Positions 1 to 43,187 of a DNA stretch of 43,187 bases are shown here, one piece after another; the stretch's first letter is position 1, and each line of letters starts with the position of its first letter. The notes under the pieces were generated by a model, which saw only the letters and a list, made by a program, of their open reading frames with translations, was not told the origin of the DNA and ran no database searches. The position numbers and the translations under genes are program-made. Source of the stretch: a bacterium (lineage in GTDB: Bacteria > Patescibacteriota > Patescibacteriia > UBA1558 > S5-K13); contig JAKPTO010000043.1 in assembly GCA_029555085.1 (NCBI GenBank), positions 1-43,187 of the forward strand, written 5' to 3'.

Positions 1-183
1 TAAATTTAAAAGCATAATAGAATTAAAAAAGGCTTTAAGACAATGGAATATTGATTATAATAATTTAGAACATTGTGCTCTAGGTGGATTAACTCCAAAT
101 GAGGAGTTAAAAAGAGTGCAAAATGTGTGTGCCTAAAACATAAATATTTTATAAAAAAACACTACTCTGCTATAATTATTACA
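1..183 (+). mobile_element. 3' end of an IS481/IS3-like insertion sequence (transposase C-terminus plus putative right terminus TAATTATTACA at 173-183)
   Basis: Frame 2 reads KFKSIIELKKALRQWNIDYNNLEHCALGGLTPNEELKRVQNVCA* (2-136); 'W..dYN....HcALGGLTPneel' is the characteristic rve/IS481-IS3 transposase C-terminus. TAATTATTACA is the exact reverse complement of TGTAATAATTA at 43081-43091. Confidence 0.8.
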
Positions 184-196
184 TAATTTTAAATAA

Positions 197-643
197 ATGT
201 TTTTAACAACACATACAATAGCATCTCTTGCTACGCTAAAAATTAGCTCAAATCCAATAATACTTTTTGGATTAAATTTTTTGCTTCACTATATATTAGA
301 CAGCATTCCTCATGGTGATTGGGGCGCAATTAAAGGATTTAAAAATCTTATAGCAAATTATGCAATACTCTTTATATGCGATATATTTTTTGTTATAACT
401 ATATATTTTCTTTATACAAAATCAAATCCTGTTAATACTATAAATGTTTTATGTGCAATAACTGGCTCTATATTGCCTGATATATTGTGGGGAATGTATT
501 ATGTTACAAAGTTAAAATTTCTAAAAATATTTGTGAATATTAACTACTACGCACATCAAGTATTTGGAGTTCAGGAAGAACAAAAACTTTATTTTCTTAC
601 ACAAATATTGGTTATATTTATTTCTCTAATGATTATTTATTAA
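197..643 (+). CDS. Small multi-TM membrane protein, weakly YdjM-like (H..lD..pHgD, sILPDilwG motifs)
   Basis: 148-aa ORF with several hydrophobic segments and His/Asp motifs LHYILDSIPHGD and GSILPDILWG. Confidence 0.6.
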   Translation: MFLTTHTIASLATLKISSNPIILFGLNFLLHYILDSIPHGDWGAIKGFKNLIANYAILFICDIFFVITIYFLYTKSNPVNTINVLCAITGSILPDILWGMYYVTKLKFLKIFVNINYYAHQVFGVQEEQKLYFLTQILVIFISLMIIY

Positions 644-646
644 TAT

Positions 647-677
647 AAAAACAGACCGAAAATTCGATCTGTTTTTA
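647..677. terminator. Bidirectional rho-independent terminator between convergent genes
   Basis: AAAAACAGACCGAAAATTCGATCTGTTTTT hairpin with A/T runs on both sides, between convergent ORFs. Confidence 0.75.
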
Positions 678-686
678 TATTGAATT

Positions 687-890
687 TTACTTTAAAATTG
701 CTCCGACCGGGCAACTCGATATAATATCGTCAATATTGCAATCACACTTACAATCATCGCCACATGAACACTCTGCTTTTCCATCATCTCCCATTATAAA
801 ACAATCCCCGCACATTGCTACACATGTTCCACATGAAATACATTTTTCTTTATCTACTTTTGGCATAAAATTTAAGTTAATAATTAACAC
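687..890 (-). CDS. 4Fe-4S ferredoxin (likely start at internal Met, MPKVDKEKC, about 866)
   Basis: CISCGTCVAMC ... CPVGAI cluster motif, with an extra Cys-rich insert CSCGDDCKCDC. Confidence 0.85.
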   Translation of the reverse strand: MLIINLNFMPKVDKEKCISCGTCVAMCGDCFIMGDDGKAECSCGDDCKCDCNIDDIISSCPVGAILK

Positions 891-926
891 TATAATATTA
901 AACTTTTTTCAGCTTTTGAGCAATGC

Positions 927-1568
927 CTAATCTTTAGCAATAACAATTGCCCAAATTTGATTCGCCCCATTTTGTTTCAAAACTTTTGCAATTTCATTTA
1001 CAGTAGCTCCTGTTGTATAAATATCATCTATAATTATAAAATTTTGATTTTTACAAATATCGCAATCAGATACAGTAAAAGAATCTTTTAAATTCAATAA
1101 GCGTTCTTCCCTATTTAATTTTGCTTGTTGCTTGGTATGTCTTGTTTTAGCTATTAAATTTGGTAAAAATTTGTAATTAAAGTGCTCTGAAAATTCTCTG
1201 GATAAAAGTTCTGCTTGATTATAACATCTTAAATTAAATCTTTTTTTGGACAATGGCGCACAAACCACAATTGGATTTAAAATTTTATTAAATTCACTCT
1301 CATATTTTTTTATAATGAGTTTTGAAAGCGGAAAACATAAATCGCTTATGTATTTATACTTATAAAAATGAACAATTTTTTTAATTAAAGCATTTTTATA
1401 TGACGCGCATATCAAAACTTTACTCACTGTTTCTGGAATCACCTTTTCTCCATTATAATCCTCTATTTTTGACAAACAATCTTCACAAAGCAAATAATCA
1501 TTTTTACCACAGCCAAGACATTCTAAGGGAAACAATATGTTTAAAATATAATTTATTAATTTTTTCAT
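927..1568 (-). CDS. comF: ComF-family amidophosphoribosyltransferase-like protein
   Basis: N-terminal zinc finger CLGCGKNDYLLCEDC and PRTase motif FIIIDDIYTTGATVNEI. Confidence 0.9.
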   Translation of the reverse strand: MKKLINYILNILFPLECLGCGKNDYLLCEDCLSKIEDYNGEKVIPETVSKVLICASYKNALIKKIVHFYKYKYISDLCFPLSKLIIKKYESEFNKILNPIVVCAPLSKKRFNLRCYNQAELLSREFSEHFNYKFLPNLIAKTRHTKQQAKLNREERLLNLKDSFTVSDCDICKNQNFIIIDDIYTTGATVNEIAKVLKQNGANQIWAIVIAKD

Positions 1569-1585
1569 TCGCTTTTCTTTTAATA

Positions 1586-1613
1586 ATAAAAATCGCCTAA
1601 AGTTTGGCGACCA
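1586..1613 (-). terminator. Rho-independent terminator downstream of clpC
   Basis: Minus strand: TCGCC AAACTTTA GGCGA followed by TTTTTATT. Confidence 0.65.
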
Positions 1614-1639
1614 TTATTAACTAAAACTTATCACAAGTC

Positions 1640-4150
1640 TTATAATTTTGCAATAATTATTTCATCTCCAGAAACATCAACATAAACGCTATCTCCCGGG
1701 TTTATTTTATCAGCCAAGACCTGATTTGCAATATTGTTCTCTATTTTATCAGAAATAAATCTTCTAATCGGTCTTGCTCCCATCTGAGGATTGAAAGAGT
1801 TTTTTGCTATAAATTTATAAACTGATGATTTTACAATTAAATTAATTCCACGCTCTTTCATTCTATCTATTAATTCTTTCATTTGCAGTTTTGCTATTTC
1901 ACTCATTGCATTTATATCAAGTGGTTTAAACACTAAAACTTTATCAATTCTATTTATAAATTCAGGATTAAAATAATCACTTAATGATTCAATAATTTTC
2001 TTCTCTAAATGTTCAAACTCTTCTGTTAAAAATTCCTTTTTTGTATCGTTGCTATCAACATCAAAACCAATTGACGCCTGCCTATTAAATTGTTCACTTC
2101 CTATATTTGAAGTCATTATTATTATTGTATTTTTGAAATTTATCATACGCCCCACAGCATCGACTAAATATCCCTCATCTAAAATTGGTAAAAGTAAATT
2201 GAAAATATCGGGATGAGCTTTTTCTATTTCATCAAATAAAATTATAGAATATGGTTTTATTCTGACCTGATCTGTAAATCTATTTGAATCCCTGTATCCA
2301 ACATAACCCGCCGGAGAACCAATTAATTTTGAAATATCAAATTTTTCAGAAAACTCAGACATATCAACTCTTATGAGGGCTTTTTCGTCGCCATAAATAT
2401 CACGAGCCAGTACTTTTGCCATTTCAGTTTTCCCTACTCCAGATGGACCTAAAAATATAAAAGAGGCAAGTGGTTTATTTGGATTTGAAAGTCCTGCTTT
2501 TGATTTTTTAATATATTGACTCACTGAACTTACAACTTCATCTTGGCCAATAATTTTTTTAGAAATTAAATTTTCTAAATTAACTAACTTTGATTTTTCT
2601 GACTGTAACAAATCTTCTACTGGAATATTTAATGACTTTGAAATAATTTCTGCAATATTTTTTTCTGTAATTTCTCCAAGTGGTTCAGTTTCCTTCTTAG
2701 CTTCTTTTAATTTATTTAATTCTTCTAAAATTTTATCTTCGTTTTGTTGAAAAACTATCGCTCTTTCATAATCGTCCTCTGAAATAGCTTTTTCTTTTTC
2801 TTTTATTGCAATATTTAAACTTGTCTTTAATTCAAATGTTTTTTTAACATTTACATCTTTGGAATGCTTTACTTTAAATTTTGAAGAGGCCTCATCTATT
2901 AAATCAATTGCTTTGTCTGGTAAAAATTTCTCTGGCATATATCTTTGACTTAAAGATATGGCAGATTTTATTGCAGAATCAGAAATTTTTATATTGTGAT
3001 ATTTTTCATAATGATCTCGAAGTCCTAAAATTATTTCCTCTGTTTCTTTCGCATTTGGTTCATCAATTAAAATTGACTGAAATCGCCTCTCAAATGCGGG
3101 ATCGCTTTCTATGTATTTTTTATATTCACTTACGGTTGTAGCTCCTATCACTTTTAAATCTCCCTTTGCGAGTTCTGGTTTTAACATATTCGCAGCATCA
3201 AGTTGTCCTCCTGACGCTCCCATACCAACAAGTGTATGAATTTCATCAATAAATAAAATCGTATCATCGTCATTTTTTGCATCATCAATAATTTTCTTGA
3301 GCCTTTTTTCAAACTCTCCCCTGTACATTGTACCTGATATTATTGCACCTAGATCAATTGCAATAATTTTTTTGTTTAATAAAACATCCGGAACATCAGC
3401 GCATAAAATTTTCTTAGCCAAACCCTCTACAATTGCAGTTTTTCCTACTCCGGGTTCGCCAAGTAAAATTGGATTATTTTTTGTGCGTCTGCATAAAATT
3501 TGAATCAATCTATCTATTTCTTTTTCTCTACCTATAACTGGATCAATTTTTTTCTGCGCATCGCTTGATGTTAATTCAATCGTAAATTGAACTGGATTTG
3601 AATCACTCACCATTCCTGTTCCAGACATCATTTTTTCTATTATGTTTAAATTGGACAAACTATCATCAATTATTTCTGCAAATTTATTTGCGCTCACAAG
3701 CACTCCTTCTATGGTTTTCAAAAATTCGGATTTATTAATTTTCATTTTTTTCAAAAACTCATCTATTTCAAAATTATCTAATTTAATAATTGCGCACAAT
3801 AAATGTTCTGTGCCAATATACTTATGCTTATACTGATACGCAATATTTACTGCTTTTTCAATTACTCTCTGACACTCCTCTGAAAATATAGGAATTTTTT
3901 TATTTTCTATATCTAAAAACGATTCAACTCCTAATTTTGTAACTTCTAGCTTTAAATTTTCTGAACTTATTCCAAAATCTTTCATAATCTGTCCTGCAAT
4001 ACAACCCCTTTCATTTGAAAGTTCATAAAAAATTTCCCAAATATTTATTTCGGATTGATTTAGTGTAATTGCTAAATCCTGCGCTCTTACAAGCACATTT
4101 TTTAACTTTTTTGAAAACTTTGCAAAAATGTTTTTTATATTTTCCTGCAT
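1640..4150 (-). CDS. clpC: ATP-dependent Clp protease ATP-binding subunit ClpC
   Basis: Clp_N repeats, two AAA+ modules (GEPGVGKTAIVEGLA; GPSGVGKTEMAKVLA) and UVR-like DDYERAIVFQQNEDKI between them. Confidence 0.93.
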   Translation of the reverse strand: MQENIKNIFAKFSKKLKNVLVRAQDLAITLNQSEINIWEIFYELSNERGCIAGQIMKDFGISSENLKLEVTKLGVESFLDIENKKIPIFSEECQRVIEKAVNIAYQYKHKYIGTEHLLCAIIKLDNFEIDEFLKKMKINKSEFLKTIEGVLVSANKFAEIIDDSLSNLNIIEKMMSGTGMVSDSNPVQFTIELTSSDAQKKIDPVIGREKEIDRLIQILCRRTKNNPILLGEPGVGKTAIVEGLAKKILCADVPDVLLNKKIIAIDLGAIISGTMYRGEFEKRLKKIIDDAKNDDDTILFIDEIHTLVGMGASGGQLDAANMLKPELAKGDLKVIGATTVSEYKKYIESDPAFERRFQSILIDEPNAKETEEIILGLRDHYEKYHNIKISDSAIKSAISLSQRYMPEKFLPDKAIDLIDEASSKFKVKHSKDVNVKKTFELKTSLNIAIKEKEKAISEDDYERAIVFQQNEDKILEELNKLKEAKKETEPLGEITEKNIAEIISKSLNIPVEDLLQSEKSKLVNLENLISKKIIGQDEVVSSVSQYIKKSKAGLSNPNKPLASFIFLGPSGVGKTEMAKVLARDIYGDEKALIRVDMSEFSEKFDISKLIGSPAGYVGYRDSNRFTDQVRIKPYSIILFDEIEKAHPDIFNLLLPILDEGYLVDAVGRMINFKNTIIIMTSNIGSEQFNRQASIGFDVDSNDTKKEFLTEEFEHLEKKIIESLSDYFNPEFINRIDKVLVFKPLDINAMSEIAKLQMKELIDRMKERGINLIVKSSVYKFIAKNSFNPQMGARPIRRFISDKIENNIANQVLADKINPGDSVYVDVSGDEIIIAKL

Positions 4151-4208
4151 AATATAATTATATCATTGTAATATGTTATTCTAAAATATTTAAGATAAAT
4201 TGTAAATA

Positions 4209-4237
4209 TTGACAAAATACAAATTTATTTATAAGAT
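4209..4237 (+). promoter_or_regulatory. Sigma70-like promoter for the HD-domain gene
   Basis: TTGACA, 17-bp spacer, TAAGAT; followed by AGGAGG Shine-Dalgarno and ATG at 4272. Confidence 0.6.
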
Positions 4238-4271
4238 ACTATGATTTAAAAATCCAATACTAGGAGGAACA

Positions 4272-5435
4272 ATGAAACAAAAACAAAGAGATTATGGAAA
4301 GCTCTTGCGTCTAAAAAATCTCGTAACAGAGCTTGAGAGCCTTAGACCTCAAATTGATTATGGCGTGAATTGCGCAGGTACAATCCACCACATAATTCAA
4401 TACTTCATCAACGAGCTGAAGGTTATGGGGTTTAATTTAAAAGAGTTGCCATTAGCTCATGACTTAGGTCATGTGGTATATGACACAAAAAGCGCCATAT
4501 TACTCATGAATGACCCCAAAATTGGAAAATATGTAGCACCCCCTGATTTCATAGCTGGGATCATTGGTGGCATATTCCACGACTCTGGATTGTTGCTTGC
4601 TAACAAACCAGAATTTTGTCAAAAAATGTTCGGATTCAGGGCTGTTTCAAGATTTGAAGAAGCCGAAAAATTATTACGCCATGCTGAATCCGGAGCCATC
4701 CTGGCGGAAAAATTGCTGTCAAATATTGAGTTGGACACGGATCCTATAACGCAAGAATATATCAAAAAAATGATTGTCTACGTTATAGCTGCGCACACCA
4801 ACTACAAGCAACAAGTAGTGCAGGGATACACAATACAACCCTACAAAGACGCCTGGAGTGATGAATTGCCAATATACCCTGTAACCATCGCAAGGTGGTG
4901 CGACAGAATGGATCTTGTTGGCCCACATTACATCCTAAGGCACTTCTGCACACTTGCGCCAGAAATTCACACACACCTCACCATCAAAGATGGCAAGCAA
5001 CAATTTCGAGAAATTTCTCTCGAAAGCAGTATGGATCTATCTCTTGATGGCAACATGAGAGATCATGTACTAATGTACAAAAACTCTCAAAGTAATGATA
5101 GCCCCTATGGCAAATACGATTTACCTGGGATAATGATAGACTATAGAGAATATCAAAAACAAAGAACCCAGGAATGTCTAAATATCCTGGATCAAACAGG
5201 AGAGCCAGAAGAGGCAATGACAAGAAAAGAACTGTTCCAGTTGATCAAAGAAGCATCAATGTGTAACGAAGATGAAAATATTGATCATCTGGTTACAAAG
5301 TTCTTCAATATTCCTGATAAAAACAGGATTCCGTGGCTCAGAGCTTTTGCAAAAGCCAAAGAACTTATGGATAATCCTGAGTTCCCTGGGGAAGGACATG
5401 CACTAGCATTAGCAAAAAAGCTACTAGTGCGATAA
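4272..5435 (+). CDS. HD-domain metal-dependent phosphohydrolase-like protein
   Basis: H-HD-H-like motifs: LPLAHDLGHVV, GGIFHDSGLL, RHAESGA, IAAHTNY. Strong SD AGGAGG. Confidence 0.7.
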   Translation: MKQKQRDYGKLLRLKNLVTELESLRPQIDYGVNCAGTIHHIIQYFINELKVMGFNLKELPLAHDLGHVVYDTKSAILLMNDPKIGKYVAPPDFIAGIIGGIFHDSGLLLANKPEFCQKMFGFRAVSRFEEAEKLLRHAESGAILAEKLLSNIELDTDPITQEYIKKMIVYVIAAHTNYKQQVVQGYTIQPYKDAWSDELPIYPVTIARWCDRMDLVGPHYILRHFCTLAPEIHTHLTIKDGKQQFREISLESSMDLSLDGNMRDHVLMYKNSQSNDSPYGKYDLPGIMIDYREYQKQRTQECLNILDQTGEPEEAMTRKELFQLIKEASMCNEDENIDHLVTKFFNIPDKNRIPWLRAFAKAKELMDNPEFPGEGHALALAKKLLVR

Positions 5436-5442
5436 TTTATAA

Positions 5443-5482
5443 AAACACCGACTTGTGTAACGCGACTCGGTGTTTCTTTTTT
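5443..5482 (+). terminator. Rho-independent terminator of the HD gene
   Basis: AAACACCGA ... TCGGTGTTT stem followed by a T run. Confidence 0.8.
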
Positions 5483-5498
5483 TATAAATTAAATTGAT

Positions 5499-6389
5499 CT
5501 ACACACTCATTTCTCTAAGTTTTTTTATCCTATCTTCAATTGGGGGATGTGTTGAAAATAATTTTGCGAAAGATTTTTTATTTATTCCAAATGGAGATGA
5601 GATAAATAAATGCGCAGTTGCTGTATTAACTTTTGTCATTCCAATTCCATCATTTTTTATTTTTTCAAGTGCATTTGCAAGTCCCTCTGGATAGCGGGTT
5701 AAGAGTGAAGCAGATGCATCTGCTAAATATTCTCTTTTTCGAGAAACTGCCAGTTGAATAAGATTTGCAAAAATTGGAGAAAGAATAGCTAAAATAATTC
5801 CAACAAGTACTAATAGTCCTCCACTTTTATTATCATCATTATCGCGTCCTCTAAAAAAACTTCCTCTTATAAAAAAATCCGCCATAAGTGATATTATCCC
5901 AACACAAATTATTACAACAGTCATAAGACGAATATCATAATTTTTTATATGACTCATTTCGTGTGCTATTACACCCTCTAATTCCTCATTCTCCAATTTA
6001 TTTATAGCTCCAGTTGTAACAGCAATACTAGAATGTTTAGGATCTCTTCCGCAAGCAAAAGCATTTATGGATTCATCATTCATGATATAAACCTGGGGCA
6101 TTGGATTCCCAGATGCAATACTTAAATTCTCCACCATTCTATAAACATAAGGATTTTCTTCTTTTGTTATTTGTTTTGCCCCAGATGCAAAAAGAGCGAC
6201 TTTATCGCCAGAATAATAACTCATCATACTCATTGCAATAGATATGATAATTGCAAGTATTAATCCAGAATATCCCCATTCAAAAAGATAAGAAAATAAA
6301 TATCCCAACGCTAATATAAATACAATAAAAAAAATTATTAACACGACTGTCTTTTTCTTATTGCTTGATATTTGATTGTATAAATTCAT
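5499..6389 (-). CDS. htpX: Membrane zinc metalloprotease HtpX (M48)
   Basis: HEMSHIKNYD zinc motif, N-terminal TMs, typical NAFACGRDPKHSSIAVTTG. Confidence 0.93.
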   Translation of the reverse strand: MNLYNQISSNKKKTVVLIIFFIVFILALGYLFSYLFEWGYSGLILAIIISIAMSMMSYYSGDKVALFASGAKQITKEENPYVYRMVENLSIASGNPMPQVYIMNDESINAFACGRDPKHSSIAVTTGAINKLENEELEGVIAHEMSHIKNYDIRLMTVVIICVGIISLMADFFIRGSFFRGRDNDDNKSGGLLVLVGIILAILSPIFANLIQLAVSRKREYLADASASLLTRYPEGLANALEKIKNDGIGMTKVNTATAHLFISSPFGINKKSFAKLFSTHPPIEDRIKKLREMSV

Positions 6390-6400
6390 ATTGTTAAAAA

Positions 6401-7393
6401 TTAAATTAATCCAACGAGATTTTTAATTTCTTTCATGTTTTGTTCTGCGATGCTTTTAGCTTTTTCTCTTCCTTCTTCTAAAATCTTCAAAACCGATCCC
6501 TTGTCATTTTCCAATTCTCTCCTCTTTTCACGAATTGGTTCTAAATGTTTGTTTACGACATCCGCAAGAGCTGTCTTTAATTCCGAATATTTCAAAACTC
6601 TATTGTGGTAGTCAACATTGAATTTCTTTGCAATTTCTGGATCTGCTAGAAGTTCTAATATTGTAAATAAATTATCAACTCCTGGCGACATGTGAATAGA
6701 TTTTTGCGGACCTGTATCGGTAACCGACGACATAATCTTTTTTGTAATAGCATCTGGAGAATCATTTAACAGTAAACAACTTTTTTCACCCATTGATTTA
6801 CTCATTTTTCTATTTGGATCTTGAAGAGATCTTATTCTTGTTCCTTTAGTATAAATTGGATTGACTTTTTGAAAATACTCTCCAAATTTATTATTAAACT
6901 TTCGTAGTATTATATTAGTAAGTTCTAAATGTTGTGTTTGATCTTCTCCCACTGGAACAAATTCCGATTTATAAAGTAAAATATCTGCAACCATTAAAAC
7001 TGGATAATCCAAAAGACCCATATTTATATTTTTATCATTTTTTCTGGCCTTATCTTTATATTGAGTCATTCGTTCTAATTCTGAAACAGGAACTATTGTA
7101 TTTAAAATCCAACATAATACACTATGTTCTGGAACTTGGGACTGTAAAAATAAAATTGATTTTTGTGGATCGACACCAATTGATAACAAATCAATCGCAT
7201 TTGAGATAACCTTTTCTTGATATGATTTCACATCATAATCAATAGTCATTGCATGTAAATCAACAATTGAGTAAATACAATTATATTCTCCACTATTTTG
7301 TAAATCTACCCAATTTTTAAGCGCACCAAGATAATTTCCGAGGTGAAATTCCCCAGTTGGCTGAATTCCTGAAAATAATGTTTTTTTATCCAT
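6401..7393 (-). CDS. trpS: Tryptophanyl-tRNA synthetase
   Basis: SGIQPTGEFHLGNYLGAL (HIGH-type) and RKMSKSMG (KMSKS-type) motifs; VGEDQTQHLELT. Confidence 0.95.
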   Translation of the reverse strand: MDKKTLFSGIQPTGEFHLGNYLGALKNWVDLQNSGEYNCIYSIVDLHAMTIDYDVKSYQEKVISNAIDLLSIGVDPQKSILFLQSQVPEHSVLCWILNTIVPVSELERMTQYKDKARKNDKNINMGLLDYPVLMVADILLYKSEFVPVGEDQTQHLELTNIILRKFNNKFGEYFQKVNPIYTKGTRIRSLQDPNRKMSKSMGEKSCLLLNDSPDAITKKIMSSVTDTGPQKSIHMSPGVDNLFTILELLADPEIAKKFNVDYHNRVLKYSELKTALADVVNKHLEPIREKRRELENDKGSVLKILEEGREKAKSIAEQNMKEIKNLVGLI

Positions 7394-7411
7394 ATTTTTA
7401 TATTATTTCAA

Positions 7412-9163
7412 TTACAATTTTCTGTCAAAATATTCATCTATAACTTCTAATGCTAATGGTTTAAAATTGTGAATACCCAACATTGCTCGCTCATCTCCTC
7501 TTTGTATTTTATTACTTGATAATATATCTGCTTTTTCCGTATAGGGTCTTACTGTGCTTGAATGTAGACGATGTTTTTGTTTAAAATTATGTAAAGCTAA
7601 AGTGGGATTTTGTTCTTTGTAATAAATAATTTTATTTGGCTTTTTTGCTTTATTTTCTCTGAAATAATTTTCCCAAAAATCCTCAGAGTTTATTGTGTCA
7701 GTTGCGTGTTTATAGTATAAACCATTATTCTTCAAAATAGTTTGTATTACTTCATCTAATCTAGATTCATAATCTTTGTAACCTAAATAAATTTCATGAG
7801 CATCTTTTATGTTTTTTAAAATATATGGATCTCGAGAAATCAAATCCAATAAATCCCCATCTTCTATATTTAACATTTCCCGCACTTTTTGTTTACTTTT
7901 TTCAAAAAAGTCCCTGGGTAAACCACTTCTATTATACTCCTCAAATTCTTTTATAATTTCATTAATATCTGAATTATCTATATTTATAATATTTTTTAAT
8001 ATTGCTACATTATTATCATCCACTATGGGATTTTGATTTTCATCTAATTCATATCTTGATCCAGTTTGTTTATCAACTTTTGCATTTTTTGGAATAAAAA
8101 CCAATCCACAATTAAGATCAATGCCTCTGTTTTCATTTGTCCAAACCCATACATCGTTCCAATAACCACCGCCACCATTTAAGATATTTCCATTATAATA
8201 ATATTGACTCGCAATAAGCGCCGATGGAAAACAGAAAAACACTTCATTAAACTTTTCCGATCCATAATAACAGTCAGCAACTTCTTCTGTTGCAAAATGA
8301 ATAGCATTAGAATCCGAATAACTGCCGGCATCTGACATTCTCTCTGGATCTAATTTATAATTTAAAGATTCTATAGCCTGCTCTTTACTTTCATATAAAT
8401 TTAGATATAAAAAATTTTCAATTGCTTGTTTTTTGTTTTCTTGTGATAGGTAGACCCCGAGCGGTGACTTTAATCTCCCATCTTCTAAAATTTCCATGAA
8501 ACCCCTAGAATAATCCCCTTCTCCCGCAGAATGAAACATGTGTCCTGTATGATCTCTTATTCCTTGTCTTGTAACATGAGTTACCATGTTACTTGGAAAT
8601 CTTTGCAATAAAATAATATAATCCTCAAGCGACACCTCTTTTAACTTATCTTCATTAAAATATTTTTCCATGGTTTCAAAATCATATCCACAATTTTGCC
8701 ACTTTTCCAACTCTCTTCTATGAAAATCTTCAGAGATAAACTTTGCTCCGCTTAAATCTAATAAATAATTAAGTTTATTTAATTCAATGGTTTTTATATT
8801 TTTATTTTCTTTAAGTTCCTCTATTTTGTTTTCCAAATCTTCAAATGTTTGTTTCCCTATTTCAAGTTCTGCTTTTACTTTTTTTATCTTTTGGTAATTT
8901 AATAATTTCTTGAAAAAAGTATTTGAAAAATAATTTATCTGATTTTGTAGTTCGCTTATACTATCCAACACTTCCTCTAATTTATTCTCTCTTTCAACAA
9001 TTTCATTGTTTAAATTATAAAAATCTATATCTTTTTTATCTTTTTCTTTTAGAGCATCAAAATATCTAGACCTATAACTTCTGATCTTCTTTGCTGTTTC
9101 ATTTCTTTCCTCCTGGAGATTGTCTTTAGAAAATTCTCTTAAAATTTTTGATTCTTTAGCCAT
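7412..9163 (-). CDS. Uncharacterised protein: N-terminal coiled coil plus a conserved-looking globular domain (possible ART-like fold)
   Basis: 583-aa ORF; coiled-coil heptads in the first ~120 aa; then THVTR...FMEILEDGRLKS...AIHFATEEVADCYYG. Confidence 0.6.
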   Translation of the reverse strand: MAKESKILREFSKDNLQEERNETAKKIRSYRSRYFDALKEKDKKDIDFYNLNNEIVERENKLEEVLDSISELQNQINYFSNTFFKKLLNYQKIKKVKAELEIGKQTFEDLENKIEELKENKNIKTIELNKLNYLLDLSGAKFISEDFHRRELEKWQNCGYDFETMEKYFNEDKLKEVSLEDYIILLQRFPSNMVTHVTRQGIRDHTGHMFHSAGEGDYSRGFMEILEDGRLKSPLGVYLSQENKKQAIENFLYLNLYESKEQAIESLNYKLDPERMSDAGSYSDSNAIHFATEEVADCYYGSEKFNEVFFCFPSALIASQYYYNGNILNGGGGYWNDVWVWTNENRGIDLNCGLVFIPKNAKVDKQTGSRYELDENQNPIVDDNNVAILKNIINIDNSDINEIIKEFEEYNRSGLPRDFFEKSKQKVREMLNIEDGDLLDLISRDPYILKNIKDAHEIYLGYKDYESRLDEVIQTILKNNGLYYKHATDTINSEDFWENYFRENKAKKPNKIIYYKEQNPTLALHNFKQKHRLHSSTVRPYTEKADILSSNKIQRGDERAMLGIHNFKPLALEVIDEYFDRKL

Positions 9164-9170
9164 ATTATTA

Positions 9171-9642
9171 ATAATATACTGTTAATTAAACTTCAATAAC
9201 AACCGGCAAAACCGACTATTTTTGGATTATGTTGTTTTGCAAGTTTTCTTGTCTTATCTCTAGTTTTTTCTATTAAATCTTTATTTTCTTTCATATAAAC
9301 AAATCCTCTTGAGATTATATCTGGAGAATGAACTAATTCTCCAGTTTCTGAAGATAATGTAGCAATTGCAACAATCATTCCATCTTCGGCCATTTGCTTT
9401 CTATCACGAAGAACAATATTTGAAACATCGCCAACTCCCAAACCATCAACGAAAACATATCGGCGATATACATTATCTTTTAATCCCTGAGCTGGTCTTT
9501 CATTTCTCGAAATAACCGAAGAAGGGAAAACCACAGTATCTCCTTTTTCAATTTTTAAAAATCTGTGTTACTTGTTTACAATTTTCATTAAAACCACCCT
9601 ATTTTCTCCTTGTACACAAGCACAACAAATTACTATTTTATA
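9171..9642 (-). pseudogene. Truncated, internally deleted duplicate of the rnj 3' region (ORF 9193-9534 is a remnant)
   Basis: Near-identical to 13066-13890 but missing about 81 bp (13120-13200) and about 265 bp (about 13447-13712). In-frame TAA at 9568-9570 where rnj has GAA. C-terminus frameshifted (…NPKIVGFAGCY*). Confidence 0.9.
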
Positions 9643-9661
9643 GTACTCTAAAAATTGAAAG

Positions 9662-10603
9662 TTATAAAGTAGTAATCGGCCTACTTTGAATTATATAAAA
9701 CTTACTTTTAAAATAAGCCCACTCTATGTCACAAGGAAACTTATAGTGCTTTTCTATATTTATACAAATTTTTGCTAGTTCTATAATCTGTTTATTGCTT
9801 AATTTTTGTTTTTCGCTATCCGATTCTAAAACTTTTACCCAAGAATTTCCACCGGTAGTAGATTTTTGAATTATTTTTCTATCCTGATTTGCAATATAAA
9901 TATCTGAAATTTTTAAATTTTTTTTATTTACAATATATGAGTCAGGAGTAATACTGCCAGATACAATTGCTTCACCAAGTCCATAACCAGCCTCTATTAT
10001 CATTTGATCTTTATCTTTTGTAACTGGATGAACTGTAAATGCAATTCCAGAAACCTCTGATTGAATCATAGATTGAACAACAACTGCAACAGAAATTTCT
10101 TTTTTATTTAATCCCTTTTCAAACCTATAAACGATTGCGCGTGGAGTAAAAAGCGATGCCCAACATTTTTTTACATTTTCAAATAAATCACGCTCTGTTG
10201 TATTTAAATAACTTTCAAGCTGTCCGGCCCAAGCATCTGATGCTCCATCTTCGCATGTTGCACTAGATCTAACAGCTACAAATTTTGATTTTAGTTCTTT
10301 AAAATTTTTTATAATTTCTGCCTTTATGTCTTTTGGTATATCTATACTTGTAATTAATTTTTTAATTTTTACAGATGCTTGATTTACGCTTTCAACTTTT
10401 TTCAAGTTTACAGATCTTAAAAATTCTTCGATTTTTTTATCAATTTTTGCATCAGCTACAAACTTATCAAAAGTAGTTGATAAAATTACAAAACCGTCCG
10501 GTACTGGAATTTTATTATTTATCATTTCTCCAAGAGACGCACCCTTTCCCCCAGCAATACTAGCATCATCCTTAAAAATATCTTTAAACTTTCTTGTAAA
10601 CAT
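9662..10603 (-). CDS. Stand-alone PEP/pyruvate-binding (PPDK_N, ATP-grasp) domain protein
   Basis: SIAGGKGASLGEMINNKIPVPDGFV; AVRSSATCEDGASDAWAGQLESYLN; EAGYGLGEAIVSGSITPDSY; DIEWAYF...IIQSRPITTL*. Ends at the natural domain boundary. Confidence 0.88.
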   Translation of the reverse strand: MFTRKFKDIFKDDASIAGGKGASLGEMINNKIPVPDGFVILSTTFDKFVADAKIDKKIEEFLRSVNLKKVESVNQASVKIKKLITSIDIPKDIKAEIIKNFKELKSKFVAVRSSATCEDGASDAWAGQLESYLNTTERDLFENVKKCWASLFTPRAIVYRFEKGLNKKEISVAVVVQSMIQSEVSGIAFTVHPVTKDKDQMIIEAGYGLGEAIVSGSITPDSYIVNKKNLKISDIYIANQDRKIIQKSTTGGNSWVKVLESDSEKQKLSNKQIIELAKICINIEKHYKFPCDIEWAYFKSKFYIIQSRPITTL

Positions 10604-10621
10604 AATTATTTTAATTATTTT

Positions 10622-11506
10622 TTATTTAAAATTTTTTTCATATTCTTTTCTTTCTTTTATTATATCTAACAACAATTCTTCATCTATGGATAATGCCTCT
10701 TTTTTGTTACCCATTGGATAAGTTATTACAATTTTCTTCCCATCAACACCTTGTTTTATTGTAACATCCATTCCCTCTAATTCTTTAAATCCGTTACCAA
10801 CAGACTCAACAAATTCATCTCTAACTTTCGATCCACTTATTTTTTCTAAACACTTAGCTATAAAAGATTCACAAACACTCTGATGAGTACCGAGATATCT
10901 TTCCAATTTATTTGTTAAGTTATCATCATTTTTTTCCGACTTCACTCTAGATCTATACATATTATCTGCAACTTTAAGATACTTAGCAAGAATTTCTGCT
11001 ATATTTCCAGCTTGCCTAATATATGTTGTAGTGTCTTTATCCCCATCTTCTATAGCCAAGTCATCGCTTTTATTAATCAAAACAGAAAGATATTGATCAG
11101 CTTTAAATGCATTCTTTAGCTCTAAACCAGTGGCACCATTGAGATAAAAACTTAGTCTATGGTCTTCCGTTATTTTTTTAAATGGAGTAAATTCTTCTAT
11201 TTTTTCTTCCATTTCTTTCAGATTTGCATTTGGACTGATTTCTTTTTGTCGTGCAAGCATAATATGAGCTGCTGTTTCTTTCGTTCTGTCTCTGTCGCTA
11301 CCAAATGCCACTGAAATAGAAGCGTCTGACCCATGCTTTTCCCCTATTTCACGCGCTCTACGCCTACCCTCTTCCGTAATTTCGATATGTTTATCTGGAA
11401 TGTCTGGGGTTGTTTCTCTTGGCCCATGTCTAAAAAATTTTAAAAATACTTCTACTTCTAGCTCCTCTTCTTGTTGTTCTATTTTTGTACTAAACGCCTC
11501 TTTCAT
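10622..11506 (-). CDS. Histidine phosphatase superfamily (phosphoglycerate mutase-like) protein
   Basis: RHG motif in LKFFRHGPRE; ITEEGRRRAREIGEKHG; AFGSDRDRTKETA; later GTHQSVCESF histidine. Confidence 0.75.
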   Translation of the reverse strand: MKEAFSTKIEQQEEELEVEVFLKFFRHGPRETTPDIPDKHIEITEEGRRRAREIGEKHGSDASISVAFGSDRDRTKETAAHIMLARQKEISPNANLKEMEEKIEEFTPFKKITEDHRLSFYLNGATGLELKNAFKADQYLSVLINKSDDLAIEDGDKDTTTYIRQAGNIAEILAKYLKVADNMYRSRVKSEKNDDNLTNKLERYLGTHQSVCESFIAKCLEKISGSKVRDEFVESVGNGFKELEGMDVTIKQGVDGKKIVITYPMGNKKEALSIDEELLLDIIKERKEYEKNFK

Positions 11507-11528
11507 AGTTCTGTCTATTTAATAAAAA

Positions 11529-13046
11529 TTATTTTTCATTTAAAATCTTTATAATTCCATTATTTGCATCAACCTCAATCAAGTCCCCATCTTTTAATAC
11601 TTGTGTAGCAATTTTAGTGCCTATTATACAAGGAATATTTAATTCACGAGATACTATTGCTGCATGGCAAGTAATTCCCCCTTCATTAGTTATTATTGCG
11701 GAAGCTTTTTCCATGGCAGATACGAAATCAGGAGTAGTCATTGTTGAAACCAAAATATCTCCTTTTTTTATTTTAGAAATTTCTTTGTATGATAAAATAA
11801 TTTTTGCCCTACCACGAACAATTCCCGGAGATGCAATTTGACCCCTTATTATCCTACCATCAAAATCATCTGAATCCACCTCAGATGGCAATTTTAAATT
11901 ATTATCTCTTATCACCTTGAGAGCTTTTTCTCCTGAGAAAACAGTATAAAACTCTGGATATGTACATGCAATACAAATATTTTCTCTTCTGTTTAATTCA
12001 TCATCAAAATTTAATTTATCTATCAACACATCCCCAAACTCTTTACGTGATAATAAATATAACCTACTCACAGAAATATTAGTTCTTTTAGATATTTGAA
12101 TCATCAAACGATTCAAATAAAAATGGGATTCAGTTACTATAGCTTTTCTTTCATCTTGCAAGGATGACAAATAATGCATAGACTTTATCAATCCTAAGGA
12201 CCCTTGATCTATTCTATATTTTTTCTTAATTAAACTATGTTGACGCCTTAATTTATTTGAATATTGTAATAATTCATTTAATTTGCATTCAATCTCTTCT
12301 TTTGGATTCTTCAACTCTTTTTTTAATTCTTTAACAATATAAGCCTCATCCCAAATATCTGGCCCTGTATAATCAAACGGAATCCAAAAATATTTTTGAA
12401 CTAAATTTTTAATTTGAGAATCAACTTCTAAAAATATATCTTTTTTGAGACTTATGCTTTTACATTTCTCTAATTTATTTTTTAACTGTAAACTTATTTT
12501 CAAAAATTCTACATTAAACAAACTTAAATAACTTGGCTTTGTTGGAGAAATAATTAGATTAATGTCATCCTCTAACATAGAATATTTTTTCAACATACTA
12601 TCCTTGAAATACTTATATAAACGATCTGCTGCACATATTGAAGGCGCTGCGTTAATACGAGCAAAATCTTCGTAAAAATCTATATACTTTGAAATTTTAT
12701 TAAAAAGTTCTATATTAGAATTATTTTTTAAGCTATCACTGTTTAAATTTAAACGACACCACTTCAACCATTTATTTCCAAATATTTTAGTATTTCTATA
12801 GCAATTATAAATATATTTTTCGTCATTTAAAATTTTTTGAAGTAAACTTTTTTGAATATTCAAAAAATGTTTCTCATCCATGCTTAATTGCATCCATCCA
12901 TTCTCAATAATCAAAAATACGGCGCCAAAATTAAATCCTGATTTATTCTTATACATTTTACTCCAATAATATTGTATTGGCGTTAATAAAGGAACTCTTC
13001 TTTTCTTGAATGCAAAGCTTTTTTTACTTTTAATTGTTTTGCGCAT
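11529..13046 (-). CDS. PEP-utilising enzyme mobile (phospho-His swivelling) domain protein with a novel ~390-aa N-terminal helical region
   Basis: C-terminus GQIASPGIVRGRAKII...GDILVSTMTTPDFVSAMEKASAIITNEGGITCHAAIVSRELNIPCIIGTKIAT. Confidence 0.85.
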   Translation of the reverse strand: MRKTIKSKKSFAFKKRRVPLLTPIQYYWSKMYKNKSGFNFGAVFLIIENGWMQLSMDEKHFLNIQKSLLQKILNDEKYIYNCYRNTKIFGNKWLKWCRLNLNSDSLKNNSNIELFNKISKYIDFYEDFARINAAPSICAADRLYKYFKDSMLKKYSMLEDDINLIISPTKPSYLSLFNVEFLKISLQLKNKLEKCKSISLKKDIFLEVDSQIKNLVQKYFWIPFDYTGPDIWDEAYIVKELKKELKNPKEEIECKLNELLQYSNKLRRQHSLIKKKYRIDQGSLGLIKSMHYLSSLQDERKAIVTESHFYLNRLMIQISKRTNISVSRLYLLSRKEFGDVLIDKLNFDDELNRRENICIACTYPEFYTVFSGEKALKVIRDNNLKLPSEVDSDDFDGRIIRGQIASPGIVRGRAKIILSYKEISKIKKGDILVSTMTTPDFVSAMEKASAIITNEGGITCHAAIVSRELNIPCIIGTKIATQVLKDGDLIEVDANNGIIKILNEK

Positions 13047-13091
13047 TTGTTTTAAAATAATACTTACTTTATTATTTTAATATACTGTTAA

Positions 13092-14930
13092 TTAAACTTC
13101 AATAACAACCGGCAAAACCATTGGTCTTCTTTTTGTTTCTTGAAACAAAAATTTTCCCAATTCATCCCTAATTTTATTTTTTAGATACATATCATTTTGA
13201 GCTATTTTTGGATTATGTTGTTTTGCAAGTTTTCTTACTTTATCTCTAGTTTTTTCTATTAAATCTTTATTTTCTTTCATATAAACAAATCCTCTTGAAA
13301 TTATATCTGGAGAGTGAACTAATTCTCCAGTTTCTGAAGATAATGTAGCAATTGCAACAATCATTCCATCTTCGGCCATTTGCTTTCTATCACGAAGAAC
13401 AATATTTGAAACATCGCCAACTCCCAAACCATCAACGAAAACATAGTCAGCATTGACTCTTTTGTTTGTTAATTTTCCACCAAGTTTTGTAAATTCCATA
13501 ATTTGACCATTATCAGCTATAAAAATATTTTCTTGTTTAATTCCACATTCTTGAGCAATTTTTGCATGAAGATGTAAAAATGAATGATTACCTTCTATAG
13601 GAATAAAATATCTTGGTTTAACTAAATTTATCATAAGTTTCAAATCTTCTTTTTTTGCATGTCCTCCAGCATGAATATCCATCATCTGATAATGAATAAC
13701 ATCTGCACCCTGACGATATAAATTATCTTTCAATCTCTGAACCGATCTTTCATTTCCTGGAATAACCGAAGAAGAGAAAACTACAGTATCTCCTTTTTCA
13801 ATTTTTAAAAATCTATGTTCTTTGTTTACAATTCTCATTAAAACTGCCTTATCTTCTCCTTGTGCGCCAGTACAACAAATCACAATTTTATTATTTGGAT
13901 ATTCTTTTAATTGTTTTTCTGAAATTAATAAATCTTTTTTATAACTCAAATATCCTAACTGATGAGCAATTTCTACATTTGTTTTCATGCTATAACCATC
14001 TATTAATACTTTTTTATTTAATTTTTCGCATGCTTCAAAAATTTGTTGCAATCTATTTAAAAGAGATGAAAAAGTTCCCACTATAACTCTCCCCGGAACA
14101 TTTTGTAAAATTTCAAACAAATTTGATTTAATTTCTGCTTCGCTTATTTGGTGTCCAGGATGAGAAGCATTTGTTGAGTCGGATAAAAGAGCTAAAACAT
14201 TTTGATTTCCTAAATCCGAAATCTTATCAATTTCTGGCATGTCCATTTTTGGTCCATTAAAATCGAGCTTAAAATCTCCACTATGAACAACTTTTCCAAG
14301 CGGTGTATCTATTATAAGCCCAACTGATGCTGGAATATTGTGACTAACTGCAAAAAAAGCAACTCTAAAAACACCAAGATGTAAAACATCGCTTGTTTTT
14401 ACTGACTTTAAATTCAATGGCGCAATATCTTTGAATTCTTCTTCTCTTTTTTTAATAATTCCTAAAGTAAGTGGAGTTCCATAAATTGTTGGATTTCCAA
14501 GGCTAGGCACTAAATATGGAATAGCGCCAATGTGATCCAAATGTCCGTGAGTAATTACAATTCCTCTTATATTTTTTTCTTTACCCTTTAGGTATTCTAT
14601 ATTTGGAATAACAAGATCGATTCCTGGCATATCTTCTTCTGGAAATGAAACGCCCATATCAACTATAATAATATCATTTTCATACTCTAAAAGAGTCATA
14701 TTTCTTCCGACCTCTTCATTTCCTCCCATTACAATGATCTTTAATTTTCCATGATCAAAGGTTTTTGTATTTTTCAAAGAAGCATTGCTGGATTGATTAG
14801 CCCTAACTGTTTTCTTTGGACTTACGTGATAACGTATTGATTGTTTTTTTCTATTTCTACTATGGGTAGATTTACCCTTAGGAGATATTTTTTTAGTATT
14901 CATATTTTTTAATCTTGAATAAAATCCCAT
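13092..14930 (-). CDS. rnj: Ribonuclease J (MBL-fold, beta-CASP)
   Basis: ITHGHLDHIGAIPYL, SHNIPASVGL, SDSTNASHPGH, PIEGNHSFLHLHAKIAQECG, C-terminal RNase J domain. Confidence 0.95.
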   Translation of the reverse strand: MGFYSRLKNMNTKKISPKGKSTHSRNRKKQSIRYHVSPKKTVRANQSSNASLKNTKTFDHGKLKIIVMGGNEEVGRNMTLLEYENDIIIVDMGVSFPEEDMPGIDLVIPNIEYLKGKEKNIRGIVITHGHLDHIGAIPYLVPSLGNPTIYGTPLTLGIIKKREEEFKDIAPLNLKSVKTSDVLHLGVFRVAFFAVSHNIPASVGLIIDTPLGKVVHSGDFKLDFNGPKMDMPEIDKISDLGNQNVLALLSDSTNASHPGHQISEAEIKSNLFEILQNVPGRVIVGTFSSLLNRLQQIFEACEKLNKKVLIDGYSMKTNVEIAHQLGYLSYKKDLLISEKQLKEYPNNKIVICCTGAQGEDKAVLMRIVNKEHRFLKIEKGDTVVFSSSVIPGNERSVQRLKDNLYRQGADVIHYQMMDIHAGGHAKKEDLKLMINLVKPRYFIPIEGNHSFLHLHAKIAQECGIKQENIFIADNGQIMEFTKLGGKLTNKRVNADYVFVDGLGVGDVSNIVLRDRKQMAEDGMIVAIATLSSETGELVHSPDIISRGFVYMKENKDLIEKTRDKVRKLAKQHNPKIAQNDMYLKNKIRDELGKFLFQETKRRPMVLPVVIEV

Positions 14931-15020
14931 TCGCGAAGGAATTTAGAAATTCCTCCCTATTTTGGGATATATTTGTTTAAATTTTTATTAATAATCTTAT
15001 TTAAAATTTATTATAAAATA

Positions 15021-15060
15021 AATAATTATTTGTAAAAACAATTTTACAAAAATAATTATT
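15021..15060 (-). terminator. Long AT hairpin downstream of the SBP gene
   Basis: AATAATTATTTGTAAAA acaa TTTTACAAAAATAATTATT near-perfect inverted repeat. Confidence 0.45.
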
Positions 15061-15073
15061 GCATTTTTTTATA

Positions 15074-16960
15074 TTATTTTTTTGATGAAAATACTAATTT
15101 ATATTTAATATACCAATCTTCTATATTCCAAAATCTATCAGATGGAGAATAAATTAACTCAGAACTAAATCCCTTAACTTTTTTATTTAATGGATAGTTA
15201 TATGGCGTATTAAATAAAAATATAGCATAAACATTGTCTTTGATGATTTTTTGAAAATTTTCATACTTTAACTTTTTTTCATCATCTGACTCTATTTTTC
15301 TTGCCTCTTCTAAAATTGTATCAACATCATTATCTGAGAAAATACTTAAATTAAAACCCGAGGATCCAATTTGTGAAGAGTGCCAAAATACATACGGATC
15401 CATATCATATGACAAAACCTGACTATATAATAAAATTTGATAATTTCTCGGTTGAATTATATCTTTCATAATTTTTTGTCTGTCTATTGTTTCTATTTCA
15501 ACAGAAATTCCAACCTTAGCCCATTCATCTTTTATAAAATATGCTATTTTTTGATAGTCCGCATTATCTAATGTTGTAATTTTAATTGTCATCTGATCGC
15601 CTGCTTTTTTTAAAATTCCTTCATCATTTTTCCACCCAGATTCATCTAATAATGTTTTTGCCCTTTCCACATCATATTCATCTTTAGACGGAGTTATTAT
15701 AGCATCCAAGGGACCATAAGCAATATAATTTTCAAGACCCACATGTTTTGACATTTCATCTTTGTTTATCAATAGAGAAAGAGCCTGTCTAATCTTTTTC
15801 TCTTTCAAAAAATCCGCTTTTTTAGGATTAAAAAACAATGCTGAATATCTTGGCATTTTTACTTGCCGTAAATCAAAATGTCTTAATCCTTTAATTTTTT
15901 GAGCAGTTTCATTTGAAATATAATTCATACTTAAAATTTTTGAAGATTTAAGATCCTCAACTGCATGTTCTGAATCAAAATAAAATTTAAAAGATATTTT
16001 ATCTATATATGGCTTTTCTCCATAAAAATTTTCAAACCTAGAAAGTGTATATTGTCTTATATGTCCATCTGAATCTTTTTTAATAGAGTAAAACGCATAT
16101 GGACCTGTTCCAATTGGTTTTTTATTTAATTCTGAAAGTGTTACATTTTCAGGCGCAATATCTTGCCACAAATGAGCAGGGAGAATTCCGAATGTCAAAG
16201 TTTTTAAAAATATTGGCAATGGTTCCTCTAAAATCAAATTAAAAGATTTGTCTGAGATTTTTTCAAACACAACTCCATTAAATGTTTTGTAAAGCGGGCT
16301 ATTGAAATTTGGATTCTGAATTGCGTAAAAAGTAAATTCAACATCATCAGTATTCATAGAAACGCCATCGTGAAAATAGATATCATCCTTTAAATTAAAA
16401 GTATAAACTGTTTTATCGTCTGAAATAGAATAATCCCTGACTAAATCATTTTCTAATTCTCCGTTTATATTTATTTTAAAAAGTCCAGAAAAGATAAGTT
16501 TAGAAATATCTCGATCAACATCATTATTTTGATTTAAAACGGGATTTAAATACTCTATGCTTCCTATTAAACCTTCTGTGTATTCTCCTCCTTTAACTGG
16601 CACATTGCTTGTGTGAGCTACAAAAGTTCTATAAAAAAGAAATAATAAAGACAATATTCCAATAACAAAAAAAGTAAAAAAAACTCGTTTCTCTTTTTTT
16701 TTCATAAAACGCCCAACATGTAATATTTGACGAAAACTTGGAATTTTTTTATCTGATAAATCAGAAATCAACTGATGATCTGAATCTTGTTTAATCTTAA
16801 AAATGTCAAAAATAAATGTTTTCAACTTGTTAAAAAAAATCTTTAGTCTTTTAATAATATTTTGACTAATCCAAAAAATTAATTTCTTCACATTTTTTAT
16901 ATAAAGTTTTAAAGATTTAAATAAATAATGGAGCGAGACACAACACAACAAACAAAACAC
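15074..16960 (-). CDS. ABC-transporter extracellular solute-binding protein family 5 (oligopeptide type); true start probably inside the ORF
   Basis: GGEYTEGLIGSIEYLNPVLNQNNDVDRDISKLIFSGLF; DPYVFWHSSQIGSSGFNLS; N-terminal TM segment. ORF start overlaps secG. Confidence 0.88.
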   Translation of the reverse strand: MFCLLCCVSLHYLFKSLKLYIKNVKKLIFWISQNIIKRLKIFFNKLKTFIFDIFKIKQDSDHQLISDLSDKKIPSFRQILHVGRFMKKKEKRVFFTFFVIGILSLLFLFYRTFVAHTSNVPVKGGEYTEGLIGSIEYLNPVLNQNNDVDRDISKLIFSGLFKININGELENDLVRDYSISDDKTVYTFNLKDDIYFHDGVSMNTDDVEFTFYAIQNPNFNSPLYKTFNGVVFEKISDKSFNLILEEPLPIFLKTLTFGILPAHLWQDIAPENVTLSELNKKPIGTGPYAFYSIKKDSDGHIRQYTLSRFENFYGEKPYIDKISFKFYFDSEHAVEDLKSSKILSMNYISNETAQKIKGLRHFDLRQVKMPRYSALFFNPKKADFLKEKKIRQALSLLINKDEMSKHVGLENYIAYGPLDAIITPSKDEYDVERAKTLLDESGWKNDEGILKKAGDQMTIKITTLDNADYQKIAYFIKDEWAKVGISVEIETIDRQKIMKDIIQPRNYQILLYSQVLSYDMDPYVFWHSSQIGSSGFNLSIFSDNDVDTILEEARKIESDDEKKLKYENFQKIIKDNVYAIFLFNTPYNYPLNKKVKGFSSELIYSPSDRFWNIEDWYIKYKLVFSSKK

Positions 16961-17129
16961 TAGAAACTATTGTTAAATTAAATATAAACTTCTCCGCACC
17001 TCTTTTTACCTGAAAAATAGTGCTTGAACCACCAAAAACAGAAGAAAGACCACCTCCGCGAGATTGAAGTAAAATAGATATAATGAGTAGTAATGCTACT
17101 ACTATTTGTGCTATGTATATAAATGTCAT
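16917..17129 (-). CDS. secG: Preprotein translocase subunit SecG
   Basis: Two TMs with LLQSRGGGLSSVFGGSS motif. Confidence 0.9.
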   Translation of the reverse strand: MTFIYIAQIVVALLLIISILLQSRGGGLSSVFGGSSTIFQVKRGAEKFIFNLTIVSSVLFVVLCLAPLFI

Positions 17130-17185
17130 ATTTATTTATGGTATAATACTATCACATCTCAACTACTTAGTCAAATATAGCAAAT

Positions 17186-17734
17186 ATGATAAAAATTAAC
17201 AAAATAATATATTCCAAAAGAAAAACTCTTTGCATAGAAATAAACAAATATGGAGAAATTATAGCAAGATCTCCCAAAAATTTAAGCATTGATGATATAC
17301 AAAAATTTGTTAATGAAAAATCAAATTGGATATACAAACAGCTACATCACAGGAAAAATTGTATACTTAAAGCACAACAATTTTTATCAAAAAATAAAAC
17401 AAACATATCAAAATCCGTTGCTTACAAAACAATATCAAATAAAGTATCTCAATTATCCTCCACTTTTGGCTTTAAATATAATATAATTAAGATAACAGAA
17501 GCTAAAACAAGATGGGCTTCATGTAGCAATACAAATAACCTTAGTTTTACAAAAAAAGTTGCTCTACTACCGGATGATATATTAAAATACATAATAATAC
17601 ATGAGTTAGCGCACACAAAAGAAAAAAATCACGGAAAAAATTTTTGGAAAATCGTACAGCAAATAATACCTAATTATAAAACAAAAATAAAATGGTTAAA
17701 AGAACACAAATACATACTTATATCGGATTTATAA
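17186..17734 (+). CDS. YgjP-like (DUF45/M48-type) metal-dependent hydrolase
   Basis: RWASCSNTNNLSFTKKVALLPDDILKYIIIHELAHTKEKNHGKNFWKIV. Confidence 0.88.
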   Translation: MIKINKIIYSKRKTLCIEINKYGEIIARSPKNLSIDDIQKFVNEKSNWIYKQLHHRKNCILKAQQFLSKNKTNISKSVAYKTISNKVSQLSSTFGFKYNIIKITEAKTRWASCSNTNNLSFTKKVALLPDDILKYIIIHELAHTKEKNHGKNFWKIVQQIIPNYKTKIKWLKEHKYILISDL

Positions 17735-18888
17735 CAATACTGATTTTATTTTCTATAAAAACTTGTTCTGCCAGTGATTACAGAGGTATGTTGCTATATT
17801 CAAATGATAAAGCTGTTTTTTATATAGGGCGTGATAATAAAAAATATAATTTTTTAGATTCAGAAACTTATTTAAGTTGGTTTGATAAATTTGATTATGT
17901 TCAATTCGTAGATCAAAAAATTATTGATACATATGAACTTGGCGGAATGGTAAGATACAAATCTGGAAAATATACAAAACCAATAGAAAATCTAGCCACA
18001 GGGACAATTGTAAAAAATATAAACACAAACGAATACTATTACATAGAGAATGGTCTAAAAAGGCCATTTTTGAATGCTCAAGCTTTTTTAGATAATGGTT
18101 TTGATTTTGATTATTTTGTTGAAATGGATTTATCAATATACAAAAATGGCCCATTCATAGAAAAAAAAGAAAATTCCCTAAGACCATTTTCTAAATTTAG
18201 TATTCCTATTATAAAAAACCGCGACCTTGATCAAGATGGATTATCTGATTATGAAGAAGAATATTTTTATTATACTGACTATAATAATAAAGACACTGAT
18301 GGAGATAAAATATCAGACGGAGAAGAAATAAAGAAGAATTTATCACCTATTTATAAAAATAAAAAATTAGTAGAAGTTGACACAGATGGAGATGGTTTAA
18401 ATGATTTTTTTGAACTTGCTTATGGAATTGATTTAAAAAATAAGGACTCTGACGGAGATGGATATACAGATGGAGATGAATTTAAAAATAACTACGACCC
18501 ATCTTCAAATGATGACAAAAAATACGAAAAACTTATAAAAATTGATATCAAAAAACAATTTCTTGAATATTATTTTGGAGATAAATTACTTGATTCATTT
18601 TACATATCAAGCGGAATAAAAGGAATGGACACGCCACTAGGAAATTTCAAAGTTCTAGATAAAGTTTTAAGCAAACAATACGGCGGGCGTGGATATAATT
18701 TTTATTACCCAAATACAAAATGGAATTTGCATTTTACAACTCAAAAATATAGATTTTATATTCATGGCGCATATTGGCACAATAATTTTGGTCACAAAAT
18801 GAGTCATGGCTGTGTAAATGTTTCATATACTGATATGGAACCACTTTATATGTGGGCTGATATTGGAACTAAAATAATTATAAAATAA
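17692..18888 (+). CDS. Secreted YkuD L,D-transpeptidase with duplicated N-terminal modules and TSP3/EF-hand-like Ca2+ repeats
   Basis: Signal peptide; DQDGLSDYEEE, DTDGDKISDGEE, DTDGDGLNDFFE, DSDGDGYTDGDE; YkuD motif HGAYWHNNFGHKMSHGCVNVS. Confidence 0.9.
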   Translation: MVKRTQIHTYIGFITILILFSIKTCSASDYRGMLLYSNDKAVFYIGRDNKKYNFLDSETYLSWFDKFDYVQFVDQKIIDTYELGGMVRYKSGKYTKPIENLATGTIVKNINTNEYYYIENGLKRPFLNAQAFLDNGFDFDYFVEMDLSIYKNGPFIEKKENSLRPFSKFSIPIIKNRDLDQDGLSDYEEEYFYYTDYNNKDTDGDKISDGEEIKKNLSPIYKNKKLVEVDTDGDGLNDFFELAYGIDLKNKDSDGDGYTDGDEFKNNYDPSSNDDKKYEKLIKIDIKKQFLEYYFGDKLLDSFYISSGIKGMDTPLGNFKVLDKVLSKQYGGRGYNFYYPNTKWNLHFTTQKYRFYIHGAYWHNNFGHKMSHGCVNVSYTDMEPLYMWADIGTKIIIK

Positions 18889-18990
18889 AAAATATTTTTT
18901 AACTGTATTTACATTGCAATTAAAATAATTTTTCTTATAAAGAAATAATAAATTTCTAATATTTGAAGTAAATTACCTTTAATTTTGTAA

Positions 18991-20199
18991 TTAACTCATT
19001 GAAGAAATAATCTCTGGATTAATTAAAATTATAATTCCCAATATTAATAAAAATATTCCACTTATTAATTTCATTATTCTTAAACCCTTTTCTGAAATCA
19101 TTGTAATTTTTAAACTGAATAATGCAATTAATAAAATTACAAGCTGATCTAAAACATAAAAAAATATATAAACTAAAATATACGAGTAATACATCAGTGG
19201 ACTTAAATTATAAGTTGTTAATATTTTTGTATATGCCATTGGAAACCCAAGTGAACAAAAAAGTTCAATAGTATTCACTCCAGCGGCAAGCATTGCAACG
19301 ATAGGAATTGCCACAAAAAGAGGTACTGAACTTTTTCCAACAGCTGACATTTTTGAAAATATTTTTCTTTGAAATTTTGTAATTAAACTTTCTTTTTTAT
19401 TTTCTGGGGTATCACAAATTTTACATACTATTTTTACAATATACTCTCGTAATAATGTAAAACCAAAAAATATCACAATAAGCGCTACTACAACGGATGC
19501 AAATTTAATATAAGAGAGAAACATGAATAAATTAAGCCACGCGGCAATAAACATAAAATACACCAACCCAGAAACAATTATAAAAGTTCCCCCTATTATA
19601 AGTATTCTCTTTCTATCTCTTGTTCCAATTAAAACCGCGAGTAAAAATGCAAGCGCCATAAGAGCACAAGCATTAAATCCATCTAAAAATCCAAAAATAG
19701 AACTTAATAAAAACGGATGAATGCCTGAAATATTAATTGCTCCCAAAAATGGAATTTTAATTTGTTCTTTTTTTGAAATTCCCTGTATATTTTCGTCGCA
19801 ATTATCTTTTACGGTTTGTTTTTTACATATTGATACATAATTTTCAATTTTTGATTCTAAATTTACTTTTATACTGCTATCAAATCCCAAAAAATACTCA
19901 TTATTTATAAATGTTATTGGAAATAAAGCGTACTCGCTTTCTGAAACATTATAATTTTTATAATATTCTTTTAGTTTTTCTATATTTTCTTGTTTTGTTA
20001 TATCGTATTCATTTACAATAAGTTCTTCAAATTTTAATTGCATCTCATCAAAAAATTTTCTTTCAGCAGTGCAATGTGAACATGTTGGTGAATAAAAAAT
20101 ATCTACAATTAATTTCTCTGTATTTGTTTGTGCATGCGAAAAGATTGGAAAAATTATTGATAATAAAAAAATGAATAAAAATGTTTTTAAAAATTTCAT
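18991..20199 (-). CDS. Fusion of periplasmic thioredoxin-like domain (CSHC) and CcdA/DsbD-like transmembrane domain
   Basis: Signal peptide; VDIFYSPTCSHCTAERKFF; FGFLDGFNACALMALAFLLAVLIGTRDRKR followed by multiple TMs. Confidence 0.8.
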   Translation of the reverse strand: MKFLKTFLFIFLLSIIFPIFSHAQTNTEKLIVDIFYSPTCSHCTAERKFFDEMQLKFEELIVNEYDITKQENIEKLKEYYKNYNVSESEYALFPITFINNEYFLGFDSSIKVNLESKIENYVSICKKQTVKDNCDENIQGISKKEQIKIPFLGAINISGIHPFLLSSIFGFLDGFNACALMALAFLLAVLIGTRDRKRILIIGGTFIIVSGLVYFMFIAAWLNLFMFLSYIKFASVVVALIVIFFGFTLLREYIVKIVCKICDTPENKKESLITKFQRKIFSKMSAVGKSSVPLFVAIPIVAMLAAGVNTIELFCSLGFPMAYTKILTTYNLSPLMYYSYILVYIFFYVLDQLVILLIALFSLKITMISEKGLRIMKLISGIFLLILGIIILINPEIISSMS

Positions 20200-20201
20200 A
20201 T

Positions 20202-20462
20202 TTAAGATTGATTTATTATTTCAATTATTTCTTTTTTTGTTATGATTCCTTTTTTTCTTACAATTTCTTCTCCTGAATCGCTTAAAAATATAAAAGTTGG
20301 TACTTTTGTTATATTATATTGAGATTTTATTTCTTCGTCTTTATCGTAGTCAAAAATTTCCATTGTCACTTCTGGAAATTGTTTTTGGATTTCGTCCCAA
20401 ATTGACTTCATAAAAACAACACACTCGGGACACCAATCTGCCTCAACTCTAATAATTTTCAT
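20202..20462 (-). CDS. Thioredoxin-fold protein (CPEC active site)
   Basis: IIRVEADWCPECVVFMKSIW ... NITKVPTFIFL (cis-Pro). Confidence 0.88.
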   Translation of the reverse strand: MKIIRVEADWCPECVVFMKSIWDEIQKQFPEVTMEIFDYDKDEEIKSQYNITKVPTFIFLSDSGEEIVRKKGIITKKEIIEIINQS

Positions 20463-21734
20463 TTATTTTAAATATTGCAAATTAAGATTTTTGTCATCTT
20501 TCCATGAACCAATGCGTGGAACACCTGAATCAAATACTTGATATGAAGAGAATTTTTTACTTGATAAATCTAAAATATATATAGCCCCTCTTCCTCTTTC
20601 TCTGTCTGATCCATACCCTATTGCTATAGCTAATTTTGATGAGTCTGGGGAAAATTTAAAATCACCAAATTGCATATCAGACCCAGAAACAGGTAACTGA
20701 TATTTAGAATCCTTCATTGTTGCCAAATTTTTTACAATAAATTCATTATTTTCTTCAGAAACAATTCTATAAACCGCTAAACTAGCATCAGAAGAAATAT
20801 CTATATCCGTTATAAGAAAAGATTCCTCTAAATTAGAGAACATATTTTCTATTTTGGAATTTTCTAAATTAACTCTATAAAAACTTGCATATTGACCATA
20901 TAACATATAACCACCAACCTCCTCTGGTTTAAACGCAAAATAAACATATTTTCCTGTTGTTTTTAAAACATCTGGATTTTTGTGAAAACAGCCCCTTACC
21001 GAGGAATTAACATTTTTATTATTAAAAGTAGTGATATTAATTTTTGTTTCTCCATCTTTTATACTAAAATTACCGTTACAAGTTCCTATGTTGATTTGAG
21101 CCTGGGGAATAGATTCAAATTGAAAAGTCGAAACAATTCTCTCCATGTCAGTTCTGAGCGATTCTATAAGTGATTGTTCTGCGTCTTTGTGAAAACTAAA
21201 CGCAAAAACATATTTTTCATTCTCATTTAATTTAACTGGTTTATAATAATCTAATTTTTGTGAATCTTCCCATTTGTTTTTATCAATCATCGCTATATTA
21301 AAAACTGGTTCGTCTTTATCATAATAAAAATCTACTGAATCAAATTTTCCCGCATCAAGTAATAATTGACGCTCTTTGGTCTCATAGTTATTCCAATATT
21401 CGGGTATTAATAAACTAAATCCATATTGTTCATTGTAATATTTTACACCAGTTTGTTGTTCTTGAATATCTGCATTTACAACATCCTGTAATTGGTTTAA
21501 TTGGCTTTGAAGTACTGAAATCCTGTTTTTTGATTCTTCTAATTCTTCCTTGTTTTTATTTAATATTCTTTGTTGACCAACAAATACAATTCCACCAACC
21601 AATGCAGCTGTTATAATAAGTGCGAAAATTATAGCAACTGGTTTTGGTCCAGTGTGTTTAATAATAACCGGCGCTATATCTTGTGTTTTTTTAGCTTTAG
21701 CTCTTGGCATATATTTTCTTGTTCCCTCAAGCAA
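20463..21734 (-). CDS. Membrane-anchored protein with TolB-like C-terminal segment (start probably MPRAKAKK)
   Basis: Single N-terminal TM, coiled coil, C-terminal FKFSPDSSKLAIAIGYGSDRERGRGAIYILDLSSKK beta-propeller-like strand. Confidence 0.6.
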   Translation of the reverse strand: MLEGTRKYMPRAKAKKTQDIAPVIIKHTGPKPVAIIFALIITAALVGGIVFVGQQRILNKNKEELEESKNRISVLQSQLNQLQDVVNADIQEQQTGVKYYNEQYGFSLLIPEYWNNYETKERQLLLDAGKFDSVDFYYDKDEPVFNIAMIDKNKWEDSQKLDYYKPVKLNENEKYVFAFSFHKDAEQSLIESLRTDMERIVSTFQFESIPQAQINIGTCNGNFSIKDGETKINITTFNNKNVNSSVRGCFHKNPDVLKTTGKYVYFAFKPEEVGGYMLYGQYASFYRVNLENSKIENMFSNLEESFLITDIDISSDASLAVYRIVSEENNEFIVKNLATMKDSKYQLPVSGSDMQFGDFKFSPDSSKLAIAIGYGSDRERGRGAIYILDLSSKKFSSYQVFDSGVPRIGSWKDDKNLNLQYLK

Positions 21735-21870
21735 TGCCTGATGTGGAAATTAATTATTATTTAATATATAAATTTCATCTTGTTATAATATAATAACAAA
21801 AACTATAATTAAAATAAATACCTTGCTTTATAAATTTAAAATCAATTATTGTTCTTAATATATTATAAAT

Positions 21871-22599
21871 CTATTTTAGAAGAACAATAAATGACATACC
21901 TATTAAGAAAAAAATAAAATGTAAGATTCCATCTTTTAATTTTGGATGTTTTTTTATTTCCGGAATTAAATCAGAGGATGATATGTAAATAAAACTCCCT
22001 GCTGCAAATGGAAGTAAAAATGAAATATCTTTTTCTTTTATAAAAAAATAAGAAATAACTCCACCGAACACAACTGAAAGTGATGATATAAAATTAAACA
22101 TAAGCGCTTTTGTTTTTTTCCATCCTCCGTGTATTAATATTCCAAAATCTCCTAATTCTTGTGGTATTTCATGGAGCATAACAACAATCCAGGTTATGAT
22201 GCCTAACTTTATATCAAACACAAAAGAAGATCCTATTATAACCCCATCTATAAAATTATGAATAATATCAGCAATTATAACTAAATATGTAAAAGGTTCT
22301 TTATGCTCTGATGGAAGTTTATGACAGTGATGCCAATGTATGAATTGCTCCAATAAAAAAAAGCACGAAAAACCTATTACCACATAAAGAAAAACATTAT
22401 TTTCTAATCCAAAAACCTCAATTGATTCTGGGATGAGATGAAAAAACGCACCGCCTAAAAGCGCGCCAGCTGAAAGAGCTACTAAACAAAGAATACTTTT
22501 TCTTAAAATTTTTTCATTAAAAAAAAGCGTAACTATGCCAATTATAGAAATAAAAGATAAGCTCAGTGTAGAAATTATTATCCAAAGAAATACGCTCAT
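21871..22599 (-). CDS. ZIP-family metal transporter
   Basis: FIHWHHCHKLPSEHKEP loop, HNFIDGVIIGSSF and HEIPQELGDFGILIHGGW motifs. Confidence 0.9.
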   Translation of the reverse strand: MSVFLWIIISTLSLSFISIIGIVTLFFNEKILRKSILCLVALSAGALLGGAFFHLIPESIEVFGLENNVFLYVVIGFSCFFLLEQFIHWHHCHKLPSEHKEPFTYLVIIADIIHNFIDGVIIGSSFVFDIKLGIITWIVVMLHEIPQELGDFGILIHGGWKKTKALMFNFISSLSVVFGGVISYFFIKEKDISFLLPFAAGSFIYISSSDLIPEIKKHPKLKDGILHFIFFLIGMSFIVLLK

Positions 22600-23432
22600 A
22601 ATTTAACCCACAAATTAATTATATTTAGATATCTACTAGCTATTTTCTTTATCGCCTCATCTCTTGTAATTTTATTCTTATAAAAATCCGATATTGCTTC
22701 TAAAAAAATAGTTCTTCCCACCGCAAATCCAATTATTTCTTTAAACCCCTTCGCAGATTTTATCCATTTTTTAATTAAGAGTAAAGATTCCCCGCGACCC
22801 AACATTATAATTTTTGGATTTTTCTGATAAATTTTTATTGATTTTATAACCTTATCCCAATCAGATTTTTTCTCATAACCTTCTATTTTCCAAATACATG
22901 GGAAAATTTTATAAGATAAAATTTCCTCTACTGCCTTTTGTGTAAAATAAAATTTATTAGAAAAATTTGGAGTAAGTAACTCTAAAAGTAAATCAAATTT
23001 ATTCTTTTTGCAAAAATCATAAAGAGTTTTTATTTTCTTTAATTGATTTTTGTTGTCTTTTCTGTAATCATATCTTACTAAAATTTTTACGAAATTTGCT
23101 TTGTTGTTTTTTATATGAGTTCTAAAATTTTTTCCATATTCAAAGTCAAAAAAATCTTGACCACTTTTTTCCGCTGAAACAGATAAAATTATATTTTTCT
23201 TTTTTGCATCTTTTATAATTGACGATCCATATTCTTCATCAATTAAAATTCCCATAAATTGTTTGTATTTTGAATTTTTATATGCACACAAAAAACCTTG
23301 ATAAATAATTTCTTTAAAATCAACTATTGCTGATTTCTCGTTTCTGTTAATATCTTTACCAAATTTAAAATTTTTAATAAAAAAACTTCTGTGATCAAAT
23401 GGTAAGATAAATAAATATTTCTTCTTAAACAT
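22596..23432 (-). CDS. DUF2090/IolC-like aldolase-fold protein
   Basis: LFILPFDHRSFFIKNFKF, IDEEYGSSIIKDAKKKNIILSVSAEKSGQDFF, FAVGRTIFLEAISDF; overlaps the ZIP start by ATGA. Confidence 0.75.
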   Translation of the reverse strand: MFKKKYLFILPFDHRSFFIKNFKFGKDINRNEKSAIVDFKEIIYQGFLCAYKNSKYKQFMGILIDEEYGSSIIKDAKKKNIILSVSAEKSGQDFFDFEYGKNFRTHIKNNKANFVKILVRYDYRKDNKNQLKKIKTLYDFCKKNKFDLLLELLTPNFSNKFYFTQKAVEEILSYKIFPCIWKIEGYEKKSDWDKVIKSIKIYQKNPKIIMLGRGESLLLIKKWIKSAKGFKEIIGFAVGRTIFLEAISDFYKNKITRDEAIKKIASRYLNIINLWVKL

Positions 23433-23435
23433 ATT

Positions 23436-25016
23436 TTATTTTATTAATTTAGCTAAATTAATTCCATTCATCTGGGGACTTTGCTTTAAATTTAAAAATG
23501 ATAAAACTGTTGGAGCTATGTCTGACAAAACACCGGAAATCTTCATTTTATATAAATCCTCAGGAGAAAATCCACTATTTTTGCCCTTAAACTTATTATC
23601 AACAATTAAAAAAGGAACCGGAAAATTACTATGTTCTTTATTTATCTCCCCACTTTTTAAATCAACAACCTCTTCTACATTTCCGTGATCAGCTGTTATA
23701 AGCGCTGTTCCGTCCTTTTCTAAAATTATAGGCACAATTTCTGATAAACACTTAGAAACACTTTCAACTGCCATTATAGAGGCCTTTAAATTACCAGTGT
23801 GTCCAACCATATCTGGATTAGCAAAATTAACAACATAAAAATCAAAATTATCTTCTTGTAAATTTTCCTTTATTTTTTCACAAATTTCTAAAGATGACAT
23901 TTCTGGTTTCTCATCATACGAATCAACAGATGGAGATTGAATTAAAATCCTCTCCTCATTTATTAACTTTTCCTCTTTTAAACCATTAAAGAAAAAAGTT
24001 ACGTGAGCATATTTTTCTGTTTCAGCTATATGTAGTTGTTTTAAACCATTTGAACTTACAATTTCTGATAATGTCCCACTGATATCTTGTCTTTTAAATG
24101 CTATTTCAACTGGCAATCCGACTTCATATTCTGTAAAAGTTACCATTAAAATATTACTCACTCTGTCACCTCTTTCAAATTCATTAAAATCATCTAAAAC
24201 AATAGCTTTTGTCATCTGCCTTGCTCTGTCTGCTCTAAAATTAAAAAATATAATTGCATCATTGTCTTCTACGACAGCAACTGGTTTATTATTTTCTGTT
24301 ATAACAACTGGTTTGAATTCTTCATCATATATATTTTTTGCATAAGAAGCCCGAACCGCTAAAACAGGATCATCAAATGATTCTTTTGAAACTCCATGAA
24401 AAATTGCATCATAAGATTCTTTTATTCTCTCCCAGTTATTATTTCTATCCATTGCATAAAATCTTCCAGACAATGTCGCTATTTTACCACAACCATAAAT
24501 ATCCAATGTTTTAATAAGTTCATTTAAAAAATCTACACTTTTATTTTTTGGAGTATCTCTTCCATCTAAAAATAAATGTAAATAAACATTCTCGACTTCA
24601 TTATCTCGCGCTATCTTAATAAGAGATTCTAGATGTGCTCCATATGAGTGTACTCCTCCGGTTCCGAGCAAGCCCATCAAATGTAGAGAACTTTTATTTT
24701 TTTTAACATGTTCTATTGCTTTTAAAATTGACTCATTTTCAAAAAACCCACCATCCAATATTTTTCTGTTTATCCTATTTAAACTCTGGAGAACTATCTG
24801 TCCAGAACCCATAGTAAGGTGCCCCACTTCTGAATTTCCCATTTCTCCATATGGTAAACCAACAGCCTCTCCAGAAGCCTGCAATAAAAAACTAGGATAT
24901 GTGTTTATAAGTTCGTCCCAATAAGAAAGATTTGCTAAAGTTATAGCATTACCAATAGATGGGCGATATACTCCCCAACCATCTAAAATTATTAAAACAA
25001 CAGGTTTAGTAGTCAT
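23436..25016 (-). CDS. gpmI: 2,3-bisphosphoglycerate-independent phosphoglycerate mutase
   Basis: VVLIILDGWGVYRPSIGNAI, GNSEVGHLTMGSGQIVLQ, HLFLDGRDTPK, TADHGNVEEV. Confidence 0.96.
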   Translation of the reverse strand: MTTKPVVLIILDGWGVYRPSIGNAITLANLSYWDELINTYPSFLLQASGEAVGLPYGEMGNSEVGHLTMGSGQIVLQSLNRINRKILDGGFFENESILKAIEHVKKNKSSLHLMGLLGTGGVHSYGAHLESLIKIARDNEVENVYLHLFLDGRDTPKNKSVDFLNELIKTLDIYGCGKIATLSGRFYAMDRNNNWERIKESYDAIFHGVSKESFDDPVLAVRASYAKNIYDEEFKPVVITENNKPVAVVEDNDAIIFFNFRADRARQMTKAIVLDDFNEFERGDRVSNILMVTFTEYEVGLPVEIAFKRQDISGTLSEIVSSNGLKQLHIAETEKYAHVTFFFNGLKEEKLINEERILIQSPSVDSYDEKPEMSSLEICEKIKENLQEDNFDFYVVNFANPDMVGHTGNLKASIMAVESVSKCLSEIVPIILEKDGTALITADHGNVEEVVDLKSGEINKEHSNFPVPFLIVDNKFKGKNSGFSPEDLYKMKISGVLSDIAPTVLSFLNLKQSPQMNGINLAKLIK

Positions 25017-25302
25017 ATGTAATTTTACCCCCCTTACCTTCTAAAATTTTTGTAACTGTTTCCCGTATTAGCAAATCTCTTTCTTCGATAATTTTTAAAA
25101 TTTCTTTTCTCTTGTCTAGATCTGTTTCTTTTTCAAGCTCAACAATTCTTTTATTTAGTTTATAAACCTTATCAGTGATTCCCATTAAGACCTTTTCTTT
25201 TTTATCTTCTGGAACATTTAATTGCTGAAAATACCACTCAACAGATCTTTGTTTTATTTCTTCTGTATTATTTTCCATATTATTTTTAGAGATAAACTCC
25301 AT
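25006..25302 (-). CDS. Small coiled-coil hypothetical protein
   Basis: 98-aa charged ORF overlapping the gpmI start, same strand. Confidence 0.6.
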   Translation of the reverse strand: MEFISKNNMENNTEEIKQRSVEWYFQQLNVPEDKKEKVLMGITDKVYKLNKRIVELEKETDLDKRKEILKIIEERDLLIRETVTKILEGKGGKITYDY

Positions 25303-25386
25303 AAATATTTAATTACTGTATTATTATAACAAATAATGAACATAATTGAAAAATATAAAAATATGCATATAATTAACTACTGGGGG

Positions 25387-25415
25387 TTGACTTTTATGTT
25401 TTTTAATGATAAATT
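25387..25415 (+). promoter_or_regulatory. Sigma70-like promoter for rpsF-ssb-rpsR
   Basis: TTGACT, 17-bp spacer, TAAATT upstream of rpsF at 25451. Confidence 0.5.
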
Positions 25416-25450
25416 CTTAATATGCTTAAATTTTAGAAATAATAAAAACA

Positions 25451-26062
25451 ATGAATAAATCACACTATGAACTAACATTTATTGTTGATGGGAATATCCC
25501 TGAAACAGAAAACAATAGAATAACTGATGAAATTCAGGATTCTATAAAAGCAAATGGGGCTGAAGTAAATTACTGTCAATGTTTAGGTAGAAAAAAACTT
25601 AGCTATGAAATCAAAAAAAGTCAAAGAGGTACATACTTTGTAATTGAATTTGATGGAGAGGCAAACATTATCAAATTGCTGGAAAAGGATTTAAAATTAA
25701 ATAAAAACCTTTTAAGGTATTTTATTGTAAAAAAACCTAGAAACATAGCTCAAATAAAGCCAGAAAATGTTAAAGATCAAACAGAGCTTAAATCTGAAAA
25801 CACAAAAAGAGAACAAAAAACACACAAGGAAAAAACTGAAAAAAGACTAGCCGAAAAAGTAAAAGAAGAAAAAATAGAAGAAAAAAAGGAAGAAGAAACT
25901 AAAACAGATGAAGAAAAAATTGAGGAAGCTAAAGAGGAAATTAAAGAAGAAATTAAAGAAACAATTGAAGAGGGAGTAAATGAAAAAACAGAGGAAGAAG
26001 CAGAGAAAAAAGACGATCTTGATAAAAAATTAGATGAATTATTAAATAAAGATGAATTTTAA
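25451..26062 (+). CDS. rpsF: 30S ribosomal protein S6 with long K/E-rich C-terminal extension
   Basis: S6 core YELTFIVDGNIPETENNRITDEI...LGRKKLSYEIKKSQRGTYFVIEF, then ~100 aa of low-complexity K/E. Confidence 0.9.
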   Translation: MNKSHYELTFIVDGNIPETENNRITDEIQDSIKANGAEVNYCQCLGRKKLSYEIKKSQRGTYFVIEFDGEANIIKLLEKDLKLNKNLLRYFIVKKPRNIAQIKPENVKDQTELKSENTKREQKTHKEKTEKRLAEKVKEEKIEEKKEEETKTDEEKIEEAKEEIKEEIKETIEEGVNEKTEEEAEKKDDLDKKLDELLNKDEF

Positions 26063-26161
26063 TTATAGAATTTTGAACTAAAAATTATAAATAAATTTCA
26101 AAATTTATTAATTAAATAAATCATTCAAAATTCATAATTAATCATTAAATATTCAAATTTT

Positions 26162-26584
26162 ATGGATTTAAACAAAGCTACAATAATAGGTAGATTAACT
26201 GCTGATCCAGAATCTCGCACAACTCCAAATGGACAGACGGTTGTAACCCTAACTGTTGCAACAAATTTTTCATGGACAGATGCAAACGGACAAAAACAAG
26301 AAAAAGCAGAGTTTCATAATGTAGTTGCGTGGAGAAAGTTAGCAGAAATAATAGCTCAGTATTTAAAAAAGGGCAGTAGAGTATATATGGAAGGAAGACT
26401 ACAAACAAGAAGTTGGGAAGATCAAAACGGAAACAAAAAATACAGAACTGAAATAATAGCCGATAATATGATAATGCTTGATTCTAAATCTTCTGATAGT
26501 ACATCACAAAAAGATGGTGAATTAGACACAAAACCATCAGAAACGGATGAAGAAGAAATAAACATTGAAGATATACCATTTTAA
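26162..26584 (+). CDS. ssb: Single-stranded DNA-binding protein
   Basis: MDLNKATIIGRLTADPESRTTPNGQTVVTLTVATN...AWRKLAEIIAQYLKKGSRVYMEGRLQTRSW; acidic tail ending DIPF. Confidence 0.96.
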   Translation: MDLNKATIIGRLTADPESRTTPNGQTVVTLTVATNFSWTDANGQKQEKAEFHNVVAWRKLAEIIAQYLKKGSRVYMEGRLQTRSWEDQNGNKKYRTEIIADNMIMLDSKSSDSTSQKDGELDTKPSETDEEEINIEDIPF

Positions 26585-26588
26585 AACT

Positions 26589-26810
26589 ATGCAAAAAACA
26601 ACAATCAACAAGAAAAAGTACTGCTATTTTTGTCACAACAACATAAACTTTATTGATTTTAAAGACACTCAAACAATTCAAAGGTTTACAAGTTCATATG
26701 CAAAAATAGTTCCAAGGAAAAGAAGCGGAGTTTGTTCAAGTCATCAAAGAAAACTAGAAACAGCTATCAAAAGAGCCAGATTTATGGCACTTCTTCCTTA
26801 TACAAAATAA
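26589..26810 (+). CDS. rpsR: 30S ribosomal protein S18 (start ATG at 26589)
   Basis: CYFCHNNINFIDFKDTQTIQRFTSSYAKIVPRKRSGVCSSHQRKLETAIKRARFMALLPY. Confidence 0.95.
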   Translation: MQKTTINKKKYCYFCHNNINFIDFKDTQTIQRFTSSYAKIVPRKRSGVCSSHQRKLETAIKRARFMALLPYTK

Positions 26811-26826
26811 TTTTTACATTATTTTT

Positions 26827-26852
26827 TCAATCACGCACCTAAGCGTGATTGA
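26827..26852 (+). terminator. Hairpin between rpsR and efp
   Basis: TCAATCACGC acctaa GCGTGATTGA perfect 10-bp stem. Confidence 0.6.
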
Positions 26853-26874
26853 ATTTATTAAAGGATAAAAATAT

Positions 26875-27435
26875 ATGTTAGATTTTAGTGAAATAAAATT
26901 AGGAAAAATTATTACTTTGAACGATCAACCATATAAAGTAGTTTCAACACAACACTCAAAGCAAGCAAGAAGCGGTGCTGTGCTTCGTACAAAACTTAAA
27001 AATCTTATCAATGGATCTGTTTTGGAAAAAACATTCACTGGCTCAGATCGCGCAGAAGAAGCTGATTTAGAAAGAACAAAAGCTAGTTTTCTTTATGCTG
27101 ATGGAGAAAATTACAACTTTATGGATCAGGAAACTTTTGAACAATTCTCTTTTTCAAAAGAAGATATAGGCGAACAAGTTCAATTTTTAAAAGACGGAAC
27201 AGTAGTTGATATATTAAAATTTAATGGAAAATCTATAAACATAGGACTTCCTACAAAAATGGAATTCAAAGTAATATCAGCTCCTCCTGGTATAAAAGGT
27301 GATACAGCAGGAAGCGCTACAAAACTTGTTACAATAGAAACAGGTGCTCAAATAAAATGTCCCTTATTTGTAAATGAAGGCGATATAATAAGAGTAAACA
27401 CGGAAACCAATGACTATGTAGAAAGAGTAAAATAA
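26875..27435 (+). CDS. efp: Elongation factor P
   Basis: LDFSEIKLGKIITLNDQPYKVVSTQHSKQARSGAVLRTKLKNL...GIKGDTAGSATKLVTIETGAQIKCPLFVNEGDIIRVNTETNDYVERVK. Confidence 0.95.
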   Translation: MLDFSEIKLGKIITLNDQPYKVVSTQHSKQARSGAVLRTKLKNLINGSVLEKTFTGSDRAEEADLERTKASFLYADGENYNFMDQETFEQFSFSKEDIGEQVQFLKDGTVVDILKFNGKSINIGLPTKMEFKVISAPPGIKGDTAGSATKLVTIETGAQIKCPLFVNEGDIIRVNTETNDYVERVK

Positions 27436-27462
27436 ACTTCCATCATAAAAGTATTTTGTAAT

Positions 27463-27496
27463 AAAAAATGATTTATTGATAAATCATTTTTTATTT
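27463..27496. terminator. Bidirectional terminator between efp and the 613-aa gene
   Basis: AAAAAATGATTTA ttga TAAATCATTTTTT with flanking A/T runs; convergent genes. Confidence 0.75.
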
Positions 27497-27536
27497 TTAA
27501 AATATTTTAATATCGTAAACTTTCTATAATAAAAAA

Positions 27537-29378
27537 TTATTCTATCTGTAATTTTCCCGCAACATCTTTTATTTCTCTAAAAACAAACATTCCTGAATTT
27601 ACATCCCCATATACAATTGGAAAATATTTGGCTTGACCTGATTTTTTAAACGCACTAGCTAAATACATTCCAAAAAGTCCCACATCTTTTGGTATTAATT
27701 TAAGTTTTTCAATAAGCAAAAATTGTAAAAACAAACTCACTGTTGCAACTGTTCCAAAAACAACAAATATATTATTTACTATATCATCTGAAAATCTTAA
27801 TTCTAAAAACTTTCTAAATTCCTGTTGTAAAATTTTATTGTCTTTAAAAAATATACTTAATAAATTATTTTTACACACATATGACAAAACAACCATTGCT
27901 TCTTTGCTCTGTTTATGGTTAACAAAATTTAAAAACTCTTCATCTAAATCTGTAGTTTTTTTCAACTTCAATTCTTTTGTTAATTGTGCTTCTAAATCTC
28001 TAAATTCAAGTTCAAAATTTTTATAAGAATCAAGTAATATTTCTAGCTGAGAAACTTTTTTCTCTGGCTTTTGTTCTATTTTTTCTTTTATAGATTCTGG
28101 AACAAAAACTTTCTTCTTCTTAGTGTCCACATAAAACTCCACTGGAAATAAATTCCAATTTTCTCTATCAATCCCCACAAATACCTGTGAATAAAACTTT
28201 ATATTTAAATAAAATTGTAACAATCTCTTAACTATTGTTCTTTCTTCTTCTGTTAATGTTTTTGTATTTTCTGAATCCAATATATAAGAAGAAAATGCTA
28301 TATCATCATATCTTTCAATAGTATTCCTCTCTATATAATCTTTTAACCAATTAGAAGCAGTTCCACCTACTTCTCCTGATTCTATTTTTATATTTTTATC
28401 TGTAATTTGTTCATTATTGTTATACAATGCATTCTCTATTGATTTTCTAAATTTTTCATCATCTATATTTTCTGATAAATATGCATTTAATATCCGATGA
28501 TCTAGTCCTGGTTCTTTAAAATTTAATAAATCATATAAATTTTGATCCAACAAATTTACAATTGCCTCATTTGTAACCTCAATCTGTCCTGACAATACTT
28601 TTATATGTGGGATTATAAAATAATCCGTATCTGTAATATTATCAAAACTCTTTGGAGAAAATTTTATTCTCAAATATATATCTAAAACTTTTGATAATAA
28701 ATTCTTATCCTCAACGCTTAAATTCTGATTATTTATAAAATCATTTTTTGATATCAAGCTTGATTGATAATCTTCCTTTATCATATTCTCAAATTCTTTT
28801 ATCCAATCAGATATCTTCTTGTCTGAAATAATTGATTCATTGAAGGAGAGTGATTGAAGTGCTTCATATTTTAAATTTTCATCAAAAAGAATTTGAATTG
28901 CTAATGCAGAATCTTGAATATATAATTCTGTACTATGTGAATCTTCTAAAATCGACAATAAATGAAACTTTAAAAGTTTTAATGTTGTATCTATTACGTT
29001 TGGTGTCAGTGCTGAATCTATAAAATTATTAAATTGATAATCTGCAAAATCACTAACAACATTATAAACAATTTCATCATAATTAATATTCTTTTTGGAA
29101 CACAAACTATCTATTTCTATCTGGATTTGCTCATTTAAATTATCACCAAAAAAGGCACTAAAATAAATTACTATGTTTTCTGCGGTATCCTCATCAATTG
29201 ATAAATATTTTTTCAAATCTTTTATGGTATTAAAATATGAAGAACAACAATTAAAATATAAATCTAAAATCTTAGAAAGATAATCATGGTTATCTTCAGA
29301 AATACTAAATTTTTGCGATAATAATTGTATTTCTAAACAATCTTCTTTAATCTTATAATTTTGTTTTGATATTGACAT
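27537..29378 (-). CDS. Uncharacterised helical repeat protein, last gene of the surface/secretion operon
   Basis: 613-aa ORF; repeated segments LSVEDKNLLSKVLDIYLRIKF and LTEEERTIVKRLLQFYLNIKF. Confidence 0.6.
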   Translation of the reverse strand: MSISKQNYKIKEDCLEIQLLSQKFSISEDNHDYLSKILDLYFNCCSSYFNTIKDLKKYLSIDEDTAENIVIYFSAFFGDNLNEQIQIEIDSLCSKKNINYDEIVYNVVSDFADYQFNNFIDSALTPNVIDTTLKLLKFHLLSILEDSHSTELYIQDSALAIQILFDENLKYEALQSLSFNESIISDKKISDWIKEFENMIKEDYQSSLISKNDFINNQNLSVEDKNLLSKVLDIYLRIKFSPKSFDNITDTDYFIIPHIKVLSGQIEVTNEAIVNLLDQNLYDLLNFKEPGLDHRILNAYLSENIDDEKFRKSIENALYNNNEQITDKNIKIESGEVGGTASNWLKDYIERNTIERYDDIAFSSYILDSENTKTLTEEERTIVKRLLQFYLNIKFYSQVFVGIDRENWNLFPVEFYVDTKKKKVFVPESIKEKIEQKPEKKVSQLEILLDSYKNFELEFRDLEAQLTKELKLKKTTDLDEEFLNFVNHKQSKEAMVVLSYVCKNNLLSIFFKDNKILQQEFRKFLELRFSDDIVNNIFVVFGTVATVSLFLQFLLIEKLKLIPKDVGLFGMYLASAFKKSGQAKYFPIVYGDVNSGMFVFREIKDVAGKLQIE

Positions 29379-29425
29379 TATTTTATAATTTTTACATATT
29401 GATTAATAACCTATATTTCCCATAA

Positions 29426-32400
29426 TCAATCTTCTATCCTTAAATTTTTATAGAATTCACTATTCTCGTAGTCATATCCCTTATCAATAGGCACATTTCT
29501 TGGTCTTTGTGGTCTTGGTTTTGGATTTGATTTTGTTTTTTCCTCTGTGTCTTCTTCTGCTTTAAATCTTTTATCTCTAAATTTAATGAGACTTGCCGAA
29601 GCATCACGCAAAACACTTCTTGATCCTGTTGTTGCCTCACGATGTAATCTATCAAATAGGTCCTGTAACTGTACTTTACCCTTCATTTCTGCTTCAGTCA
29701 TTGTAGACAATTCGTCTAAAACCTTATTATACATATCTATTTTTGTTTGATCTTCAGAGGCCACTGCATCCCTAAAACCAGACATAAAATCTACTGCATC
29801 CATATTTCCATCCTTAATATACTTTAAATTTTCAGTAGTTGATAAATTAATATTATTAACAACATTTCCTAATTTAACATTCCTAAAATGTGAATCTCCA
29901 CTATCCAACCTAGATTTTGCATAATTAAACACCTCTTGAGAGTCGCTGAATCTCTTTTCTGGATCAGTCTCAGATTCAATAGCGCTAGAAAAAGCTGCCA
30001 CGGCTTTATTCAAATTCGCTGAATCTCTAAATTCTCCCGCCAAAATCATACCGTGTAAAACCCTTGCAACCTCTTTCTGCTGTGCTGGACTTAAACCATC
30101 TACTGTTGATTTCGCTTCTTTAGAATTTTGTGATGCAGACATAAGCGCCTTTATAACATTTCTTGATATACCAGAATCTGGAATTGAATCCATAAATCTT
30201 CTAGCACCCATAGAACGCATTCTTTCTTCTAATTTTCTATCTAATTCCCCATCTGTCAACCTCTCACCCTTCTCAGTAAATTTGGCTTGACCTGGAAATT
30301 GTTTCCTTATCTGATCTTCTACAAAATTCGTCGTAGCTTCATCTGCTCCACGAGCAACTAATTGAGCTCTTATTTCTGGTACATCCTTTGCTTCGAAAGC
30401 CTGCCTTTCCAAAAGTTGCATAATTGCTCCCAATGCTTTAAATGAATTTGATTGATTCATTATTTCTCTTAATTCTCCATTATCTTTTGTCGCACATTTC
30501 TTAGAAAAATCACTAGATTTATTATATATATATGATCCAGCATCTTTTTGATCTGCTTTTCCACTCTCTTCTAAGGCTTTTTCCCCTCTCCTGATTAGCA
30601 TTGCTGCACCAGGAGCGCTAGCCAAAGAACTCAACAAAAGATTAGGTATAAATCCACCACCACCAATTAAAGATAATGCCATAAAACCCTTTTTGATACC
30701 AGAACCTACAGCATCCATTAAATCTTTTTGATTTTGATATCTCCTACTTGCGTCCTCTGCGTTCTTTTGATATTCATTGATCTTTTTGTCAAAAGCTTCC
30801 GGATCAGAAAGTATTCTTCTATCAAATTCAGCCCTACTTCCCTTCTTTTCTTCCTCTTGTATCATATTCTTAACCCTATTTAGATCATTAAGTTTTTCAG
30901 TTTGCTTTTCTCTTTCACTTGCTTTTTCTTTATCCTTAACTTCTTTTTCTCTCTGCACGATTCTAAAGAGCTTCCTATCGTCCTCATCATATATATCATC
31001 TTCGCTCAATTTATCAAAGGAATTTATATTATTCTCATACCCATACTTCAATAATAATTGTTCCTCGTAAGTTGACCCAATATTTTTGATAGTGGCTTCA
31101 TCTTCAGGGATTATTTCACCCCTTTCCATGGCATCATAAACTTCTCCAAAATTATTTTTTCCATATCTAGCTACCAATCCTTCTTTAGTTGTTTTAGAGA
31201 TATTATTTATAGCATTTCTATCCTCAGAGTCTTTTACTTCCCAACTAATCATAGCGTCATAAAGCTCCTTAAAATTATTTTTTCCATATTTTGCTAACAA
31301 TTCACCCTGTCCATGATCATCTTCTTTAAGCGCTGCTGTTAATCTATCTATAGCTTTTTCTAAACTTTCGAAACTATCAATTCCCTCTCCTTTTGCAGTA
31401 TTCATGGCTTGAACATTTTTCTTATTTTCCTCTGCTTCTATACGATTCTTTTTTCCGTATGCCCAATCATTGAATTTTTGTTTTTTATCTTCATACCAAT
31501 TTTTAGCTTTCGATAATCTACCACCGGTTTTTTTATCAGCCCAATCAAATGCTTGTTTTCGTTTCTTTGTCCCCCATTCACCCACTCTTTCTTTAATTGC
31601 GCCAGTTGTCTGCATAAATTTAGCTGCTGCTGCATAATCTTTTGATTTTTTTCTGTCTTGTTTTATATCTCTATATGCCTTAATTCTTCTTGCTACAAGG
31701 TTAGCACCAGTAACAGCTCCCACTCCAACCGCACCCATTTTAAGCGCCCTTTTACCGGCATTCTGTAATTTACCCATAGCTTGACCTGCAAAGCTAGACC
31801 CCATCACTCCAAGAGATCCTGCTATTCTTATAGCGGCGATCATCATAGCAATTACAATAATAAAATCTAATATCATGGAAGTATCTTGTATAGCAAATGG
31901 TTCTCCACCGGATCCTTCTAGTGTAGTATCTGCTGATATTCCGGATTCATTGTCCTTTTCTTTTAATTGACCGCCACCCATATCAGAGATCCTTATCTTT
32001 TCACTGTTACCAGAGATATTTTCATCAAAACTTGCTTGAATAGTATACATGCATAAATATATAAACATGGCTAATATTGGCCCACTTATTAAATTTTTTG
32101 ATAATGATTGCCACCATTCACTTGCATACTTTCCCCCAAATGGAGACGCTTGAAGCATAAAAGCAAACGGAGAAAGTATTGCCAAAACCCATAAGGTTAA
32201 AATTCTACCAACAAGCATCACTATCATTATCACAAGAACAACATTTAAAACAACTAACATTATACAAGCCAACAACATTACCACAAAAACATCAAATGAG
32301 CCCGATTCATTAGCAGTCCCCGCGCCCACATTTTTACTCATTAACTTATCCAAATGAAGACCCTTAGCAAAATTATTTACTGTTGCATCTTTAAAACCAG

Positions 32401-32917
32401 ATACAAAAGTAAGCATTACAATCTGAGAAACATCAATCAAGAGTCCGGTTATCATTTTTGAAAAATTTATAAGTATTGAAAATATTATTACTTTTACAAG
32501 CCATTTCTTATATGAATATGCTTCTACTCCTATAATTGTTGTAAAAGAAATTATAAGCAATATAAATATGAAAAGCATATTACAAATATCTCTAGCAATC
32601 TTCCAACCTTCAAGCACGGCTGTTATGCCAGTAGTATATTTCTTCCAGGTAGCAAAAAATACTAAAGCCACCATAAGTTTTGAAGCAATAAAACCAAGTG
32701 CATAAACAATTCCATATAATAAACCGCTTAGGATTTTAAGTATGACATCTCCCAGACTCGCTCCAGCAAACAATGGAGTAAATAAAATAAAACAAAGCAC
32801 AATCAACGAAATGCCATAAAAAAGTTTTCTTTTCTTACTTAAAAGATTCCAAGAATTTTTAATTTTTCCTAATTTGGCTTTAAATTTTAACGATATTTTA
32901 TTAAATATATTCTTCAT
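29426..32917 (-). CDS. TrbL/VirB6-like polytopic membrane protein with long cytoplasmic tail
   Basis: About 7-8 TMs in the first ~450 aa (…GRILTLWVLAILSPFAFMLQASPFGGKYASEWWQSLSKNLISGPILAMFIYL…), then ~700 aa of charged helical sequence with 41-aa repeats. Confidence 0.7.
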   Translation of the reverse strand: MKNIFNKISLKFKAKLGKIKNSWNLLSKKRKLFYGISLIVLCFILFTPLFAGASLGDVILKILSGLLYGIVYALGFIASKLMVALVFFATWKKYTTGITAVLEGWKIARDICNMLFIFILLIISFTTIIGVEAYSYKKWLVKVIIFSILINFSKMITGLLIDVSQIVMLTFVSGFKDATVNNFAKGLHLDKLMSKNVGAGTANESGSFDVFVVMLLACIMLVVLNVVLVIMIVMLVGRILTLWVLAILSPFAFMLQASPFGGKYASEWWQSLSKNLISGPILAMFIYLCMYTIQASFDENISGNSEKIRISDMGGGQLKEKDNESGISADTTLEGSGGEPFAIQDTSMILDFIIVIAMMIAAIRIAGSLGVMGSSFAGQAMGKLQNAGKRALKMGAVGVGAVTGANLVARRIKAYRDIKQDRKKSKDYAAAAKFMQTTGAIKERVGEWGTKKRKQAFDWADKKTGGRLSKAKNWYEDKKQKFNDWAYGKKNRIEAEENKKNVQAMNTAKGEGIDSFESLEKAIDRLTAALKEDDHGQGELLAKYGKNNFKELYDAMISWEVKDSEDRNAINNISKTTKEGLVARYGKNNFGEVYDAMERGEIIPEDEATIKNIGSTYEEQLLLKYGYENNINSFDKLSEDDIYDEDDRKLFRIVQREKEVKDKEKASEREKQTEKLNDLNRVKNMIQEEEKKGSRAEFDRRILSDPEAFDKKINEYQKNAEDASRRYQNQKDLMDAVGSGIKKGFMALSLIGGGGFIPNLLLSSLASAPGAAMLIRRGEKALEESGKADQKDAGSYIYNKSSDFSKKCATKDNGELREIMNQSNSFKALGAIMQLLERQAFEAKDVPEIRAQLVARGADEATTNFVEDQIRKQFPGQAKFTEKGERLTDGELDRKLEERMRSMGARRFMDSIPDSGISRNVIKALMSASQNSKEAKSTVDGLSPAQQKEVARVLHGMILAGEFRDSANLNKAVAAFSSAIESETDPEKRFSDSQEVFNYAKSRLDSGDSHFRNVKLGNVVNNINLSTTENLKYIKDGNMDAVDFMSGFRDAVASEDQTKIDMYNKVLDELSTMTEAEMKGKVQLQDLFDRLHREATTGSRSVLRDASASLIKFRDKRFKAEEDTEEKTKSNPKPRPQRPRNVPIDKGYDYENSEFYKNLRIED
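31030..31330 (-). repeat. Three degenerate 41-aa (123-bp) tandem repeats in the TrbL-like tail
   Basis: LLAKYGKNNFKELYDAM / GLVARYGKNNFGEVYDAM / QLLLKYGYENNINSFDKL; AAAATTATTTTTTCCATAT recurs at 31148 and 31271, exactly 123 bp apart. Confidence 0.75.
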
Positions 32918-32950
32918 GTTTCTAAAAAATACAAAATATTGAATCTATTA

Positions 32951-35900
32951 TTAATTTGGTTTTATAATTATATATTTATTCTGACCCATATCAACAGTGC
33001 TTTCTCCTCCCCAAGAATCAGTAACAGTAACCTTTGGACTGAATTTACAACATGGTCCGCCGTCAACTTCTTCGCAACTTGAAAACCAACTATTACTATC
33101 AGGAGTACAAACATATATAAATGAATAATTAAATTTGTCTTCACTGCAGGACTTTGGATCATTTCCCCAACCATATGAAAAACATTTCTTGCCATCAGTA
33201 CAGTCAGAGTCGGACTTACAATCATCACCATCGCTCCAATTTGCCTCACTATATGTATTTGCACATTTTCTTATACATTTTGCTTTTTTATTTTTAAATG
33301 GACCAGGAAATAATAATATATCAGAACCATCTCCATACCAATCAAGCCTTACTTCTTTTATAGGAGACCTTCCCCACTGAGCATAAGCATAAAAACTTAT
33401 ATCAGCTGTTAGGTTTTTCACTGCATATATATTAGAATTACTATTATTAATTGTTATACCGGTTTCACCCTCTCCCTGTTGAGTCACTTGTTTAATAATT
33501 GGGCCATTGGAATGTATATTACCTGTAAAATCCCAATTATAATTATATGGCTTCCACTGTCCTTGTATCCAAGCTTGTTCTCCATATTCGTAATACTGTA
33601 TTTCTGGAATTTTTACTATTGCATTTCTTAAATTATTACTAGCTTGTTGTAAAGAATGCCGAATTGGATTATCAAAACCATGAATAGAATATGGAAAATA
33701 AAAACTTTGAAAATTTGTAGAACTATGCATTATCGGTTCTCTAAGATTATCTCCACTACTGAAACCAAATTTTGATATTGTACCATTAAATGCTGGATTG
33801 TCTTGTGCAATATCTGAAACTCTTAGCACAAATTCATCATAATCATAATTAGTGGTTCCAACTATTATAGAAGAACAAGTATTATTACCCTGAATAGAAC
33901 ATATTGAACTATTCCATGGATTAACATTTTTAACATCCGTAGTTGGTAATGTATTTATATAATAATTATCTGAATGAAATACAGCATCAGAATCCCCCTC
34001 CCCATCAATTACTCCAATAACTCTACAAGCTTTTATGCCCTCAAAATTATCAGGGGTAACTGATGTCATACCTAACCTATAAAGGTCTGGACAATGTTCA
34101 CATTCTGGATAAACATTATCAAAAGACCAATCATAATGAACATAATAATTATATCTAAGTGGATTCCAAATTGACTCAGAAGAAAAACCACTATCATTAC
34201 AATCCGTAAAAACTTCATGTCCATTTGGTGGCACGCTTCCATCATATTCAATTGGGGAATCTTGATCATACTTATCTCGTAAATCCTCACCAAAACCAAA
34301 AGTTCTTCCAGCCCACAAGCAACCCCCCTGATAAGCAAGGCCAACAGTGTGGTGACTACCACAATTACCGGAATTCGAATTATAACCCCGAGCTATTTGG
34401 CTAAGCGGAATAAAATATTGATTCTTTTTCTTCCAAAAAGGGACATTAGCTCTATATCCAGTTGCATCCGTATCATCCCATTCATACACCCCAAGATTTG
34501 CTCCATCACCAACATATGTCGAACCATTTGGCATAACACCCTCATCGTAATAATAAAATCTTATCGGCTGATTTATTATATGTTTTGGTAATAAAGACTT
34601 GAAATCTTCCAGAAAGGATTTATCAGATAAACCTGTTAATTCATAATCACCAAACTCATGGGTTGTAAATTTTCGCTCTTTTTCTCTCCATTGAGTATTA
34701 TTTCCTTGAGGAGCATAAACATTACAATCAAAACCATCATAATATACATTTTGTTCATACCATTCTGGCCAATCACTTCCATATATAATTTCATATTCTT
34801 TTATAGGCTCAGGACGAATTGTCTTTTTTTGAAACTTATCACTAGATCCACTCCAGGGCCAATAATAATCTGGATTTGTAAAGTAGTCATAAAAATCTGA
34901 TGTCCTGTTTTGTGGTAACTTTGTACCAGCTGGTACATAAGCTAAAACATTGCACCTTGCAAATCCATCATTTATATCCGTATTAGCTCCAGCGCCATTG
35001 CCAGGATCAACAGTTCCATAAAGACCAGCAGAAGATTCATTGTGATTCGAACTCCAATAAGCACAATACAATCTATCTTCTTCTGTTACATAATCATCTG
35101 CAACTAAACATACTTTAGAATCAGTGGGTATAGGTACTTTAGCATCTAATGAAACAGAATATAAATCCATTTCTCCGCTTATGACATCAACTGGATACCA
35201 AGATAAACATCTTGTTGTATATCTATTGTCTCCATCTCTATATAGAGGGGTTGCTAAAAATGAATTATCTTTCTCTAGGCAAAATCCACGCCAACCTATA
35301 AAATCTGTTTGTGATTTCTTTTTTATTGTGGTTCCTTCACCACTATATTCATCTTGGATGCTTTCTGGTATAGAACCATAACTCAAAGGAAAATATAGAC
35401 TCTTTGAGGAACCATAGTTTACTTTTGTATAACTACAATCACATTCGTGATTTAATGCGCTTGAAACCTGCCCTTCCTCAAATTTTGGCTGACAAATATT
35501 TGCATTTTGAAAATTTTGATTTTTAGAAGAATCCATATTTGCATAATAATAATTACCAGTAGAAGTAACCTTAACATTTTCTTTAGAGATTATTGCAGGC
35601 GTCCACACGAATGGAGAATCTTTTTCTGGATATAATCTGCATGATTTATGTTGAGATGATAAATAATCTTCCCTGATCTTATCATTACTCTTATCTCCAT
35701 AATGAGAAGCTAAAGGATTCATACCTAATCCAAATTTATAAATCATACTTTGTCCAGATGCGTTTCTTTTCGCAACTGTTTTACCTAATTCATATGTTTC
35801 TGTTTCTGTTTTAACAGCAGATAAAGCATCTATTGGAAAAAGACCTGGTATAGAATAACCGCTATATTCCATATTAGACCAAGATAATCTAGTCCCTAAT

Positions 35901-38900
35901 TCTTTTTGATAACTATCCAATGTAAGAGGTTTAATATCTGGACTCCTTAATAAATAATTATCACACTTTGAATTGTCTGATGACAAAGAATTACATGCTA
36001 CAAGCGATATACATGAATTTTTATCTTGTCCGGTTTTTTCATCAACTGTTTTAATAGAAGAAGCGCAAGTTGCCCACTCTCCACAGGTCCTATCTCTGAC
36101 AACTCGCAACATTATATTGGAATCATTTGCAGATGAAGAATCTCCAACGCTTAAATTAAACCTCGCATAACTCTTATTTGCATTCCATCTCAATGTTGAA
36201 TCAGTTAATTGATGGAATAAAATACATCCCTTTTCTTTACTTGGCTCATTACACGAGGTTCTGTCTATATTATTATTATCGAGATATGTATAATATCCTT
36301 GGACTTTTTGAAATTTTACTCCAGTCATTGATATTTCTCCCCCACCACCACCGAAATAAAATGCAACATTACAAAAGTTCGTATCTGGTTCCATGGTATA
36401 TAATCCGTAAATATGTTTCCAGTTACCACTGTCTCCATTATTTTCTTTTACAAAATAATTGGAGTTCAAGTTCGGCATCGCATAAGGTATTTTATCCGCT
36501 CCAATTGTATAATAATATGATGAATTATCTGCCTTTTCTTTCTTACATATTAAAAATGTTGAAATGAATCTATTTTGATTTTCTGTCGACTCAGAATCTG
36601 ATGGGTCGAATCTTACAAAAGCATTTAATTTATAAACTTGATTTTGCTCAACGAAAAAGTTATGTGGAGTATTCTTACCACCTGTAAATACAGCAAGTCC
36701 GCCAGGAGAAGAATTAAATTCTATAACATCGCTTGATTTTAATGCATTAAAAGAACCATCACTGGAATAGCTTACTGTTCCATTCATTAAATTCCAGTTA
36801 AATAATTTCCACTGCGCTGCGTTGTTTAAACTTAATGGCATTTCCAGTTCTTGATCTAAATTATCTTCTGGGTCTATAAATGCTGTGCATGAGTTTTGAT
36901 TCTTGGGACATGTAGCGCTATAAGAATTATTAAAATCTAAAAATAGTGAACTTCCTAAATTGCTTTCTATATTAGATACGAAATTATCATAATTTTTATT
37001 ATACAATAACCCATCGCAAGGCTCGGATGTCCCAACCTTATAATATCCAGCTGGTAAATTTGACGCTAATTCAGCTTCTTTGTACTCACAAACTTTTTCT
37101 CTTGGATGAATCTTGAATAAATATCCTCCGTCTGATTTTTTGAAAGCTACACAATTTTGATACTTAGACAAACACAATATTTGATTCTGTCCGCCAAAAA
37201 AGTCATCAGAAGTGTAATTATCTGGATTGTTTATCCTAAATACATCGCTTGGATTTCCATTATTATCTAAAGTAGCTAAATTTTGACAACCCTTTTGATC
37301 ATTTGAACATTTAAACTTATTATCCACTATAATATATTCTATTGTGTCTTCTGGTACAGTTGTAGTATCATCCGTTACATTGCTAGTAATCGGATCTTTA
37401 TCATTTAAATAATAATGTTTATTTTGCGCGCATTCCCCATCATTTGTATTGTTACAATAAGCGTTAAATGTTTGTTTAAATGGCATAGAGGAATTTTTTG
37501 TATCAATAACTGCTCGACAACCAATATTTTCAGGATTACATACTTGGTTAAATTGATATAAATACACCGAGGAATTATCTCGTTTCTTGTACTCTTTACA
37601 ACCTAAATATTTGTTATCTATCAATCCATTATTGTCACTATCAACACAAATCCGTGGGGTATTCCATGAATCTTTTATTTTATAAAAATTATTACTAAAC
37701 TCTTTTAGAGTAATATTATCTATAAAAATTCCATCTTTTGCATGATTTGAGTTGGTAAAGCGTATATTAATTATTAGCTTGTTTGCATCATGAGAAGCAG
37801 TTACTATAGAAAGTTGTTTAAACTCCCATTCTTTATTATTTATAACAGGAGTTGTAAATGTCAAAGAATCACGAGATGCTTCATCTCTAATCAAATCACG
37901 AGATGTTATAGAGTCCTCAATGGTCCCGTCAGTTGCTATAGGTTGTATGCCTCGCTCAGCTGCGCGAGCTTTATTTATAAATTTATTAGAATTTAAAGTT
38001 TCATGTTCTGTTTCTCCGTCACCAATCTCTATACCAGCGCCATCATTTAAATCGCCTTCTAATTTCTTTACCCAAAAACTTAAAACATATTCCTTGCCCG
38101 CTTTTACCATTTCACCATCTTTAGATAAATCATAGAAAATAGAAATACTGTTTGATGAACTATCTGTTGTATAAAGCGCCATTGACATTCCCCCATACTG
38201 TAGTGACTCTGTGGATGGATAAGCAGACGCTACATTCGTAGAATATGTCCATGGATTAATAGTTCCTGCATCAAATTTTGCTTGTAAAATATTTTTTACA
38301 TTATTTCCATTATTTCCTTTATATTCTAAACATCCAACATTTGATTTTGAACAGGTCTGACTCATTGATGGAATTGCCTTATAAATAACATTAGAATTTG
38401 TTCTTCTTAAATTAATACATTCATCGCTAATAGGAATCGTCTTAGACGATAATCTTTTGTATAGATTTGCATTCATATCATAATACTCTCTACAATCTAA
38501 ATTTTCTGCACTACATTCAGATCCACCCCCATCAGAACACACACTTTCACCAATTCCAATCTTTGTACATGGGGCATTAGTACTAGAAGATTCTGTTTTT
38601 AATAATTTCCATGTCTTGAGTTGGAATCCAAAAGTATCTGAACCCTCCCAAGTATAATATACTGTTATATTATCAACTTCATCTGGTCTAACACACTGTC
38701 TAAGTGATTTATAATACTCTTTTCCCTCGCCTCCTTTTTCTAATTCTGCAATATTTGTAAATTCCTCACATGATGGTTCAGAACAATCTTTAGCGGCACT
38801 AGTTATAAAATTTCTATCAATATTTGTGGCAGAAGGATTTTCTAATTTATCAAAATAATTTGGTAACTGAGAATATGTTTGAAAATTATTACACTCTCTT

Positions 38901-41900
38901 GGACACACATCTTGCTCTGAAATAACAGCGCTAATAGATGGATCGCGGTTAACTGGATTATACGATTCACAACCAGCATCCTCTTTTGAACAATATTTTG
39001 AATAATTCACACACTCACTAGCAGGATTATTGCTTTTACAATTATAGTAATCGGGAGCTTTCTTAAAGAAAACATTTGAAGTATTTCCATATTCGCTATA
39101 TTGACTTGGTGTTTTTTGTTGTTCTGCTATTGGATTTTTTATTATTGATGTCAAAGGTCCAGGAACAAATGAACTTATATATTCAAACTGAACATTATCT
39201 AAATAAATTTCTCCTACCCCTCGGAGAGCGATAACAACATTTGATTTTGAATTATTATCCACGGAATAATAAAAATGTTTTCTGGTCCAATCTCCAATAA
39301 CAGTGTTTGGATTATCTATAATACCACCATCACCATCAATAAAATCATCGTCTTTTATTATCTTGTCGCCTATTGAATCACCCACAACACTACTACCAAA
39401 AGAAGTGCCCTCGTTAATCGTTCTATTACCTATATTACGTGAACCATCCACAGCACTATTACCAAAAGAAGTCCCTTCATTGGTTGTTTGATGGATTATA
39501 TTATGTGAATCATCTATAATACTACCACTATGTGAACTATCCTCTACACCACCACCAATAGAACCATCCTCATTTAATACTCTATTATCTATAGATGGAA
39601 CAACCTTTGCATTATTCGCGCCACGAACATAATAGCTAAGAATATAACTACCCTTTCCAGGAATTTTTACATTTATAGATGCTGTTTGGCCTGTTACTTT
39701 TAACGAATATCTTCCGGAAACAGAATAATTTGTTGACAATTCAGATCCGCCAACATTCCAACCGTCTGGCTTGCCATCTTCTCTTCCTTCATCTATTTCA
39801 AAACTTCCATTTGGAATTAAATTAACTCCTCTTTTTATATCTATAAAATTAGTACATCCTTCGTTTGATTTCTCGCATGATTTCACATAGCTATTTAAAT
39901 AAATATAATCGCCATCAATATTCCACTGATAAGATTCATCAAACTGTTTTTCTGTTAAATATTTTCTACAGCCAACTTGTTCTTGAGGGCAATCTCTTAA
40001 TGTATCTACTAAATATGATTGTTCCTTTTTTTCATCATCCATTACCAATGTACATCCACTATAATTTTTATCACAAGCATCTCCTTTAAATCTCCAAATA
40101 TTTTTTTCTCTTAAACAATATCCATAACCACCTATACATTTTCCATTTTCATCTTCTTTTATGCACTGTCTTGGATCAGCGCATTCTTCATATCTATTTG
40201 AGCTTTCATTCATTTCAAGCGCTGAATAATAACCCTTTGCATAACACTTCTGTATAGGCACTTTTAATACCCATTCTGGATTTACTAATCCACAAAGTGG
40301 CGCTTCTCCTTTTTCTTTTATTAAACATCCGCCAGGTAGCCACTCATAATATGTTCCTCCATCAATAGGCATATTCAAACATGTGTCCTTATCTATTATA
40401 TTTAATTGTTCTTCTACATTTGATAAAAATCCGTCTTCATCAAATGTATACTTATAACATATTCCTATTTTTTTACCATTACCATCATCATTTCCTACCC
40501 ATTTAACCTCTATATCTTCTAGACCATATTCGCTACTTAAAATATTTGTAGTACAATTCTCTTTTGAAATATTAATAGATGGATAAGATCTCCAGCCACA
40601 AACATTGTCCTTTATTACTTGACCATTGTATTTATATGTACCGTATTGATTGTATTGATTTACTACATCTTTTAAAGTACATCCAGTAGCTGGACAAATT
40701 GGGTTTCCTTCTTGAACAGATTGTACAATTTTAAGCGCAGCCATTTCCCAACCAACCGGAATTACTCTATTCTTTCTTAATTTTTTCATATTATCATAAG
40801 AAATACCCTGATCTAAATCCGGTTGTTGCAATAATTCATTATTAGCTATATTAGTAAATCCAAAAATTTTACCCTCACTTATTAAACCCTCTTTCATCGC
40901 TTGATTAAGCGTCATTGGATTTCCGGTTTGCGCTCGTCTTAAAACTTCTGCAAAATCAGAATCAATAACAGAATCATTTAAATTTCCAGGCATTCCAGAT
41001 TGAGGATTTTTCATTGTCATCTGCATTTCCCCTATAAGATCAATGTCTGATATATTTGTATTAAACGAAATTCTTTTTACTGTAGAATAGAGTTGATCAA
41101 TATAGTCACCAACAGTCGCTGGTTTTTCTCCGGAAATTAATTGCTGTTTTGTTTTCGACCAATCATACCCCTCAATATTAAAGTTCATTAACTTTTTATA
41201 TATGGACTTCATTAATGTACCGAATAATCTATTTGATAATGTATCTATAAAAACACCCAAAGAATCAGCAACGGGATCTTCGGTATATTCCAAAGCCACG
41301 CTTTGTTTGTTTGAAATTTTATCTTGTTGGGCTTTTGTTTCTGCTGGTGGCCCTTCGGGCCCTTCAGTTATCGAATCTTCTGGTGTTTTATTTCCCCCGG
41401 CAGCAGCTGCATCTTCTTGTCTCTTTTTTTCAGCTAATTCTTTTTGCTCCTGTACTTTTTTTTCAAGAGTTTCGCTTATAGATATCTGTTTTTTTACATC
41501 ACTTTCTTGAGGATTTAAAATACTTCTTAAAACTCTTGACTTTGCTTCTTGAGCCAAGTAACTAGAATCAGCCCCAAACCCCAACTGAGAAAGGGATTTG
41601 TTATTTAAAGAAAATAAAAGCATAGGATCTTCTGCATACTTCTTACCAACCTCACCCCACTTATCAGCCATATCGCTAAGCGTACATTTTACTTGTTTTT
41701 TTTCTCCTGATTTTATAGCAAACATATTCATTTGTATATCTGTGATATCATCAAGCCATATTGGGGATGGATTTTTTGGCGCACAAATATCAAGTCCCGG
41801 TATAGCCCCAGTGCTTGATACCATATTGCCAAGATCTACTAAAAACTCTCCAGCGGCAGCATCTCCTGCATTTTTTAAATAACTTTCCCATCCACTAGTG

Positions 41901-42199
41901 TAAAACTTTGACTTTCTACCAGCAGCGCCTTCAGCTAAATCAACAGCCGCGTCATAAGCCAAATTATTTAAAAAAGTTCCAAGCGCTTTTTTATATGCTG
42001 TCGCCGTCATTGATTTTTTGATAGAATCGTATATATTTGTTGTTTTTTTCCACACAAACTCAGCGGTAGCTCTTATCCATCCCAATGGATCGTGAAATAT
42101 TCCCTGAGCCCCTACTTTGTTTGGAATCACAAAAGCAATATTAAAAATCAATACTATTGTTAGTAATGACAAAATAATTTTTGATTTTTTGTTTATCAT
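32951..42199 (-). CDS. Giant (~3080 aa) secreted Cys-rich multidomain protein (ORF opens at 42232; start MINKKSKI at 42199 more likely)
   Basis: Uninterrupted ORF; signal peptide MINKKSKIILSLLTIVLIFNIAFVIPNKVGAQG; CBM-like jelly rolls, repeated Cx5GC motifs, PKD-like C-terminus. Confidence 0.85.
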   Translation of the reverse strand: MINKKSKIILSLLTIVLIFNIAFVIPNKVGAQGIFHDPLGWIRATAEFVWKKTTNIYDSIKKSMTATAYKKALGTFLNNLAYDAAVDLAEGAAGRKSKFYTSGWESYLKNAGDAAAGEFLVDLGNMVSSTGAIPGLDICAPKNPSPIWLDDITDIQMNMFAIKSGEKKQVKCTLSDMADKWGEVGKKYAEDPMLLFSLNNKSLSQLGFGADSSYLAQEAKSRVLRSILNPQESDVKKQISISETLEKKVQEQKELAEKKRQEDAAAAGGNKTPEDSITEGPEGPPAETKAQQDKISNKQSVALEYTEDPVADSLGVFIDTLSNRLFGTLMKSIYKKLMNFNIEGYDWSKTKQQLISGEKPATVGDYIDQLYSTVKRISFNTNISDIDLIGEMQMTMKNPQSGMPGNLNDSVIDSDFAEVLRRAQTGNPMTLNQAMKEGLISEGKIFGFTNIANNELLQQPDLDQGISYDNMKKLRKNRVIPVGWEMAALKIVQSVQEGNPICPATGCTLKDVVNQYNQYGTYKYNGQVIKDNVCGWRSYPSINISKENCTTNILSSEYGLEDIEVKWVGNDDGNGKKIGICYKYTFDEDGFLSNVEEQLNIIDKDTCLNMPIDGGTYYEWLPGGCLIKEKGEAPLCGLVNPEWVLKVPIQKCYAKGYYSALEMNESSNRYEECADPRQCIKEDENGKCIGGYGYCLREKNIWRFKGDACDKNYSGCTLVMDDEKKEQSYLVDTLRDCPQEQVGCRKYLTEKQFDESYQWNIDGDYIYLNSYVKSCEKSNEGCTNFIDIKRGVNLIPNGSFEIDEGREDGKPDGWNVGGSELSTNYSVSGRYSLKVTGQTASINVKIPGKGSYILSYYVRGANNAKVVPSIDNRVLNEDGSIGGGVEDSSHSGSIIDDSHNIIHQTTNEGTSFGNSAVDGSRNIGNRTINEGTSFGSSVVGDSIGDKIIKDDDFIDGDGGIIDNPNTVIGDWTRKHFYYSVDNNSKSNVVIALRGVGEIYLDNVQFEYISSFVPGPLTSIIKNPIAEQQKTPSQYSEYGNTSNVFFKKAPDYYNCKSNNPASECVNYSKYCSKEDAGCESYNPVNRDPSISAVISEQDVCPRECNNFQTYSQLPNYFDKLENPSATNIDRNFITSAAKDCSEPSCEEFTNIAELEKGGEGKEYYKSLRQCVRPDEVDNITVYYTWEGSDTFGFQLKTWKLLKTESSSTNAPCTKIGIGESVCSDGGGSECSAENLDCREYYDMNANLYKRLSSKTIPISDECINLRRTNSNVIYKAIPSMSQTCSKSNVGCLEYKGNNGNNVKNILQAKFDAGTINPWTYSTNVASAYPSTESLQYGGMSMALYTTDSSSNSISIFYDLSKDGEMVKAGKEYVLSFWVKKLEGDLNDGAGIEIGDGETEHETLNSNKFINKARAAERGIQPIATDGTIEDSITSRDLIRDEASRDSLTFTTPVINNKEWEFKQLSIVTASHDANKLIINIRFTNSNHAKDGIFIDNITLKEFSNNFYKIKDSWNTPRICVDSDNNGLIDNKYLGCKEYKKRDNSSVYLYQFNQVCNPENIGCRAVIDTKNSSMPFKQTFNAYCNNTNDGECAQNKHYYLNDKDPITSNVTDDTTTVPEDTIEYIIVDNKFKCSNDQKGCQNLATLDNNGNPSDVFRINNPDNYTSDDFFGGQNQILCLSKYQNCVAFKKSDGGYLFKIHPREKVCEYKEAELASNLPAGYYKVGTSEPCDGLLYNKNYDNFVSNIESNLGSSLFLDFNNSYSATCPKNQNSCTAFIDPEDNLDQELEMPLSLNNAAQWKLFNWNLMNGTVSYSSDGSFNALKSSDVIEFNSSPGGLAVFTGGKNTPHNFFVEQNQVYKLNAFVRFDPSDSESTENQNRFISTFLICKKEKADNSSYYYTIGADKIPYAMPNLNSNYFVKENNGDSGNWKHIYGLYTMEPDTNFCNVAFYFGGGGGEISMTGVKFQKVQGYYTYLDNNNIDRTSCNEPSKEKGCILFHQLTDSTLRWNANKSYARFNLSVGDSSSANDSNIMLRVVRDRTCGEWATCASSIKTVDEKTGQDKNSCISLVACNSLSSDNSKCDNYLLRSPDIKPLTLDSYQKELGTRLSWSNMEYSGYSIPGLFPIDALSAVKTETETYELGKTVAKRNASGQSMIYKFGLGMNPLASHYGDKSNDKIREDYLSSQHKSCRLYPEKDSPFVWTPAIISKENVKVTSTGNYYYANMDSSKNQNFQNANICQPKFEEGQVSSALNHECDCSYTKVNYGSSKSLYFPLSYGSIPESIQDEYSGEGTTIKKKSQTDFIGWRGFCLEKDNSFLATPLYRDGDNRYTTRCLSWYPVDVISGEMDLYSVSLDAKVPIPTDSKVCLVADDYVTEEDRLYCAYWSSNHNESSAGLYGTVDPGNGAGANTDINDGFARCNVLAYVPAGTKLPQNRTSDFYDYFTNPDYYWPWSGSSDKFQKKTIRPEPIKEYEIIYGSDWPEWYEQNVYYDGFDCNVYAPQGNNTQWREKERKFTTHEFGDYELTGLSDKSFLEDFKSLLPKHIINQPIRFYYYDEGVMPNGSTYVGDGANLGVYEWDDTDATGYRANVPFWKKKNQYFIPLSQIARGYNSNSGNCGSHHTVGLAYQGGCLWAGRTFGFGEDLRDKYDQDSPIEYDGSVPPNGHEVFTDCNDSGFSSESIWNPLRYNYYVHYDWSFDNVYPECEHCPDLYRLGMTSVTPDNFEGIKACRVIGVIDGEGDSDAVFHSDNYYINTLPTTDVKNVNPWNSSICSIQGNNTCSSIIVGTTNYDYDEFVLRVSDIAQDNPAFNGTISKFGFSSGDNLREPIMHSSTNFQSFYFPYSIHGFDNPIRHSLQQASNNLRNAIVKIPEIQYYEYGEQAWIQGQWKPYNYNWDFTGNIHSNGPIIKQVTQQGEGETGITINNSNSNIYAVKNLTADISFYAYAQWGRSPIKEVRLDWYGDGSDILLFPGPFKNKKAKCIRKCANTYSEANWSDGDDCKSDSDCTDGKKCFSYGWGNDPKSCSEDKFNYSFIYVCTPDSNSWFSSCEEVDGGPCCKFSPKVTVTDSWGGESTVDMGQNKYIIIKPN
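39295..39590 (-). repeat. Ser/Gly/Asp-rich insert with 22-aa (66-bp) degenerate tandem repeat inside the first CBM-like domain
   Basis: NEGTSFGNSAVDGSRNIGNRTI / NEGTSFGSSVVGDSIGDKIIKD; 'ACCAAAAGAAGT(G/C)CC' at 39395 and 39461, 66 bp apart. Confidence 0.75.
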
Positions 42200-42206
42200 T
42201 TTATTA

Positions 42207-42989
42207 TTATTGTGAACTTGACATTTCATCAAGTGTTTGTAAATAAAGTTGCTTTAACTCATCATCTGAAAACTGACTAAGCTGTTCATTGGTAGCTCCA
42301 CCCTGTATCATAAGATCTTTTATTTCTTGTATTGACAAATTTTTGAGATTCTCAATCTGTTTTAATTCACCATCTGTTAATTTCTGTTCTTGTGATGACT
42401 CTGAATTTAAAGATGATGCTGGCGCTAACATTTGTTTCATTTGGTTAAATTCCTGCTCTGTTAATAAATCAACTGATTCTTTTTCATATCCAGTAGCGAG
42501 TAATATATTTTTAAATTCATTAAAATCTAAATTTTCAAAATCCAAACCTTTTAAAAAAGCCATGAATTCTGATTCGCTTTTTGGTATTTCAACTGTCATT
42601 TCACAATTTGCGCCTATACATTTTCCATCCAAACCTAGGATAACCTCATCATAATCAGAAACACCATCTAAATCAGTATCCTCTAGGTATGGACTAGTAT
42701 TATATAAATTTAACTCGTCATAATCTGGGAGTCCGTCTCCATCCGTATCTTTAATTCTATTTAAACCCTCTATCACGCTCGCCTTATCTTCTATTTCTAC
42801 TTCGGGTGTTATAAGAGAATTTTTAATATTTATATACATACCCAAAATTCCGAATACAATAGAAAAAACCCCAACTATAAACAGGGCTCTTATTATTATT
42901 TCTTGCCTAGAAAAATAATTTAAAAGCTTATTAAAAAACTTTTGAATTTTTGAATTATTGAAAGAATTCCTTGCTTGTTTTGAAGGCAT
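42207..42989 (-). CDS. Membrane-anchored protein with thrombospondin type-3 (Ca2+) repeats
   Basis: Single TM (IIIRALFIVGVFSIVFGILGMYI); DTDGDGLPDYDELNLYNTSPYLEDTDLDGVSDYDEVILG. Confidence 0.8.
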   Translation of the reverse strand: MPSKQARNSFNNSKIQKFFNKLLNYFSRQEIIIRALFIVGVFSIVFGILGMYINIKNSLITPEVEIEDKASVIEGLNRIKDTDGDGLPDYDELNLYNTSPYLEDTDLDGVSDYDEVILGLDGKCIGANCEMTVEIPKSESEFMAFLKGLDFENLDFNEFKNILLATGYEKESVDLLTEQEFNQMKQMLAPASSLNSESSQEQKLTDGELKQIENLKNLSIQEIKDLMIQGGATNEQLSQFSDDELKQLYLQTLDEMSSSQ

Positions 42990-43080
42990 AATAAAAATTT
43001 ATTTACATTAATATTATACTAATTTTTTAAATTAAAGTAAACAAATACGTAATAGCCCAATAGCTTGGCAACGCTTTAAG

Positions 43081-43187
43081 TGTAATAATTAAATATATAT
43101 ACAATATAATAATTATTAATCTTTAAAGTGTATGGCATATACTATTAATCCTAATTTACCAAGATTAAGAGCTAAAGCAGTTAATAT
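43081..43187 (+). mobile_element. 5' end of an IS481/IS3-like insertion sequence (putative left terminus TGTAATAATTA, transposase start at 43133)
   Basis: ATG at 43133 reads MAYTINPNLPRLRAKAVN..., resembling N-termini of IS481-type transposases in CPR genomes; runs off the window end. Confidence 0.65.

Follow-up and report, generated by a model that had tools for sequence, protein, structure and literature searches.

What reaction would be carried out by three consecutive bacterial genes that together encode an ATP-grasp domain, a swivelling phosphohistidine domain and a histidine phosphatase, without the TIM barrel that accompanies the first two in PEP synthase and PPDK? This question is raised by a cassette in the window, that is, the 43,187-nucleotide stretch of DNA analysed here, which comes from a Patescibacteria/CPR genome of 1.02 Mb (53 contigs, 99% complete). 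The answer that best explains the whole of the evidence, to which we would assign a probability of about 0.7, is that a dikinase resembling rifampin phosphotransferase (RPH) is split here between the 313-aa and 505-aa products, with a phosphatase encoded next to them.

A three-gene cassette with separate ATP-grasp and acceptor-His subunits

The cassette consists of three intact open reading frames in tandem on the minus strand, with gaps of 22 nt and 18 nt (13046-11529, 11506-10622 and 10603-9662), in agreement with an earlier sequence-only reading of this DNA, which had described three consecutive minus-strand genes spaced by about 20 nt. The same reading had named the products as a swivelling His-domain protein, a histidine phosphatase and a PPDK_N protein, and Pfam supports all three identifications:

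11529..13046, minus strand: acceptor-His subunit (X-H), 505 aa, with a predicted helical acceptor domain at aa ~40-390 and a swivel domain at aa ~398-505 (Pfam PEP-utilizers, PF00391, at aa 426-497, 2.5e-26)
10622..11506, minus strand: histidine phosphatase of the branch-1 fold with a large helical insertion, 294 aa (Pfam His_Phos_1, PF00300, 3.3e-8)
9662..10603, minus strand: stand-alone PPDK_N ATP-grasp subunit, 313 aa (Pfam PF01326, covering aa 16-312, 1.5e-96)

Gene boundaries, Pfam matches and fold concur in placing the ATP-grasp and the acceptor-swivel parts on separate polypeptides, and the catalytic residues of all three proteins are intact. A PADLOC search for anti-phage defence families returned no match for these proteins or for orf583, the product of a nearby gene discussed below. 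A phage-borne origin was considered and rejected, given that merely two viral contigs carry distant relatives, at 42% and 23% identity.

The helical region of the 505-aa protein has an RPH-type predicted fold

The swivel domain carries the motif GGITCHAA, in which the catalytic His461 is kept in every sequence of an alignment of 77 homologues. The helical region of ~390 aa that precedes it had been taken for a novel one, and this part of the sequence-only reading has to be given up. In a Foldseek search with the AF2 model of the 505-aa protein (pLDDT 88.3, pTM 0.84), the top six PDB matches were all RPH-Lm (5fbt, E 7.6e-17, TMq 0.58), and the matches below them aligned poorly outside the swivel domain; comparison of the N-terminal region encoded within 11529-13046 with RPH, which that reading had itself proposed, thus recovered an RPH-type fold. 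The full-length family profile aligns with RPH across 384 positions. When the acceptor domain alone was used as a sequence profile, no PDB entry matched, so that the assignment rests on the predicted fold together with an alignment that extends outward from the swivel domain. Judged by this model, the helical region is an acceptor domain of the RPH type. In an iterative profile search, the N-terminal regions of 190 of 204 acceptor-His proteins fell into one superfamily.

The acceptor-site motif of RPH is retained in part. The RPH block R666-E667-x-x-K670 (PMC4844700) aligns with Q297-D298-E299-R300-K301 of the window protein, with Asp in place of Glu, the Lys kept and the Arg shifted by three positions. 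Among the 77 homologues, the position of R300 is Arg in 69 and that of K301 is Lys or Arg in 63, and the position of D298 is Asp in 39.

The ATP-grasp subunit and the proposed reaction

The profile of the ATP-grasp family matches end to end both RPH (5fbs, 6e-89) and HpeI (9goj, 4e-76), with profile positions 1-314 aligned with 5fbs 1-316. K20 and R112 are present in 15/15 homologues, and position 131 is Ser or Thr in the same 15; given the near-collinear alignment, K20, R112 and S131 of the window protein would correspond to K22, R117 and T136 of RPH. It is the combination of an RPH-type acceptor part with a separate ATP-grasp that points to a split RPH-like dikinase.

By this account, the stand-alone ATP-grasp would bind ATP and, acting in trans, likely phosphorylates His461 on the 505-aa protein; the beta-phosphoryl group would probably be the one transferred, with formation of AMP and Pi, as in RPH. 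From there, the swivel domain would deliver the phosphate to an acceptor bound by the helical RPH-type domain that precedes it on the same chain; by family precedent, this acceptor is likely to be a small molecule. The adjacent phosphatase could act on the product or on the phosphohistidine, in either case removing the phosphate.

Not a dismantled PEP synthase

Since the ATP-grasp and swivel domains are homologous to those of PEP synthase, the cassette could in principle be the remnant of a broken PEP synthase, or represent PEP metabolism carried out in parts. We consider this very improbable and reject it. The genome encodes an intact 803-aa PEP synthase and an intact 893-aa PPDK on other contigs, and the PEP-utilizers_C TIM barrel (PF02896), which the sequence-only reading had already found missing from the operon, occurs genome-wide only within these two proteins, so that there is no stray TIM barrel to complete the set. 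Moreover, the acceptor domain has, in the model, an RPH fold, and the split arrangement recurs across Patescibacteria, rather than being a fused PEP synthase disrupted in this genome only. Each of the three refuting conditions that the sequence-only reading had set for itself turned out in its favour. The proposal of RPH-type chemistry in the absence of the TIM barrel stands, strengthened by the predicted fold, by natural fusions in the RPH order and by the co-occurrence of the genes, even though the supposed novelty of the helical part does not.

The same genome encodes a second protein of the acceptor-His type, 500 aa long, on contig C23 (L035:9535-11037), beside a carbamate kinase gene and with no ATP-grasp gene nearby. 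Plausibly, the ATP-grasp of the cassette would serve this protein as well.

Natural fusions

In 30 polypeptides, the ATP-grasp, the acceptor domain and the swivel domain follow one another on one chain in the order found in RPH, with the last swivel His located 40-46 aa from the C-terminus. Several of these chains carry more than one acceptor-His module in series behind a single ATP-grasp, namely, two modules at L159, L155, L165, L139 and L167, three at L110 and L133, and four at L141, in a 2217-aa protein of Woesearchaeota. On the ATP-grasp tree (FastTree), parsimony counts 13 changes between the fused and the separate state, at least 5 of which are forced by well-supported branches. The natural fusions tie the ATP-grasp and acceptor-His parts together functionally, and the multi-module chains demonstrate directly that a single ATP-grasp can have several acceptor-His modules joined to it.

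Batteries of acceptor-His proteins in related genomes

A stand-alone ATP-grasp was found in 33 of 91 relatives, a set that takes in G016, G026 and G027, where the copy is fragmentary, and G074, where it is fused. The PF00391 count per genome, which includes 1-2 domains contributed by PEP synthase and PPDK, has a median of 5 (maximum 20) in these 33 genomes, as against 1 in the remaining 58 (Mann-Whitney p=1.4e-13, with the reservation that related genomes are not independent points), and counts of three or more are reached in 23/33 of the former vs 2/58 of the latter. The largest battery comprises up to about 18 acceptor-His proteins beyond PEP synthase and PPDK, in a genome of ~1 Mb. Several stand-alone ATP-grasp genes look broken or fragmentary (in G016, G026, G027, G046 and G063), which suggests repeated loss.

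The genes are linked as well. An X-H gene directly abuts 29 of 68 stand-alone ATP-grasp genes, with a median gap of 4 nt, and lies within 6 genes of 49 of them; the remaining 19, some of which are at contig ends, have none in that range. Together with the phosphatase homologues, 12 of 14 of which are immediate neighbours of a same-strand X-H gene, this is the co-occurrence on which the sequence-only reading had made its case depend. Acceptor-His genes also form runs; L030, for example, has ten of them within 20 kb, and there are at least seven in L067, L087, L088 and L095. At least 80 loci belong to named genomes of Falkow-, Komeili-, Moran-, Doudna-, Berkel- and Parcubacteria, Microgenomates, SR1 and DPANN, the last represented by Woesearchaeota and Nanoarchaeota, and an even sample of the phylum yielded 40 of 381 genomes at a strict cut-off.

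Recent tandem duplication was considered as the source of the arrays and rejected: for 95 of 97 array members, the best acceptor-domain match is in another genome, at a median identity of 29%. The arrays are thus assemblies of old, possibly exchanged subfamilies.

On balance, then, a single ATP-grasp in these relatives would seem to serve many acceptor-His proteins in trans. We lean, by a little, toward a still broader proposition, a multiplexed dikinase in which one shared ATP-grasp would supply many X-H proteins, each with its own acceptor, along with dedicated phosphatases, the whole making up a general phosphorylation platform specific to Patescibacteria and DPANN.

The phosphatase and the nature of the acceptor

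R26, H27, R74 and H208 are invariant in 8/8 homologues of the phosphatase, and its AF2 model (pLDDT 89) finds its best Foldseek matches within the histidine phosphatase superfamily, the helical insertion included in the model. The consistent placement of the phosphatase beside X-H genes can be read in another way, namely, that the cassette is a protein-directed signalling system or phosphorelay, in which the swivel His would pass its phosphate to a protein partner, or itself be the signal, and would be reset by the phosphatase just as SixA, a member of the same superfamily that dephosphorylates a phosphocarrier His, resets NPr (PMC7948535). We consider signalling unlikely because the carrier comes with a complete acceptor domain of the RPH type, and its paralogues are as diverse as would be expected if they handled different acceptors; furthermore, small-molecule phosphatases make up most of the Foldseek matches of the phosphatase, SixA ranking low, and the list of families in the scanned neighbourhoods includes no HPr- or NPr-like partner.

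The surroundings of the arrays bear on yet another possibility. HAD hydrolases account for 8 of 134 array neighbours and Pfam-recognised histidine phosphatases for 5; further proteins with an RH motif (27/169) were picked up by a loose pattern, so that this number is an upper bound. Nucleotide-sugar enzymes, APH kinases, M20 peptidases and amidohydrolases are found there, too. The presence of nucleotide-sugar enzymes, amidohydrolases and kinases would suit a phosphate-activated ligase or condensing enzyme like PigC/RedH, in which the phosphate is transient and the product is condensed, and the NCBIfam PigC model does align with aa 255-501 of the 505-aa protein, beyond the swivel domain (1.1e-20). 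Nevertheless, the scores of 73 and 235 bits are far from the PigC/RedH cut-off of 1300, no biosynthetic partners were seen to recur as a consistent set, and the recurrent neighbours are phosphatases, which fits a phosphorylated product; a ligase therefore strikes us as a doubtful candidate, somewhat more so than a signalling relay. A split dikinase that phosphorylates a small molecule remains the reading that we prefer.

Several proteins near the arrays deserve mention in their own right. One gene, L143:12421-14391, joins a histidine phosphatase to a domain resembling N-formylglutamate amidohydrolase (FGase, 2.4e-30). Motifs of the RH or TH type occur in several proteins, unrecognised by Pfam, that are encoded at L070:9677-10255, L072:4067-4912, L124:2888-3361 and L115:6564-7475 and are possibly further histidine phosphatases. 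A conserved family of ~284 aa with no significant Pfam match occurs near acceptor-His genes in 10 loci (e.g. L092:12350-13207).

The cassette is an insertion beside rnj

Two further features of the window frame the cassette:

9172..9641, minus strand: decayed partial duplicate of the 3' end of rnj, at the far edge of the inserted segment
13092..14930, minus strand: intact RNase J gene (rnj), at the near edge of the insertion, part of the context and outside the system

In the sister genera represented by G001 and G002, only about 40-50 nt separate rnj from orf583, that is, the site is empty, whereas in the window the triad and the decayed rnj copy lie between them. The triad is thus an insertion beside rnj. 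The decayed copy is internally deleted and consists of segments of 42 nt, 244 nt and 178 nt that are 100%, 98% and 86% identical, respectively, to rnj at 13078-13891. It is on the side of this copy that orf583 keeps its original junction, as would be expected if incoming DNA that carried an rnj 3' end together with the triad had recombined at rnj, and we infer that this is how the insertion arose. The inserted genes do not stand out by a foreign composition, with a GC content of 0.27-0.33 for the triad vs a window mean of 0.30. A genome of the same genus, G003, has neither the phosphatase nor the stand-alone ATP-grasp. As for orf583 itself (window 7412-9163, 583 aa), no Pfam family matches it significantly, its counterparts next to rnj in G001 and G002 show 65% conservation, and a distant paralogue is encoded on contig C43.

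Relationship to known systems

PEP synthase and PPDK share homologous ATP-grasp and swivel domains with the window pair, which differs from them in lacking the TIM barrel, in its other acceptor domain and in the C-terminal position of the swivel domain. The likeness to RPH, the fused single-chain layout (PMC4844700), is closer and encompasses the three functional domains, the predicted acceptor fold, the ATP-grasp catalytic residues and, in relatives, fusions in the RPH order; however, RPH is a single chain with one acceptor domain, and its R666-E667-xx-K670 block is altered in the window protein. The NCBIfam model RIF_Ptrans_rph scores 270 and 68 bits on the two window proteins, below the cut-off of 999, which is set for the whole fused chain. 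Matches to rph in CPR genomes have been reported as resistance genes (PMC8651080); these may be members of the acceptor-His/ATP-grasp family described here. The SixA-NPr pair of PTS-Ntr (PMC7948535) likewise associates an enzyme of the histidine phosphatase superfamily with a phosphohistidine carrier, but the window phosphatase is larger and has an inserted helical cap.

Batteries of acceptor proteins, serial multi-module fusions and a linked histidine phosphatase are features for which we found no description in the open-access literature that was searched, an absence that is weak evidence of novelty. Genome-reduced, host-dependent bacteria give over as much as a few percent of their coding space to divergent acceptor-His proteins that apparently share one ATP-grasp. 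With nearly all closest relatives located in other genomes, these proteins do not look like recent copies but like distinct specificities that have been kept for a long time, and their substrates would tell what such organisms take up, detoxify or modify.

The closest parallels are the split dikinases already known, HpeHI, CreHI and PpsAB, the two-component phenolic dikinases (PMC12167813). There, too, the ATP-grasp is on one polypeptide and the acceptor and swivel-His parts are on another, the catalytic His is conserved, and RPH is the only PDB match of the acceptor part; the window ATP-grasp family is matched along its entire length by HpeI (9goj). The differences are that those systems have one acceptor subunit per ATP-grasp, act in aromatic catabolism and belong to another type of host, whereas here a histidine phosphatase is adjacent and the relatives have many divergent acceptor subunits as well as multi-module fusions. 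Thus, the split dikinase layout and the RPH acceptor fold are already known, and what is new are the batteries and multi-module fusions in the relatives, in which the layout of one kinase with many acceptors extends the idea of the two-component dikinase.
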